Positions 1 through 64,000 of a DNA stretch of 64,000 nt are shown piece after piece. The stretch's first letter is position 1. The number at the start of each line of letters is the position of its first letter. Source of the DNA: Flammeovirgaceae bacterium UBA4465 (GTDB taxonomy: Bacteria > Bacteroidota > Bacteroidia > Cytophagales > Cyclobacteriaceae); NCBI GenBank assembly GCA_905182375.1, contig CAJJBF010000009.1, positions 45,984-109,983 of the forward strand, written 5' to 3'. A model generated the notes under the pieces. It was given only the letters and a program-made list of their open reading frames with translations. It did no database searches and was not told the origin of the DNA. The translations under genes were made by a program, and so were the position numbers.

Positions 1-63
1 AACACTTGCCTTTTGGGCCGTTTGAATAGTACTTCGTATTTGGGTGACTAAAACTTTATTCAT
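1..63 (-). CDS. rpmD: 50S ribosomal protein L30 (5' end only)
   Basis: Only the first 21 codons are present; the gene runs off the left edge. The visible N-terminus reads MNKVLVTQIRS, matching the conserved start of bacterial L30 (K-x-x-V-T-Q-x-R-S). It begins 3 nt after the rpsE stop, which is the usual spc-operon order (rpsE-rpmD). L30 is a small protein of the large ribosomal subunit. The identification rests on this short match plus position. Confidence 0.8.
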   Translation of the reverse strand, partial: MNKVLVTQIRSTIQTAQKASV

Positions 64-66
64 AAT

Positions 67-585
67 CTAACCGTTAAAAACTTTGTCTAGTGTTACTCCC
101 CGCTGTCTTGCAATGGTCAAAGGATCTCTCATTTGAGCAAGCGCGTCAAAAGTGGCTTTAACTACATTATGGGGGTTCGAAGATCCTTTAGATTTAGCTA
201 AAACATCATGAACTCCAGCACTCTCAAGGACCGCACGCATGGCACCGCCGGCGATAACACCCGTACCTGCTGATGCCGGCTTTAATAAAACAAACCCACC
301 ACCGAATTTTCCAATGGCTTCATGAGGAACTGTACCTTTGAAAACAGGAACACGAACTAAATTTTTCTTAGCGTCATCTATTCCTTTAGTTATCGCGTCG
401 GTCACCTCATTGGCCTTCCCTAATCCATAACCTACGACTCCATTTCCATCGCCTACGACAACAATAGCTGAAAAGCTAAATCTTCGACCTCCTTTAACCA
501 CTTTAGCCACACGTTTGATAGCAACGACCTTCTCTTTAAGATCAATATCGCTCGCTCGGACTATTTTAATATTTGATTGTGACAT
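67..585 (-). CDS. rpsE: 30S ribosomal protein S5
   Basis: 172 aa. S5 helps to form the mRNA entry tunnel and contributes to decoding fidelity. The N-terminal double-stranded-RNA-binding-like domain is visible as the GGRRFSFSA...[10 protein letters not shown] block (about residues 33-55), followed by the C-terminal domain with the conserved GTGVIAGG segment. Length is normal for the family. It ends in TAG, showing that TAG is an ordinary stop here, and lies 6 nt after rplR in the spc-type gene string. Confidence 0.97.
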
Positions 586-591
586 ATTTTT

Positions 592-939
592 TTAAAATTT
601 TAACCCTCCCTCACGTGCTCCATCAGCCATTGCTTTGACTTGACCATGAAAAGGATATCCTCCTCGATCAAAAACAACTTTTTCTATTCCACTAGTTTGT
701 GCTTTTTCAGCTAATTTCAACCCTACCTCTTTTGAAATTGCCACTGTTACGTTTGAACCTCCAATTTCTTTAGATGATACAGCTACTAGCGTTTCGCCCT
801 TTTCATCATTGATCAATTGTGCGTAGATAGCCCGGTTACTTCTGTATACTGACAATCGAGGTGCAAAGCTCGTTCCCGAGATTTTTCTGCGAATACCTTT
901 TCTAATTCTAATTCTTCTATTAACCTTTGATATAGCCAT
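592..939 (-). CDS. rplR: 50S ribosomal protein L18
   Basis: 115 aa, the usual length. L18 binds 5S rRNA in the central protuberance with L5 and L25. The Arg/Lys-rich N-terminus, the [14 protein letters not shown] segment and the C-terminal [14 protein letters not shown] motif are typical of L18. It sits between rplF (8 nt) and rpsE (6 nt) and is evidently cotranscribed with them. Confidence 0.97.
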
Positions 940-947
940 CTTTCTAC

Positions 948-1499
948 TTATTTAGCAGCTGTCTTACCAGCTTTCCTCCTAATCTCTTCACCCACAAAAC
1001 GTATTCCCTTGCCTTTGTAAGGCTCAATTTTCCTGAGCGACCGAATTTTAGCAGCTACTTGACCTAGCAGTTGCTTATCGTTGCTATCAAGGCTAATGAT
1101 AGGATTTTTACCTTTTGCCGTCTCAGCCGAAACTCTAACTTCTGAAGGTATGGCTAGGAAAATATTATGTGAATACCCTAAGTTCAATTCCAATATATTC
1201 CCTTGGACCGCTGCTTTATAACCTACACCAACTAATTCGAGCTTGCAACTGTATCCTTCAGTGACACCCATAACCATGTTGTGGATTAAAGATCTGTATA
1301 GACCATGCAACGCTTTATGTCTCTTCTGCTCTGTAGGTCTCTGAACTGTTAAAATGCCCTCCTCAATTGAGGCGATAATCTCAGAACCTATATTTTGGGA
1401 CAGTTGGCCCTTCGGTCCATTTACTTTTACCTCACCTCCCTCTACAGTTATTTCAACTCCTGAAGGTATGGTTATTGGGGCTTTTCCTATTCTCGACAT
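948..1499 (-). CDS. rplF: 50S ribosomal protein L6
   Basis: 183 aa. L6 lies near the factor-binding site of the large subunit. It starts MSRIGKAPI, the classic L6 N-terminus, and carries the two repeated L6 folds; the C-terminal signature around [10 protein letters not shown] is intact. It starts 9 nt after the rpsH stop. Nothing is unusual in length or order. Confidence 0.97.
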
Positions 1500-1508
1500 A
1501 TTAAATAA

Positions 1509-1907
1509 TTAATAAACGTAACAAAGTATTTCACCACCAATATTTTCTGTCCTGGCTTTCTTGTCCGTGATGATACCCTTAGATGTACTGATCACAGCGA
1601 TACCCAAACCATTCAGGACACGTGGCAACTCGCCTGCACCCTTATATTTTCTTAGCCCTGGCTTACTTACTCGTTCAAGGTTGGTTATCGCAGAACGCTT
1701 GGTTTCAGGATTGTATTTGAGCGCAATCTTAATTACTGACCCTGGGCCCTCTTTATCAAATTTGAAATTAGCGATATATCCCTGGTCATGTAAAAGTTTG
1801 GTTATTTCTTTTTTCATGCGCGAGGTTGGAATCTCTACAATCCTATGATTCGCACCGATGGCATTCCGAATCCTAGTTAAATAATCTGATATGGGGTCTG
1901 TTACCAT
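1509..1907 (-). CDS. rpsH: 30S ribosomal protein S8
   Basis: 132 aa from the ATG at 1907 (MVTDPISDYLTRIRNA). An in-frame upstream start would add 13 residues with no counterpart in S8, and it lies next to a likely promoter element, so it was rejected. S8 binds 16S rRNA helix 21 early in 30S assembly; the C-terminal STSKGI...DKKAR and GGEILCYVY segments are characteristic. The 83-nt gap to rpsN is the largest in this part of the operon and holds a possible internal promoter, so rpsH-rplF-rplR-rpsE-rpmD may get extra transcription. Confidence 0.96.
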   Translation of the reverse strand: MVTDPISDYLTRIRNAIGANHRIVEIPTSRMKKEITKLLHDQGYIANFKFDKEGPGSVIKIALKYNPETKRSAITNLERVSKPGLRKYKGAGELPRVLNGLGIAVISTSKGIITDKKARTENIGGEILCYVY

Positions 1908-1943
1908 AATTTTTTTTTGATTTTGTCTCCTTGAAAAGGGACG

Positions 1944-1973
1944 CAAAGTTAATTATTGTTTTCTATTTAGAAA
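1944..1973 (-). promoter_or_regulatory. Possible internal promoter before rpsH
   Basis: On the minus strand TAACTTTG (1944-1951) matches the Bacteroidota -7 element TAnnTTTG. Nineteen nt upstream is TTT (1971-1973) in place of the preferred TTG. The bases after the -7 box, GCGTCCC, resemble those at the other translation-gene promoters in this window. It lies in the 83-nt gap between rpsN and rpsH. The weak -33 element lowers confidence. Confidence 0.5.
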
Positions 1974-1990
1974 ATATTTTGAACTTAAAC

Positions 1991-2260
1991 TTACCAACTT
2001 GCTTTGGTTATGCCAGGTATTTTCCCGTCCGAAGCCATTTCTCTAAAAGTTACTCTAGATAAGCCGAACTTTCTCATGTAACCCTTAGGTCTTCCAGTCA
2101 ATTTGCATCTATTATGGAGTCTGACTGGGGATGAATCTTTTGGTAACTTGTCTAGACCTACGTAATCGCCAGCTGCCTTCAATGCTTTCCTCTTTTCAGC
2201 AAATTTAGCGACCAATCGCTCCCTTTTTCTTTCTCTTGCTTTTAATGATTCTTTTGCCAT
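1991..2260 (-). CDS. rpsN: 30S ribosomal protein S14 (zinc-independent type)
   Basis: 89 aa from the ATG at 2260 ([14 protein letters not shown]). A longer in-frame start reading [13 protein letters not shown]... overlaps the end of rplE and has no family support. This is the long S14 form without the paired CxxC zinc ligands; only one Cys, in [19 protein letters not shown], is seen. S14 sits in the 30S head. It follows rplE by 7 nt. Confidence 0.96.
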
Positions 2261-2267
2261 TTTATAA

Positions 2268-2822
2268 TTAATTTTTGCCCTTAGAAAAAGGCATACCAAA
2301 TGCTTTGAGCAATGCTAAACTTTCTTCGTCAGTCTTAGCGGTTGTTACAAAGGTGATGTCCATTCCCGCAATCTTATTGATTTTATCAATGCTGATTTCT
2401 GGAAAGATGATTTGCTCTTGTACACCCAAGGAATAATTACCTCGACCATCAAATCCTCTCGCTTTGACCCCCTTAAAATCCCTTACGCGAGGAAGAGCCA
2501 CGGTTAATAGTCTATCGAGAAATTCATACATGCGGTCTCCTCGGAGCGTAACCTTTGCTCCAATGGGCATCCCCTCTCTCAACTTGAAGTTAGAAACTGA
2601 CTTCTTTGCTATCGTAGCCACGGCCTGCTGGCCTGTAACAGTGGTTAACTCTGATACACCGACATCAACTAATTTTTTGTCGGACACCGCATCACCAATA
2701 CCTCTGTTTAAAGCTATTTTCACAACCTTCGGCACTTGCATTACCGACTTATATTGGAACTTCTCCTTTAACAAAGGAATGATTTCTGAAATATATTTAT
2801 CTTTTAGTCTTGGGATCGCCAT
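2268..2822 (-). CDS. rplE: 50S ribosomal protein L5
   Basis: 184 aa from the ATG at 2822 ([14 protein letters not shown]). The longer in-frame version adds 18 residues and would overlap rplX, so the shorter start is preferred. L5 anchors 5S rRNA in the central protuberance and contacts the P-site tRNA. The [21 protein letters not shown] and [19 protein letters not shown] blocks are highly conserved L5 sequence. It starts 1 nt after the rplX stop. Confidence 0.96.
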
Positions 2823-2823
2823 T

Positions 2824-3150
2824 TTAAATAAATTCTCCTGATTTTTTCGAATAACGCTGATTTTTACCCTCAGCATTTAATTTTCTACCTATTCTCGTCG
2901 GCTCGCCAGTTGCCGGATCTACTAGCATCAAATTACTGATGTGCATCGCAGCCTCAGTATTGATCAGTCCACCCTCCGGCTTATCAGCTGAAGGTTTGAC
3001 ATGTTTAGTGACCATATTCACTCCTTCAACAATGGCTCTGTACTTACTTGTAATTATTTCTAATACTTTACCTGTTTTACCGTTATCATTACCTGTAAGG
3101 ATCTTGACGGTATCACCCTTCTTTATTTGTATCTTTTTTATATCAGCCAT
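2824..3150 (-). CDS. rplX: 50S ribosomal protein L24
   Basis: 108 aa. L24 is an assembly initiator for the 50S subunit near the tunnel exit. The KOW motif is clear at residues 10-27 ([19 protein letters not shown]). It lies 2 nt after rplN and 1 nt before rplE, consistent with tight coupling. Length is normal for Bacteroidota. Confidence 0.96.
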
Positions 3151-3152
3151 GA

Positions 3153-3521
3153 TTATAATACTTCTGGTGCCAATGAAACGATTTTCATAAATTGCTTCTC
3201 GCGCAATTCCCGAGCTACGGGTCCAAATATTCTCGTGCCTTTAGGCTCATTGTTATCGTTGAGTAAAACAGCTGCATTGTCCTCAAATCGGACGTAAGAA
3301 CCATCCTTTCTACGTATCTCTTTTTTGGTCCGAACAACGACTGCTTTTGAAACTGTCCCTTTCTTAACAGAGCTTGATGAGATCGCAGATTTAATCGATA
3401 CTACAATTGTGTCACCTATGTAGGCATATCTCTTTTTAGTACCTCCTAGAACGCGAATACATAGCACCTCTTTGGCCCCACTGTTATCCGCTACTTTAAG
3501 CCTTGATTCTTGTTGCACCAT
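3153..3521 (-). CDS. rplN: 50S ribosomal protein L14
   Basis: 122 aa, the standard length. L14 lies at the subunit interface and is the binding site of the silencing factor RsfS, whose gene is at 34119. The N-terminus [18 protein letters not shown] and the [15 protein letters not shown] block are diagnostic. It is one nt from rpsQ. Confidence 0.98.
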
Positions 3522-3522
3522 A

Positions 3523-3777
3523 TTATTTTGCTCTTTTTACTATTTCTACTAAGCGCCATCGCTTGCTCTTGCTTAAAGGACGAGTCTCCATAATTTTGAC
3601 CGTGTCCCCAACATTGCAATCATTTTGTTCGTCATGGGCCGTAAGCTTGGTCGTCTTTTGAACAAACTTCCCGTACATAGGATGCTTCACTTTTCTTACC
3701 ACAGCTACAGTGATGCTCTTCTGCATCTTGTCGCCTATCACTAGACCTACTCTTTCCTTTCTAAGATTTCTTTCCAT
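3523..3777 (-). CDS. rpsQ: 30S ribosomal protein S17
   Basis: 84 aa from the ATG at 3777 ([13 protein letters not shown]). An upstream in-frame ATG at 3795 would overlap rpmC and add six unconserved residues. S17 is a primary 16S-binding protein with an OB fold. The [16 protein letters not shown] segment and KHPMYGKFV are typical. It follows rpmC by 7 nt. Confidence 0.96.
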
Positions 3778-3784
3778 AAACCCT

Positions 3785-3979
3785 TTATTTAACAAGCTGC
3801 TTTGCCCGCACCTCAGTTTCTAATCTTGCAATTAATTTACGCGCTGCTCTAATCTTCATGGGATTCTCAATGGGCGTGATGGCGTGAGCAAACGTCAATT
3901 TGCTGTATGCCTCTTTTTCAATGGCAAGTTTATTTACCAACTCATCTATACTTAGACCTCTTAACTCAGAATTTTTCAT
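3785..3979 (-). CDS. rpmC: 50S ribosomal protein L29
   Basis: 64 aa, two-helix protein at the tunnel exit next to L23, part of the docking site for trigger factor and SRP. The [14 protein letters not shown] start and the central alpha-helical region match L29. Its start codon overlaps the rplP stop by 4 nt, indicating translational coupling. Confidence 0.95.
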
Positions 3980-4395
3980 ACCCGATAATCCCTCTTTACT
4001 ACAAATCTTGAACTAATGGGCAACTTTTGTGCCGCCAAACTTAATGCCTCTTTTGCTAAATCAAGACTTACTCCTGCTGCCTCAAACAAAATAGTTCCAG
4101 GCTTTACACATGCCACCCAATACTCTGGAGCACCCTTACCTTTTCCCATTCTTACTTCAGCTGGCTTTTTGGTCACTGGCTTATCTGGAAAAATTCTAAT
4201 CCATACTTGACCTTCCCGCTTCATCGCACGCGTCATGGCAATACGGGCCGCTTCAATTTGCCGACTAGTCAACCATCCTGGCTCTAACGACTTAACTCCG
4301 AAGGTACCAAACGACAACAGGTGTCCTCGTTGTGCTAATCCTTTAACCCTCCCTTTTTGCCTTTTTCTAAACTTTGTTCGCTTAGGTTGTAACAT
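3976..4395 (-). CDS. rplP: 50S ribosomal protein L16
   Basis: 139 aa. L16 organises the A-site tRNA-binding region. It starts [16 protein letters not shown], and the [20 protein letters not shown] and [20 protein letters not shown] blocks are strongly conserved. It overlaps rpmC by 4 nt and follows rpsC by 18 nt. Confidence 0.97.
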
Positions 4396-4413
4396 TTTTA
4401 AATATCTTTAAAA

Positions 4414-5139
4414 TTATCTTCTTTTTCTCCTTGGTCCATCTGGCCTAGGTCTACCACCGGCATTACCACCACCGGCATTATTCGCAACACCAATATTTGG
4501 AGAAAGATCTCTTTTACCAAAAATGAGGCCTTTAAAAATCCATACTTTGATACCTATTTTGCCATATACTGTTTGGGCCTCAGAAACTGCATAGTCGATA
4601 TCTGCTCGTAAAGTGTGCAAGGGTATTGCACCTTCTTTATATTGCTCAGTACGTGCCATCTCGGCACCGCCCAGTCGACCCGCACATTTTATCTTGATAC
4701 CTAAAGCACCTACACGCATAGCTGAAGCTATGGCTTGCTTCATGGCTCTTCGGTAAGAAATTCTTGCCTTCAATTGCTGGGCAATAGACTCTCCTACCAA
4801 TAAAGCATCCAATTCAGGTCTTTTAATCTCGAAAATATTAATTTGGAGTTCTTTACCAGTAATTTTTTTCAGCTCTTCTTTCAACTTATCAACCTCGGAG
4901 CCTCCTTTACCAATCACGACACCCGGTCGGGCCGTATGTATGGTCAAGGTTATTCTTTTCAAGGTCCTTTCAATAACTACTTTTGAAATTCCACCTTTTG
5001 TGATTCTTGCTAAAAGATACTTCCGGATTTTGTGGTCTTCCACAATATTGTCTACGAAAGATTTTCCGCCATACCAATTAGAATCCCATCCTTTAATGAT
5101 ACCAAGTCTTAAACTTATTGGGTTTACCTTTTGTCCCAT
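4414..5139 (-). CDS. rpsC: 30S ribosomal protein S3
   Basis: 241 aa. S3 forms the mRNA entry site and has helicase-like activity with S4 and S5. The KH domain has its GxxG loop in [15 protein letters not shown] (about residue 73). The C-terminal tail is Gly/Asn-rich then basic (ANNAGGGNAGG... ending PRRKRR), an extension common in Bacteroidota. It follows rplV by 3 nt. Confidence 0.97.
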
Positions 5140-5142
5140 CGA

Positions 5143-5622
5143 TTAGTCTTTTTGCATTTCATTATCATTTTCAACTTTTGCATTACGATCATCCACTGTA
5201 ATAGCCAGATGATGGGAACGCTTTCTTATCCTGTGCGCTCTACCTTGAGGAGCCGTACGCAATCTTTTCAACATCCGAGCGCTGTCTACATATATTTCTT
5301 TGACATACAAGTCAGCCTCTTCAATATTTACATCCTCATTCTTTAACTGCCAGTTGGCAATCGCAGATAACAATACTTTTTCTAAAATACTTGAAGCAAA
5401 CTTAGCGTCGAACTTTAAAACATTTAAGGCCACACTTACCCGCTGGCCCCTGATCATGTCGGCAACTAACCTCATTTTACGTGGAGCAGATGGGAAATTG
5501 CGTAGAGAAGCTGCCACGGCACCTTGTCGTCCAGAAATTGATTTTATAGCTTCCTTTTGTGCCTCCTTCTCGAGTCTGATCCTAACAGACTTTTTGATCT
5601 TTTTATTTTCTTTCGCCTCCAT
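5143..5622 (-). CDS. rplV: 50S ribosomal protein L22
   Basis: 159 aa, longer than the roughly 110 aa of E. coli L22 because of a charged N-terminal extension of about 35 residues ([20 protein letters not shown]...). The core begins near AVAASLRNFPSAPRKMRLVAD and carries the tunnel-lining beta-hairpin around RMLKRLRTAPQGRAHRIRKR. The start overlaps the rpsS stop by one nt. Confidence 0.95.
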   Translation of the reverse strand: MEAKENKKIKKSVRIRLEKEAQKEAIKSISGRQGAVAASLRNFPSAPRKMRLVADMIRGQRVSVALNVLKFDAKFASSILEKVLLSAIANWQLKNEDVNIEEADLYVKEIYVDSARMLKRLRTAPQGRAHRIRKRSHHLAITVDDRNAKVENDNEMQKD

Positions 5623-5897
5623 TATCTTTTCTTATCCTTTTTTGCGATGTGACCTCTGAAGTTTCGAGTAGGTGAAAACTCTCCTAACTTGTGACCTACC
5701 ATGTTTTCGGTGACCATAATAGGAATAAACTTATTACCATTGTGGACCGCGAAGGTATGACCTACAAAATCGGGTGAGATCATTGATCTTCTTGACCAAG
5801 TTTTGATCACATTCTTCTTTCCGTTATCATTAAGTGCATCAACCTTTTTTTCAAGACGAAAATCTATGTAAGGTCCTTTTTTTAGTGATCTAGCCAT
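5622..5897 (-). CDS. rpsS: 30S ribosomal protein S19
   Basis: 91 aa. S19 lies in the 30S head and pairs with S13. It begins [13 protein letters not shown] and has the [16 protein letters not shown] signature. It shares one nt with each neighbour (rplB upstream, rplV downstream), so the three genes are translationally coupled. Confidence 0.98.
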
Positions 5898-6718
5898 TAT
5901 TTTCTTTTAGTTACGATCATTTTGTCTGAATATTTATTTGGCTTTCTAGTTTTTTGCCCTTTGGCATAAATGCCATTCCTTGAGCGAGGATGCCCTCCTG
6001 AAGACTTTCCTTCTCCTCCACCCATGGGGTGATCTACAGGATTCATTGCTACACCTCTTACTCGAGGTCTTCTACCTAACCATCTGTTCCTTCCAGCCTT
6101 ACCTAGTCTAACGTTCATATGGTCACTATTAGAAACAGTTCCGATGGTTGCATAGCAAGTAGATAGTACAAGTCTCATTTCACCGGAGGGCAGCTTCAAG
6201 GTGACATACTTGCCGTCCTTAGCAACTAGCTGTGCATAGGAACCTGCACTTCTTGCCATTGCTCCACCCTTGCCTGGCTTCAACTCAATGTTGTGTATGA
6301 TTGTACCCAGAGGTATTTCTGATAAAGGTAAGGCATTTCCAACTTCTGGCGCCACGCCCGGACCACTCAACAACACGGTCTCGACTTCAAGACCATTTGG
6401 TGCAATAATGTATCTTTTTTCGCCATCGGCATAGAACAATAACGCAATACGTGCCGTTCTGTTCGGATCGTATTCGATCGATTTGACCGTAGCAGGGATA
6501 TCGAACTTGTCTCTTTTAAAATCAACGTCTCTAAGTCTCTTTTTGTGACCGCCTCCTACATTACGAACGGTCATCTTTCCGGTGCTATTTCTTCCCCCGG
6601 ATCTTTTTACAGATGAAATTAAAGACTTTTCTGGTTTGTCAGCTGTTATCTTGTCGAAAACAGGTGCTATCCTAAATCTTTGTCCTGGAGTGGTTGGTTT
6701 AAGTTTTCTAATTGCCAT
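5897..6718 (-). CDS. rplB: 50S ribosomal protein L2
   Basis: 273 aa, normal length. L2 is needed for subunit association and supports the peptidyl-transferase centre. The RNA-binding core ([15 protein letters not shown]) and the C-terminal signature [19 protein letters not shown] are intact. It follows rplW by 10 nt. Confidence 0.98.
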
Positions 6719-6728
6719 CTCTTAGTAA

Positions 6729-7016
6729 TTAAATTCCACTATAAAAATCAATAATATCCCCATCAGCAACCTTGACAATGGCTTTTTTGTATGTTTTCGA
6801 CTTACCTTTGATAACACCGGCTTTCGTAGATCTCGACTTAGATTTTCCCGGCTGTACCATAGTATTTACGAATTCTACAGTGACACCATATTTCTTTTCA
6901 ACTTCCTGTCTAATCTGAACTTTATTAGCACTTCTCTCTACCACGAAGCCATACTTCCCTTGCTCGTTCATTGCAGAGAATTTTTCTGTTACAAGGGGTT
7001 TAATAAGTATACTCAT
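6729..7016 (-). CDS. rplW: 50S ribosomal protein L23
   Basis: 95 aa. L23 is the main docking protein at the exit tunnel for trigger factor and SRP. It starts MSILIKPLVTEKF and contains the GKYGFVVERSANKVQIRQ core. The start overlaps the rplD stop by one nt. Confidence 0.96.
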   Translation of the reverse strand: MSILIKPLVTEKFSAMNEQGKYGFVVERSANKVQIRQEVEKKYGVTVEFVNTMVQPGKSKSRSTKAGVIKGKSKTYKKAIVKVADGDIIDFYSGI

Positions 7017-7642
7017 CAGTTCAATCTATTTTCTATGGTGTCAATGGCACTCTCAAATAATACGATGTAGTCAGCATTCACGAGCTCATAAGTAGACAAC
7101 TCATTGGCGCTGATTACTTTAGCATTCGGAATATTTCTAGCAGAAGCCACTGCATTGTCGTTCACATTCCCGGTAATAAACAATGCCTTATCAATCTCTA
7201 ATTTGAGAGCCTTTAAAATTGATTTAAAAACTTTGGTCTTGGGAACATCAATGATCTGATCCTCCATAACACGTATCTTTTTTTCAGCGACTTTCGCAGA
7301 GAATGCTGAACGCTTAGCTAACCTTTTGACTTTCTTGTTTAAATCGAAACCATAGTCTCTCGGAACTGGACCAAAGATGGTACCTCCCCCTCTCAGTAAA
7401 CCTGACTTTATACTGCCAGCTCTAGCTGTGCCTGTCCCTTTTTGTTTTTTTACCTTTCTAGTAGACCCTGTGACGTCGGCTTTACCTTTTGTCTTGTGGG
7501 TGCCTTGACGTTGATTGGCCAAAAATTGCTTTACTTCCAAATAAACCGCATGCTCATTGGGCTCGATCTTGTAAATATCATTTAACAGATCAATCTTTCG
7601 ACCGGTATCCTCACCCTTATTATTTATAACTTCTATTTTCAT
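7016..7642 (-). CDS. rplD: 50S ribosomal protein L4
   Basis: 208 aa. L4 reaches into the exit tunnel. The tunnel loop is visible as RQGTHKTKGKADVTGSTRK followed by KQKGTGTARAGSIKS and FGPVPRDY, all conserved. In enterobacteria L4 autoregulates the S10 operon; the leader here gives no direct evidence for that. It lies 3 nt after rplC. Confidence 0.97.
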   Translation of the reverse strand: MKIEVINNKGEDTGRKIDLLNDIYKIEPNEHAVYLEVKQFLANQRQGTHKTKGKADVTGSTRKVKKQKGTGTARAGSIKSGLLRGGGTIFGPVPRDYGFDLNKKVKRLAKRSAFSAKVAEKKIRVMEDQIIDVPKTKVFKSILKALKLEIDKALFITGNVNDNAVASARNIPNAKVISANELSTYELVNADYIVLFESAIDTIENRLN

Positions 7643-7645
7643 GAC

Positions 7646-8278
7646 TTATTTTTCTAAGATCACATAAGAATTTTTTGCCCCTGGAATTGAGCCACTTATT
7701 AATATAAGATTTTTTTCGGGATAGATTTTCATCACTTTGAGATTAAGAATTTTCTTGCGACCACCTCCCATTCTACCAGCCATTCTCATTCCCTTAAAAA
7801 CCCTTGAAGGAAAGGAAGCTGCTCCGATAGAACCCGGGGCTCTCAATCTATTGTGTTGCCCATGTGTTGCTTGCCCGACACCTGCAAAATTATGTCTTTT
7901 AACGACTCCTTGAAACCCTTTCCCTTTGGTCGTTCCGACAGCATCAACAAAATCGTCTACTTTAAAAACATCAGCAATGTTAATTTCTTTTCCTAAAGCA
8001 ACTTTGTCATCAAACTCGCTTCTGAAATCTCTAAATTCAACTTGATATTTCTTGGGTTGGGATCCTGCCTTGGCATAATGTCCCTTTTCCGCTTTTGAGG
8101 TATTCTTTTCTTTTTTATCATCATAGGCAAGCTGAACCGCACGATATCCATCGGAATCCTCATTTTTCACTTGCGTAACGACGCAAGGACCGGCCTCAAC
8201 CAATGTACAAGCAATACTTTTGCCCGCTTCATTGTATATATTGGTCATCCCTACTTTTTTACCTATTAATCCAGGCAT
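7646..8278 (-). CDS. rplC: 50S ribosomal protein L3
   Basis: 210 aa. L3 folds against the peptidyl-transferase centre. It begins [12 protein letters not shown] and has the central loop [13 protein letters not shown] followed by [15 protein letters not shown]. It is the first gene of its transcript: a strong promoter (8339-8368) and the terminator after rpsJ lie just upstream, so rpsJ is not in this transcription unit. Confidence 0.97.
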
Positions 8279-8338
8279 TTTTTGAAATTATTAATTGTTT
8301 AATACTTTTTTCTTCATTGCTTCCCCCCAAAAGGAGTG

Positions 8339-8368
8339 CAAAGATAATAATTCTGTCTAATGAACCAA
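8339..8368 (-). promoter_or_regulatory. Promoter of the rplC...rpmD operon
   Basis: TATCTTTG (8339-8346, minus strand) is a perfect match to the Bacteroidota -7 consensus TAnnTTTG, and TTG (8366-8368) lies exactly 19 nt upstream. The discriminator reads GCACTCC, like the other translation-gene promoters here. The leader to the rplC ATG is about 50-55 nt. Confidence 0.85.
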
Positions 8369-8395
8369 TGATTAACTGATATTAAAAGACAAAAA

Positions 8396-8425
8396 AAGAA
8401 CCAACTCAAAAATGTGTTGGCTCTT
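8396..8425 (-). terminator. Intrinsic terminator after rpsJ
   Basis: On the minus strand AAGAGCCAAC (8425-8416) pairs with GTTGGTTCTT (8405-8396): a 10-bp stem with one G-U pair and a 10-nt loop, followed by a run of seven T. It lies 19 nt after the rpsJ stop and just before the rplC promoter. Confidence 0.85.
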
Positions 8426-8443
8426 CATAATTTTTAAAGCAAA

Positions 8444-8749
8444 TCAGACCTTAATTTCAACATCCACTCCGCTAGGTAATTCTAATTTCATCAATGCATC
8501 CACAGTTTTGGCACTGTTAGAATATATATCTACCAACCGCTTATACGTACATAACTGAAACTGTTCTCTTGATTTTTTATTTACGTGAGGGGACCTAAGT
8601 ACCGTAAATTTTTCTTTTACGGTAGGCAAAGGTATCGGTCCGCTAACAACCGCTCCAGTTGTTTTCACAGCACGTACTATTTTCTCGGATGACTTATCTA
8701 CCAAGTTGTGATCGTATGATCTTAATTTAATTCTAATTTTTTGATTCAT
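8444..8749 (-). CDS. rpsJ: 30S ribosomal protein S10
   Basis: 101 aa. S10 sits in the 30S head and also works with NusB in antitermination. It starts [14 protein letters not shown] and has the [29 protein letters not shown] block. It follows fusA by 19 nt and is followed by a terminator, so here it is the last gene of the str-type operon (rpsL-rpsG-fusA-rpsJ) rather than the first of the S10 operon. Confidence 0.97.
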
Positions 8750-8768
8750 AATCTATTCCGAAAACTGA

Positions 8769-10868
8769 TTAACCATTAACTTCTGAAATTACCGTCTCTG
8801 CTATACTGTTAGGCACACTGTCATAGTGCGAAAATGTAAGATTTGCGGTGGCTCTTCCTGATGTGATCGTTCTTAAATCCGTCACATAACCAAAAAGCGC
8901 TGAAAGCGGAACATCCGCCTTAACAACTTGAGAAACTCCACGGGTATCCATACCTTTCATAATTCCGCGACGTTTATTCAAATCACCAGTAACTGATCCC
9001 GTATACTCATCAGGGGTAATTACTTCGACAGCCATCACAGGCTCTAATAAAACCGGACTGGCTTTCTTCGCTGCCGCCTTAAATCCCATTCGCGCTGCTA
9101 ATTCAAAGGAAAGCGAATCTGAATCCACATCGTGGAAAGATCCATGATAAAGTCTTACTTTCATACTATCCAAAGGATATCCAGCCAATGGCCCATTGAC
9201 CATCGCTTGCTTAAACCCTTTTTCAATAGCAGGTATAAACTCCTTCGGGATTATTCCTCCCTTTATGGCATTAACAAACTGCAAACCAGTCTCTTTAAAG
9301 TCCTCATCTACAGGGCTTAGATCAAAAACAATATCAGCAAACTTACCTCTACCTCCAGATTGTTTTTTGTAAACCTCTTTATGCTCTACTTTGGTTCTTA
9401 TAGCCTCTTTATAAGCAACTTGTGGCGCCCCTTGATTGATTTCAACTTTGAACTCACGACGCAATCGGTCAATAATAATATCCAGATGGAGCTCGCCCAT
9501 GCCCTTTAATATTGTTTGACCTGTTTCATGATCGGTCTCGACTACTAGAGTAGGATCTTCTTCAACCAATTTGGCAATGCTCATGCCAAGTTTATCGACA
9601 TCTGCTTGGGCCTTTGGCTCTATGGCATAACCAATTACAGGATCAGGAAAATCCATCGTCTCTAAGACTATTTTATTTTTCTCATCACACAAGGTATCAC
9701 CTGTTTTGATATCCTTAAATCCAACGACCGCTCCAATATCTCCGCAGTGCAAAGTATCAATTTGATTTTGCTTATTGGCATGCATTTGAAAGATTCTTGA
9801 AATTCTTTCTTTCTTTCCTGTCCGAGTGTTAAAAACATATGAACCAGAATCTAGCGTACCTGAATACGATCTAATAAAACAAAGTCTACCAACAAAAGGA
9901 TCAGTTGCAATTTTGAAAGCCAATGCTGTAAATGGATCTTCGATCGTGGGCAATCGCTTGGCTTCCTCTTCTGTATCAGGATTGATTCCTATAATCTCAT
10001 CTTTGTCTAAAGGAGATGGCAATAGCTCCATGACATAGTCTAGCATTGTTTGAACCCCTTTGTTCTTGAATGCTGAACCACAAAGCATAGGTACAAAAGC
10101 CAAATCAATAGTAGCTGCTCTCAATGCTGCTATGATTTCATCTTTGGATATGGAATCAGGATCTTCAAAATATTTTTCCATTAATCCATCATCATACTCG
10201 GCTACTGACTCAACTAACTTTTCGCGATACTCAGCAACCTCTTCAAGCATATCTTCAGGAATCGGAATTTCCTCAAAAGTCATGCCTTGGTCTTCCTCAT
10301 TCCAAACCATCGCCTTGTTCTCAACTAAATCAACCACCCCTCTGAAGTTGTCTTCAGACCCTATAGGTAATTGCAAAGGAACCGCTGTGGTTCCCAACAT
10401 TTCTTTGACTTGCTTACAGACGTTAAGAAAATCTGACCCGGCACGATCCATTTTGTTTACAAAACCGATTCTTGCCACCTTATAATTATCAGCCAAACGC
10501 CAATTGGTTTCAGATTGGGGCTCAACACCATCCACAGCACTGAATAAAAATACCAAACCGTCTAATACACGCAATGATCGGTTTACTTCAACCGTAAAAT
10601 CGACGTGACCTGGTGTATCAATAATATTTATGTGATAGTCGTCCTCTTTATATTCCCAAAAAACGGTCGTAGCCGCTGAGGTAATAGTAATCCCTCGCTC
10701 CTGCTCTTGCTCCATCCAATCCATCGTGGCTGCGCCATCATGGACCTCTCCAATTTTGTGACTTGCACCTGTATAATATAATATGCGTTCTGTGGTAGTG
10801 GTTTTACCGGCGTCAATATGGGCAGCGATGCCAATATTACGCGTAAACTTCAAATTTCTTTTAGCCAT
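8769..10868 (-). CDS. fusA: Elongation factor G
   Basis: 699 aa. EF-G is the GTPase that drives translocation. The G-domain motifs are present: AHIDAGKTT (G1, about residue 17), DTPGHVDF (G3) and NKMDRAG (G4). Domains II-V follow; the [12 protein letters not shown] region near the C-terminus is domain IV/V. It lies between rpsG (11 nt) and rpsJ (19 nt). Length fits the canonical translocase. Confidence 0.98.
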
Positions 10869-10879
10869 GAAAACTTAAT

Positions 10880-11347
10880 TTAAAATCTGAAGTGAGAAAA
10901 AGCTTTGTTAGCTTCTGCCATTCTGTGAGTATCATCTTTCTTCTTGACTGATGCCCCTTCACCTTTTGAAGCGGCTATGATTTCACCTGCAAGACGTTCC
11001 TTCATTGTTTTTTCTCCTCTTAATCGAGAGTACTTGATCATCCATTTGATCCCCAATGAAGTTTTTCTTTCGGGCCTTACCTCGATAGGCACTTGAAAGG
11101 TAGCTCCTCCAACTCTTCTACTTTTTACTTCGACAGCGGGCATAACTGTCTTAAGAGCCGACTTCCAGATCTCAATTCCGTTCTCACTCGTTTTTTCTTC
11201 TACTATCTTTATGGCATCATAAAAGATGCCATAGGAAAGGCTTTTCTTACCATCTACCATGAGGTAATTCACAAACTTTGTCACCAAGGTGTCTCCATAA
11301 ATTGGATCTGGTAAGATGTATCGCTTCTTTGGCTTAGATTTTCTCAT
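10880..11347 (-). CDS. rpsG: 30S ribosomal protein S7
   Basis: 155 aa. S7 nucleates assembly of the 30S head and binds at the E site. It starts MRKSKPKKRYILPDP and contains the VKSRRVGGATFQVPIEVRPERK signature. It lies 9 nt after rpsL and 11 nt before fusA. The length is normal for bacterial S7. Confidence 0.98.
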   Translation of the reverse strand: MRKSKPKKRYILPDPIYGDTLVTKFVNYLMVDGKKSLSYGIFYDAIKIVEEKTSENGIEIWKSALKTVMPAVEVKSRRVGGATFQVPIEVRPERKTSLGIKWMIKYSRLRGEKTMKERLAGEIIAASKGEGASVKKKDDTHRMAEANKAFSHFRF

Positions 11348-11356
11348 TTTTCTTAC

Positions 11357-11737
11357 TTATTTTTTGACCTTCGGCCTTTTAGCACCATACTTTGATCTTC
11401 TTTGCAACCTTCCGCTTACTCCAGCAGTGTCTAATGCACCACGGACGATGTGATAACGAACACCTGGGAGATCTTTTACTCTTCCACCACGAATCAATAC
11501 AATTGAGTGTTCCTGCAAATTATGGCCTTCACCTCCAATATATGCATTGACTTCTCTACCATTGGTCAATCGAACCCTAGCAACCTTTCTCATCGCTGAA
11601 TTAGGCTTTTTAGGTGTCGTTGTGTAGACACGTGTACACACACCTCTTCGCTGGGGACATGAGTCCAATGCGGGAGACTTAGATTTGGAAGTCAACTTTT
11701 TTCTTCCTTTCCTTACTAACTGCTGTATCGTCGGCAT
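11357..11737 (-). CDS. rpsL: 30S ribosomal protein S12
   Basis: 126 aa. S12 monitors codon-anticodon pairing at the decoding centre. The two conserved loops are present: [16 protein letters not shown] (contains the Lys at which streptomycin-resistance mutations occur in other bacteria; wild type here) and [14 protein letters not shown] (contains the Asp modified by RimO in some species). First gene of its operon, with a promoter 40-70 nt upstream. Confidence 0.98.
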
Positions 11738-11777
11738 TTGTCCTGTTTTTTTCTAAAAATCCTCAAATTTGGGAACG

Positions 11778-11808
11778 CAAAGATAGCGAGAAACATTCAA
11801 TATCTCAA
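11778..11808 (-). promoter_or_regulatory. Promoter of the rpsL-rpsG-fusA-rpsJ operon
   Basis: TATCTTTG (11778-11785, minus strand) is a perfect -7 element, and TTG (11806-11808) lies 20 nt upstream. The downstream bases GCGTTCC match the discriminator pattern of the other translation-gene promoters in the window. It is in the 91-nt gap after the DUF3467 gene. Confidence 0.8.
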
Positions 11809-11828
11809 TATGCATTCCACATAAATAA

Positions 11829-12146
11829 TCATGCTTCACCTACTGTACCTCCAAAATTAATTGGAAACTTGGGTGACTGTTCATTCTTTTTTATTTCTCC
11901 AAAAGTTTTTTCGTACTTTTGAATATTTTCCTCCAGCGCATATAAGAGCCTTTTTGCATGCTCTGGTGTAATTACAATACGTGCCTTTACTTTCGCCTTC
12001 GGCACACCAGGCATCAATCGTATGTAATCGATAACGAACTCACTACTCGAATGCGCAATCATAGCTAAGTTGGCATAAACCCCTTCAGCAATTTCCTCTG
12101 ATAGCTCTATATTCAAATTTTTATTAACCTCCTCTGGTTTATCCAT
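11829..12146 (-). CDS. DUF3467 family protein
   Basis: 105 aa. It starts immediately after the rpoC stop, with no intervening base. Sequence such as EGVYANLAMIAHSSSEFVIDY and RIVITPEHAKRLLYALEENI matches the DUF3467 family, small proteins often encoded next to rpoC in Bacteroidota. It has no signal peptide or membrane segment and is acidic at the N-terminus. Its biochemical role is not known to me; cotranscription with rpoBC suggests a link to transcription, but this is inference from position. Confidence 0.85.
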   Translation of the reverse strand: MDKPEEVNKNLNIELSEEIAEGVYANLAMIAHSSSEFVIDYIRLMPGVPKAKVKARIVITPEHAKRLLYALEENIQKYEKTFGEIKKNEQSPKFPINFGGTVGEA

Positions 12147-15100
12147 CTAGACTTCAGTTAAAGACGTTTCCTTTGGTTTAGAGAATTCTTCTCTAGCCAG
12201 TGTCATCTTGTCAAACTCTTCTTTATTGGCCACAAAGTTTTCATGGAATCTCTTGATCCCTGTTCCAGCAGGAATCAAATGACCTACAATCACATTTTCC
12301 TTCAAGCCCTCAAGTCCATCTCGCTTTCCTTTGATAGCTGCTTCACTCAAGACCTTAGTCGTCTCCTGAAAGGACGCTGCTGATATAAAGCTCCTGGTAC
12401 CTAAGGACGCCTGCGTAATTCCCTGAAGGATAGGTCTAGAAACTGCTGCTGAAGCGTTTCTTACCGAGATAATTTTAACATCTCTCCTCCTTAAATTAGA
12501 ATTTTCATCCCGCAATGTTCGACTAGAAATGATCTGTCCAGCCTTGACCGTATCAGAACCTCCCGGATCAACCACTACTTTTTTATCAAGAATTTGATCA
12601 TTTTCTTCCATAAAACTCAACCTATCGACAGATTGGTTGGTCAGGAACGAAGTATCACCGGCGTCTATAATGATTACTTTCTGCATCATTTGGCGCACGA
12701 TCGTTTCGATATGCTTGTCATTAATTTGAACTCCTTGCAATCGATAAACTTCTTGTATTTCGTTTACCAAATACTCTTGTACTGCCGTAGGTCCTTGAAT
12801 AGACAATATATCTGCTGGGGTGATCGATCCGTCAGACAAGGCCTCTCCTGCCTTAATAAAGTCATTATCTTGAACCAAGAAATGCTTAGATAGCGGTACT
12901 AAATAGCGTTTTTTGATACCATCTTTGGATTCAATAAACACTTCTCTGTTTCCTCTTTTTATCCCACCATAAGTCACAACACCATCGATTTCTGTGACAA
13001 CGGCGGGATTTGAAGGATTTCTTGCTTCAAAAAGTTCTGTAACTCGTGGTAAACCTCCGGTAATATCTCTAGACTTACCTGTATTTCGTGGTATTTTAGC
13101 CAACACCTGACCTGCCTTTATTGTTGCATCTTCGTCCACCGAAAGGTGGGCACTTACCGGAATATTGTATCCCTTCTCGGTATCTCCCGACTTAATAATG
13201 ATGGCTGGATTTTTTGCTTTATCCTTAGTGTCAATAATGACCTTTTCTCTGTGTCCCGTTTGCTCATCGGACTCTTCTTTGAAAGTAACTCCTTCAATGA
13301 TAGCCTCAAACGTGACCTTACCGTCAAATTCAGACATGATCACAGCATTATAGGGATCCCAAAAACAAAGCTCATCCCCATTACTTACCTTTTGACCATT
13401 TTTAACTTTAAGAATGGCGCCATAAGGTACGTGGTTACTCATCAATACTTTTGACTTTTTAGCATCTGTTATTCTTAATTCACCTGATCTTCCCATGACC
13501 ACTTGAATCGGATTTCCTTCATCATCGGTACTGTTTACAGTTCTTAATTCATCGAACTCAACGATCCCATCAAACTTTGAAAGAACAGTAGCATCTACAG
13601 CAATGTTCGACGCCGTACCTCCTACGTGAAAAGTCCTCAAGGTTAGCTGAGTCCCTGGCTCACCGATAGACTGAGCCGCAATCACGCCCACAGCTTCGCC
13701 TAAATGAGACATTCTTCCTGCTGACAGGCTGCGACCATAACACTTCGAACAAACCCCTCTTTTTGCCTCACAGGTCAATACAGAACGAATTTCAACCTCA
13801 TCAATATTTGTGGCCCCTATGATCTCAGTAATCTCTTCGGTAATCTCATTACCTGATTCAAGAATCATTTCTTCCGTGATTGGGTGATAAATATCATGTA
13901 CGGATACGCGACCCAATATTCGTTCTGATAATGATTCAACGATATCCTCATTGTCCTTCAAGGAGCGAACAACCAATCCTCTCAAAGTACCACAATCGGG
14001 TTCATTTACAACGACATCTTGTGCCACATCAACTAATCTTCTTGTAAGATATCCTGCATCTGCCGTTTTCAATGCAGTATCGGCCAAGCCCTTTCGAGCA
14101 CCATGCGTTGAAATAAAATATTCAAGAACATCCAAACCCTCTTTAAAGTTAGAAAGTATTGGATTTTCAATGATTCCACCGACAGAACCTGCTAGGTTTT
14201 TTTGAGGCTTAGCCATCAAACCTCTCATTCCTCCCAATTGTCTAATTTGCTCACGAGATCCCCTTGCACCTGAGTGCATCATCATATATATGGAATTAAA
14301 ACCTTGATCATCATCCTCTAGTTGCTTCATTAGCGTTGAGGTCAATTGTGTATTGGTTCTCGTCCATATATCGATCACTTGATTGTAGCGCTCGTTATCA
14401 GTAATCAAACCCATCAAATAGTTGTTCCAGACGCTGTCTACTTCTTTTTTCGCATCTGCTACCATTTGCGGTTTAGTTGCCGGGATATTGATATCACCCA
14501 ATCCCATAGACAGACCACCAGTGTAGGCCATTTGGAAACCCAATGACTTGATATCATCTAGAAAAACGGCGGTTGCTGCCATCCCTACAATCTTAAAGAC
14601 CCTAGAGATAATGTTTTGAAGCTTTTTCTTAGTAAGCAACTCATCGATATAGCCTACTTCTTTGGGGACAAATTCATTAAAGAGTACCCTTCCCGCAACG
14701 GTATCCACTAATTTTTCTTCTAATCCTTCTCCAACTTTGACATGGGTTCTTACTTTGATATGCGCATGCTTTGAAATTACTCCCTCATTTAAGGCAATGA
14801 TCACTTCCTGAGAATTATAGAAAATCATACCCTCACCTTTTACCACTTCTTCAGGGGTACTTTTTCTACCCTTCGTAACATAGTAAAGGCCAAGGACCAT
14901 ATCCTGAGATGGCACGGCTATCGGCGCTCCATTAGCTGGATTGAGAATGTTGTGGGAGGAAAGCATCAAAAGTGAAGCTTCCAAAATAGCCTCTTGTCCC
15001 AATGGAACGTGCACCGCCATCTGATCTCCATCAAAATCGGCATTGAATGCGGTACAAACCAATGGATGTAATTGTATGGCTTTGCCCTCAATTAGCTTTG

Positions 15101-16457
15101 GCTGAAAGGCTTGTATACCTAATCTGTGTAAGGTTGGAGCCCTATTTAAAAGAACAGGATGTCCTTTTAATACGTTTTCAAGTATGTCCCAAACAACTGG
15201 ATCTTTTCTATCAACAATTTTCTTAGCTGATTTTACTGTTTTTACGATCCCTCTTTCAATCAACTTTCGGATCACAAAAGGCTTGAAAAGCTCAGCGGCC
15301 ATGTTCTTAGGCAATCCACATTCGTGCATTTTTAATTCTGGACCTACCACAATCACTGATCGACCAGAATAATCTACTCTTTTTCCTAATAAATTTTGAC
15401 GAAACCGCCCTTGTTTCCCCTTAAGCATATCACTCAATGACTTGAGCGCACGATTTCCATCTGAACGAACCGCATTCACTTTACGAGAGTTATCAAATAA
15501 AGAATCTACTGCTTCCTGAAGCATTCGCTTTTCATTACGCAGTATTACTTCCGGTGCCTTAATATCAATCAACCTTTTGAGTCTATTGTTTCGGATAATT
15601 ACACGCCTATAAAGATCGTTCAAATCTGAAGTCGCAAAGCGTCCTCCATCCAAAGGAACAAGGGGTCTTAATTCAGGCGGTATTACAGGAACCATTTTAA
15701 TGATCATCCATTCCGGTCTGTTTTCGATCCTAGTTTTAGCTTCTCTGAAAGCCTCCACTACTTTGAGTCTCTTTAATGCTTCCGCCTTGCGCTGCTGAGA
15801 AGTATCTGTAGCCGCTTGATGTCTTAATTGATAAGATAAATCATCCAATTCAATCCGAGAAAGTAACATTTCTAAAGCCTCAGCACCCATTTTTGCAATG
15901 AATTTTTGTGGGTCATCATCGGGCAACAGCTGATTTTCTCTGGGCAACTTATCGAGAATGTCTAAATATTCATCCTCAGTTAGAAAATCAAGCTTATTTA
16001 TTCCTTCTTCTTCCTTTGCTCCGGGCTGGATAACAACATAGCGTTCGTAGTAAATGATCGTATCCAATTTTTTAGATGGCATTCCTAGTAAGTAGCCTAT
16101 CTTGTTAGGCAATGATCTGAAATACCAAATATGAGCTACAGGGACAACCAATTCAATGTGCCCCATTCGCTCTCTTCTTACCTTCTTTTCAGTAACTTCA
16201 ACCCCACATCTATCACATATAATTCCTTTATATCTTATCCTCTTATATTTTCCACAATGGCATTCCCAATCCTTAACAGGACCAAAAATACGCTCGCAAA
16301 ACAAACCTCCCATTTCTGGTTTGTAAGTCCTATAATTAATGGTTTCCGGCTGAGTTACTTCTCCATTAGATTCCTCTAGGATGGATTCGGGTGATGCCAA
16401 ACTAATGGTCACCCTTGAAAAGTCAAGTGTCAGTTTTTTATTTTTTCTGAATGCCAT
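12147..16457 (-). CDS. rpoC: DNA-directed RNA polymerase beta' subunit
   Basis: 1436 aa, full length. The N-terminal zinc finger is [20 protein letters not shown] (residues about 66-85), the catalytic Mg-binding loop is NADFDGDQM (about residue 470), and the second zinc site is [11 protein letters not shown], followed by the bridge-helix/trigger-loop region with [15 protein letters not shown]. The C-terminal [11 protein letters not shown] region is also present. It begins 37 nt after the rpoB stop. Unlike rpoB, it is uninterrupted. Confidence 0.98.
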
Positions 16458-16494
16458 AATTTATCTTTTCTAAACTTAAATAAGCGATAACTAT

Positions 16495-19227
16495 TTAATC
16501 TAATGTAATTTCAAGAGCCAAACCTCTTAATTCATGAACCAGAACATTGAATGATTCCGGTATGTTCGGCTTTACCATGTTTTCCCCTTTAACAATGGCT
16601 TCGTACGCCTTTGCTCTTCCGATAACATCATCCGACTTGATCGTGAGAATTTCCTGAAGTACGTGCGCTGCACCAAAAGCCTCAAGCGCCCAAACTTCCA
16701 TTTCTCCAAATCTTTGACCTCCAAATTGAGCTTTACCACCTAAAGGCTGTTGAGTGATCAATGAATAAGGCCCGATCGATCTAGCGTGCATTTTATCATC
16801 CACCAAGTGCCCCAATTTCAGCATATATGCAATACCCACCGTTACTGGTTGATCAAACTTTTCGCCTGTCAATCCATCATAAAGATACGTCCGCCCAAAG
16901 GAGGGTAATCCTGCTTCTTTCAATTCATTTTGAACTTGCTCCTCAGTCGCTCCATCAAAAATAGGTGTCGCATAAGTTCTATCTAGCTCCTTTCCTGCCC
17001 ATGCCAGAACAGTTTCATATATTTGGCCAATGTTCATACGGGAAGGAACTCCTAGAGGATTCAAAACAATATCCATAGGTGTACCATCTTCCATAAAAGG
17101 CATATCTTCATCACGAACAATTTTAGCCACAACACCCTTATTACCATGGCGGCCTGCCATCTTATCTCCTACTTTGAGTTTACGCTTTTTGGCTATATAA
17201 ACTTTAGCTAGCTTCATAATGCCTGCAGGAAGTTCATCTCCCACTTCATAGGTAAATCTTTCTCGTTTAAACAGACCCGTAAATTCATTCCTCTTTATAA
17301 TATATCGCTTGATCAAACTGAAAATTAATTCATTTGTCTCACCATCCTTCACCCATCCTTCATGGGCTAAGTCACTTATAAGATTGGACTCTTCGGGAAC
17401 AGAATACGTACTTTCATCTCTGAAAATGTTTTTGGCAGGAAATAAATTCTCTTCTATATTCTTTCTAGAAAATTTCGCTCCTTTTGACATTACTGGTTCA
17501 CCAAACTTGTGATTGATTCCCTGACATGTCTTTCCCTCCAACAATGTGACAAGTTTATCCACCATTTGGTTTCTAACTTCAGTCAACTCAGCACCGTATT
17601 TTCCTTTGAGCACCCCTACCGCCTTTTTCGTTCTTGCCCTGAGATCCTTATCTTTTTTAGGGCGAGCAAATAGCTTGGTTTCAATAACTACTCCCGTTAA
17701 TGAAGGTTTTGCCTTTAAAGAAGCATCTTTTACATCACCTGCTTTATCTCCAAAAATGGCCCTTAATAATTTCTCTTCAGGGGTTGGATCCGATTCCCCT
17801 TTTGGGGTGATCTTACCAATCATAATATCCCCTTCCGTGATCTCCGCACCGATGCGTATGATCCCATCTTCATCTAAATTCTTCACAGCCTCTTCACTTA
17901 CATTAGGGATTTCGGAAGTTAATTCTTCTAAACCCCTTTTAGTATCCCTGACCTCGAGTTCAAACGAATCAATATGTATAGAAGTAAAGACATCTTCGCG
18001 AACCACACGATCTGAAATAACGATTGCATCTTCAAAATTATAACCTTGCCATGGCATGTAAGCTACCATTAGGTTACGCCCTAGCGCAAGCTCTCCTTGC
18101 TCGGTAGCAAACCCCTGACAAAGAGGTTGTCCTTTCGACACCCTCTCGCCTTTCAGCACTATGGGCTTAAGATTGACTGAGGTATCTTGATTGGTTCTAC
18201 GAAATTTTATTAACTCATAAGTCGTAGTATCTGTATCAAAAGACAAGATTTTTTCATTTTCATCCTGATCATATTTTACGGTGATCATCTTGGCATCAAC
18301 ATATTCTACAATACCATCAGCCTCCGCTAAAATCAAAGAGCGCGAATCTAAAGCTACCCTACTCTCCAAACCTGTACCTACAATAGGTGCCTCAGGAATT
18401 AAAAGCGGAACTGCTTGACGCTGCATGTTAGACCCCATTAATGCCCTGTTTGCATCATCGTGCTCAAGAAAAGGAATCATTGAAGCGGCTACCGATACGA
18501 TTTGATTTGGAGCTACATCCATATAGGTCAAATCTTTCGGCTCGACGACCGGAAAATCACCCTCGAACCTTGCCTTTACCTTATCGTTTAAGAATTTGCC
18601 CTCATCGCTTAATGGTGCATTCGCCTGTGCAATGTTGAATGTATCTTCTTCCTCTGCTGTCAAATACCTGACGTTTCCGGACATATCAACTTTTCCCTCG
18701 TCTACCTCTCTATAGGGCGTCTCAATAAAGCCCATCTGATTCACCTTAGCATGTACACACAAGGAAGAGATCAAACCAATATTCGGCCCTTCAGGAGTTT
18801 CAATTGTACACAATCGACCATAATGCGTATAATGAACATCTCTCACTTCAAATCCAGCTCTTTCTCTGGAAAGACCACCAGGTCCTAGTGCAGACATTCT
18901 TCTTTTATGCGTAACCTCTGCCAATGGATTGGTTTGATCCATGAACTGAGACAGTTGATTAGTTCCAAAAAAGGAGTTGATTACCGAAGATAAAGTCCTG
19001 GCGTTAATCAAATCGACAGGTTTGAAATCCTCGTTGTCCCGTACATTCATCCGTTCCCTAATGGTTCTTGCCATTCTTGACAAGCCCACGCCAAATTGAG
19101 CATATAGTTGCTCACCAACCGTTCTTACTCTTCTATTGCTTAAGTGATCAATGTCGTCAACAAGTGTCTTGCTGTTGATCAAACCAATTAAATACTTAAT
19201 GATAAGAATAATATCTTCGCTCGTCAA
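16495..19227 (-). CDS. rpoB: RNA polymerase beta subunit, C-terminal part (rpoB broken by a frameshift)
   Basis: 910 aa from a TTG; in this frame the reading stays open upstream to about 19272, where it should join the N-terminal part. It carries the rifampicin-region block [20 protein letters not shown] (wild type), the catalytic and C-terminal RpoB domains including the clamp-contact sequence [20 protein letters not shown], and ends near the rpoC start. The TTG is only the first possible start codon after the break, not a credible independent start, because conserved RpoB sequence ([18 protein letters not shown]) continues upstream of it. See the N-terminal entry. Confidence 0.93.
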
Positions 19228-19264
19228 AACACGCTTATCGTAGCCTGTCGAGAGTCCTAACTTT

Positions 19265-20362
19265 TTAGATACTTCTACCTACTTCTCCCAAATCATATCT
19301 TTTCTCACTGAAAAATAGATTTTGAATAATATCTCGTGCCGTCTGCTCGTCAGGAGCCTCGGTATTTCTTAATTGACGATAAATGGTCTCAACAGCTTCC
19401 TTTTCAGAATTAGATTGATCTTTTTGAAGAGTATTGTAAATAATAGAATAATCGGTAACATTCACCTCTTTGCGATGGAGAATAATGGACTTACTTCCTG
19501 AGTCAAGGATGGTTTGTATGTCTTCTTCCTTCAACACACTATCCCGCTCAAGAACTACCTCATTTCGATCAATAGAGACTACTTCTCCTGTATCTTCATC
19601 AACAAAATCTTCAATCCAAGTACGCAATACTCTTGCTGCTAGTCGACGATCGATGACCTTTTTAAGTGCTTTTTGTGTAGCCTCAACCTCCTCCGATAAT
19701 CCAAATAAATCTAGTATGTCTTTGTCAGTACCGTACCCAATTGATCTGAGTAAGGTCGTGATTGGAAACTTTTTCTTCCTATCAATATACGCATACATGA
19801 CATTATTTACATCTGTTGCAAATTCTATCCATGACCCTTTAAAAGGAATAATTCTGGCCGAATAAAGCAACGTACCATTTGTGTGTTTACTTTGAGCAAA
19901 AAACACTCCTGGTGACCTGTGTAGTTGGGAAACAATGACCCTCTCTGCTCCGTTGATCACAAAAGAGCCCTTATCGGTCATGTACGGGATATTCCCTAAG
20001 AACACCTCCTGCTCAATAGTTTCAAACTCTTCGTTTTCTGTGTCGTTACAAAGTAATCTCAACTTGGCTTTTAAAGGTACTGAATACGTCAATCCTCTCT
20101 CAATCGATTCCTGTATCGAATATCGGGGGGGATCTACAGTATAATCAATAAATTCCAGTTTAAAATTATCTCGCGAATCAGAGATGGGGAAATTCTCCAT
20201 AAAAACCTTGTATAGGCCTTCGGAGTCCCTCAACTCAGTCGGAGTGTCTAACTGAAAAAAGTCAACAAATGATTTGAGTTGTACGTCCAGAAAGTCGGGA
20301 TAATCTATCACAGACTTAATAGATGAGAAATTTATTCTCTTATTTATTTTTTTGGTAGCCAA
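19265..20362 (-). CDS. rpoB: RNA polymerase beta subunit, N-terminal part (rpoB broken by a frameshift)
   Basis: 365 aa. Initiation appears to be at TTG 20362 (reading TTG-GCT-ACC..., [11 protein letters not shown]), because a TAA lies two codons upstream and no ATG is available. The frame ends at ...[11 protein letters not shown]-stop at 19265, whereas RpoB normally continues GEVGRYxxNKKL. Moving +1 restores [18 protein letters not shown] and the rest of the protein. The junction also seems to lack the conserved Tyr and one more residue, so the underlying event could be a 5-nt loss rather than a single inserted base. rpoB is essential, so the break is probably a sequence error. Confidence 0.93.
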
Positions 20363-20425
20363 GGATTAAACAGGTTATTGTTAAACTACATTACAATTTC
20401 GTCGTACCTATGTACAAACAGGAAA

Positions 20426-20449
20426 AGACCTGACCAAATGGCCAGGCCT
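20426..20449 (-). terminator. Attenuator-like hairpin between rplL and rpoB
   Basis: On the minus strand a 10-bp stem (20449-20440 with 20435-20426, two G-U pairs) closes a 4-nt ATTT loop and is followed by TTTT then CC. It lies in the 110-nt rplL-rpoB gap. In E. coli a partial terminator at the same position sets the ratio of ribosomal protein to polymerase mRNA; a similar role here is inferred from position and structure. Confidence 0.7.
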
Positions 20450-20472
20450 ACTTCCGAGATTTTATGTAGAAC

Positions 20473-20847
20473 TTACTTTAATTCTACTTCCGCTCCAGCT
20501 TCTTCCAGTTGCTTTTTGAGACCTTCGGCCTCTTCTTTAGCAAGACCTTCTTTTACCGCCTTTGGAGCAGAATCCACAAGATCTTTAGCCTCTTTTAGAC
20601 CTAACCCTGTCAATTCTTTTACCAGCTTCACGATTGCCAATTTGGCACCCCCTGGTGCTTTCAATATCACATCGAAAGCTGACTTTTCTTCAGCAGCCTC
20701 TCCGCCACCGGAACCTGCTGCCATTACTGGAGCAGCAGCTGCTGCTGGTTCTATACCATATTCATCCTTAAGGATTGTTGCTAACTCGCTTACCTCTTTT
20801 ACTGTAAGATTGACAAGCTGTTCCGCAAATTCTTTTAAATCCGCCAT
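20473..20847 (-). CDS. rplL: 50S ribosomal protein L7/L12
   Basis: 124 aa. L12 forms the flexible stalk that recruits translational GTPases. The N-terminal dimerisation domain ([20 protein letters not shown]), the Ala/Gly-rich hinge ([15 protein letters not shown]) and the C-terminal domain ([20 protein letters not shown]) are all visible. It follows rplJ by 29 nt and precedes the attenuator-like hairpin. Confidence 0.98.
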
Positions 20848-20876
20848 TTTAATTAGTTAATTTATTGATCAATTAT

Positions 20877-21404
20877 TTATTGTCTTTCAGATAATGTCTT
20901 CATTATTCCAGCTAATTTTCCACCCCCACTCTGTAGAGCAGAAATAACATTTGTTGCTGGAGATTGTAACAATGTGATGATTTCCCCTATAAGCTCTGTT
21001 TTTGACTTCAAAACGCTAAGCGTAACCAGCTGATCTTCACCAATGAATATATCTGTATTAATGGAAGCCGCTTTAAAATAGGGTCTACCGTCCGCATCTT
21101 CCTTCCGATATTTTTGGATGATTTTTGCCGGGGCTTTCCCATTTTCTTTTACAAACATCACCCCAGAAAACCCCTTAAGAGTCGCCTGCATGGGTGAGTA
21201 ATCTGTATTCAAGTTGTCAAGCGCACGTTTTATAAACGTATTTTTGAAAACTTTATACTCAACCCCTTCTTTGTAGCACATTTCTCTAAACTTGTTGATT
21301 TCGGCAACACTTAGCCCAGAGGTATCTGTAATATAAAAGTGATTGTTATCTTTGAATTTTTCAGTCAAATCTATAATTAGCTGACCTTTATCGTTTCGTG
21401 TCAT
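20877..21404 (-). CDS. rplJ: 50S ribosomal protein L10
   Basis: 175 aa. L10 anchors L12 dimers to the ribosome stalk base. The N-terminal rRNA-binding domain (TDTSGLSVAEINKFR, YKVFKNTFIKRAL) and a C-terminal helix for L12 binding are present. Only 1 nt separates it from rplA, so there is no room for a separate autoregulatory leader of the E. coli kind. Confidence 0.96.
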   Translation of the reverse strand: MTRNDKGQLIIDLTEKFKDNNHFYITDTSGLSVAEINKFREMCYKEGVEYKVFKNTFIKRALDNLNTDYSPMQATLKGFSGVMFVKENGKAPAKIIQKYRKEDADGRPYFKAASINTDIFIGEDQLVTLSVLKSKTELIGEIITLLQSPATNVISALQSGGGKLAGIMKTLSERQ

Positions 21405-21405
21405 A

Positions 21406-22104
21406 TCAAGTACTTACTATAATGCTTTTATCAATACTTATCCCGCTACCCATTGTGGAAGAGAGAGAAATTGAACGAAAATAAGTTCCCTTTGCTGACG
21501 CTGGCTTTAACTTCGAGATCATATTTAACATCTCAAGTGCGTTTTCGCTAATTTTCTCTGCTTCAAAAGACACCTTACCTATACTGGCGTGGATAATTCC
21601 TGTTTTGTCGACTTTAAAATCTATTTTTCCTGCCTTGACTTCTGTCACCGCTTTGCCTACTTCCATCGTTACCGTACCTGACTTTGGATTTGGCATTAAA
21701 CTTCTAGGTCCTAATACTCTTCCCAGACGACCTACCTTTGCCATCACTGTTGGCATGGTGATAATTACATCTACATCTGTCCAGCCCCCTTCAATTTTTT
21801 TGATATACTCATCTAGCCCTACATAATCAGCACCGGCTGCTTTTGCTTCCTCTTCTTTATCTGGCGTACAGAGTACAAGTACTTTAACTTCTTTACCGAC
21901 ACCGTTGGGCAGGGTCACTACCCCTCTTACCATTTGATCAGCTTTCTTCGGGTCAACGCCCAACCTTATATCTAAATCGACAGAACTATCGAATTTACTG
22001 AAAGTGATCTTTTTTACAATTTCGGAAGCCTCCTTGATTGTATAAGACTTGGTTGGATCATATAACTCCAAAGCCTTTTTTTGATTTTTTGTCAATTTTC
22101 CCAT
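21406..22104 (-). CDS. rplA: 50S ribosomal protein L1
   Basis: 232 aa. L1 forms the mobile L1 stalk and moves with the E-site tRNA. The two-domain fold is supported by [23 protein letters not shown] and the signature [24 protein letters not shown]. It follows rplK by 8 nt. Confidence 0.97.
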
Positions 22105-22112
22105 ACCCCTAC

Positions 22113-22565
22113 CTATTGTACTATTTCTGTTTGAGGAAATTCTCCTTGAACCCTAACCCCCATACTTCTTGCTGTTCCTGCCAGCATTTTCATCGCAGAT
22201 TCTATTTTAAATGCATTCAGATCTGGCATTTTCACTTCTGCTATTTGCTTAATCTGATCCCAAGTAATCGAGCCTATTTTGTCTCTATTGGGCTCAGATG
22301 AACCTTTTTTCTTTTTTATCGCCTCTAATATCATTACGGGAGCAGGTGGCGTCTTGATGACAAAATCGAAACTCTTGTCCACATATATAGTGACTAAAAC
22401 AGGTAACAACTGACCCATTTTTTCTTGGCTTCTTGCATTGAATTGTTTGCAAAAATCCATTATGTTAAGCCCTTTAGAACCCAAAGCAGGTCCTACTGGA
22501 GGGGACGGATTGGCTTGGCCACCCCGAACTTGTAACTTAAGATATCCTGAAATTTCCTTTGCCAT
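22113..22565 (-). CDS. rplK: 50S ribosomal protein L11
   Basis: 150 aa. L11 forms the GTPase-associated centre with L10 and is the target of thiopeptides. It has the N-terminal proline-rich segment [21 protein letters not shown] and the C-terminal rRNA-binding domain ending [13 protein letters not shown]. It starts 1 nt after the nusG stop. Confidence 0.97.
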
Positions 22566-22566
22566 C

Positions 22567-22776
22567 TTAATCTTCTTTTTCTACCTGTGCGTAATTTAAT
22601 TCTACAGGCGTATTTCTACCAAAAATTTTAACTGTAACATTGAGTTTCTTTCGATCCTCAAAAACCTCTTCCACGGTTCCTGTAAATCCACTGAAAGGTC
22701 CATCCATGACCTTAACGCCTTCTCCAATAATGAAGGGTGTCCCTAAGGTCTCTTCTGTCGTCTTCTTCTTCGTCAA
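22567..22776 (-). CDS. nusG: NusG C-terminal KOW part (nusG broken by frameshifts)
   Basis: 69 aa from a TTG that is only the first possible start in this frame. It contains the KOW domain of NusG ([24 protein letters not shown]...[20 protein letters not shown]), which binds S10/NusE or Rho in other bacteria. It lies two frames away from the NusG N-terminus. Between them the conserved linker [14 protein letters not shown] can be read in the intermediate frame, so two separate +1 shifts are needed, near 22817 and 22755-22776. Confidence 0.9.
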
Positions 22777-22799
22777 CCTTTCCTAAAATGCGATTCACC

Positions 22800-23126
22800 T
22801 CATTCTGCCTTAGAGGCAACGGGATCCTTACTCGTCCCCATACCTCCAGCACCCAAAAAACCAATAACACCTGGAATGCTTGTTATTAAATGTTGCGTCT
22901 CTCCGAAACTCAAATCAGCAGAAATTAACATATATCCTGGAAAAAAATTGCGCTCTCGAACACGCTTTTTTCCATTTCTCATTTCATATACTTTTTCGGA
23001 AGGAATGAGCACCTGGGTGATGGTCTCTTCCATTCCATTTCGTGCAATTTCGTTGTCTAGATAAGTTTTGACTTTTCTCTCTTGGCCACTAACGGCGCGC
23101 ACTACATACCATTTCACATCAGCCAT
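22800..23126 (-). CDS. nusG: NusG N-terminal NGN part (nusG broken by frameshifts)
   Basis: 108 aa from ATG 23126 (MADVKWYVVRAVSGQERKV); a TTG two codons upstream is less likely. The NGN domain is intact: KWYVVRAVSG, VLIPSEKVYEMRNGKKR, RNFFPGYMLI and SIPGVIGFLG. NusG binds the polymerase clamp helices, enhances processivity and couples transcription to translation. The frame stops at 22800 after ...DPVASKAE; removing one base in GTTGCC near 22817 would give the conserved ...[19 protein letters not shown]. secE ends 2 nt upstream. Confidence 0.93.
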   Translation of the reverse strand: MADVKWYVVRAVSGQERKVKTYLDNEIARNGMEETITQVLIPSEKVYEMRNGKKRVRERNFFPGYMLISADLSFGETQHLITSIPGVIGFLGAGGMGTSKDPVASKAE

Positions 23127-23128
23127 TG

Positions 23129-23320
23129 TCAAAACTCGTTATAAAACCAGGTCACCGCATTGTCAAAAGCAAGATCAATTACACCTATGAGTAAGGCGAA
23201 AATTAATGAGGATACTAGAACTAAGATAGAACTGTTGCTCAATTCCCCATACTTTGGCCAGGTCACTTTGTGAACAAGCTCATCATAAGAATCCTTAAAA
23301 AATGTTATTATCTGCGACAT
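23129..23320 (-). CDS. secE: Preprotein translocase subunit SecE
   Basis: 63 aa from ATG 23320 (MSQIITFFKDSYDELVHKVTWPKYGEL). The longer in-frame read starts inside tRNA-Trp and was rejected. SecE clamps the SecY channel. The amphipathic segment with the conserved KVTWPK motif is followed by a single transmembrane helix (about residues 28-53). Position between tRNA-Trp and nusG is the usual one. Confidence 0.95.
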   Translation of the reverse strand: MSQIITFFKDSYDELVHKVTWPKYGELSNSSILVLVSSLIFALLIGVIDLAFDNAVTWFYNEF

Positions 23321-23331
23321 ATTATTTTTAG

Positions 23332-23404
23332 CACGGGAGGAGGGACTCGAACCCCCAACCAATGGTTTTGGAGACCACTACTCTGCCAATTGAGCTACAC
23401 CCGT
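23332..23404 (-). tRNA. trnW: tRNA-Trp (anticodon CCA)
   Basis: 73 nt. Acceptor stem ACGGGTG/CTCCCGT (one T-T mismatch), D arm GCTC...GAGT, anticodon loop CTCCAAA with anticodon CCA, T loop TTCGAGT, discriminator G. CCA is not encoded. It lies between tuf and secE, a common position, and is transcribed from the promoter at 23429-23458. Confidence 0.95.
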
Positions 23405-23428
23405 ATAACCATGCGCTCAAAAGGATTG

Positions 23429-23458
23429 CAAAGTTAGATCAATTCAAATTGAAAACAA
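23429..23458 (-). promoter_or_regulatory. Promoter of tRNA-Trp-secE-nusG-rplKAJL(-rpoBC)
   Basis: TAACTTTG (23429-23436, minus strand) with TTG (23456-23458) exactly 19 nt upstream. The discriminator is GCAATCC. The -33 TTG touches the base of the tuf terminator hairpin, so terminator and promoter are packed together. Confidence 0.85.
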
Positions 23459-23490
23459 ATGCGATCCTTATAATATTTTAGGATCGCATT
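23458..23490 (-). terminator. Intrinsic terminator after tuf
   Basis: On the minus strand AATGCGATCCT (23490-23480) pairs perfectly with AGGATCGCATT (23468-23458) around an 11-nt AT-rich loop, followed by TGTTTTC. It starts 14 nt after the tuf stop. The 11-bp stem is strong; the T tract is short. Confidence 0.8.
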
Positions 23491-23504
23491 CATTAAAATG
23501 GGTT

Positions 23505-24692
23505 TTAGTCTAAAATTTCTGTTACCTGACCTGAACCTACGGTTCTACCACCTTCTCTTATGGCAAATCTCAGTCCTTTTTCCATAGCAATCTTATTAAT
23601 TAGAGACACTTCTATAGTTACGTTGTCTCCAGGCATTACCATTTCAATGTTTTCAGGAAGCATGATCTCTCCGGTAACATCAGTAGTTCTACAATAAAAT
23701 TGAGGTCTGTACTTATTGAAGAAAGGGGTATGTCTTCCTCCTTCTTCTTTCGAGAGCACATAAACCTCAGCTTTGAATTTTTGATGGGGGGTTACTGATG
23801 CTGGCTTACAGATGATCATACCCCTTTTGATTTGATCTTTTTCAACTCCCCTTAATAGAAGTCCTACATTATCGCCCGCTTCACCTCGATCAAGAATTTT
23901 TCTAAACATTTCAACACCTGTGATGGTCGATTTTAAATCTTCCGCACCCATGCCGATAATGTCTACAGGATCACCTGAATTAATCACGCCTCTTTCTATT
24001 CTTCCCGTGGCTACAGTACCTCTACCCGTAATTGAAAATACATCTTCAACAGGCATTAAAAAATCTTTGTCGGTAAGTCTTGTTGGAATCGGAATAAACT
24101 CATCGACCGCAGTCATAAGCTCTTCGATTTTTTCAACCCATTTTGCGTCTCCATTAAGACCCCCTAAAGCAGACCCTTGGATGATAGGAGTGTCATCTCC
24201 TGGAAAATCATAAAAAGATAACAGCTCTCTGATTTCCATTTCTACAAGCTCAAGCAACTCAGGATCATCAACTAAATCTACCTTATTCATGAATACAACT
24301 AGTGCGGGTACACCCACCTGCCGAGACAATAGAATGTGTTCACGTGTTTGAGGCATAGGTCCATCTGTTGCCGCCACCACAATAATCGCACCATCCATTT
24401 GGGCCGCTCCTGTTACCATGTTTTTAACATAATCAGCGTGACCCGGACAATCTACGTGCGCATAATGCCTCGACGCTGTCTCATACTCAATGTGAGAGGT
24501 GTTGATTGTGATACCTCTTTCTTTTTCCTCAGGTGCGTTATCGATCGAAGAAAAGTCTCTCGCTTCTGCTAATCCTTTTCCAGATAGCACAGCAGAGATA
24601 GCAGCGGTTAGGGTTGTCTTTCCGTGATCAACGTGACCAATAGTTCCAATATTTACGTGCGCTTTTGAGCGATCAAATTTTTGTTTTGCCAT
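23505..24692 (-). CDS. tuf: Elongation factor Tu
   Basis: 395 aa. EF-Tu delivers aminoacyl-tRNA to the ribosome. GTPase motifs [10 protein letters not shown] (G1, about residue 19), DCPGHADY (G3) and NKVDLVDD (G4) are present, with the two beta-barrel domains after them. It follows tRNA-Thr by 170 nt and is followed by a terminator. It is not in the fusA operon, unlike in E. coli, and is the only tuf copy in this window. Confidence 0.98.
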
Positions 24693-24862
24693 TTTTGATA
24701 ATCCTCAGGTTTTTAATTTTTACTCTTGTTGTTTAATAATTCTAGTTACTATTTTTTATAATTTGTACTGTCTACTGTTTTTACACTATATTTTTTGTAC
24801 TCTTTTTACTTTCACTCAAATATTTGTGCAATATAAGTTAAATACACCAAATGTTTAAGTAG

Positions 24863-24934
<72 letters not shown>

Positions 24935-25011
24935 TGATTGTTTTTAAAGGCAAAAGCCCCAAAATTGGAACAATCAACTCCAGAAACTCAATTTTACTAC
25001 TTGTTAATCTG

Positions 25012-25084
25012 AGCGGGTGACCAGGTTCGAACCGGCGACCTACAGCTTGGAAGGCTGTCGCTCTACCAACTGAGCTACACCCGC
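25012..25084 (-). tRNA. trnG: tRNA-Gly (anticodon TCC)
   Basis: 73 nt. Acceptor GCGGGTG/CACCCGC perfectly paired, discriminator T; anticodon stem ACAGC/GCTGT with loop CTTCCAA giving TCC; T loop TTCGAAC. CCA is not encoded. It lies between tRNA-Tyr and tRNA-Thr. Confidence 0.96.
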
Positions 25085-25104
25085 TTAAGATTTATAAAAA
25101 TACG

Positions 25105-25187
25105 TGGGGGGAGAAGGATTCGAACCTTCGAAGACGTAAGTCAACGGATTTACAGTCCGTCCCAGTTGGCCACTTTGGTATCCCCCC
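25105..25187 (-). tRNA. trnY: tRNA-Tyr (anticodon GTA)
   Basis: 83 nt with the long variable arm expected of bacterial tRNA-Tyr. Acceptor GGGGGGA/TCCCCCC, anticodon GTA in the loop CTGTAAA, T loop TTCGAAT, discriminator A. First gene of the Tyr-Gly-Thr-tuf unit, about 40 nt downstream of its promoter. CCA is not encoded. Confidence 0.95.
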
Positions 25188-25511
25188 TAAGAACACTCTT
25201 CCTCACAGGATACCCATGAAAAGGATTGCAAAATTATACGGATTTTCTTTTTATTCAAATATTTGATTTAAAATATTTGAAAATACTTTTATCTCCTGTC
25301 AAAAAAAAAAAGAAGTGGCTAAAAAATACATTAGGGTCTCATTGGTGTTTTCTGATTTTAAAAAGAATAATAATTCTCACCTCACTTCTTTTCGATAAGT
25401 ACTCGTTGCCCTTTGTTTTTTTGTTGGAATAGAAATGTTTTTTCAAAAGAAACTCAAAAGGATTCATTTTGATTAGTGGAAAGTACGTATTTTTGATAAA
25501 TTTTTTTAGCT
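25188..25511. other. Intergenic region between tRNA-Tyr and the biotin carrier gene
   Basis: 324 bases without a gene. It holds the tRNA-Tyr promoter (25229-25258), an 11-A run (25301-25311), and a 10-bp inverted repeat with widely spaced arms (25308-25317 and 25383-25392). A possible plus-strand -7 element TATTTTTG (25488-25495) lies just before the next gene, without a well-spaced -33 box. Short open frames here are AT-rich and not credible. Confidence 0.7.
25229..25258 (-). promoter_or_regulatory. Promoter of tRNA-Tyr-Gly-Thr-tuf
   Basis: TAATTTTG (25229-25236, minus strand) with TTG (25256-25258) exactly 19 nt upstream. The sequence after the -7 box, GCAATCCTTTT, is the same as at the tRNA-Trp promoter. 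Mature tRNA-Tyr begins about 40 nt downstream. Confidence 0.85.
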
Positions 25512-26003
25512 GTGAAATTCGAACTTACCGTTGGAGAACACCAACACAAAATATCAGAAAGTAAAGGATCATTTTTCTTAGATGATCTACTTTTAGAAAC
25601 AGAAATTTATAAAAATTCCGCAACTCAGTTTTATGTTCACCATAAAAATAAAATGTATGAAATTGAAATTTTGAGACATTTAGATAAAAACATTGATATT
25701 AAAATTAATGGGAAAAAGGCATCCATACATGTTAAAACCGATCTTGATCTAACGCTCGAGAAAATGGGCATGATGTCAAAAGAGATACCTAAAATAAACA
25801 AATTAGACGCTCCAATGCCAGGTAATATTCTTGATGTTTTGGTCAGCAAAGGAGATAAAGTAGCCAAAGGAGATCCGCTACTCATATTGGAGGCAATGAA
25901 AATGGAAAATGTAATCAAGGCTCCCACAGATGTGACTATCCAAAAAATAAATGTTTTGGTTGGTGATAATGTGGATAAAAATCAAACATTAATTGAATTC
26001 TAA
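25512..26003 (+). CDS. Biotin/lipoyl-binding carrier protein of an acyl-CoA carboxylase
   Basis: 163 aa, GTG start. The C-terminal 70 residues form a biotinyl domain: PMPGNILDVLVSKGDKVAKG, then the biotinylation motif EAMKM with the target Lys near residue 130. The N-terminal half resembles the small domain before the biotinyl domain in pyruvate or propionyl-CoA carboxylase alpha chains. It therefore looks like a stand-alone carrier (BCCP) subunit, modified by the BirA encoded at 33316. No carboxylase subunit gene is next to it; the true enzyme partner cannot be told from the sequence. Confidence 0.88.
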   Translation: MKFELTVGEHQHKISESKGSFFLDDLLLETEIYKNSATQFYVHHKNKMYEIEILRHLDKNIDIKINGKKASIHVKTDLDLTLEKMGMMSKEIPKINKLDAPMPGNILDVLVSKGDKVAKGDPLLILEAMKMENVIKAPTDVTIQKINVLVGDNVDKNQTLIEF

Positions 26004-26004
26004 A

Positions 26005-26034
26005 TTTACCATTTGGGCAGATACATTATATTTG
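26005..26034 (+). promoter_or_regulatory. Likely promoter of pyrH-frr
   Basis: TATATTTG (26027-26034) is a perfect -7 element; TTT (26005-26007) is 19 nt upstream in place of TTG. The pyrH ATG is 20 nt further on. The discriminator (GCTGAG) lacks the CC seen at the ribosomal and tRNA promoters. Confidence 0.55.
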
Positions 26035-26054
26035 CTGAGTTTTAAAAAGAATGA

Positions 26055-26759
26055 ATGAAATATAAACGCGTATTACTCAAGTTAAGCGGTGAAGCTTTGA
26101 TGGGAGATCAAAAATATGGCATTGATCCCCAAAGGCTTGACCAGTATGCCTTAGAAATTCTGGAAACCAAAAAACTTGGGATTGAGTTGGCCATCGTAAT
26201 AGGTGGTGGGAATATATATAGAGGTGTTCAGGCTGAGCATGCGGGCATTGATCGGGCACAAGGTGATTACATGGGCATGCTTGCTACCATGATTAATGCA
26301 ATGGCCCTTCAAAGTGCCTTAGAGAAATATGGCGTTTATACCCGACTTATGAGTGGCCTTAGTATGGAACAGGTGTGTGAACCCTTTATTCGGCGAAAAG
26401 CCATTCGGCATCTAGAAAAAGGGAGAATTGTGATCTTTGGTGCGGGGTTAGGAAAACCCTATTTCACCACTGATTCTACCGCTAGTTTAAGGGCCATTGA
26501 AATTGAGGCGGATGTCGTTCTGAAAGGAACACGTGTGGATGGTGTTTATTCTGCCGACCCAGAAAAAGATCCCAATGCCATTAAATTTTCAAAAATATCA
26601 TTTAATGAAGTCTTTGAGCGAAACCTCAATGTCATGGATATGACCGCCTTCACTTTATGCCAAGAAAATAATCTTCCTATTATGGTGTTTGACATGAATC
26701 AAAAAGGCAATTTAATTAAGATTATAGAAGGTCAAGAATTAGGTACTTTAATCAACTAA
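26055..26759 (+). CDS. pyrH: UMP kinase
   Basis: 234 aa. It phosphorylates UMP to UDP with ATP, the bacterial hexameric enzyme of the amino-acid-kinase fold. The N-terminal [14 protein letters not shown] is the phosphate-binding signature, followed by [11 protein letters not shown] and the [12 protein letters not shown] segment; the C-terminal [11 protein letters not shown] and [13 protein letters not shown] motifs are present. Only 4 nt separate it from frr, a conserved pairing in many bacteria. Confidence 0.97.
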
Positions 26760-26763
26760 GATC

Positions 26764-27324
26764 ATGGAAGAAGTAGACTTTTTTCTAGAGCATGCAGTGG
26801 AGACTATGGGAAAATCTCTTGCTCGATTGTCTCAAGAATTAACAAAAATAAGAGCAGGCAAAGCCATGCCTAATATGTTAGATGCGCTCAATGTAGATTA
26901 TTATGGTAACTCAACTCCGGTACATCAAGTGGCTTCTATCACTACGCCAGATGCGCGGACTTTAATCATAAAGCCCTGGGAAAAAGCAATGATTGGGGAA
27001 ATAGAAAAGGCCATAATCAATAGTGATTTAGGTTTAAATCCACAAAATGATGGTGAGATTGTCCGGATCAATATACCCGCACTGACCGAAGAACGAAGAA
27101 TGATTTTGGTTAAGCAGGCAAAAGCGGCAGCTGAGAATGGGAAAGTTTCTATTCGGAACATTAGAAAAGATACCAATGAACAATTGAAAAAATTACTGAA
27201 AGAAGGTGCCTCAGAGGATCTGATCAAGGATGCTGAAGCAAAGGTTCAAAAACACACAGATGAACATGTGAAAAAAATTGATGGTATTTTCGAAGTGAAA
27301 GAAAAAGACATTATGACCCTCTAA
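26764..27324 (+). CDS. frr: Ribosome recycling factor
   Basis: 186 aa, the usual length. RRF splits post-termination ribosomes with EF-G. Two-domain signature: KIRAGKAMPNMLDALNVDYYG (domain I/II junction) and the long helical C-terminal part with RNIRKDTNEQLKKL. Its stop codon overlaps that of the convergent nadD gene within the sequence CTAA (27321-27324). Confidence 0.97.
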   Translation: MEEVDFFLEHAVETMGKSLARLSQELTKIRAGKAMPNMLDALNVDYYGNSTPVHQVASITTPDARTLIIKPWEKAMIGEIEKAIINSDLGLNPQNDGEIVRINIPALTEERRMILVKQAKAAAENGKVSIRNIRKDTNEQLKKLLKEGASEDLIKDAEAKVQKHTDEHVKKIDGIFEVKEKDIMTL

Positions 27325-27893
27325 GCATAATACTTTTTTAATTCAATTAACTTCAAAACTTCTTCTGGAACTAAATACTTGGGTACTTTTCCTTCTTTTA
27401 GCATTTGCCTTATGTGAGAGGCGGAAATATCAAGAAGCGGGGCGGATATCCACTCGACATTTTTATGATTGATCGAAGGCGTTTCAATATTAACTTTTCT
27501 AGGATAAACAATTATCCCGTGTTGATTTAATATTTCTTGATGATTTTTCCACTTTGTGAATTGAACTAGATTGTCCTCACCTATAATCAACTTAAACTCA
27601 TGGTCTGCATAACGCGATTTAAAGTGTGTCATAGTGTTGATGGTATAGCTCGGTCGAGGCAAACTAAATTCTATGTCATGGACTTTGAAATGATAATGGT
27701 CTTGAATCGCTGCATTGACTAAATCCAATCGATCAAATTCGTGTAATAAGGTTTTATTTTTTTTAAATGGATTTTGTGGGGAGACGACAAACCAAATTTG
27801 ATTCATATTGGTCATTTCATAGACCATGTTGGCCACGATTAAATGTCCTATATGAATGGGGTTGAAAGAACCAAAAAAAAGTCCAATATTCAT
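27321..27893 (-). CDS. nadD: Nicotinate-nucleotide adenylyltransferase
   Basis: 190 aa. It joins nicotinate mononucleotide and ATP to form deamido-NAD. The nucleotidyltransferase motif GSFNPIHIGHL (HxGH type) lies at the N-terminus, and SASHIRQML near the C-terminus is the second (SxTxxR-like) motif. The start overlaps the gmk stop by 4 nt, so the two are probably cotranslated; the end overlaps frr. Confidence 0.95.
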   Translation of the reverse strand: MNIGLFFGSFNPIHIGHLIVANMVYEMTNMNQIWFVVSPQNPFKKNKTLLHEFDRLDLVNAAIQDHYHFKVHDIEFSLPRPSYTINTMTHFKSRYADHEFKLIIGEDNLVQFTKWKNHQEILNQHGIIVYPRKVNIETPSINHKNVEWISAPLLDISASHIRQMLKEGKVPKYLVPEEVLKLIELKKYYA

Positions 27894-28465
27894 GCGTTTA
27901 TCTCTAAAAAATGATTCACCGTGCGCTCTGCACTTTCCAGTGCCATATTTAGGTCATGATTGAGTATTGACAAATCAAATTTTGTTTCAAAAGTCAACTC
28001 TTCTGCCACTTTAAATAATCTCGAAGTAATTTGTTCTTGATTTTCAGTGCCTCGCGCCATTAATCGAGCTTTCAATATGGAAATATCTTCTACTTTTATA
28101 TAAACGGCAAGCGCCCTAGTCTTGAGAATCCCGTTAAGTTTTGCTCCTCCTTTCACGTCAAGATCAAAAATAACGTGATTACCCGCATTCCAAATACGAT
28201 CTAGTTCTGATTGTAACGTTCCATAGTAAATACCTGGATAGACTTCTTCATATTCGATAAAAGCACCCTGATCTACTTTACCGAGAAAATCCTTCTCAGA
28301 GAGAAAGTGATAATCTTTCCCTGGTATCTCGGTAGATCGACGCTCACGTGTGGTTGCCGAGATAGAAAATTCTAAATCTTTTCGTTTAGCTAGGAGATGA
28401 TTGACAATGGTCGTTTTCCCTGATCCTGAGGGAGCAGAAAAAATAACTGCTTTGCCTGATTTCAT
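27890..28465 (-). CDS. gmk: Guanylate kinase
   Basis: 191 aa. It converts GMP to GDP. P-loop SAPSGSGKTTIV at the N-terminus, GMP-binding segment SATTRERRSTEIPGKDYHFL, and EYEEVYPGIYYGT are all conserved. It follows the anti-sigma gene by 1 nt and overlaps nadD by 4 nt, giving a sigma/anti-sigma/gmk/nadD string. Confidence 0.97.
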   Translation of the reverse strand: MKSGKAVIFSAPSGSGKTTIVNHLLAKRKDLEFSISATTRERRSTEIPGKDYHFLSEKDFLGKVDQGAFIEYEEVYPGIYYGTLQSELDRIWNAGNHVIFDLDVKGGAKLNGILKTRALAVYIKVEDISILKARLMARGTENQEQITSRLFKVAEELTFETKFDLSILNHDLNMALESAERTVNHFLEINA

Positions 28466-28466
28466 T

Positions 28467-28721
28467 TTATGTTTTTAAGATTATCTTATCTCTTATTTGG
28501 GAGGCAAAGTTAGTGGGAATTGGCTTTTTAGACAATTTTGTCCTTAATAAAAATCTAATATAGGTTTCAACTTCATATTGCTCGAAGCATTCAGGACAAC
28601 TATTTGTATGTTGCACTACGGGGTTTTCCATCTGTGAGCACTTACCGTCAAGTATTAACCTAACAAGTCGTATGTTCCTATGCATTTGCGAGCATTGAGA
28701 TACTCGGTTCACTTTTAACAT
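28467..28721 (-). CDS. Putative zinc-finger anti-sigma factor
   Basis: 84 aa. It contains HTNSCPEC (His-x3-Cys-x2-Cys), the core of the ZAS-type zinc anti-sigma domain, within a helical region (LVRLILDGKCS...FEQYEVETYIRFLLRTKL). No membrane segment is seen, so it would be a soluble regulator. It lies 20 nt after the ECF sigma gene, the expected place for its partner. The exact start is uncertain; other Met codons exist at residues 13 and 31. Confidence 0.8.
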   Translation of the reverse strand: MLKVNRVSQCSQMHRNIRLVRLILDGKCSQMENPVVQHTNSCPECFEQYEVETYIRFLLRTKLSKKPIPTNFASQIRDKIILKT

Positions 28722-28741
28722 TTAAAGCAATAAACTGATGA

Positions 28742-29362
28742 TCAATAGCCCATACTTGAAGCATAGACGCTCAGTTTCTCTTTCAATAAATTACGAGCCC
28801 TGTGAAGCCTGGATCGAACGGTTCCAATTGGAATATCCAATATTTTTGACAATTCGTCGTAAGTAAACCCTTCCAAATCACACAAGATGATCACAGTTCT
28901 GAAGTCAACTGCCAACGAAGAGAGTGCCAAACTGATTTCATCGCCTAGCATGTCACGGACTGCATCTATTCTAAGATCCACTGTCCTATCATCATCAACG
29001 TTTTCCGAGTTATAAAAGTTCTCTACTTCCTGGTAATCTACTTTAGCAGGCTCTTTACTTTTCTTTCTAAAATCGTTTATAAAGCTATTCTTTAAGATTC
29101 TGTAGAGCCAGGCCTTCGCATTAGTACCTTTTTGAAAAGATTCTGCAAAACGATAAGACTTTAGATAGGTATCCTGTACCAGATCTTTGGCATCGTCTTC
29201 ATCATAGGTAAGGCGAAAGGCGAAATTATACATAGCGTCGAGATGTGGCATGAATTCGTTCTCAAAAATCGCGGTTCTTTCTCTAACATTTACATTGCTA
29301 TTCTTGACCTTTCTTTTTAACTGTGAATTAACTTTTTGTGTTTTTTCAATCGTTGCATGCAT
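28742..29362 (-). CDS. ECF (RpoE-type) RNA polymerase sigma factor
   Basis: 206 aa. Region 2 is seen at LDAMYNFAFRLTYDEDDAKDLVQDTYLKSYRF and region 4 at SSLAVDFRTVIILCDLEGFTYDE...IPIGTVRSRLHRAR. About 30 basic residues precede region 2. It directs polymerase to a regulon that cannot be read from this window. It heads the anti-sigma/gmk/nadD string and has a long AT-rich upstream region. The start at the ATG followed by HATIEKTQKV is the longest plausible; a shorter one is possible. Confidence 0.92.
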   Translation of the reverse strand: MHATIEKTQKVNSQLKRKVKNSNVNVRERTAIFENEFMPHLDAMYNFAFRLTYDEDDAKDLVQDTYLKSYRFAESFQKGTNAKAWLYRILKNSFINDFRKKSKEPAKVDYQEVENFYNSENVDDDRTVDLRIDAVRDMLGDEISLALSSLAVDFRTVIILCDLEGFTYDELSKILDIPIGTVRSRLHRARNLLKEKLSVYASSMGY

Positions 29363-29922
29363 CGCCTTAAGTGTTATAATTTAGTATCAATAAAAAGTAT
29401 TTATTTTTTAATAATACGAAGATAATCATTTTGTTTAATTAATTGTAATAAAACTTAAACAATATATTATTTTATTAATTACGGAACTAAATAGATCTGA
29501 TAACCTTATTTATGCCATTATTTTTAATCCAACGTTGGTATTTTCAATAATCGCAGAAGATTTTAAGGATATATATGGTTTTTTTAGTGTTTTATGAAGA
29601 GATTTCTTTGTTAATGCCTGTAATTTTGTTTACTTTTTTTTTTAAAAAAGCAAACATGATTTAGATTGGGTTAAATAAGGGTGGTCTTCCGGGGTGTAAG
29701 AAATTACAAGTTTTAAGATGCTAAGATCTTTCTGAGTTAGTATTCTTCGTTATTTCATCTTTGAAAAAAAATTTTGCCGCTAATAATAATGGAAATATAT
29801 AATTTTACCCTGATCCAAAAACGCAATTTACCTTTTGCGTTTACTCCTTTAAAGGATATTTTTTCTAAATCAATTTTGATCAATGTATCTTACAAAGAAT
29901 TATTGTGACACAGCTATTAAAC
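29363..29922. other. AT-rich divergent intergenic region
   Basis: About 560 bases between the sigma-factor gene and the glycosyltransferase gene with no credible gene. It should contain both divergent promoters. I see only an imperfect -7 sequence (TATCTTCG) upstream of the sigma gene and an 8-bp inverted repeat AAACGCAA/TTGCGTTT (29819-29842) about 80 nt before the glycosyltransferase. It also has several T/A homopolymer runs. Confidence 0.6.
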
Positions 29923-30630
29923 ATGAGGAATATATGCTTTTTTAATACTTTGAAATCTTGGGGGGGTGGTGAAAAATTTTATTTGGAAAATGCCGTGGGA
30001 TTTAAAGAAAAAGGATACAATACCCTTGTAGCATGTGATGACCATTCCATTTTATCTCAAAAAATATTTTTTCATGATTTAGCAAAACTTAGTGTGAATG
30101 ATGTTAAAAATCTTTCATTTTTAAATCCTTTTCGCATTTATAAAGTGTATTTACTTTTAAAGGAGAATAACATTGATACCCTTATTTTTTCTACCTCTCA
30201 AGACCTAAAGCTCGGAGGCATTGCAGCCAAGCTAGCTAGGGTAAATAAAATCATTTACCGTAGGGGGCTTGCGCATCCAATAAGAGGCGGTTTCTTAAAT
30301 AAATTTTTACTTAAACATGTGACAACACATATTTTTGCCAACTCAGAAGAAACAAAAAGGACCATTCGAGAAAATCTTCACTCTCAAATTCCAGAAAATA
30401 AAATTACCGTTTTATATAACGGTATCAGAACAGATAAAGTAGATACAGAAATACAGTTAGATGAGATCAAGAGAAGCAACCAAAAAGAGATTATCTTGGG
30501 TAATGCTGGAAGATTATCTAAGCAAAAAGGACAAATACTCCTCTTAGATTTGGCTAGTGTTTTATTACAAAAAAAAATTATCATTCAAGCTTTATATTGC
30601 CGGTACTGGAGAACTGCAAAACGAACTTGA
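29923..30630 (+). CDS. Glycosyltransferase family 4, N-terminal part (frameshifted)
   Basis: About 235 aa from ATG 29923 (MRNICFFNTLKSWGGGEKF); a GTG six codons upstream is also possible. It has the GT-B N-terminal domain, with SWGGGEKFYLENA as the donor-side glycine-rich start and FANSEETKRTIRENL and VLYNGI at the domain border. After LASVLLQKK the frame runs through nine A (30569-30577) and goes to nonsense ending at 30630; with eight A it would continue into the next entry. Likely an LPS or capsule sugar transferase. Confidence 0.82.
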   Translation: MRNICFFNTLKSWGGGEKFYLENAVGFKEKGYNTLVACDDHSILSQKIFFHDLAKLSVNDVKNLSFLNPFRIYKVYLLLKENNIDTLIFSTSQDLKLGGIAAKLARVNKIIYRRGLAHPIRGGFLNKFLLKHVTTHIFANSEETKRTIRENLHSQIPENKITVLYNGIRTDKVDTEIQLDEIKRSNQKEIILGNAGRLSKQKGQILLLDLASVLLQKKIIIQALYCRYWRTAKRT

Positions 30631-31015
30631 AAGGGAAATAAAAAAAAGAAATCTTCAGGAAAAGGTTATACTAATGGGATTCGTGAAAAACATTGATGCC
30701 TTCATGAATTCAATTGATATTTTTCTGCTCTCTAGTATTTGGGAAGGCTTTGGTTATGTTTTGGTTGAAGCCATGATGCACTCAAAACCAATCGTTGCCT
30801 TCAAGATTACTAGCAATCCGGAAATAGTAATTCATGAAAAAACTGGATTTCTTGTGGATTACCCAAATATGGATGACTTTGCCCACCAAACACTTCGATT
30901 GATTGAAAACTCCCAACTTCGAAAAGAAATGGGAGCGCATGGCCTTTCTCGAGTCAAAGAGAAATTTAAGTTAAAAGATAGCATCTCTCGGCTAGAACAA
31001 TATCTATTACAATAA
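30557..31015 (+). CDS. Glycosyltransferase family 4, C-terminal part (frameshifted)
   Basis: The real sequence begins at about 30578 as KLSFKLYIAGTGELQNELE. It has the family-4 C-terminal nucleotide-sugar domain with GFVKNIDAFMNSIDIFLLSS, WEGFGYVLVEAMMHSKPIVAF and PEIVIHEKTGFLV; the Glu of EGFGYVLVEAM is the conserved E-x7-E motif. It completes the protein started at 29923 (about 364 aa in all). The join needs removal of one A from the 9-A run. Confidence 0.82.
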   Translation: MFYYKKKLSFKLYIAGTGELQNELEREIKKRNLQEKVILMGFVKNIDAFMNSIDIFLLSSIWEGFGYVLVEAMMHSKPIVAFKITSNPEIVIHEKTGFLVDYPNMDDFAHQTLRLIENSQLRKEMGAHGLSRVKEKFKLKDSISRLEQYLLQ

Positions 31016-31153
31016 TCCAAGCCAAAAAATTATTGACTTTATTTCACATCTGACTAAAATTGACTTGCTCCCTACGAGGACTGTTTTCCCTTATTCCAGC
31101 ATGGTGTCAGAATTTTAATTTGACTAAATTGTCATTTTAAAAAATATTATAAT

Positions 31154-31972
31154 ATGACAGGCGCCTCCGTAATTATTTCATTTTATAATAAGATTGATTA
31201 TCTAAAAGCTGTTTTAGCAGGATTCGAAAGGCAAACCCACAAAAAATTCGAAATACTTATTGCCGATGATGGTAGTAAGGCCTCCGTTGTCGATGAGGTA
31301 AAAAAAATCATAGCGACTTCACCTTTAACGATAAAACATGTTTGGCATGCGGACAACGGATGGCAAAAAAATAAAATTCTCAATCGAGCAATCAAAAAAA
31401 GCAAATACGACTATTTGATTTTTATAGACGGTGATTGCATACCCCACAAGGCATTTGTTCACGAACATTTAATTCATTCTGAATCAAATGCTATTTTAGC
31501 AGGTCGCAGGGTCTTCTTGAGTGAAAAATTTACCAATTACCTAAAAACAAATCAAATTAAAAATGGATATTTAGAAAACATTTTCAGACTATTCTTGATG
31601 AAATCAATCTCGTGGCATTTGGGTATTTACTTGGGTAAATTTTTAATTAAAAAAATAATCCTCAGAATAAAAGGTCGACATGTCAAAGGATGTAACATGT
31701 CACTTCATAAAGAAGCACTATTCTTAATAAATGGATTTGATGAACGCTATGTTCATCCTACAATTGGAGAGGATGATGATATCGAATGTCGATTAAAGAA
31801 TGCAGGCTTTAACGTGAAAAACCTGAAATATCTCGCCATTCAATACCATCTTCATCACAAATTATTGTCAAGAAAAATGAATCATGAAAATAAGAAACTC
31901 ATCACTGTTGTCATGAAACAAAAAACAATTTCGACTCCCCATGGCTTAAACCAGGAAAAAAGAATAAATTAA
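31154..31972 (+). CDS. Glycosyltransferase family 2
   Basis: 272 aa. GT-A fold: [18 protein letters not shown] start, ADDGSK, and the DxD-type metal site FIDGDCIPH near residue 96. The C-terminal part ([19 protein letters not shown]...[15 protein letters not shown]) resembles the galactosyltransferase-type extension with an ED acidic pair, common in LPS-core or capsule enzymes. It lies 138 nt after the family-4 gene. Its stop overlaps that of convergent ahcY within TTAA (31969-31972). Confidence 0.88.
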
Positions 31973-33267
31973 TACCTATAATTTTCTGGCTTAAAAGGTC
32001 CTTCCACCGGTACCGATATGTAATCGGCTTGCTCCGAAGTCAATAAATCCAATTCCACACCAATTTTAGCGAGATGCAAGGCTGCCACTTTCTCATCCAA
32101 ATGTTTAGGTAAGGTGTAAACTGCTTTTTCATAATTTTCTATTTTCGTCCACAACTCGATCTGCGCCAATACTTGGTTGGTAAACGAATTGGACATCACA
32201 AATGAAGGATGGCCTGTAGCACAACCCAAATTCACCAATCTACCTTCTGCCAACAAAATGATATCATTTCCATCCACATTATACAAATCCACTTGCGGCT
32301 TTATTTCAACCTTAGTATCTCCGTGATTGTCATTCAACCAAGCCACATCAATTTCATTATCAAAATGTCCGATGTTGCAGACAATTGTTTTGTCAATCAT
32401 TTTCTCAAAATACGCACCATGAATGATGTTTTTGTTGCCTGTAGCAGTTACTATGATGTTGGCTCGTGGAATAGAATCTGCCATTTTTTTGACTTCATAG
32501 CCGTCCATAGCAGCTTGCAAAGCACATATTGGGTCAATTTCAGTTATAATTACCCTGACGCCAGCACCTCTGAGTGAAGCGGCTGAACCTTTGCCAACAT
32601 CTCCATAACCTGCCACGATCGCCACTTTACCGGCAAGCATTACATCAGTAGCTCGTCTGATGGCATCTACTAAGGATTCTTGGCACCCATACTTATTATC
32701 GAACTTTGATTTTGTCACCGAATCATTAACATTAATTGACGGTAACAAGAGAGTTCCATTCTTCATTCTTTCATACAACCGATGCACTCCTGTGGTCGTT
32801 TCTTCAGAAAGGCCATTGATATTTTCGGTCAGTTCAGGATATCTGTCAAAAACCATATTAGTTAAGTCTCCGCCGTCATCTAAGATCATATTCAAAGGTT
32901 TTCCCTCAGGAAAAGCAAAAAGCGTTTGCTCAATACACCAATCAAATTCCTCTTCATTCATCCCCTTCCAAGCATAAACGGGAATCCCTGCTGCCGCGAT
33001 GGCTGCCGCTGCATGATCCTGAGTAGAGAAAATATTACAAGACGACCAAGTCACCTCTGCTCCCAAAGCCGTAAGGGTTTCAATTAATACCGCAGTTTGA
33101 ATGGTCATATGTAAACAGCCTGCGATCCGTGCTCCCTTGAGTGGTTTGGAAATTCCAAATTCTTCTCTTAGTGCCATCAAGCCCGGCATTTCTGCCTCAG
33201 CTAATTGAATTTCTTTTCTACCCCAATCGGCTAATGCTAGGTCTTTAATTTTGTAATCTACTTTCAC
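31969..33267 (-). CDS. ahcY: Adenosylhomocysteinase
   Basis: 432 aa from GTG 33267 (reading [18 protein letters not shown]). A TTG 18 nt upstream is in frame, but it lies inside a likely -7 element (33283-33290). The enzyme splits S-adenosylhomocysteine into adenosine and homocysteine, keeping methylation going. Substrate-domain motifs [17 protein letters not shown] and the NAD-binding [16 protein letters not shown] are intact, and it ends in the conserved FKPENYRY. Confidence 0.97.
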
Positions 33268-33282
33268 AGTTTTTTTTTTGCG

Positions 33283-33290
33283 CAAAAATA
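33283..33290 (-). promoter_or_regulatory. Possible -7 element of ahcY
   Basis: TATTTTTG on the minus strand matches TAnnTTTG. No TTG is found at 19-20 nt upstream. If used, transcription would start about 10-15 nt before the GTG start, giving a very short leader. Confidence 0.4.
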
Positions 33291-33315
33291 AAGTAATTAT
33301 TTTTTGTCTTACGAA

Positions 33316-34074
33316 TTATTTGATGAAAATCAACTCTTTGTGATTGAAGGTTCTTTCTTTGTCCCTTATCTCTACGATCAGCTGACCGCGATCATTGATG
33401 CCTTTAATTTTTCCTTCCATCGATTCCCCTTGAACCCTGAATGTATGCTTCTCATTTCTCCAAAAAAGGAGGGCATGGTACCTGAGAATAATTTCCCCAT
33501 ATTGTTTATTTTTAAGCTTTTGGAACCACTTCTCCATATATAATAAAATGAGCTCCATTACGTGATCTCTGTTTTGGTAGAGGCCTGTTTCCAGTAAAAC
33601 AGATGTGGCTTTGATTGTTCCAAATTCCTGCTGATTGATATTGATACCGACTCCTATGATCGCGTGATCAATGCTTTTTTTGGATACGGAGGCTTCTATC
33701 AAAATCCCTGCAATTTTGTTTGCTCCCACATAAATATCATTAGGCCATTTAATTTTCACATCATTAGATATGAAATGACCCAGCGCATCGGTAATGGCCA
33801 AACCCTGGATAATCGTCAAATAATATTGTTGATGCAAAGACAGAAAAGTGGGGTTTAACAAGACGCTCATTAAAATATTTTTCCCCTTTTGACTTATCCA
33901 TCTACCGTTTAATTGTCCACGTCCTTTAATTTGAAAATCTGCCATTACGACCGTTCCTTCCTCTAAAATATTTTTTTTCAAAAATGTCTGCATTTCAGTA
34001 TTGGTCGAGTGACATTGTGGCAGATAAATCACATTTTTTCCTATAAATTGTGTTTTGGCAAAGAATTTATGCAT
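33316..34074 (-). CDS. birA: Biotin-[acetyl-CoA-carboxylase] ligase
   Basis: 252 aa. It attaches biotin to the Lys of carrier proteins such as the one at 25512. The biotin/ATP site GRGQLNGRWIS (GRGRxGR-like) and KIKWPNDIYVGANKIAGILIE are conserved. There is no N-terminal helix-turn-helix, so it is a ligase-only form that would not act as a repressor. It is divergent from rsfS with 44 nt between. Confidence 0.94.
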   Translation of the reverse strand: MHKFFAKTQFIGKNVIYLPQCHSTNTEMQTFLKKNILEEGTVVMADFQIKGRGQLNGRWISQKGKNILMSVLLNPTFLSLHQQYYLTIIQGLAITDALGHFISNDVKIKWPNDIYVGANKIAGILIEASVSKKSIDHAIIGVGININQQEFGTIKATSVLLETGLYQNRDHVMELILLYMEKWFQKLKNKQYGEIILRYHALLFWRNEKHTFRVQGESMEGKIKGINDRGQLIVEIRDKERTFNHKELIFIK

Positions 34075-34094
34075 AGTATAGTAGTACAGTTGAG

Positions 34095-34102
34095 CAAATT
34101 TA
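34095..34102 (-). promoter_or_regulatory. Possible -7 element of birA
   Basis: TAAATTTG on the minus strand matches TAnnTTTG and lies 20 nt before the birA start. The region where -33 would fall is inside the divergent rsfS gene and has no TTG, so this is weak. Confidence 0.35.
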
Positions 34103-34118
34103 AGTAGACAAATATTGA

Positions 34119-34520
34119 ATGAAGAAAATCGGGGGACAGGTGACTAGTAAAGCACTGAGTGAATGGATTTCGCAGGGAATGATGGAAACGAAAGCAACTG
34201 ACATTCAAGTTTTTGATTTAAGAGCCGTTCAACACTCCATCGCTGATTTTTTTGTTTTGTGCTCAGGCAATTCGGATACCCATATCGATTCAATTTCCCA
34301 AATGATCGAAAAATATGTCTTCGATCAGGCCAGACAAAAACCCTGGCACAAGGAAGGATATTCGAATAAAGAGTGGGTGTTGATTGATTTTGTAGATGTG
34401 GTAGCGCATGTTTTCAATAAGGAGAAAAGAGCATTTTATGACTTAGAGAAATTGTGGGCAGACGCAAAAATTTCTATTTTAAAAGACTCAGTGAAACAAA
34501 ATATTAAAACGAATGTCTGA
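34119..34520 (+). CDS. rsfS: Ribosomal silencing factor RsfS
   Basis: 133 aa. RsfS binds L14 and blocks subunit joining when nutrients are low. The Iojap/RsfS core is seen as ATDIQVFDLRAVQHSIADFFVLCSGNSDTHIDSI and KPWHKEGYSNKEWVLIDFVDVVAHVF. It precedes ftsH by 27 nt. Confidence 0.95.
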   Translation: MKKIGGQVTSKALSEWISQGMMETKATDIQVFDLRAVQHSIADFFVLCSGNSDTHIDSISQMIEKYVFDQARQKPWHKEGYSNKEWVLIDFVDVVAHVFNKEKRAFYDLEKLWADAKISILKDSVKQNIKTNV

Positions 34521-34547
34521 TAGAAATAAGATAAAATTATTAAATAG

Positions 34548-36638
34548 ATGAAAAAGACACCAAGGTCTAAAAAAAATATAATGGGAGATCCCAATCGTGG
34601 TAATTATCAAATTTGGATCATTAGCGCATTACTAGCGGCCATCATGGGATTTACGTATTTCAGTAAAAGCAACGCCGCTATTACCATAACTGAAAGAAGG
34701 TTTGAGGAAATGATGCTCAGTAATGATGTGGAAAAGGTTATTTTAATCAAAAATAAAGATCTTGTTGAAGTAACGCTCAAGCCAGATGCACTACAGAATA
34801 GTAAATATAAATTAGAACTGGAGGACAACCGGCTGAGCAATGGCCCCCACTACAAATTTAAAATTGTGGACGCCAAGATCTTCAATGACAATTTTAATCG
34901 TATCCAAGAAAAAATTTCTGAAGAGCGGCGACTAAACTATGAAATAGAAGAAAGGCAGGGCTTAGATGACCTCTTCTTTAATTATGGTTTTATCTTCTTG
35001 CTTTTGTTTGGTTTTTGGTTCCTCATGAAACGAATGTCCGGTGGCGGGGGGCCTGGGGGGCAGATATTTAACATTGGTAAGTCTAAAGCCGCTTTATTTG
35101 ATGCTGAAAATCAAGTGAAAACAACCTTTAAAGATGCTGCCGGCCTAGAAGAAGCTAAGGAAGAAATAAAAGAAATTGTTGATTTTCTTCAGAATCCAGA
35201 TAAGTTCACCAAATTAGGAGGTAAAATACCAAAAGGGGCTTTATTAGTAGGCCCTCCCGGGACAGGAAAAACTTTATTGGCTAAAGCTGTCGCAGGTGAA
35301 GCCGCTGTTCCCTTTTTCACCTTATCTGGATCTGATTTTGTTGAAATGTTCGTCGGTGTGGGTGCCGCTCGGGTGAGAGACTTGTTTAAACAAGCCAAAG
35401 AAAAGGCTCCTTGTATCATATTTATTGATGAGATCGATGCCATTGGACGTTCACGGGGCAAAGGACAAATGCCTGGTTCCAATGATGAACGTGAAAATAC
35501 CTTGAACTCTTTGCTGGTCGAGATGGATGGCTTTGCTACCGATGCAGGAGTGATCATTCTAGCAGCGACCAACAGGCCTGATGTATTGGATTCAGCCTTG
35601 CTCCGTCCTGGTCGCTTCGATCGACAAATAAGTATTGATAAACCAGATATTGTGGGTCGAGATGCCATCTTTAAGGTTCATCTAAAACCCATAAAATTTA
35701 ACAAAGAAGTCGATTCGCGCAAGTTAGCCGCCCAAACGCCTGGTTTTGCAGGTGCTGAAATTGCCAATGTTTGCAATGAGGCCGCGTTAATTGCTGCACG
35801 AAAAAATAAAGAAAATGTCGAAATGGTTGACTTTCAAGATGCCATTGATCGAGTCATTGGTGGCTTAGAAAAGAAAAATAAAATTATTTCGCCAGTAGAA
35901 AAGAAAATTGTTGCCTATCATGAGGCAGGTCATGCCATCGCGGGTTGGTTTCTTGAGCATGCAGATCCATTGGTCAAAGTAAGTATTGTGCCTAGAGGTA
36001 TTGCTGCGCTAGGTTACGCACAATATTTGCCAAAAGAGCAGTTCTTGTATCAGACAGAACAATTGATGGATGAAATGTGTATGGCTTTGGGTGGTCGAGC
36101 TGCAGAGGAAATAAAATTTGCAAAAATTTCTACGGGCGCGTTGAGTGACTTAGAAAGAATTACCAAAATGGCTTATTCTATCGTCTCAGTTTATGGTATG
36201 AATAGTAAACTTGGGAATGTTTCCTTTTATGACTCCAAACAATCTGAATACAATTTCAATAAGCCGTATTCAGATGCCACTGCCGAACTCATTGATGAAG
36301 AAGTCAAAAAGTTAATCAGTGATGCTTACAAAAGAACTTTGAATTTACTCAAAAAACATCAGGCTGAACTCGAAATAGTGGCTAAAGAATTGTTAGATAA
36401 AGAAATTATTTTTCAAGCAGATCTAGAGAGACTCATTGGAAAACGACCCTTTGAACAGCCTACTACATACCAAGCTTTTGCCAATCAAGAAGATCCTAAG
36501 AGAGTAGAAAATCCTGATCAAGAGGAGGATTTAGATAATGTGGTTGATGAATTAAAAAAGAATATTCTTTCCGAAATTAAGGAGGAGGAGTCCGGCCCTT
36601 CCAAAAAATCTACCACAGAATCTGATGATATTAAATAA
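34548..36638 (+). CDS. ftsH: ATP-dependent zinc metalloprotease FtsH
   Basis: 696 aa. A membrane-anchored hexameric AAA protease. Two transmembrane helices (about residues 23-40 and 141-160) flank a short periplasmic domain; then a Gly-rich linker, Walker [15 protein letters not shown] (about residue 233), Walker [14 protein letters not shown] region [20 protein letters not shown], and the zinc site HEAGH (about residue 457). The C-terminal tail is acidic. It is followed by a strong terminator. Confidence 0.98.
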
Positions 36639-36663
36639 GTCTATCAGATAATCATACTAAATT

Positions 36664-36686
36664 GGCCTCTCAAAGAGGCCTTTTTT
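36664..36686 (+). terminator. Intrinsic terminator after ftsH, abutting the lpxH start
   Basis: GGCCTCT (36664-36670) pairs perfectly with AGAGGCC (36674-36680) around a CAA loop, followed by TTTTTT (36681-36686). The next three bases are the ATG of lpxH. It begins about 25 nt after the ftsH stop. Confidence 0.92.
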
Positions 36687-37466
36687 ATGCAGAAGCTAAC
36701 CATAGATCTTGATCAAAATAAAAAAATATTCTTCGCAAGTGATTTCCATCTGGGTGCACCCAATAAAGAACAAAGTCGATCACGAGAGAAAAAAATAATC
36801 CGCTGGCTAGACGCCGTCGAAAAAGATGCAGCTGCCATATTATTAGTAGGTGATCTTTTTGATTTTTGGTTTGAATATGATCATGTTGTCCCCAAAGGAT
36901 TCGTTCGGTTTTTGAATAAATTAGCAGCATTCAGTGATAGGGGAATTCCTGTTTATATCTTTCATGGCAATCATGACATGTGGATGTTTGATTATTTAGA
37001 AACCGAAATTGGTGCTACTATTTTTTCAGATCCTATCGAGCTAATAGTAAATGATAAGTTTCTTTTTGTAGGACACGGAGATGGACTAGGTCAAGGCGAC
37101 TATACTTTCAAGGCCCTACGTAAAGTTTTCAGAAATAAGATAGCCCAATGGCTCTTTAAGTGGATTCATCCTGATATTGGTGTTGGGCTTGCGAACAAAT
37201 GGTCTTCTAGAAGTCGGATCAATAATAAGATAGAAAGTCAAGAAATCGATAAAGAAAAAGAATGGCTATTTTTATACTCACAAAAATTAGAATCTGATCG
37301 GCATTTTGACTTCTATGTCTTTGGACATCGACACCTACCCTTAGCATTGGAAATTAATAAAACATCTACTTACATTAATCTTGGAGAATGGCTAAATTTT
37401 AACTCATTTGGGGTGTTTGATGGTAAAAATTTTCTCATTGATTATTTTGAATCTGATGCCAATTGA
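36687..37466 (+). CDS. lpxH: UDP-2,3-diacylglucosamine diphosphatase (LpxH-type)
   Basis: 259 aa. It would hydrolyse UDP-2,3-diacylglucosamine to lipid X in lipid A synthesis. Metallophosphatase motifs are DFHLG (about residue 19), GDLFDFW, GNHD, and GHGDG with a final GHRH. The ATG sits directly after the T tract of the ftsH terminator, leaving no room for a separate leader unless transcription reads through. No other in-frame Met precedes the DFHLG motif. Assignment to lpxH rather than a related phosphatase is by overall pattern. Confidence 0.88.
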   Translation: MQKLTIDLDQNKKIFFASDFHLGAPNKEQSRSREKKIIRWLDAVEKDAAAILLVGDLFDFWFEYDHVVPKGFVRFLNKLAAFSDRGIPVYIFHGNHDMWMFDYLETEIGATIFSDPIELIVNDKFLFVGHGDGLGQGDYTFKALRKVFRNKIAQWLFKWIHPDIGVGLANKWSSRSRINNKIESQEIDKEKEWLFLYSQKLESDRHFDFYVFGHRHLPLALEINKTSTYINLGEWLNFNSFGVFDGKNFLIDYFESDAN

Positions 37467-37532
37467 ATAAGTCCTAGAAATATTTTTACCTTTAATCATC
37501 GGAATGACCCAGCGCTCATCTTACAAGAAAAA

Positions 37533-38606
37533 ATGAATTTTGTTTTCATCGTACAAGGGGAAGGTAGAGGACACATGACTCAGGCCATTGCACTGAGTAA
37601 AATGCTTCGAAAAAATAATCATACGTTATCAAAAATTATCATTGGCACAAGTCCGTCCCGAAGCATCCCTGAATATTTTATTCGTAAAATAGGTGCCCCC
37701 GTTATTCAACTTGAAAGCCCTAATTTTGTTAAGGATAAGAAACAGAAATCTATCAATCTTTCTCTGACGCTTTTTCAAACCTTATGGAAGAGCAATACCT
37801 ATCGAAAAAATATAAAAATTTTATCTCACATTATTGCTGATGAAAATCCTGATGTTATTATCAATTTTTACGACTTTTTAGCAGGGTTTTATAATTTTTG
37901 GTATCGTCCCAAATCAAAGTTTATTTGCATCGCCCATCAGTATTTAATAAGTCATCCTCAGTTTACCTTTCCCAAAGGAAAAATCATGGATCGAATGATT
38001 CTTAAATTGGCCAATCATATTACTCGACTCAATGCTGATAAAGTACTGGCGCTATCCTTCCAGTATTTTAAAGAAAGTATGACAAAAAATATTATTGTTA
38101 CCCCTCCCTTATTAAGAGACGAAGTACTTGAGCTAAATATCAAAACAGAAGATTATTTACTGATCTATATAGTTAATGCAGGATATGGAGAGGAAATCGA
38201 ATCCTTTCATCGAAAAAATCCTAATATACCCCTTATTTGTTTTTGGGATAATGATAAAAAACCAAGTAAATATGTAATTTGTGAAAATTTAATTTTTCAT
38301 CAACTCAATGACCAATTATTTTCAGAAAAAATGGCGGCTTGCAAAGGTTTTGTTACAACGGCCGGTTTTGAATCTGTTTGTGAAGCCATGTATTTAGGCA
38401 AGGCCACCTTGATGATTCCTGTCAAAGGCCATTATGAGCAGGCATGTAATGCGATCGATGCTGCTAAAGCCGGTGCGGGAATAACAGGGTCAAGTTTTGA
38501 TTTAACCCCTTTGTTCGATTACTTCCCACAACACAAAAATATAAAAAACCGATTTCAACCATGGGTGGCCAAGGGTGAAAATATATTTATTCAACATTTG
38601 ACGTAG
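37533..38606 (+). CDS. GT-B-fold glycosyltransferase-like protein
   Basis: 357 aa. The N-terminus MNFVFIVQGEGRGHMTQAIAL is the glycine-rich start of MurG-like transferases (GxGxGH), and the C-terminal half has GFVTTAGFESVCEAMYLGKATLMIPVKGHYEQACNA, the nucleotide-sugar motif of that class. A hydrophobic but not clearly membrane-spanning middle region is present. Substrate unknown; a glycolipid or cell-envelope sugar step is likely. The stop TAG is immediately followed by the ATG of the next gene, so the two act as a unit. Confidence 0.82.
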   Translation: MNFVFIVQGEGRGHMTQAIALSKMLRKNNHTLSKIIIGTSPSRSIPEYFIRKIGAPVIQLESPNFVKDKKQKSINLSLTLFQTLWKSNTYRKNIKILSHIIADENPDVIINFYDFLAGFYNFWYRPKSKFICIAHQYLISHPQFTFPKGKIMDRMILKLANHITRLNADKVLALSFQYFKESMTKNIIVTPPLLRDEVLELNIKTEDYLLIYIVNAGYGEEIESFHRKNPNIPLICFWDNDKKPSKYVICENLIFHQLNDQLFSEKMAACKGFVTTAGFESVCEAMYLGKATLMIPVKGHYEQACNAIDAAKAGAGITGSSFDLTPLFDYFPQHKNIKNRFQPWVAKGENIFIQHLT

Positions 38607-39650
38607 ATGGCTTTAATATCCAAAAAGAAAATTGCTTATCCTATAAGCGCTCACTTAAGATCCTACTTAAAAAAGTATCGAAAGGACATATACCTACCTA
38701 TCACCTATCAAGATTTGTTAAGGTACAATAACAGTATCCCACTCTATGATTCAAAAGGGGTTGATACGCTTTGGGAAACCGTATTTTTCCCACAGGATGA
38801 AATGCAAGAAATACATTTTGCACTCAAAACAATTTATGCAATCATGCAATCAGGTGGAGATGTTAGCGTCATGAAGCACCTGTTTGTCGATCGTATCGAT
38901 TTATGCATCTACGGCAATACAAAACCCTTCAGAATTAGAATGGTGAATAAAATTAATGATAATTTTGACTATTTTTATATTAAACATGCTGATGCATCAA
39001 GAGTATATGGTTTGGAACTGGAAGACTTACTGGCTCCCAACAGAATGAGATTCCTCATTAATGCAGAGACCTTAATAGAGGAGCATGTCGTGGGTATCCC
39101 TGGGGAGCAGTTTATCAGAACGCGCCTCGAAGATCTCGATCTCAATAAAATCAGATTAACCAAAGAGTTTGTAAAGTTTAATGAGCGCTGTTTTGTAAGA
39201 CTCTTGGGTGATATGCATTCGAGTAATTTCGTGATCGACATAACTCCTGATTTCGAGGAAATAAGCTACCGACTACGGGCCATCGATTTCGATCAACAAT
39301 CCTATGAGGGAAGGAAAGCCATTTATTTACCCAAATATTTTAAAGAAAATAATCCCATTATTAATCTAGGCTTTGGACTGATGACTCCAGAAACTGTTCA
39401 ACAATACCAAAGAGAAGAAAGATCTTTAATGGCCAATAGAGTCAAATCCTCTCAAGGCCAAATCAATGAGCTGATTGCAACAATGAAAATGGATCCCATT
39501 GCCCCTATAGAAAATGTCAAATCATTGGGCAAAGAGCTCTCTGCCTTTTATGAGGATAAGGATTTTTTAAAATGCTCAAGTATGGGAAGTCTTATAGAGA
39601 GAAGTTTGCTCATGCTCTTTATAAAACCTGACCTTTACAAAGAGCGCTAA
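38607..39650 (+). CDS. Uncharacterised kinase-like protein
   Basis: 347 aa, no signal peptide or membrane segment. I do not recognise a named family. Residues about 200-207 read GDMHSSNF and about 225-229 read IDFDQ, the order and spacing of the catalytic loop (HGDxHxxN) and metal-binding Asp (DFD) in aminoglycoside-phosphotransferase-like kinases; EEHVVGIPGEQF lies before them. The N-terminal half has no clear P-loop. It directly abuts the glycosyltransferase gene (0 nt) and precedes the convergent GH20 gene by 3 nt. A kinase for a glycolipid or sugar is a guess from context. Confidence 0.6.
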   Translation: MALISKKKIAYPISAHLRSYLKKYRKDIYLPITYQDLLRYNNSIPLYDSKGVDTLWETVFFPQDEMQEIHFALKTIYAIMQSGGDVSVMKHLFVDRIDLCIYGNTKPFRIRMVNKINDNFDYFYIKHADASRVYGLELEDLLAPNRMRFLINAETLIEEHVVGIPGEQFIRTRLEDLDLNKIRLTKEFVKFNERCFVRLLGDMHSSNFVIDITPDFEEISYRLRAIDFDQQSYEGRKAIYLPKYFKENNPIINLGFGLMTPETVQQYQREERSLMANRVKSSQGQINELIATMKMDPIAPIENVKSLGKELSAFYEDKDFLKCSSMGSLIERSLLMLFIKPDLYKER

Positions 39651-39653
39651 TTT

Positions 39654-42185
39654 TTAATTTATTAAACCCATACTTAAACTTGAGCCATTGGCCTTATCAA
39701 AGGCTTTGATCAAAATAGCTCCATCAACCTTTATAGGTTGGGTATACAAAATAGAAGACACACTCGGTTCGCTACCATCAAGGGTGTAACGAACATCCAT
39801 TCCATAAAGATGATTGATTTTGAGTAAGCCCTCCTCTTTAATTCCACCTGGTGGAGGAATGCGGTATTGGTATCCTCCATTGAAATAGTTAAGCCTTGGT
39901 AATTCCTTGGAAGCCAATTTATAAACGAATCCCTGCCAGGCTTTCATCTCTTGGTTTTCCCGATTCATAGAATCTTCGACCGTAGCCCATTGAGGATGAG
40001 CTGCCCATGCGCGCTCGGATAATCCAATGAGTCGAGGCAAATAATAATATTCTAGCATCTCATCAGACCCATTGAGCGTCTCGCTCCATAAATGTCCTTG
40101 AATACCAGAAATATTAGCCAACCCTTCCTCAGTTAATCTGACGGACTCTTTAAAATCAACAGCCGGATTAAAAAGTTTTCCCAATGATGAGCGCTTCGAC
40201 GACCAGTACAAATTTTCTGGAATGAACTCCCATACTTTTCGGGTATCCACAAAACCTCCCCAATATGAGCCCTGCTCTCTAGGATCTTTAGTGTAGGCCA
40301 TATCAAAATAAAGATTAGAAACATCGCACAAAACGATGGGAAAGCCTGCATTAGCCAAACGATAACCCAAATCAATATTGTTGGACAAATTATTCCAAAC
40401 ATACGAGGTGACATTTTTCCCTATCAGGTTAAGATTAGGAGACCACGATCCATCGCTACTGATATTCATAGATACTTCTTCCCACCCTGCCATCGCCAAT
40501 CCTCGATCAGAAAGAATATTATTAATGCGTCCGACAAAATAGCTTTGTAACGACTTAGCATCTTGATAATGATCATTGACTGCTAAGAACTCCAGGCAAT
40601 TAGGTGACTTCTCCCAAACGCCTCTGGGGACCTCATCACCACCTGTATGTAACATTTTCAAAGGCACTCCTGCCCGTTGATATAGCTCTATAACTTCATC
40701 AACAACCGTTTCATAAAAATGATATACCGCTTCATTACAAACACAAACAACATTATCATCATAAAACTGGGCCGATGAATATTCGGAATCATCTGCATCA
40801 TCTGACAAATAGTATTCAAGTGCACCTTGCTCATCTCCAAGCGCGATCAATTTATCATATCTCGCATCCATAGCTTTAATGGCTGCACGCGCGTGTCCTG
40901 GCATATTTAATTCTGGAATCACCTCAATATGGCGCTCATGAGCGTAGCGTATGATCTGAATGTATTGTTCTTGCGTATAATATCCTGTACCCCTTACACC
41001 TTCCGAAGCCCCCGAACCATAAGCAGGTTGGAGTACTTCCTTTTCATCCATTGTATGCGCCCTACGAGCGCCAACCTCTGTTAATTCTGGTAGTATTTTG
41101 GATTCTAAGCGCCAACCCTCATCATCAGTTAAATGCAAATGCAATTTATTTAATTTATAGAAAGCCATGAGATCTATGAGTTTGATTAAGGACTCATATG
41201 ATTGGAAGTTTCGGGCAAGATCCAAGTGCATGCCCCTATAGGCATACCTTGGTTGATCTTTGATCTGTCCCAAAGGGAGGATTATTTTTGTGAGATTATT
41301 TTGAAATACTTCCACAGGCATCAGTCCAATCAAACTTTGAATACCATAAAAGACTCCGCTCGCATCAGCTCCTTGAATCAAAATTTCATCTTTATCAATA
41401 CTGAGCCGATAGGATGATGCCGATTTTAATCCTTTATTTAGTTTCAAAATAATCCTTCGCTCTGCACCCTGCTTCAGACTTTTTCCAAAAATTACCTTCA
41501 ATTGCTCATCTAAAAAAATTCTCTCTGAGCCCAATAAGGGACTTGCCTCAATGCTCCAACTTTGATCTAACGATACAAATCCATCAAAATATACTTCCTC
41601 CAACGGTGTTGGGACCAATTTAGATAGGTCCTCTTGATCGTCATATTTTATTTTTTTGTTTTGGTGATAAATAGACTCCGTAGTAGGAATTTCATAATAA
41701 TCAGCAGCACCTTTGGTAATCATATCAAGATTTATAAACGGTCTGAAAGTGTAACTTGGCTCATAAATCGCGCCATCCTCCATCAAAAAATAGAGCCCTG
41801 CCGGCCGATCACTTTGCTTAAGAATAAAATCTCTGCCTTCAAAACTCATTGCTATTTTTTCACCAGGAGCAAGTAAAAACCCACTGTCAGGCCTGATAAC
41901 AAAAAGATCACCATTTATATGATTGAAAGTGACTTGTCCTTTATAAGAGTCTTGTACTAACCCTCTTGGGGTCATGCTGTAATACAAAGACCAATTTTTA
42001 TCATCCAAGGCAACGGTTCCCAAATTGGAGAGATAAAATGTACTGGCAAACTTGTTTTGGCCCTTTATCTGATTACCATTCAATTCCCATTCAATACTTA
42101 TTTTCAATTTTTTGGGCTCCTGAACACAGGAGAAAAGGAGGGATACTCCCATAAAAAGCTGACAAAAACGCCTGGTATAAAGCAT
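39654..42185 (-). CDS. Beta-N-acetylhexosaminidase (GH20) lipoprotein
   Basis: 843 aa. It has a lipoprotein signal peptide ending in LLFSC (Cys about residue 20), an N-terminal carbohydrate-binding region, a chitobiase-like domain, then the GH20 barrel: RGMHLDLARNFQSYE, HLHLTDDEGWRLE and the catalytic Asp-Glu pair in HTGGDEVPRG (about residue 515). It would remove terminal GlcNAc from chitin oligomers or peptidoglycan at the cell surface. A C-terminal domain of about 80 residues follows. It starts 49 nt before the end of the PyrR-like gene. Confidence 0.92.
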   Translation of the reverse strand: MLYTRRFCQLFMGVSLLFSCVQEPKKLKISIEWELNGNQIKGQNKFASTFYLSNLGTVALDDKNWSLYYSMTPRGLVQDSYKGQVTFNHINGDLFVIRPDSGFLLAPGEKIAMSFEGRDFILKQSDRPAGLYFLMEDGAIYEPSYTFRPFINLDMITKGAADYYEIPTTESIYHQNKKIKYDDQEDLSKLVPTPLEEVYFDGFVSLDQSWSIEASPLLGSERIFLDEQLKVIFGKSLKQGAERRIILKLNKGLKSASSYRLSIDKDEILIQGADASGVFYGIQSLIGLMPVEVFQNNLTKIILPLGQIKDQPRYAYRGMHLDLARNFQSYESLIKLIDLMAFYKLNKLHLHLTDDEGWRLESKILPELTEVGARRAHTMDEKEVLQPAYGSGASEGVRGTGYYTQEQYIQIIRYAHERHIEVIPELNMPGHARAAIKAMDARYDKLIALGDEQGALEYYLSDDADDSEYSSAQFYDDNVVCVCNEAVYHFYETVVDEVIELYQRAGVPLKMLHTGGDEVPRGVWEKSPNCLEFLAVNDHYQDAKSLQSYFVGRINNILSDRGLAMAGWEEVSMNISSDGSWSPNLNLIGKNVTSYVWNNLSNNIDLGYRLANAGFPIVLCDVSNLYFDMAYTKDPREQGSYWGGFVDTRKVWEFIPENLYWSSKRSSLGKLFNPAVDFKESVRLTEEGLANISGIQGHLWSETLNGSDEMLEYYYLPRLIGLSERAWAAHPQWATVEDSMNRENQEMKAWQGFVYKLASKELPRLNYFNGGYQYRIPPPGGIKEEGLLKINHLYGMDVRYTLDGSEPSVSSILYTQPIKVDGAILIKAFDKANGSSLSMGLIN

Positions 42186-42234
42186 ATTATAAAATAATTT
42201 TGGGAACCGTCCCGGTTAAATAAAGTTCACCTTT

Positions 42235-42750
42235 TCAATAAAGAAAGGCCCCTCTGCCGGTCTCTAAAGAGACTTCGACATGTTCTTCTAAAGTGGTACT
42301 CAAGGCCAGACCGCAATAGCTCGTGGAGACCGGAAACAATTTATGACTTCTATCAACTAAAATAGCTGTTTCTAATTTTTTAATGGCTGCTGTCAGTAGA
42401 AACTTTATCCCGTAAGCTTGGGTTCTCCCTGTGTTAATGACATCATCTACCAAGATAACTGTTTGATGATTTAATAGATTAATATCAATAGACAAACTTA
42501 TGTCTCCGGCTACGGGATTTTTTTTATCGATTATTAATTCAGCTAAATCACAAGTGATAGCGGCACTATGTGTCGTTTGAAGTATTTTTTGAAGAAGGAG
42601 CGCCATCTGATAGCCTTGCCCAGTGATCCCGACCAACACGACCTTTGAAACTCCAAGATTATTTTCTAAGATTTGAATGCTCATCCTTTTAAGAATACGC
42701 TGAATCTTGTCCTCGGTTAGGATATTTAATGTTTTTTCATCACTCATCAT
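42235..42750 (-). CDS. PyrR-like phosphoribosyltransferase
   Basis: 171 aa. A type-I phosphoribosyltransferase with the PRPP loop VILVDDVINTGRT (about residues 85-97) and the flap region before it; the C-terminal VDRSHKLFPVS...EEHVEV resembles PyrR. PyrR binds pyr mRNA and can make UMP from uracil; which of these applies here is not shown by sequence. The first residues overlap the Lrp gene by 11 nt, so the two are cotranslated. Confidence 0.8.
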   Translation of the reverse strand: MMSDEKTLNILTEDKIQRILKRMSIQILENNLGVSKVVLVGITGQGYQMALLLQKILQTTHSAAITCDLAELIIDKKNPVAGDISLSIDINLLNHQTVILVDDVINTGRTQAYGIKFLLTAAIKKLETAILVDRSHKLFPVSTSYCGLALSTTLEEHVEVSLETGRGAFLY

Positions 42751-43231
42751 CTCCTAAAGGCATTACTTTAATTTCTTTAAAAGTTGATAGAATTACCATC
42801 GACTGCAAGCCATCTACTACTTCTATTTCACTGATTTTTCCAAGCATTAATCTTTGGTAAGCAGCAATATCATAAGATATGATCTTGAGCATAAAATCTC
42901 CAGAACCGGTGATATGATGACATTCTATTACTTCTGGGACTTCATCAATGGCATTGATAAAAAGTTCAATATTAACTTTATTGTGACCTTTCAAAGTAAC
43001 CAACACGAAAGTACTTACCCCTAAACCAATTTTGGCTTTATCTAAGCTCGCGTGATAGCTTTTGATAATTCCTGAATTTTCAAGCTTTTTGACCCGCTCA
43101 AGGGTGGGTGCAGGAGACAATGAAATATCCTTGGCCAATTGGGAATTGGTGATCTTAGCATTTGACTGAAGAATCTCTAAAATTTTTCTATCAGTATGGT
43201 CTAATTTAATATTTAAAGAGGCTGATCTCAT
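42740..43231 (-). CDS. Lrp/AsnC family transcriptional regulator
   Basis: 163 aa. The N-terminal helix-turn-helix is LDHTDRKILEILQSNAKITNSQLAKDISLS (residues about 10-40), followed by the AsnC ligand-binding domain with VSTFVLVTLKGHNKVN and CHHITGSGDFMLKI. Such proteins sense amino acids. It overlaps the phosphoribosyltransferase gene by 11 nt and is the upstream member of the pair. Confidence 0.92.
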   Translation of the reverse strand: MRSASLNIKLDHTDRKILEILQSNAKITNSQLAKDISLSPAPTLERVKKLENSGIIKSYHASLDKAKIGLGVSTFVLVTLKGHNKVNIELFINAIDEVPEVIECHHITGSGDFMLKIISYDIAAYQRLMLGKISEIEVVDGLQSMVILSTFKEIKVMPLGDDE

Positions 43232-43347
43232 TTAAGAAAATTATTTGAAAGTAAAATTAATCTTTTTTTGTAATTATTTATGGAGTCATGATCCTTAAAA
43301 ATATTTTCTCCTCTTCAAAATTTATTGGATTAAAATCTGCCAAGTGA

Positions 43348-44574
43348 TTAATCGTGCTCTATTTGCTTCATTTTTTCTTTGGCCGATTGATTTGCGGGAT
43401 GCTTTCTTCCCGTAAACTTCCTGACCTTTATAAAATATTGTAATGCCAAATCAACCTTTTTCTCCAAAACAGCAATTTCTCCTAAGTGGAGTAAAGAATA
43501 AAAATAATAGCCTTTTTCAGTAGCATTGGCCAGGGTCGCATATGCTATACTTTCCTTAAAATATTTCTTGCTCTCCATTAAATTTCCACGCGATTTCCAA
43601 ATATTTCCCAAAAAATAAGTGGCATATCTGGCGGTGTTATATTCATAGCCCTCTTGCTCAGCAAGGACCCGTTCAAGAATAGATTCAAAAATTGCTATTG
43701 ATTCATTCTGCTTACCCAAACGATATAAAATTCGCCCATAATAGGTCTGAAAATAAGAATTATTTGGATATAAATCAGTTAAATAAGCGGATAACAGAGA
43801 AGCCTCTGCTAAATTTTGCTCTTCCTCATACAAGATTCGTAATAAATAATATTGGGCTTCGGTCCGTGCATAAAAAGCATTTCTCGAAGTTTCTTTCAAT
43901 TGTGCAATTCCATTACTTTTATCCCCTTCCGGAAAAAATGACATGATGGGTTTGAGCATGGGATAATGCTCTGGAATCCATTGCGCATAATAATTAAAAA
44001 GGCCCTTTCCTAATAATAGTTCAGGGCTGAAGTCCTCTTCATCTTTTCCAATATTGAGATATTTTAAAGCGTTTTTACCTGCCAGTGAAGCTTTCAAGTA
44101 TTGTCCTCGATCTCCATAAAGCCTTCCTTGAAATCCATAAGCCGCTGCCAAAAAAAAAGCCCCTTCAATTTGATTGACCTCATCATATAATCGATGGGCC
44201 TTAATTTGAGCAGAATCCATTTGAGCCAAAAAAAGTTGATCCCATTTTGATGCCATTTCACCTTGTGGAACCAATCGCCACCAATAACACAAACCGAGTA
44301 AAAAGTCAGGTAATGGATGCCAGCCATATTGCTTTTTTAAATAGGTAAACTGTCGTTCTGCCTGATCAAAATTCATGTTGTACATGTCGTACATGGCTTG
44401 AGCCGCTTCAATCTCGACATAACGATTTTTGAGCAAAATGTCCGATGATTGATCTAACTCACCTGTCCATGGTTGACCCTGGGCAAGAAAAACTGAAAAG
44501 AACAAAAACAGAAAATAATGATACTTTGGGTAAATGCCTTTCACTCTTTTGAATGAATCCTTTTTGTTAATCAA
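43348..44574 (-). CDS. Tetratricopeptide-repeat protein with signal peptide
   Basis: 408 aa. A hydrophobic N-terminal segment (YHYFLFLFFSVFLAQGQ) looks like a signal peptide. The rest is alpha-helical with repeat units, e.g. AQAMYDMYNMNFDQAERQFTYL, YFLGNIWKSRGNLMESKKYFKE and LLHLGEIAVLEKKVDLALQYF. No catalytic motif is visible. It would act as an envelope scaffold. It is divergent from the membrane-protein gene at 44661. Confidence 0.75.
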   Translation of the reverse strand: MINKKDSFKRVKGIYPKYHYFLFLFFSVFLAQGQPWTGELDQSSDILLKNRYVEIEAAQAMYDMYNMNFDQAERQFTYLKKQYGWHPLPDFLLGLCYWWRLVPQGEMASKWDQLFLAQMDSAQIKAHRLYDEVNQIEGAFFLAAAYGFQGRLYGDRGQYLKASLAGKNALKYLNIGKDEEDFSPELLLGKGLFNYYAQWIPEHYPMLKPIMSFFPEGDKSNGIAQLKETSRNAFYARTEAQYYLLRILYEEEQNLAEASLLSAYLTDLYPNNSYFQTYYGRILYRLGKQNESIAIFESILERVLAEQEGYEYNTARYATYFLGNIWKSRGNLMESKKYFKESIAYATLANATEKGYYFYSLLHLGEIAVLEKKVDLALQYFIKVRKFTGRKHPANQSAKEKMKQIEHD

Positions 44575-44660
44575 AACCTGCTAAATATAAAATACCTAAC
44601 AAATTTAGATCATCTTCGTTGAGTTATATTGTATATCTTCACAAATGTAGGTATCGTTCC

Positions 44661-45308
44661 ATGACTAAGTTTACTCATAACTCCTCAAGGTTATTTGAAA
44701 ATTGGTTTAATTTTCATAGCTCTCACATATTCGCCCTCATCTCTTTGCTCTATATCTGCATCCTTTTTTTAAATCGGGCTTTTATTCTTGCTGATATAGC
44801 TGTATTTGAACTACTTAAAGAACGAAATCAATTATCCCTTTTTAATTTTCTCTATAGTAGTCAATATTTCATTACGCCGATATGGCTTGTCTGGAAATTT
44901 TCAGTAACTGCTTTGATCCTATGGATGGGTTGTTTCATGTTTGGTTATAAAGTAACCTACCAGGCCTTATGGAAATGGGTCATGTGTTGTGAGATCATAT
45001 TTATTATCCCTGAATTAATTAAATTTTTATGGTTTTTTTTGACTCCGGGAGATCCAAATTACAACGACATCTTAGCTTTTTATCCTTTATCGCTTCTCAG
45101 CTGGTTTAATTATGAACACATACCTGAGCAGCTTCATTATCCACTGAAATCAATGAATGTTTTCGAATTGGGCTATTAGATATTGCTTATAATGGGAATT
45201 TTCTTTTTGAGTGGGAAAAAACTAAAAATTGCTATCTATATAGTTGTGAGCTCTTATTTATTGTTTTTCCTATTTTGGCTCATTTTTTACGGTTTGGTAT
45301 TCAAATAA
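44661..45308 (+). pseudogene. Multi-spanning membrane protein interrupted by an in-frame TAG
   Basis: The ATG at 44661 opens a frame of 172 codons (MTKFTHNSSRLF...MNVFELGY) that hits TAG at 45177-45179. The same frame then continues for 42 codons (ILLIMGIFFLSG, then IAIYIVVSSYLLFFLFW) to a TAA at 45306-45308, adding two more hydrophobic helices. Before the TAG there are about four hydrophobic segments. A TGG (Trp) at that position would give one uninterrupted membrane protein of 215 aa. Family not recognised. A base error or real nonsense mutation are both possible. Confidence 0.7.
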
Positions 45309-45400
45309 TCTTTTGAGAAGCCCAATGATCAATTTACCCTTAAAGTCAAATTATTAATCATTAATTAGTAATTTCGCTGAATTGATAATTATTTAGAAAA

Positions 45401-48355
45401 ATGGGATACCAAAAGATCAACATTATAACAGGCTGGATTACTTTTTTAATCGCTCTTGTCGTATACACACTTACCGTTGAGCCTACTGCTAGTTTTTGGG
45501 ATTGTGGGGAGTTTATTGCCACCTCTTATAAGCTAGAGGTGCCGCATCCTCCAGGAGCACCGTTTTTCTTGTTGATGGGCCGAATGTTTTCTCTTTTCGC
45601 TGGAGATAATGTTGAGCAAGTCGCCTTTTGGGTCAACATGTTGAGCGTATTGTCGGCGGCCTTTACCGTACTCTTCCTATTTTGGTCAATTACACACTTA
45701 GCTAAGAAAATGTTAGTCAAGGCAGGAGATGTCTTAAATACAGGGCAAACCATTGCCGTGATGGGCGCAGGGCTGGTTGGAGGACTGGTGTGTACGTTCT
45801 CAGATTCTATTTGGTTTTCAGCTGTTGAAGCAGAGGTATATGCAATGTCTTCTTTTTTTACCGCCTTTGTATTCTGGGCCATTCTCAAATGGGAAACGAT
45901 TAACGATGAATCAGATCACAATAAATGGTTGATATTGATCGCCTACATGATGGGACTTTCCATAGGGGTACACTTACTCAATTTAGTAACCATTCCTGCG
46001 TTAGGACTCATTGTTTATTTTAAATATGTAGAAAAAATTACGCCTAAGGGCGTGATCTTGACGCTCCTGACCTCTGGAGCCATCATCATTGCCATACTTA
46101 TTGGTGTCATCCCGGGCATTCCTTCTACCGTTGGGGCTATGGAAGTATTTTTTGTCAATTCTATGGGCTTTCCCTTTGGCTCAGGTGCTGTAGTATTTGT
46201 GATCTTATTCGTCAGTGCTATTGTTTTTGGTATTTATTATTCGATCGTCAATCAAAAGGTGATTCTCAACACCTCCATGCTTGCCTTTGCTTTCATAATG
46301 ATTGGCTACATGTCCTATGCCATAGTTTTGATACGATCAGACTATGATACCCCTATTGATGAAAATAATCCAGAAGACATTATGACCTTCGTTTCATATC
46401 TGAAACGTGAACAATATGGCAGCAGACCCCTATTTCATGGACAATACTATACCGCTGATATCATCGCCTCCGAACAAGGAGATCCTGTTTACAAAAAAGG
46501 GGCTGAAAAATATGAGATCATAGATTACAAGGTCAACTACAAATATGACAAAAAACATACCACCATTCTGCCCCGAATGCATAGTAAGAGTCCCCAACAT
46601 GAAAAAAAATATAGAGAAATTACAGGACTGAAGCAGGGCGAAAAACCCGCCTTTACAGACAACCTTTATTTTATGTTCAAACACCAATTGGGCACCATGT
46701 ATTTACGCTATTTTATGTGGAATTTTTCAGGAAGGTCCTCGGACATTCAAGATGCCAATTGGGTGGGTTTAACCAACGCCTTTAAAGAGCTTCCATCAGA
46801 ATTGGCAAATAACGAAGGAAGAAATATCTATTTTGGTCTTCCGTTGTTGCTAGGTATCATTGGTTTACTTTACCAATACAAAAAAAATGAAAAATACTTT
46901 TGGGTCACTTTGCTTTTGTTTTTCCTCACCGGAGCTGCCTTAGTGCTCTATCTTAATTCACCTCCTATTGAACCACGAGAACGAGACTATATTTATGCCG
47001 GATCGTATTATGTCTTTGCTATTTGGATTGGTTTTGGGGTGTTGGCTATTTACGAATTATTGGGTAAAATACTTAAAAATAAGACCTTAGTTGCAGCTGT
47101 AGCTACGCTTCTTTGCTTGGGTATTCCTGCCCTGATGGCAGCGGAAAATTGGGATGATCATGACCGGTCTGATCGTTATTTTTCCGTCGATGCCGCAAAA
47201 AACTACTTAGATTCTTGTGCCCCCAATGCGATCTTATTCACTGGAGGCGATAATGATACTTTTCCCTTGTGGTTCGCCCAAGAGGTCTTGGGACACCGTA
47301 CAGATGTACGCGTGATTGTATTAAGCTATTTCAATACAGATTGGTACATCGAACAAATGATGCGAGACGCCTATGAATCCAAAGCCCTTCCCTTTGGATT
47401 AAGTCTGGATGATTATCAGCAAGGAGGACCCAATGATTATCTGCCGTATGCAGAAATAGAAGGCGTCGATGGTGCCATCAGTGCTGCCCAATTTTTGAAA
47501 TTGATTAAAGAAAAACATCCCGCACTGACAGCACGCACTAGGGGCCAATACAACAGCTTACCTTCAAAAGAGCTGGTTCTGAGGTTGGATAGTGCCAAAG
47601 TAAATGAGTTGAATTGGATAAAAGAAACTTCCATGCCTATAGATCGATTGAGAACCAATGCACTCTCTATGAAACTCAAGGGAAGTCATTTGGAGAAAAA
47701 AGATCTTGCTATTTTAGACTTAATCGTAAATAGCAACTGGAGCAGGCCTATATATTTCAATAATACATCATTGAATGCATTCAACTTAGATATTAAACAA
47801 CATGTCGTGCAAGAAGGCCTCACCTATCGTCTAGTACCCATTCGTAATCCAGGAGGCAATACATTGGTAAATGCTGATTTGATGTATGAAAATATTGTAA
47901 ATAAGTTTGAATATCGAGGCTTAGATGATGCTGATGTTTATTATACTGAAGACTACAGAAATTTTGTATTGAACCATCGGTCTGCTTTCAATACACTGGC
48001 TACTGCCTATTTAAACCAAGGTGAAATGGGACGTGCCAAAGACGTCTTATTGAAAGGGCTTGAATACATGCCTGACGAAGGAGTCTCCTACGATATCTTT
48101 AGTATTCAACAAGTATCGCTGCTCTTGGCCGTTGGCGAAAGAGATTGGGCGCTTGATATTGCCACTACTTATAGTGGCCGTGCAGTGGAGTGGTTAGATT
48201 ATATCACAAAAAACAATCAATTAGCATTAAATGGCTATAGCTATCAACAAAGAGTGTTGGCTCTTAATGAGATGGCGCGTGCTTTCAGAGCCGCAAATGA
48301 GACGGAATTAGCGGCAGAATATGAAGGGATGTTTAACCAATACTATAACCAATAA
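45401..48355 (+). CDS. DUF2723 membrane protein with C-terminal TPRs
   Basis: 984 aa. The N-terminal half has about 10 transmembrane helices; the first luminal loop reads EPTASFWDCGEFIATSYKLEVPHPPG, the hallmark of DUF2723 (GT-C fold, protein O-mannosyltransferase-like). The Asp/Glu in that loop corresponds to the catalytic position in GT-C enzymes. A soluble region with TGGDNDTFPLWFAQEV follows, and the last 120 residues look like TPRs (FNTLATAYLNQGEMGRAKDVLLKGL). In related bacteria the family is linked to O-glycosylation of envelope proteins; substrate here unknown. Confidence 0.85.
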   Translation: MGYQKINIITGWITFLIALVVYTLTVEPTASFWDCGEFIATSYKLEVPHPPGAPFFLLMGRMFSLFAGDNVEQVAFWVNMLSVLSAAFTVLFLFWSITHLAKKMLVKAGDVLNTGQTIAVMGAGLVGGLVCTFSDSIWFSAVEAEVYAMSSFFTAFVFWAILKWETINDESDHNKWLILIAYMMGLSIGVHLLNLVTIPALGLIVYFKYVEKITPKGVILTLLTSGAIIIAILIGVIPGIPSTVGAMEVFFVNSMGFPFGSGAVVFVILFVSAIVFGIYYSIVNQKVILNTSMLAFAFIMIGYMSYAIVLIRSDYDTPIDENNPEDIMTFVSYLKREQYGSRPLFHGQYYTADIIASEQGDPVYKKGAEKYEIIDYKVNYKYDKKHTTILPRMHSKSPQHEKKYREITGLKQGEKPAFTDNLYFMFKHQLGTMYLRYFMWNFSGRSSDIQDANWVGLTNAFKELPSELANNEGRNIYFGLPLLLGIIGLLYQYKKNEKYFWVTLLLFFLTGAALVLYLNSPPIEPRERDYIYAGSYYVFAIWIGFGVLAIYELLGKILKNKTLVAAVATLLCLGIPALMAAENWDDHDRSDRYFSVDAAKNYLDSCAPNAILFTGGDNDTFPLWFAQEVLGHRTDVRVIVLSYFNTDWYIEQMMRDAYESKALPFGLSLDDYQQGGPNDYLPYAEIEGVDGAISAAQFLKLIKEKHPALTARTRGQYNSLPSKELVLRLDSAKVNELNWIKETSMPIDRLRTNALSMKLKGSHLEKKDLAILDLIVNSNWSRPIYFNNTSLNAFNLDIKQHVVQEGLTYRLVPIRNPGGNTLVNADLMYENIVNKFEYRGLDDADVYYTEDYRNFVLNHRSAFNTLATAYLNQGEMGRAKDVLLKGLEYMPDEGVSYDIFSIQQVSLLLAVGERDWALDIATTYSGRAVEWLDYITKNNQLALNGYSYQQRVLALNEMARAFRAANETELAAEYEGMFNQYYNQ

Positions 48356-48474
48356 AATGATTTTCATATTCGCCTTACAACTAAGCAGACCTAGTAGAAA
48401 GAGGTCTGAATTGATTGAATGATAGGTTGAAAAACTGAGTTGAATGACAAGCTCTCGGGTGCTTCGGGCTATAA

Positions 48475-48849
48475 TTATTTAATCAAAAATCTAAAAGCTT
48501 TTTTGAATTGTGAAGGATCATCTTCGATGACCAAAAAGTAGAATCCAGCAGGATATCCTACCAATCCTATACGAAATATATCCTCCCCCAATGCCTCTGG
48601 AGTAATCTCTATTTCGTTCCCAATCATACTTGTGAGGACAAAATGAGCATTTTGAAGTTGTGACTGTTTGATTTCAACCATGATGTAGTCGGTTGCAGGA
48701 TTGGGATAAATTCCGATGATGTGCACCGCCTCAGAATTATTTGGTGATATCTGACCTTCCATTTGGGCTCCATTTATAGTACTTTGGGCCATGATAAAGG
48801 AAGTTTGAATCATCCCTAAAAAAAGAAAAAAATATTTCACAAAAGACAT
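48475..48849 (-). CDS. Small secreted protein made almost only of a T9SS sorting domain
   Basis: 124 aa from ATG 48849 (MSFVKYFFLFLGMIQTSFIMAQS); a longer start adds ten residues before the signal peptide. After the signal peptide and about 25 linker residues comes a type-A C-terminal sorting domain: IIGIYPNPATDYIMVEI, then PAGFYFLVIEDD and a final KKAFRFLIK. There is no cargo domain. It is convergent with the DUF2723 gene and divergent from the PD40-OmpA gene. Confidence 0.75.
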   Translation of the reverse strand: MSFVKYFFLFLGMIQTSFIMAQSTINGAQMEGQISPNNSEAVHIIGIYPNPATDYIMVEIKQSQLQNAHFVLTSMIGNEIEITPEALGEDIFRIGLVGYPAGFYFLVIEDDPSQFKKAFRFLIK

Positions 48850-49049
48850 ACACCCCAAAATAAGCAAATAAAATGCCAAAATTTATCTCCATTATAAAAT
48901 AATTGACTCACTCAATCGTTAAAATTGGTTAATTTGGCTATTTTTGGATTATACTTCCCTTCTGATGTAGACTAATTTAAATACAAAAGGATTACTTAAA
49001 ATCAAAAAATTAGTACTTTCAAAAGATCGAAATTTAAAACACAATAAAT

Positions 49050-49670
49050 ATGATGCACCAAAAACCTTCCCAAAACAAAACTATTGGTCCAATCAAAATA
49101 ATGCTTCTTATTGGAAGTATGATGTGTGCGATCTGGGTCACTGCGCAATCAGATCCTGAGATCACTAATTTGGGTAGTGCGATTAATTCTGATAAAATAG
49201 AATACGCTCCTTCCATTAGCGCCGATGGCAATACCATGATCTATCAATCAAATAAAGAGGGTAATTACGAATTGTTCATGGCCCATCGTGACCCAAGTGG
49301 GGCTTGGTCGTCATCTGAGGTGATTGAAAGCATCAAAAACTTTGGTTCAGCCGATGTACTTATTGCAGGTTCGAGTCTTTCTTATGACGGTAATTACATT
49401 TACTTCTTTGCCTCTTATCCAGGAGGATATGGAATCGAAGACATTTGGTATGTAGAAAAAGAAGGCGAATCATGGAGCAATCCTATCAATGCCGGACCCA
49501 ATGTTAACTCAAGTGGCTATGAGGGATTTCCAAGTATTTCTGCCGATGGTTCTACCATTTATTTCATGCGAACCGTTGAGTCACCTTACCCTGGTAAATT
49601 TTGCTATCAATTGTATTCATCTAAAAAAGACAAGATCTGGTCAATGGACGATCGCTCAACCCTTACCTAG
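49050..49670 (+). CDS. PD40 repeat/OmpA protein, N-terminal part (frameshifted)
   Basis: Starts MMHQKPSQNK with a signal peptide ending at about residue 34 (WVTAQS). PD40-type beta-propeller repeats follow: YAPSISADGNTMIYQSNKEG, SSLSYDGNYIYFFASYPGGYG, GFPSISADGSTIYFMRT. After SSKKDK (six A at 49623-49628) the frame goes to nonsense and stops at 49670, while the next frame reads SGQWTIAQPLPSPISQ and MSDNETLIFAANPG (49630-49750), continuing the propeller. A second +1 shift near CCC at 49751-49753 leads into the next entry. Confidence 0.82.
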   Translation: MMHQKPSQNKTIGPIKIMLLIGSMMCAIWVTAQSDPEITNLGSAINSDKIEYAPSISADGNTMIYQSNKEGNYELFMAHRDPSGAWSSSEVIESIKNFGSADVLIAGSSLSYDGNYIYFFASYPGGYGIEDIWYVEKEGESWSNPINAGPNVNSSGYEGFPSISADGSTIYFMRTVESPYPGKFCYQLYSSKKDKIWSMDDRSTLT

Positions 49671-49732
49671 CCCGATTTCACAAGGTTGTGAGAATTGTCC
49701 TCGCATCATGTCTGACAACGAAACTTTGATTT

Positions 49733-51148
49733 TTGCCGCGAATCCGGGAGCCCTCTGACAATTATGAAATCTATCAATCTAGAAATTTAGGAGGTGGAAA
49801 ATGGAGTGATCCGGTAGCCTATGACTTCATCAACACCCCTTTAGATGATAAATACGGCACCATTCCCTCTTCAGGAGACCTCATGTACTTTAATAGAGAC
49901 TTAGGGAGTGGTCACGATATTTATAGCATTCCTATTCCACTTGCTTTACAGCCCAGAAAAGTAGTCAATATACAGGGTGTGCTTAAAGACTGCAGTACAG
50001 GTAAACCTATTGAGGCGCAGATCGATATTTTTGAAAATGGTAAATCAATGGGTACCAGTGGTTTAAAGAGCAATGCCTTTGACGGCAATTTTACGGTCGT
50101 CCTTAAAACGGGTGCGAGTTACGAAATTAAAATCGCACCGAGAGGCTATGTCCCTTACAGTGTAGTCTATGATTTGACGGAGACCAATGAATATGGTTTG
50201 ATCAATAAAGATGTATGTATAGAACCCTTTAAAATGCGTCAACATATCTACCCGTTGATTGATGGCGATACGACCACAGCCTCCATCTTTGTGGATGATG
50301 TGATGCTCACAGATACCGCAAGTATGTTTGTGGTTGAAGCCAATAGTAGTTATGTGGTAAGAATTGAAAAAGAAGGTTATAAAACCATTAAACAAACCCT
50401 AAGAATTCCCGCCGGTACCCGCACCGCACATTTGCATAAAAGTTTTAAACTTGTTCCGACCAAACCACAACTGAATTTAAGGGTTGTCAATGATATAGAT
50501 TCTCTAATTAAAGGGAGCTTACTGCAATTGTATGATGGCAAAACTAGAAAAGTGGTCTATCAAGGTAAATTGGAAGAAGGCCTGTACAATATGGAACTCG
50601 AATATGATAGAAAATATATGTACAAAGCGTTGGCACCTCGGCATTTCTATCATCAAGGCGAACTTGATTTAACCGGTATCAACTATGGTAAAATCATCAA
50701 TGAAGATGCCGTACTTACGCCCATTGAAGTAGGTGCTAAAATCACCATCAATTCTATCTTGTTTGAAACGGCGTCGGCTGAATTAACCGAAAATGACAAA
50801 AATGAACTTAAAAATGTCATCAATGTATTGGCTCAAAATAAAAATATCATTGTAGAAATCTCTGCCCATACCGACGATGTGGGAAGCGATGGAAATAATT
50901 TAAAATTATCTGAAGCACGGGCCCAAGCGGTCATGGATCACCTCATATCTCAAAAAGTGCCCGCAAGGATGCTTACCTCCAAAGGTTACGGAGAAAGTCA
51001 GCCGGTCGTTCCTAATACATCAGAAGAATCCCGAGCCCAGAACAGAAGAGTTGAATTCAGAGTATGTGTAACAGGAGATAGCGATATGGTGAGACTTAAT
51101 AACTACTTTGATGCCTTTGATTTGCGAGAAATGACTATTTTTTTTTAA
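49733..51148 (+). CDS. PD40 repeat/OmpA protein, C-terminal part (frameshifted)
   Basis: Real sequence begins at about 49754 as SDNYEIYQSRNLGGGKW, the last propeller repeats, then a regulatory-like domain (VNIQGVLKDCSTGKPIEAQIDIFENG), a PEGA-like domain (about 50230-50440), another beta domain, and a C-terminal OmpA peptidoglycan-binding domain: LFETASAELT...VEISAHTDDVGSDGNNLKLSEARAQAV and NRRVEF. Overall architecture, signal-PD40-CRD-PEGA-like-OmpA, is close to PorE of T9SS, but it lacks the N-terminal TPR. Together the two parts make a protein of about 700 aa. Confidence 0.85.
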   Translation: MPRIREPSDNYEIYQSRNLGGGKWSDPVAYDFINTPLDDKYGTIPSSGDLMYFNRDLGSGHDIYSIPIPLALQPRKVVNIQGVLKDCSTGKPIEAQIDIFENGKSMGTSGLKSNAFDGNFTVVLKTGASYEIKIAPRGYVPYSVVYDLTETNEYGLINKDVCIEPFKMRQHIYPLIDGDTTTASIFVDDVMLTDTASMFVVEANSSYVVRIEKEGYKTIKQTLRIPAGTRTAHLHKSFKLVPTKPQLNLRVVNDIDSLIKGSLLQLYDGKTRKVVYQGKLEEGLYNMELEYDRKYMYKALAPRHFYHQGELDLTGINYGKIINEDAVLTPIEVGAKITINSILFETASAELTENDKNELKNVINVLAQNKNIIVEISAHTDDVGSDGNNLKLSEARAQAVMDHLISQKVPARMLTSKGYGESQPVVPNTSEESRAQNRRVEFRVCVTGDSDMVRLNNYFDAFDLREMTIFF

Positions 51149-51230
51149 AAATCAAAAAAAATCAGCAACTTACACAATAATTGAACTTATCTAATATGAT
51201 TTCGATTCAAACGTTTAGTAACAACCAAAT

Positions 51231-52964
51231 ATGAAAAAGAATTACCTCCTCCTCCTCCTGCTATCGCTTCTCCTAGCAGCCATTAGTTGTGATACCGACA
51301 AATTAGAAGAAGAATTAGATGGTGCTGACATTGTTGTGCCGGATTACAACGGAGTATTTGCCTTTCCTATCGGCACTATTGAGTATACGGTGGATTCGCT
51401 ACTCACCAATTTAGATGAAGATTTAGAATATGATATTGATGCGAATGGACTGGTCTCCTTCAGCTTCAACGAACCTGATACGATAGATATTGATGAAGAA
51501 TTAGGGGAGCAACCTGAATTGGATTTTGATGTTGAATTAAAGCAAACTTTGGAAGTGCCTGCCATTTCATTTGCTATCGATTTTTTTGAGCAATTCGATG
51601 GGGGTGATTTTGAAATCGAAAACCCTGTATTGGCATTTAATTTCGTCAATACCTTGCAAATTCCTTCGTCACTAAGATTTATTGAATTTTCGGCGAGTAA
51701 ATACGATGAAAATGGCTCACTAGAAGAATCTGTTTCTTTGATTTGGAATGACCCAGCAGATTCAATCCAAAATATAAATACGCCTACTCGTTTAGATACA
51801 GCAGCCAAAATAACTGATGATTTGGTCATCAACTCAACTAATTCCAACCTTCGAGAAATGCTGGCCATCGGACCAGATAGTTTGACAATGGAGATTGGTT
51901 TTGTCGCTTTTCCTGATGTAGTTGACACAGTTATCTATTTCGATATTGATACCTTGGGACCTTATATTGTAAACGTTGATACTGTGAATGTCACAACAGT
52001 CGACGCAAATGGTGATAGCATACCTGATTTAGATAGTGATGGTGATCCTATCCTTAATATTGATACGGTCTTTTTTGATCTGGGAACCCAGACTTGGAGC
52101 AAAGATCCATCTGGAGCACCTAGGACAGATATGACATTGATTCCTGACTCTACTGAAATTATCCCAATATATGTCGCCTCCGGAGAACAAATTTTAGAGG
52201 CAACTACTGGTACTGAACAAGATGGTGTGCCGGGTATCCTTACATTTGATGATTTAGAGGTTGTTTTCAATACGAGTACGGGTCGTGTAGTGGAAGGTAA
52301 AGAAGGATACATTACAACCAATTTAACCTACACTCATCCTGAGTTGACCTATGATTTGCTAGATACTCTTTTTGTGGGAACTGATCTCACAGGCATTCCG
52401 GAAAAAGCTTACAAAGATCCAGATACAGGTGAAATCGCTTGGGCCGTGGTGGTTACGAGATATACCGCGCTCTACGGACTGAACACAGGTGCTACCATTG
52501 CGACGGACGTAGTTATGAGCCTACCGCTTCAATTAAGACTTACCGATCTTACAGTGATTCAAGAAGTTGATTTTGACAGTGGAAGCGATATCACTGACTT
52601 ACTTGATGAGTTAAGTGACAATAATCAAAATACTCCAACGATAGAACTAAATTTGATGGCAGTAAATGAACTGCCCTTAGGTGTCAGTATAGATATGTAT
52701 TTTTTAGATGCAGACAGCGTATCACTTTTTTCCAAAGAGGATGTTCAGCTGATCGATGCCCCCACATTAGCCACAGACGGCACATTGGCTTCAGTAGGTA
52801 CTTCCCTAAATTCCATCACTTTAGATGCAGCTGGCATGGAGGCACTAAAAACTACCGAAACCATTCAGTTGGCTATTACTTTAAATACGCCTGACGATAG
52901 TTTTGCGGCCTTACTAAATAGTTATAAGTTAAAAATTACCCTTTCGATAAAAGTTACAAACTAA
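51231..52964 (+). CDS. Large acidic surface lipoprotein, unknown family
   Basis: 577 aa. Lipoprotein signal with a lipobox LLAAISC (Cys at about residue 20). The rest is unusually rich in Asp and Glu and predicted to be beta-rich; VDANGDSIPDLDSDGDPILNIDT near residues 255-277 looks like a calcium-binding thrombospondin-type-3 repeat. I recognise no catalytic motif. It sits 82 nt after the PD40-OmpA gene and 10 nt before the DUF5723-OmpA gene, so it probably belongs to their operon. Confidence 0.75.
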   Translation: MKKNYLLLLLLSLLLAAISCDTDKLEEELDGADIVVPDYNGVFAFPIGTIEYTVDSLLTNLDEDLEYDIDANGLVSFSFNEPDTIDIDEELGEQPELDFDVELKQTLEVPAISFAIDFFEQFDGGDFEIENPVLAFNFVNTLQIPSSLRFIEFSASKYDENGSLEESVSLIWNDPADSIQNINTPTRLDTAAKITDDLVINSTNSNLREMLAIGPDSLTMEIGFVAFPDVVDTVIYFDIDTLGPYIVNVDTVNVTTVDANGDSIPDLDSDGDPILNIDTVFFDLGTQTWSKDPSGAPRTDMTLIPDSTEIIPIYVASGEQILEATTGTEQDGVPGILTFDDLEVVFNTSTGRVVEGKEGYITTNLTYTHPELTYDLLDTLFVGTDLTGIPEKAYKDPDTGEIAWAVVVTRYTALYGLNTGATIATDVVMSLPLQLRLTDLTVIQEVDFDSGSDITDLLDELSDNNQNTPTIELNLMAVNELPLGVSIDMYFLDADSVSLFSKEDVQLIDAPTLATDGTLASVGTSLNSITLDAAGMEALKTTETIQLAITLNTPDDSFAALLNSYKLKITLSIKVTN

Positions 52965-52974
52965 TACTAAAAAA

Positions 52975-55296
52975 TTGACCATGAGAAGCCATTTTTTAAC
53001 TACCGCCCTTTTACTGCTTACTTTTTCAAGTTTTGCGCAGTATGGCACGTCTTTCTATCATTTGGGAAATGCCACGATGCAAAGTACGGACTATAATCCT
53101 GCCTATTTTCCAGAAGGTAAGTTTTTCTTAAAACTGCCTGGACCCGGCATGAATTTGTACCTGAACAATGCATTCAGCTACAGTGATGTAATTACAAAGC
53201 AAGACAATGGAGATCTTGCTATTAACGCTAATGACCTTATCGATGGCTTTGGTGAAAGTTTTCATATAACAGGTGACATTACGTCTAATTTATTCCACAT
53301 TGGCTATCAGTTTGGCCCAAGGAATCAACCTGATTCTACTGGTTTGGGTATCAGCTTTTTTGCAAACATTCGAACGAATTTTAATATGGCTCTTCCAAGT
53401 AGCTTCTTAGACCTATTATGGCAAGGAAACGGTGCTTTTATTGGAGAAGAGCAAACTCTAGCTTTTGGAGTTAATTCTACGGTTTATCTTGAACGTGGTT
53501 TAGGACTTTCTTACAGTTTGCCCCAATCAAATTTAAAATTAGGTTTAAGGTTAAAGCTGCTGAATGGTTATTCAAACTATAGTACGCCATCAGATTCCGA
53601 AGCTACTTTTCTAACCAAAGGAACTGAAGATAATTATGCATTAGAAGCCAGCTACCAAAATATAATTATTCGATCCGCCGGCTTAGTAAACATCAACGAT
53701 ATTGAAGAAGGATCAACCACCTATTTAGATAGTTTCACAGATGAAGATGATTACGCAAGCATAGGAATTCCTGCCAACAAAGGATTTGCTGTTGATTTGG
53801 GAGCGGAGTATAAAATAGACTCAAATTTTACGGTGGCTTTGGCTATAAATGACTTAGGTCGGATAAATTGGACAGAAAATATTTTTACCTATGGTGTAAG
53901 AGACAGTTCTGGTGTGGGTATACCAATATTTGATTTACTTGATGACAACTTAGAGAATGTTTTAGAAGATACATTCAGCAATGCTTTCGATTATTATGAG
54001 TTAAATGAAGCTTATAAAACCAACTTGCCTACACGTATTGTAGCCAGTCTTATTTACACGCCTTGGGATGACAAAACTGACATTATCGCCACCCTCAATT
54101 CAAGAATCATCCAAGGAGAATTCAGATCTGGGTTTGGCATTGGTATCAATAGGAAATTTGGACCTAAATTTATTTTATCTACCTCGGTTACCAAAATGCC
54201 GCAGCAAGGGTTGAACATGGGTGCAGCCATTTCGGCGACCGCTGGATTTATACAATTCTACGCTGGCGTAGATAAAATGATGGGCTACAGCGTTTACGAC
54301 CTTGATTGGATTCAAGGTCAAGCAGGCATCAACCTAGTTTTTGGCAGTGGACCCAAACGCATCAAAAAAGTCAAGCCACCTAAAGTCAAGAAAGATAAAA
54401 CCTTACCTTATAAAGGTACCATGTATTTCTATCCTGTGGTAGACCAAGACACCACAACGGCTGATATCTACATCAACGATGAATTGGTTGCTGATGTGTT
54501 TGGAGTCTATTCTATGGGTATTGTAAGTGATACTACCTATGCCCTAAGAGTTGAAAAGGAAGGTTTTATTACCTCAACAGAATCTATTGTTATCCCTGAT
54601 TCAGTTCAAGGTAAATGGGAAACCCGTATCTATAAAAAGATAAATTTAGTTGCTGAGGAAGTGGAAGTACTACCTTCCACCATTGATCTTAATCTCGCTG
54701 TAGTATCTACCAGTGGTGAGAAGGTCACGGGCAGTAAATTAGAACTCGTCAATACAACAAGCAATAAAACTGTCTATAAAGGTTATGTTGCCGCGAATAC
54801 GTATACAACAATAGCAACTGAAAATACTCAATTCAATTATAAAGTTAAAGCTAGAGAATATTTCTTCACTCAAGGGGTTATCAAGTTAGGCAACGCAAAA
54901 GACCAACCCGTTGTTAATGAAGAAATTGTCTTAACCAAAATTGAAATTGACAGAAAGGTAAATGAAAGTGAAATATTATTCGAGACCAATTCTACAACAA
55001 TTACATTGAGTAGTAAGGCTGGATTGGAAGCTATCATTGATTTAACTGCTAATAATGAAAACGTGGTTGTTGAGATTGCTGCCCACACCGATGATGTAGG
55101 ACAAGAAAAAGATAATCTCATCCTGTCTAAAAAACGAGCGAATGCAGTACGCGATTACTTGATTAGTCGCGGAGTCCTAGAGCAGCAATTAATTGCCAAA
55201 GGCTATGGTGAAGTACAGCCTATTGTTCCGAATACTTCTGAGGAAAATAGATCTCTCAACAGAAGAGTAGAAATCATCATAAGAATAGTTAATTAA
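52975..55296 (+). CDS. DUF5723 outer-membrane beta-barrel fused to an OmpA domain
   Basis: 773 aa. Signal peptide ends near FAQ (residue 21). Residues about 22-455 form a DUF5723-type barrel (YGTSFYHLGNATMQSTDYNPAYF...). A basic linker KKVKPPKVKKDK is followed by a PEGA-like domain (VVDQDTTTADIYINDELVADVF), a regulatory-like beta domain and an OmpA domain with LFETNSTTITL, IAAHTDDVG and NRRVEIII. The C-terminal 310 residues are clearly homologous to those of the PD40 protein two genes upstream. It would anchor a barrel to peptidoglycan. Confidence 0.85.
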   Translation: MTMRSHFLTTALLLLTFSSFAQYGTSFYHLGNATMQSTDYNPAYFPEGKFFLKLPGPGMNLYLNNAFSYSDVITKQDNGDLAINANDLIDGFGESFHITGDITSNLFHIGYQFGPRNQPDSTGLGISFFANIRTNFNMALPSSFLDLLWQGNGAFIGEEQTLAFGVNSTVYLERGLGLSYSLPQSNLKLGLRLKLLNGYSNYSTPSDSEATFLTKGTEDNYALEASYQNIIIRSAGLVNINDIEEGSTTYLDSFTDEDDYASIGIPANKGFAVDLGAEYKIDSNFTVALAINDLGRINWTENIFTYGVRDSSGVGIPIFDLLDDNLENVLEDTFSNAFDYYELNEAYKTNLPTRIVASLIYTPWDDKTDIIATLNSRIIQGEFRSGFGIGINRKFGPKFILSTSVTKMPQQGLNMGAAISATAGFIQFYAGVDKMMGYSVYDLDWIQGQAGINLVFGSGPKRIKKVKPPKVKKDKTLPYKGTMYFYPVVDQDTTTADIYINDELVADVFGVYSMGIVSDTTYALRVEKEGFITSTESIVIPDSVQGKWETRIYKKINLVAEEVEVLPSTIDLNLAVVSTSGEKVTGSKLELVNTTSNKTVYKGYVAANTYTTIATENTQFNYKVKAREYFFTQGVIKLGNAKDQPVVNEEIVLTKIEIDRKVNESEILFETNSTTITLSSKAGLEAIIDLTANNENVVVEIAAHTDDVGQEKDNLILSKKRANAVRDYLISRGVLEQQLIAKGYGEVQPIVPNTSEENRSLNRRVEIIIRIVN

Positions 55297-55302
55297 AGAA
55301 GA

Positions 55303-55353
55303 GATAGATAATTTATAATCAGCCATCAAAAAGCGGATTATAAATTATCTATC
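55303..55353. repeat. Perfect 18-bp inverted repeat between convergent genes
   Basis: Arms 55303-55320 and 55336-55353 are exactly complementary, with a 15-nt loop. The right arm overlaps the nuoD stop codon. It starts 7 nt after the DUF5723-OmpA stop. No T run follows on either strand, so it is not a typical intrinsic terminator; it may protect 3' ends or stop polymerase in both directions. Confidence 0.75.
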
Positions 55354-56556
55354 CACTTCACCTAAGACTAAATCAAGCGAGCCAACTATTGCTATTAGAT
55401 CAGATATCATGACTCCTTTGCTTATTTCAGGAAGGACCGATAAGTTCACAAAAGAACAACCTCTGGCTTTGCAGCGTACCGGGATATCAGAGCGACCGTC
55501 GGTTCGAAAAAAGAAGCCTAGCTCGCCCTTTGGGTTTTCAGCACGGACATAATAATCGCCTGCCTTAGGTCTTATTTTTTTAGGAACCAATGCTCTAGGA
55601 TTAAAATCTTTATCCCTTTTCAATTCACTGCTAAGCATGGTAAGGCACTGATCTATGATCTTTAAAGACTCGCGACATTCTTGCATCCGCACATAAGTAC
55701 GATCCCAACAATCTCCCACAGTTCCCATAGCACCCGTTCCAATGGGTATGTCAAAATCTAATTCAGGATAGACACTGTAACCATCTACCCTTCTTAAATC
55801 ATATTTGAGACCACTGCCTCGAAGCATGGGGCCAGTCACACCATAATTAACCGCTAAATCCAGAGGTAATACTCCCACTTTTGCGGTTCTTTCGATAAAT
55901 ATTTTATTGGTAATTAAAAGAGTTTCTAAATGTTCTAGTTTGGGTTTTAAATAGGCACTGAATTCTACACATCGCTCTTCAAACTGCAAAGGCAAATCAT
56001 AATACAAGCCTCCTATCCAAATATAGTTATACAACATACGCGCACCACACGTCCATTCTAGTAATCTTAAAATATGTTCTCTATCCCTCATCAACCATAA
56101 AAAAGGTGTAAAGGCACCTATATCTAGACCATAAGTACCTATGGCCACAAAATGAGAGGCAATTCGATTGAGTTCGGCTACGAGCACTCTGATGTACTCG
56201 ACACGTTTGGGAATTTGATCCGTAATGCCCAGCATGCGTTCGACTCCCATAGCGTAAGCATGCTCTGAGTTCATCGCTGACATATAATCCATTCGGTCTA
56301 CGTAAGGAATCGTTTGATTGAAAGGCATTGATTCTGCATGCTTCTCAAAACAACGATGTAAATAGCCTATATGGGGAATTACTTCCTTAACAATTTCGCC
56401 ATCTGTGACGACCTCTAACCTCAGTACGCCATGAGTGGAAGGATGCTGTGGCCCTATATTGAAAACCATTTCTCCACGTTTAAGCGAAGATACTGAGGTG
56501 TATATAGGTTCAGAATTTTTTAAATGATCTGGATGATATGTATACTGAATAGCCAA
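55345..56556 (-). CDS. nuoD: NADH-quinone oxidoreductase subunit D
   Basis: 403 aa. The quinone-site subunit of complex I, related to the large subunit of NiFe hydrogenases but without metal ligands. Conserved blocks include [13 protein letters not shown] (about residues 35-47), [22 protein letters not shown] and [10 protein letters not shown]. It follows nuoC by 9 nt and is the last nuo gene in this cluster; the next gene is convergent. Confidence 0.97.
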
Positions 56557-56565
56557 AATTACTAT

Positions 56566-57048
56566 TTAATAATCCACTTTAATCCCATGGTATCGTTCTT
56601 GCAAAACATCATCTTTCCTTAAAGGATGACCCTCCCAATCACTGGGTAATAGAATGCGTCTCAGATCAGGATGACCCTCAAAACGGATGCCTAACAAATC
56701 AAAAATTTCTCGCTCATGCCAATTGGCTGTTTTCCAAATATCGGATACGGTAGGTACTAAGGGTGTTTCTCTATCAAATTTAATCTTGACCATCAGATGC
56801 AAATCAAACGGAATGGAATAGAGATTATAAATCACCTCCATTGTGTTGACCTCTGGCCCGTTATCAATCCCCGTAATCGACGATAACATGTCAAAATACA
56901 ACCGATCATCATCTCTCAAAAAGGTAAATAATTCACGGTTTTCTTGAGCTATAATTTCAATAGATTGAGGCTGATCATTAAGGTCAATTTGTAAGACTTT
57001 TTGTCCAAAAGACGCCTTTAATAAGTCAAAAATTAGGGATGTATTCAT
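56566..57048 (-). CDS. nuoC: NADH-quinone oxidoreductase subunit C
   Basis: 160 aa. Peripheral arm subunit. The signature [37 protein letters not shown] is complete. The start overlaps the nuoB stop by 4 nt. It is separate from nuoD, whereas some gammaproteobacteria fuse the two. Confidence 0.97.
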
Positions 57049-57578
57049 AACTTTTGATTTTCCTCTTTTTCCATTAATCGTTCGAGTGCTAAGGGCTTCA
57101 CACTAGATGCTCCCCTGATTTTTTCTTGTAGTTTCATGAAACCCCCAATCAGCGCCTCGGGCCGTGGTGGGCAGCCGGGTACATATACATCTACTGGGAT
57201 GATCCGATCTACTCCTTTCACTACATGATAGCCATGCTCCCAATAAGGTCCTCCACAATTGGAACAGGAGCCCATAGAGATTACATACCTCGGTTCAGCC
57301 ATCTGCTCATAGAGCCTGCGAACTCGATCAGCCATTTTGAACGTGACCGTACCTGCTACAATCATCACATCTGATTGCCTTGGAGAGGCCCTTGGAAATA
57401 CACCCAACCTATCCATATCATAGCCCGTCGCCATAGCTCCCATCATTTCGATGGCACAACACGCCAACCCAAAGCCCATAGGCCATAGACTGGACAATCT
57501 TGCCCAATTGATCAGATCATCAATATTAGAGACAATAACCCCTCCTTGAGACAACTCTTTATCATGTAATCCTTTCAT
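57045..57578 (-). CDS. nuoB: NADH-quinone oxidoreductase subunit B
   Basis: 177 aa. It carries the N2 iron-sulphur cluster next to the quinone site. The ligands are seen as tandem Cys in [12 protein letters not shown], the Cys in MGSCSNCGG and the one in [12 protein letters not shown]. Overlaps nuoA and nuoC by 4 nt each. Confidence 0.97.
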
Positions 57579-58042
57579 GAATATTTTTGATTAATTTGAT
57601 CATATAACTTTTTGGGTACTTTTGAACTGAAGGTAGTCATAGGGCCATCCGAACGGATCCAAGTCAACATACCATTCGCCCAAACATAAGCCAAGCCTAC
57701 CGCTAGAATAAGTATAAAAATGCCCGTTTCAATTAAAGAGAACCACCCCCATAAGCCATCTGTAGCCAAGATAAGATCTGCATCTGCAAATACCACAGCC
57801 CAAGGAAATAAAAATACCAATTCAACCTCAAAGAGAATAAAGACCAGCGAAATGATATAAAAGCGCAAATTGAACTGACCCCACGCGTTGTTGACCGGAT
57901 CTTCTCCAGATTCGTAAGTAGTGAGTTTTTCTTCGTTGGGACGATTGGGTCTTAACAGCTTTCCTACCATTAAAGCCATGAGGATAAACCCCAAGCCTCC
58001 CAAAACAAATAACCCTACCGTTCCAAATCCATTTATCTCCAC
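57575..58042 (-). CDS. nuoA: NADH-quinone oxidoreductase subunit A
   Basis: 155 aa with three transmembrane helices (about residues 8-28, 65-90 and 95-125). Conserved [39 protein letters not shown] marks NuoA; this loop contributes to the quinone channel. First gene of nuoABCD, transcribed divergently from the gene at 58146. The C-terminus is longer than in E. coli. Confidence 0.96.
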
Positions 58043-58145
58043 ATCAGCAAATTAATAATTAATACGTTTGAATACTCGGAATGCGAGATAATACTTATAT
58101 CAACCCTATGCTTTTTTAAAGTATTTGAGCTATTTTAAGCATGTA

Positions 58146-58649
58146 ATGAGCGCAGAAAAAGCAAAAATCATCCGAATAAGTAGAGGAAATAGTCTTCCCA
58201 TAACCTTCAGGATGGTATTTTCCTTGATTTTGTTTCTGATTTATATAGCACTGACCGGCTATCTACCCAAAGCGCTTGTCATTGCACTTATGATTTTATT
58301 AGCTCCCATATTGCCTTTGATTTGGACCTTGCAAGATATGATTGAAATCAACATGAATAAAAAATTCATTCATGAATATATTTGGGTTTTAGGTAGCAAA
58401 TGGGGTACACCAAAATTATTCGAGCATATCAAATACATCTTCATCAATGAGACAAAAATGAGACAAACCATGACTTCTTGGGGCGGGCGGGTGCGTTACA
58501 ATCAGTACACCGAATATGTAGCCTATCTCAAATTAAATTCTGGAGAAAAAATCCTACTGTCTAGATCAAAAAATCATGACACCATGGCTAAAAATGTTAA
58601 AGAAATATCAGTAAAACTAGCTATACCACTGAAAGAAATTACTCAATAA
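58146..58649 (+). CDS. Small membrane protein of unknown function
   Basis: 167 aa from ATG 58146 (MSAEKAKIIRISRG); a TTG seven codons upstream is possible but weaker. Two close hydrophobic helices (about residues 22-41 and 44-65) are followed by a soluble basic domain with YTEYVAYLKLNSGEKILLSRSKNHD, which has a PH-like beta-strand feel. No family recognised. It is 7 nt before the dienelactone-hydrolase gene and divergent from nuoA. Confidence 0.65.
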   Translation: MSAEKAKIIRISRGNSLPITFRMVFSLILFLIYIALTGYLPKALVIALMILLAPILPLIWTLQDMIEINMNKKFIHEYIWVLGSKWGTPKLFEHIKYIFINETKMRQTMTSWGGRVRYNQYTEYVAYLKLNSGEKILLSRSKNHDTMAKNVKEISVKLAIPLKEITQ

Positions 58650-58656
58650 ATGACCC

Positions 58657-59451
58657 ATGAAATATACATTGATCTTCTCTTATTTATTGCTCATATCCGC
58701 AAGTACTTTGGCTCAACCCTATGCCGTAGCACAATTGGATCATTCACCAAGGCACCATGAATGGATTAAATTAAAATCTAATGGTCGTGATCTAAGTTGT
58801 TTTGTGACCTATCCTGAATCAAGTAAGTCTGCTCTAGTAATTCTGCTTATTCATGAAAATCGAGGCCTCAATGATTGGGCCAGGTCCATGGCCGATCAGC
58901 TTTCTGAAGCAGGTTATATTGTAGTGGCTCCAGATCTAATCTCAGGAATGAGTCCCGAATATGAGAAAACCATGGACTATCCCAATTCCGATCAAGCCCG
59001 CACCGCTATTTATGGACTCCAACAACCTGAAGTACTGAATGATCTTGATGCCGTGTTTGCCTTTGCGGAAAATATCCCAGCCGGTACGGGTCAGGTAGCT
59101 GTCATGGGATTTTGCTGGGGAGGATCTCAAACTTTTACCTATGCCACGCACAACGAACGTTTACTTGCCGGCTTGGTTTTTTATGGAACCGGGCCTAAAG
59201 ATGAAGGCCTTTATGCCAATATTACGGCGCCCATCTACGGTTTTTATGGTGGGGCTGATCAACGGGTCAATGCGACACTCCCCTCTTCAGAGGCCGCTAT
59301 GAAGTACTATCAAAAACAATATGAATATGAGGTTTATGAAGGTGCTGGGCACGCCTACATGAGATCTGGTGATGACCCCAATGGCAGCTCTGAGAACATC
59401 TCAGCTAGAGATCAATCTTGGCAACGAATCCAAGCTATCTTAAAACCATAA
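58657..59451 (+). CDS. Secreted dienelactone hydrolase family protein
   Basis: 264 aa, signal peptide ending at about residue 19 (ASTLAQ). Alpha/beta-hydrolase with the DLH pattern: VILLIHENRGLNDWARSMADQLSEAGYIVVAPDL, nucleophile Cys in MGFCWGG (about residue 152), acid in GGADQRV and His in GAGHAYM. The Cys-Asp-His triad fits this family. Export to the periplasm suggests action on an ester outside the cytoplasm; the true substrate is unknown. Confidence 0.88.
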   Translation: MKYTLIFSYLLLISASTLAQPYAVAQLDHSPRHHEWIKLKSNGRDLSCFVTYPESSKSALVILLIHENRGLNDWARSMADQLSEAGYIVVAPDLISGMSPEYEKTMDYPNSDQARTAIYGLQQPEVLNDLDAVFAFAENIPAGTGQVAVMGFCWGGSQTFTYATHNERLLAGLVFYGTGPKDEGLYANITAPIYGFYGGADQRVNATLPSSEAAMKYYQKQYEYEVYEGAGHAYMRSGDDPNGSSENISARDQSWQRIQAILKP

Positions 59452-59511
59452 AATTGATCTTGTACTAAGTCGGTGGATCTTTTGAGATCTTCAGCTGAAG
59501 TCCTTTATAAA

Positions 59512-61185
59512 TTATTCAGGTGTTTTTTCATCCGGCCAGTCTTTCTTGAAAGCAATCCAATATTCTGACACAGAACTCTTAACATCTTTTCTTAAATAAA
59601 GTAAACCAAAAAGATTAGGTAAGGTCATCAATGCGATCGTAATTCCTGAGAGGGTCCATATAATGGTCGTATCGATAAATGCTGCCAAGAAAAAAGCAAT
59701 GACATATACAATCCTAAAATAAATGACACTGTTCGCTCCAAACAAATAAGTCATCGCCCGGTCTCCATAATAAGACCAAGAAATGGCCGTACTGAAAGCA
59801 AACAAGAGTAGACCAATCGAAACAATATACTGGCCCCATTTGCCAAAATAACTACGCTGAAAGGCAATGGCCGTAAGAGGTGCACTGTGAACCAATGATT
59901 TCCCACTGAACATGATTTCAGGATTTTGAGATTTTCCATTGAGTACCACTGCAGCTCCTGTCCAAGGCACCTCATCTAGTGATAACTTAATATCTTCTGC
60001 TTTTGACCGAGCATGGATGATGGTCACTTCATTTTGAATGATTCCGTCTATCACATCTAAATTTCCAGCAAATAAAGGCAAGGGCTTTTCACCCGAAATA
60101 TGACCATATAAATCGTTTATACCCTCCTCTGTATCATCATTGTAAATGCCTTGCAATACTTCCATATCCGTATACTGAAACTCATTTTGGTGCTTCTCAT
60201 TCCAAACACCTGATGAAAGCAAAACCAAACCGGTAAGGGTACAGATGACAATCGTATCAATAAAAGGCTCTAGGATGGCTACCAAACCTTCTGATACAGG
60301 TTCTTTGCCTTTGGCTGAGGCATGTGCAATAGGCGCACTTCCTTGCCCGGCCTCATTGGAAAAAAGGCCCCTTCCAACGCCCTTATTTAATGCAAAAGCA
60401 ATAGAGGCCCCTAGAAAACCACCCGTAGCTGCTGTTTGACTGAATACATGTTGGAATATGGATAGAAAAGAAGGCCAAATGTTTTCAATATTGTAGAAAA
60501 TAACGGCAAGGGCACCTATAAAATAAATCAGTGCCATACTAGGTACTAGTTTTTCTGTAACCGATGCAATTCTTTTGATCCCACCTACAATCACAATAGC
60601 CAAGAGAATAGATAGTACCAGACCTGTCATCCAAAGATCTATTCCAAAAGTGGATTGCATGGCATTAGAAATACTATTGATCTGAGGTAGACTGCCCGTT
60701 CCGAATGATGAAAGTACGGTCGCCACGGCAAAAATGCCTGCTAACCAGGGCATTTTCATTTTATTTTTCATAAAGTACATCGGACCTCCAGCCATGCTGC
60801 CATCAGCTGCCTTCTCACGGTACTTGTGAGACAAAGTCACCTCCACAAATTTGGTACACATGCCCACTGCGGCAGTGACCAACATCCAAAAAAGGGCAGC
60901 CGGGCCACCCATGTGCACTGCCAGAGCGACACCTGAAATATTTCCAGTTCCTACCGTCCCAGATAATGCAGTGGTCAATGCTTGAAAATGAGAAGTATCT
61001 CCCTCATCTTCAGAGCGCTGAAATTTGCCTTTTAAAACCTTAATTGCAAAACTAAAATATCTTATTTGAGGGAATTTCAAATAAATGGTGAAGAACAATC
61101 CCGTTCCAATCAATACGTAAGGAAACCAAAAAGAACTTCCAATAAAACCATCAATTAGTGCGAGAAAATCATTAAGTGCTTGCAT
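59512..61185 (-). CDS. AGCS-family alanine/glycine:cation symporter
   Basis: 557 aa from ATG 61185 ([17 protein letters not shown]); an upstream in-frame ATG adds 13 residues. About 11 transmembrane helices; [28 protein letters not shown] and [17 protein letters not shown] are the amino-acid and sodium-binding motifs of this family. An insertion of about 110 hydrophilic residues (near 300-410) lies between two helices. It follows hutI by 97 nt and may supply histidine or another amino acid. Confidence 0.9.
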
Positions 61186-61282
61186 GCTGTAACTTTTGAA
61201 CCAAGACAAAAATAGGCCTTTCACTGAGAAATAAAAGTCGAAGTTTGATAAAGGGGTTTGACTGAAAGCTTACTAAAACCTT

Positions 61283-62512
61283 TTAGTTAGTTCTTTTTAT
61301 CAATAAATCTCCTTTTTTCCAAAGCATATCAGGCTTCAAAGTCCCCTGTTGGTAGAGAATCTCTCTGTAATCATGGGTAGGAAAAGCAATGGCATCAAAT
61401 AAATGCTGAGGAGCTAATCTGCCTCTATCGGTAAATCCAAGTGCTTGTGCCGCTCTAAAGGTGATTCCAGAAAATGTCTCCGCAGCAGTCAATTTTTGAT
61501 GTGCGGCTAAAATGCCACATTGTGCCAATAAATCTCCATTGGGCGCAGAACCAGGATTCCAATCCGAGGCAATCGCAAGACACGCACCTGCGTCTAATAA
61601 GGCTCGGGTGGGTGCAAAAGACATACCTAAACCCAAAGAGGCGCCGGGTAAAACAACGGCCACTGTATTTGAAGTACCGAACAAGGCAATATCCTCGGAA
61701 GTAGTTACCTCCAAATGATCCGCACTTTTTGCCCCCATTTGGATGGCCAATGCCGCGCCTCCACTCGAGAATTGATCGGCATGCAAGGTTAAATTAAAAC
61801 CTAAATTTTTCAAGGCCATTAAATAAGGTTGTACTATTTGGACTGGGAATGCCTCAGCTTCGATAAAAGCATCGGCACGGTCAGCCAATAATTTGGCTTT
61901 TGGAGCTACCTCAGCCAATAAATAGTCCAAAAAATCGGACCGTTCATAGTCCTTTGGACACACATGCGCACCCAAAAAAGTTGGTATTAAATCTACTTTT
62001 ACTTCCCTATCGACCTCGTGAATCACTTCGAGCATTTTCAGCTCATTTTCAGTATCTAAACCATAGCCACTTTTGATTTCTTGAGTGGTCACTCCATCGG
62101 ACTGGTGTCTCAGTATCCTTTGATGAAGTTGTTCCTTGAGGTCTTCTTTGGTGGCTTGTCCCACCCATTTTACCGTATCCAATATGCCACCGCCCGAGGC
62201 TAAAATTTCTTGGTAACTCAACCCACTATTGCGACGTTCAAAATCTGCCGCTCGTGAGCCTGCCCAGACCATATGAGTATGGCAATCTACCAAACCCGGC
62301 ATCAAAACATGGGATCCACTGATCTCCATTACCTGGGGGCTCGCATTATTTTTTACCAAGCCCTCAAATGGGCCAACTTCGACAATAACCCCCGAATCAA
62401 CACGCACTCCGGCATTTTCAAGGATACCCATATCTGGTACCTGCAGTGGCCCTTTTAAAGCGGTTTGCTCGAAGGTTAGGATTTGAGAAAAAGGTCCTAT
62501 GATTTGCTCCAT
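61283..62512 (-). CDS. hutI: Imidazolonepropionase
   Basis: 409 aa. Third step of histidine degradation: opens 4-imidazolone-5-propanoate to formiminoglutamate. Amidohydrolase metal site DCHTHMVWAGSRA (about residue 77), substrate residues around QEIKSGYGL, HADQFSSGGAA and the C-terminal SDWNPGSAPNGDL are present. No other hut gene is in the window, only the downstream symporter. Confidence 0.95.
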   Translation of the reverse strand: MEQIIGPFSQILTFEQTALKGPLQVPDMGILENAGVRVDSGVIVEVGPFEGLVKNNASPQVMEISGSHVLMPGLVDCHTHMVWAGSRAADFERRNSGLSYQEILASGGGILDTVKWVGQATKEDLKEQLHQRILRHQSDGVTTQEIKSGYGLDTENELKMLEVIHEVDREVKVDLIPTFLGAHVCPKDYERSDFLDYLLAEVAPKAKLLADRADAFIEAEAFPVQIVQPYLMALKNLGFNLTLHADQFSSGGAALAIQMGAKSADHLEVTTSEDIALFGTSNTVAVVLPGASLGLGMSFAPTRALLDAGACLAIASDWNPGSAPNGDLLAQCGILAAHQKLTAAETFSGITFRAAQALGFTDRGRLAPQHLFDAIAFPTHDYREILYQQGTLKPDMLWKKGDLLIKRTN

Positions 62513-62631
62513 AGAGACATTATTTTAAAGTAAACTTTATAAATAAAGAAAAGGTAAATATACACGAAATTGGAATTTCAAAATCTATAAAATAAAAAGG
62601 CGTCTCAGGCGAAATATCTCATCAAAAACTG

Positions 62632-63639
62632 TCAATTCTTTTTATGGAACCTCAAGAGGTAGGCAGGATCTAAGGTAATAAAAATCTCTTTACCCTCGAT
62701 CAGCACTTGGGCATCGACCATCAAATCTAATTCAATTTGACTAGAAATCTTAATCCTGTACTTACGCCACAAACCATGGAAAGTCTCCCCTATAATCACT
62801 GCAGCTTGCCTGTTTTTCTCAGGGGTCAGACTGTATGTTATATGCTCAGGTCTAATCCCATAAAAGTCAGCCTTTTCCAATTCTATATCAAAATGCTGGA
62901 AATCCTCTTGATTAAAAATATTGATTTCTCCAAAAAATCTTGCGATAGCGGGTGTAAAGGGTTGATCAAAAAGTACTTTGGGAGTGCCCATTTGAATCAC
63001 TTTTCCTTGATCTAATACGGCAATTTTATGGGCTAATGAAATCGCATCTTGTGCATCATGGGTGACGAATATGCAGCTGATGCCTGTGTCTTTTATGATC
63101 TCAAAAAGCTCATTTCTGATCTGAGATTTCAGTGCCGTATCTAAATTACTAAAAGGTTCATCAAGAAGTAGCAACGTTGGATTGGGTGCTAAAGCTCGGG
63201 CTAGGGCAATCCGTTGTTGTTCGCCTCCTGAAAGTTCATGAGGATATCGATCTCCATGGGACCCTAATCCTACCATCCCCAATACCTCTGAGACGCGCGC
63301 CATCTTATCTTGGGATTTCGCTAACCCATAACCCACATTCTTTTTTATGCTCATATGGGGAAACAAGGCAAAGTCCTGGAACACAAACCCGATGCCTCTA
63401 TCCTCTGCTGCTACGAATTTGCTAGCGCTTTCAACCGTCTTACCTTCGAGAATAATTGTCCCTGAATCACTTGTCTCTAGTCCAGCAATGAGCTTTAATA
63501 AGGTGCTTTTTCCCGTCCCGCTTTCGCCTATGAAAGCACAAATATCTCCCTTTTCTAAGGTGAAATCTAAATTGGATAGCACACACTTTCGATCCGATGT
63601 ATAGCTTTTAGTAACTCCCTGAATATTGAGTACGGTCAT
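62632..63639 (-). CDS. ABC transporter ATP-binding protein, ferric-iron type
   Basis: 335 aa. Walker A GESGTGKST (about residue 38), Q-loop FQDFALFPHMS, signature LSGGEQQRIALARALAPNP, Walker B LLLLDEPFSNLD and H-loop THDAQDAIS. The last 100 residues form a TOBE-like regulatory domain. It resembles FbpC/PotA-type ATPases; iron as substrate is suggested by the permease pattern, not proved. It starts 4 nt inside the permease gene. Confidence 0.92.
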   Translation of the reverse strand: MTVLNIQGVTKSYTSDRKCVLSNLDFTLEKGDICAFIGESGTGKSTLLKLIAGLETSDSGTIILEGKTVESASKFVAAEDRGIGFVFQDFALFPHMSIKKNVGYGLAKSQDKMARVSEVLGMVGLGSHGDRYPHELSGGEQQRIALARALAPNPTLLLLDEPFSNLDTALKSQIRNELFEIIKDTGISCIFVTHDAQDAISLAHKIAVLDQGKVIQMGTPKVLFDQPFTPAIARFFGEINIFNQEDFQHFDIELEKADFYGIRPEHITYSLTPEKNRQAAVIIGETFHGLWRKYRIKISSQIELDLMVDAQVLIEGKEIFITLDPAYLLRFHKKN

Positions 63640-64000
63640 GCGTTCATCATTCTACTTAAGAGAAATATCGGGATTAATCCGGTCATAATAATAAATAAGG
63701 CAGGCAAGGCCGTTTCTGAGATGCGTTCATCACTTGCATATTCAAATGCCTTCACAGAAAGCGTCATGATACCATAGGGTTTAAGCAAAAGGGTCAGTGG
63801 TAATTCCTTCATGGTATCTACGAACACCAATAAAGCGCCGCTCAAGAGTCCCAGCTTATTGAGAGGTATATTGATTTGTAACATCCTTTTCCATCGCTGG
63901 ACCCCCAACATTTGTGCCGCTTGCTCAAATCGCATACCTATTTTTTGTATACTAGCTTCTATGGGATGATACGCCACCGCTAGAAACCTCACTGAATAGG
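63636..64000 (-). CDS. ABC transporter permease, C-terminal end (cut by window edge)
   Basis: The frame is open through position 64000, so only the last 121 or so codons are seen. RFEQAAQMLGVQRWKRMLQINIPLNKLGLLSGALLVFVDTMKELP is the EAA cytoplasmic loop with G, followed by DTMKELPLTLLLKPYG, typical of FbpB-like ferric-iron permeases, and one terminal transmembrane helix. The GTG at 63992 is not the true start because conserved RFLAVAYHPIE sequence continues upstream. Overlaps the ATPase gene by 4 nt. Confidence 0.85.
   Translation of the reverse strand, partial: YSVRFLAVAYHPIEASIQKIGMRFEQAAQMLGVQRWKRMLQINIPLNKLGLLSGALLVFVDTMKELPLTLLLKPYGIMTLSVKAFEYASDERISETALPALFIIMTGLIPIFLLSRMMNA

Follow-up and report, generated by a model that had tools for sequence, protein, structure and literature searches.

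The ftsH-lpxH junction

The window analysed here is a stretch of 64,000 nucleotides from Flammeovirgaceae bacterium UBA4465 (contig CAJJBF010000009.1, positions 45,984 to 109,983), and all coordinates below count from its first base. Two open reading frames on the forward strand are of concern: ftsH (34548-36638, 696 amino acids) and, co-directional with it and starting 48 nt behind its stop codon, an lpxH-like gene of 259 amino acids (36687-37466). The stop codon of ftsH is followed by an AT-rich spacer of 19 nt (36639-36657), delimited on the sequence and on an alignment of the genus, and then by the octamer TAAATTGG (36658-36665), a candidate -7 promoter box whose last two bases are at the same time the first two of a stem. 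This stem belongs to the hairpin GGCCTCT-CAA-AGAGGCC (36664-36680), which begins 25 nt behind the ftsH stop and is defined by sequence, folding and covariation. It consists of a 5' arm (36664-36670), the 3-nt loop CAA (36671-36673) and a 3' arm (36674-36680), forming 7 bp with five G-C pairs and a folding energy of -10.7 kcal/mol. A tract of six T (36681-36686) comes next and touches the ATG of the lpxH-like gene at 36687. The original prediction, made from the letters of this window, had an intrinsic terminator abutting the lpxH start codon, and that layout is confirmed by the sequence.

The identity of FtsH is clear (NCBIfam TIGR01241, 803 bits against a cut-off of 600). The downstream protein, defined by protein comparisons, carries a Metallophos domain. 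We name its gene LpxH-like because the cut-offs of the curated NCBIfam lpxH models were missed (94.6 bits against 134, and 82 against 190), while a search of its own genome with the protein gives no match but itself, that genome (94.7% complete) yielded no LpxI domain, and the nearest solved structures are all LpxH, i.e. UDP-2,3-diacylglucosamine hydrolases (best E 3e-17); for brevity it is written lpxH below. Both lpxC and lpxB are present in the genome. Sub-cut-off scores such as that of 36687-37466 imply that automatic naming may miss lpxH in this family. In genome G003 (L006, L033, L037) the lpxH matches are split over two reading frames that join near residues 25-35, either by a frameshift or by an assembly error. 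A wrongly assigned lpxH start codon was considered and rejected: from the ftsH stop to the conserved core of the protein there is no other in-frame ATG, GTG or TTG.

The hairpin and its rarity in the genome

Folding energy by itself is unimpressive as support for the hairpin. The 82-nt stretch 36639-36720 folds modestly better than its shuffled versions (z -1.46, with 19 of 200 shuffles as good), terminator-like matches across 14 kb are near chance (12 against 10.3 expected), and an Rfam scan returned four tRNAs only in the window, with no match at the hairpin. Its position relative to the next gene was compared with the rest of the genome on a sample of 856,809 bases (32% of the genome), in which 21 terminator-like hairpins lie behind a gene and have a co-directional ATG within 400 nt. 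The shortest gaps from hairpin to ATG among those 21 are 4, 5, 6 (lpxH), 17 and 29 nt. At the hairpins with gaps of 4 and 5 nt the reading frame is open upstream through the hairpin, and in our judgement they lie within coding sequence; the lpxH hairpin is the only credible terminator so near a start in the 857 kb (32%) sampled. A T6 tract directly ahead of the first ATG is found at one of 712 starts, that of lpxH, and a genome-wide search for the same stem, allowing any 3-nt loop, gives two sites. The next-closest credible terminator, 17 nt before its ATG, also has a box-like sequence, TACTTTTA, at its 5' foot (L120, about 5340-5410 on the minus strand; near 195,356 of its own contig, C9).

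Conservation within the genus

The genus was sampled with ten genomes. Nine of them have lpxH and the tenth (81% complete) gave no match; G003, which shows no difference from the window in the compared stretch, is counted among the nine. In all nine loci the hairpin and its T tract abut the ATG, with T6 in seven, T7 in one and T5 followed by C in one. On the six distinct rows of the alignment 97.6% of stem cells are paired, against a shuffled mean of 90.3 (a value of 97.6 was reached by 2 of 500 shuffles), whereas sliding the arms by 1-3 columns leaves 24-76% paired and zero double changes. Both partners have changed in two stem pairs, where shuffles average 0.7 and 40 of 500 attain two, a count that is weak alone with six rows. 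Letters of both loop and stem vary among these loci while pairing persists, as in the most distant member (LpxH identity 66%, ftsH stop 92 nt upstream instead of 48), whose stem GGGCTTT-TTT-AAGGCCC has different letters, equal length and the same position. The outer six pairs have probabilities of 0.91-1.0 in 9/9 loci when folded in contexts of 60-200 nt, and no alternative pairing that would displace the stem was found in the last 60-200 nt of any of the nine. Genus conservation together with maintained pairing led us to reject a chance hairpin.

The junction thus has the elements of an intrinsic (Rho-independent) terminator close behind a stop codon: a GC-rich stem-loop with a T tract immediately behind it, and pairing kept despite base changes. 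Hairpin and T tract are best read, with near certainty, as the intrinsic terminator of ftsH, and we infer termination itself from these sequence properties. What separates it from the usual form is that the T tract of this predicted terminator touches the start codon of the next gene.

A promoter-like box at the foot of the hairpin

The octamer TAAATTGG is invariant in 9/9 genus loci. When compared with the Bacteroidota primary-sigma -7 element TAHHTTTG (PMC6847099), the TA, the HH, the TT and the final G match, that is, five of the six fixed positions, and the T at -6 is replaced by G. It also differs from that element in lying partly on a terminator stem and in being of a form that is not enriched in this genome, while its distance to the ATG equals that of perfect boxes in 14 loci of relatives (25-31 nt). 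TAAATTGG is thus not the strict element (TAHHTTTG 4-5 nt before the start), and since it matches at five of six fixed positions we call it promoter-like, and not a Bacteroidota primary-sigma promoter. A second motif, SM5 (TAnnTTGY), precedes LPS and gliding genes in F. psychrophilum (PMC9723704). TAAATTGG has TA and TTG at the SM5 spacing, and lpxH is an LPS (lipid A) gene, but it ends in G, where SM5 has C or T, in 9/9 genus loci, and SM5 comes from another class of Bacteroidota.

No other invariant run in the interval from ftsH stop to ATG is as long as TAAATTGG in the nine loci (8 columns, two of them stem), and 13 of the 25 columns before it, ftsH last codon and stop included, are invariant as well. 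Fourfold sites are invariant at 5/29 in lpxH (8 loci) and at 31/59 in ftsH (6 genus loci); given the latter figure, the conservation of the box may partly reflect slow change. It lies at -29, and in all nine genus loci the sole TAHHTTNG of the last 200 nt before lpxH is found at -29 or -30. The strict TAHHTTTG was not found in the 1,200 nt upstream of lpxH in any of the nine, and a promoter of lpxH inside ftsH was rejected on that ground. An E. coli-type promoter at 36625-36652 was likewise rejected: the scan for this type yields 49 matches against 46.6 expected, and the type is wrong for the phylum. No -33 TTTG element was seen upstream of TAAATTGG; this element is weak in F. johnsoniae (PMC6847099).

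Before genes of the same genome TAHHTTTG is enriched (40 on the forward strand, 11 on the other strand, 9.7 in shuffles), whereas TAHHTTGG is not (5, 4 and 3.5, respectively, for 434 starts) and TAHHTTAG, the form present in locus L154, is mildly so (17, with 11 on the opposite strand). Taken alone, the string TAAATTGG occurs too often to be informative: it is found 228 times over both strands, compared with 154 times for the reversed pattern. As a control for its position, a box at the foot was found in 4/131 terminators over 464 kb of this genome, that of lpxH included.

The ftsH-lpxH loci of relatives

The comparison was extended to relatives, mostly of the same family with a few from elsewhere in the order. 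Removal of duplicates, among them G003, and of loci whose lpxH has no ftsH in the 260 nt upstream reduced 189 rows to 81 loci. In 75 of these the interval from ftsH to lpxH has a terminator-like hairpin; it was not called in the other six, two of which (L015, L076) show a visible one and have a misplaced ftsH end. Outside the genus the spacing varies, and among relatives the distance from hairpin end to lpxH ATG ranges from 4 to 165 nt.

All 13 loci, from four genera, in which the hairpin stands 4-11 nt from the ATG have TAHHTTNG at its 5' foot, so placed that an RNA starting from it would begin inside the hairpin; 2 of the 62 remaining terminator loci have such a foot box. The position at which TAHHTTNG tolerates a mismatch was picked after seeing the data, a choice that is relaxed in a test allowing any single mismatch, where the foot box is present in 4/4 genera against 5/62 loci (p 0.00017). 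The control motif, read backwards, scores 3-4/6 at the same places. The strict box is found in three of the 13 close loci (L020, L173 and L174, one genus). L202 (genome G204), a relative of L174, keeps the perfect box TATTTTTG at the hairpin foot; its called ATG is 42 nt behind the hairpin, and the site that matches the ATG of its relatives reads ATTG.

A different layout is seen in 14 of the 62 loci with a farther hairpin, where a perfect TAHHTTTG follows the hairpin at 25-31 nt from the lpxH ATG. Judging from their sequences, terminator and putative lpxH promoter are two separate units there. In L180 and L210, TAAATTCG stands at -29 and -30, free of any hairpin and at the distance of TAAATTGG (-29), which suggests that lpxH had a promoter box of this form earlier. 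In a tree of LpxH built from 80 of the 81 loci, close spacing requires five changes, at least three of them forced by supported branches. As these changes could be gains or losses, several origins are likely rather than demonstrated. Common inheritance could account for the resemblance among the boxes of the window genus, L154 and L212, the last of which has a very long branch in the tree.

In seven loci (L076, L081, L088, L092, L101, L103 and L110) a common block, CGTTATTTGCA, ends a few bases before the lpxH ATG; it matches neither TAHHTTTG nor TAnnTTGY. In L014, L142, L193 and L197, by eye, TATTTTGC starts 11-12 nt before the ATG. It fits the SM5 form TAnnTTGY and, if active, would start the RNA at the ATG, i.e. 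would give a leaderless lpxH.

Transcription of lpxH

The explanation that we consider best, and to which we would give about an even chance, is that the ftsH terminator carries a superimposed lpxH promoter and that lpxH RNA starts inside the hairpin. In Flavobacterium the transcription start has been placed 4-5 nt after the box, or the box at -12 to -5 (PMC6847099, PMC9723704). A spacing of 4-5 nt from TAAATTGG sets the predicted lpxH start at 36670-36671, on the final base of the 5' arm or within the loop, and leaves a leader of 16-17 nt made of loop, 3' arm and U tract. An RNA of this kind would contain one base of the 5' arm or none, so the terminator cannot form in it. Transcripts would then be sorted as follows: RNA coming from ftsH has both arms and would fold and be released at the T tract, before the ATG, while RNA from the lpxH promoter, having the 3' arm only, would form no terminator and run through a short open leader into lpxH. 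About 30 bp would both insulate lpxH from ftsH and start lpxH. The predicted leader is ordinary in length beside published ones, with a median of 24 nt in F. psychrophilum (PMC9723704) and a commonest length of 23 nt in B. thetaiotaomicron (PMC7366714). With a 17-nt leader, opening the region from -15 to +15 would cost 4.6 kcal/mol, the median for other starts with an equal leader being 4.7. Against a superimposed promoter speak the two of eight box bases that double as stem bases, the restriction of the strict box to few of the close loci and the lack of enrichment of TAHHTTGG.

The promoter reading is favoured, and readthrough remains a real rival. If lpxH had no promoter of its own and were made only by readthrough from ftsH, the hairpin would be a leaky terminator setting a low lpxH:ftsH ratio, which we regard as rather unlikely but worth serious attention. 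The short distance between co-directional genes (48 nt; 92 nt for a single member of the nine) and the missing strict -7 box in the 1,200 nt upstream fit such an arrangement, and partially terminated transcripts form one of the classes listed for F. psychrophilum (PMC9723704). Folding of the readthrough RNA points both ways. Its narrower start region, -6 to +12, is unblocked (4.0 kcal/mol against a genome median of 4.7) and the hairpin makes no difference to its opening (3.8-4.3 kcal/mol), but the stem spans -23 to -7, and opening -15 to +15 costs 16.1 kcal/mol, like the worst 2.6% of 614 starts. In addition, U6 displaces A-3 and A-6, which are reported to aid initiation (PMC6847099), although an RNA with the short leader would be equally affected, and the separate perfect boxes behind the terminator in 14/62 loci of relatives also argue against dependence on readthrough. 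The original prediction had gone further and proposed that the hairpin could limit lipid A synthesis in relation to FtsH. Nothing that we found supports this idea: in relatives the hairpin ends anywhere from 4 to 165 nt ahead of lpxH, and the same 14 loci have their own lpxH box.

The original prediction had also left no room for a leader and offered readthrough or a leaderless RNA. The former statement holds only if the RNA starts outside the hairpin, and not for an RNA beginning where the 5' arm ends; as to the latter, readthrough is possible, a leaderless RNA is the least supported of the readings, and a start inside the hairpin, the option favoured by the comparison of loci, had been missed. 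Leaderless lpxH RNA, beginning at or beside the ATG, has some precedent in boxes of relatives 11-14 nt before the ATG (L188, L056, L098, and by eye L142, L014, L193 and L197). In the nine genus loci, on the other hand, TAHHTTNG is absent from the place that this would require. Such RNAs are also a minority elsewhere: 5.5% are leaderless in F. psychrophilum (PMC9723704), leaders below 10 nt make up about 3.7% in B. thetaiotaomicron (PMC7366714), and leaders of 10 nt or less 13% in F. johnsoniae (PMC6847099); we hold this reading to be highly improbable. Hardly more probable is a regulated lpxH switch, be it an attenuator or an element controlled by a protein or RNA, in place of a simple terminator. 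The hairpin and its spacing are kept across the genus, as a switch would have it, but no competing fold appears in the last 60-200 nt of the nine loci, nor does an Rfam match, the letters of loop and stem vary with pairing kept, and the spacing varies outside the genus. We see an equally slim chance that the terminator merely drifted to the start by compaction, without consequence, lpxH being transcribed from a promoter located elsewhere or of an unrecognised type. That TAHHTTGG is not enriched as a promoter box of this genome would agree with this, and the box-at-foot geometry, present in 13/13 close loci and 2/62 others, goes against it.

Relation to known arrangements

Overlap of the terminator with the start of the next gene is real and conserved, and overlap with its promoter is probable; a similar form occurs in three further genera. 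The parts are ordinary and their arrangement is unusual. That in this family terminator and next promoter have fused, perhaps several times, so as to sort transcripts by origin, is a broader proposal which we put forward tentatively, as somewhat less than an even prospect. If it is true, neighbouring genes can be kept transcriptionally separate with almost no intervening DNA, and annotation that takes a terminator set against a start for readthrough control, or for a wrong start codon, would be misled. The junction is, besides, a natural construct with which to find out what share of its 5' arm a terminator requires.

A terminator overlapping a downstream start or promoter was not described in the open-access titles and abstract openings searched, a weak negative given that the subscription literature lies mostly outside them, and no open-access paper was found on lpxH arranged with ftsH in Bacteroidetes. 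In Zymomonas, promoters inside upstream genes have been reported (PMC7566282), a different arrangement.

Among the relatives, L188 and L098 have TATTTTTG or TATTTTAG directly behind the T tract of the terminator, with predicted leaders of 1-2 nt. In these two loci the T tract seems to supply part of the putative promoter box, possibly a second way of merging the two signals.
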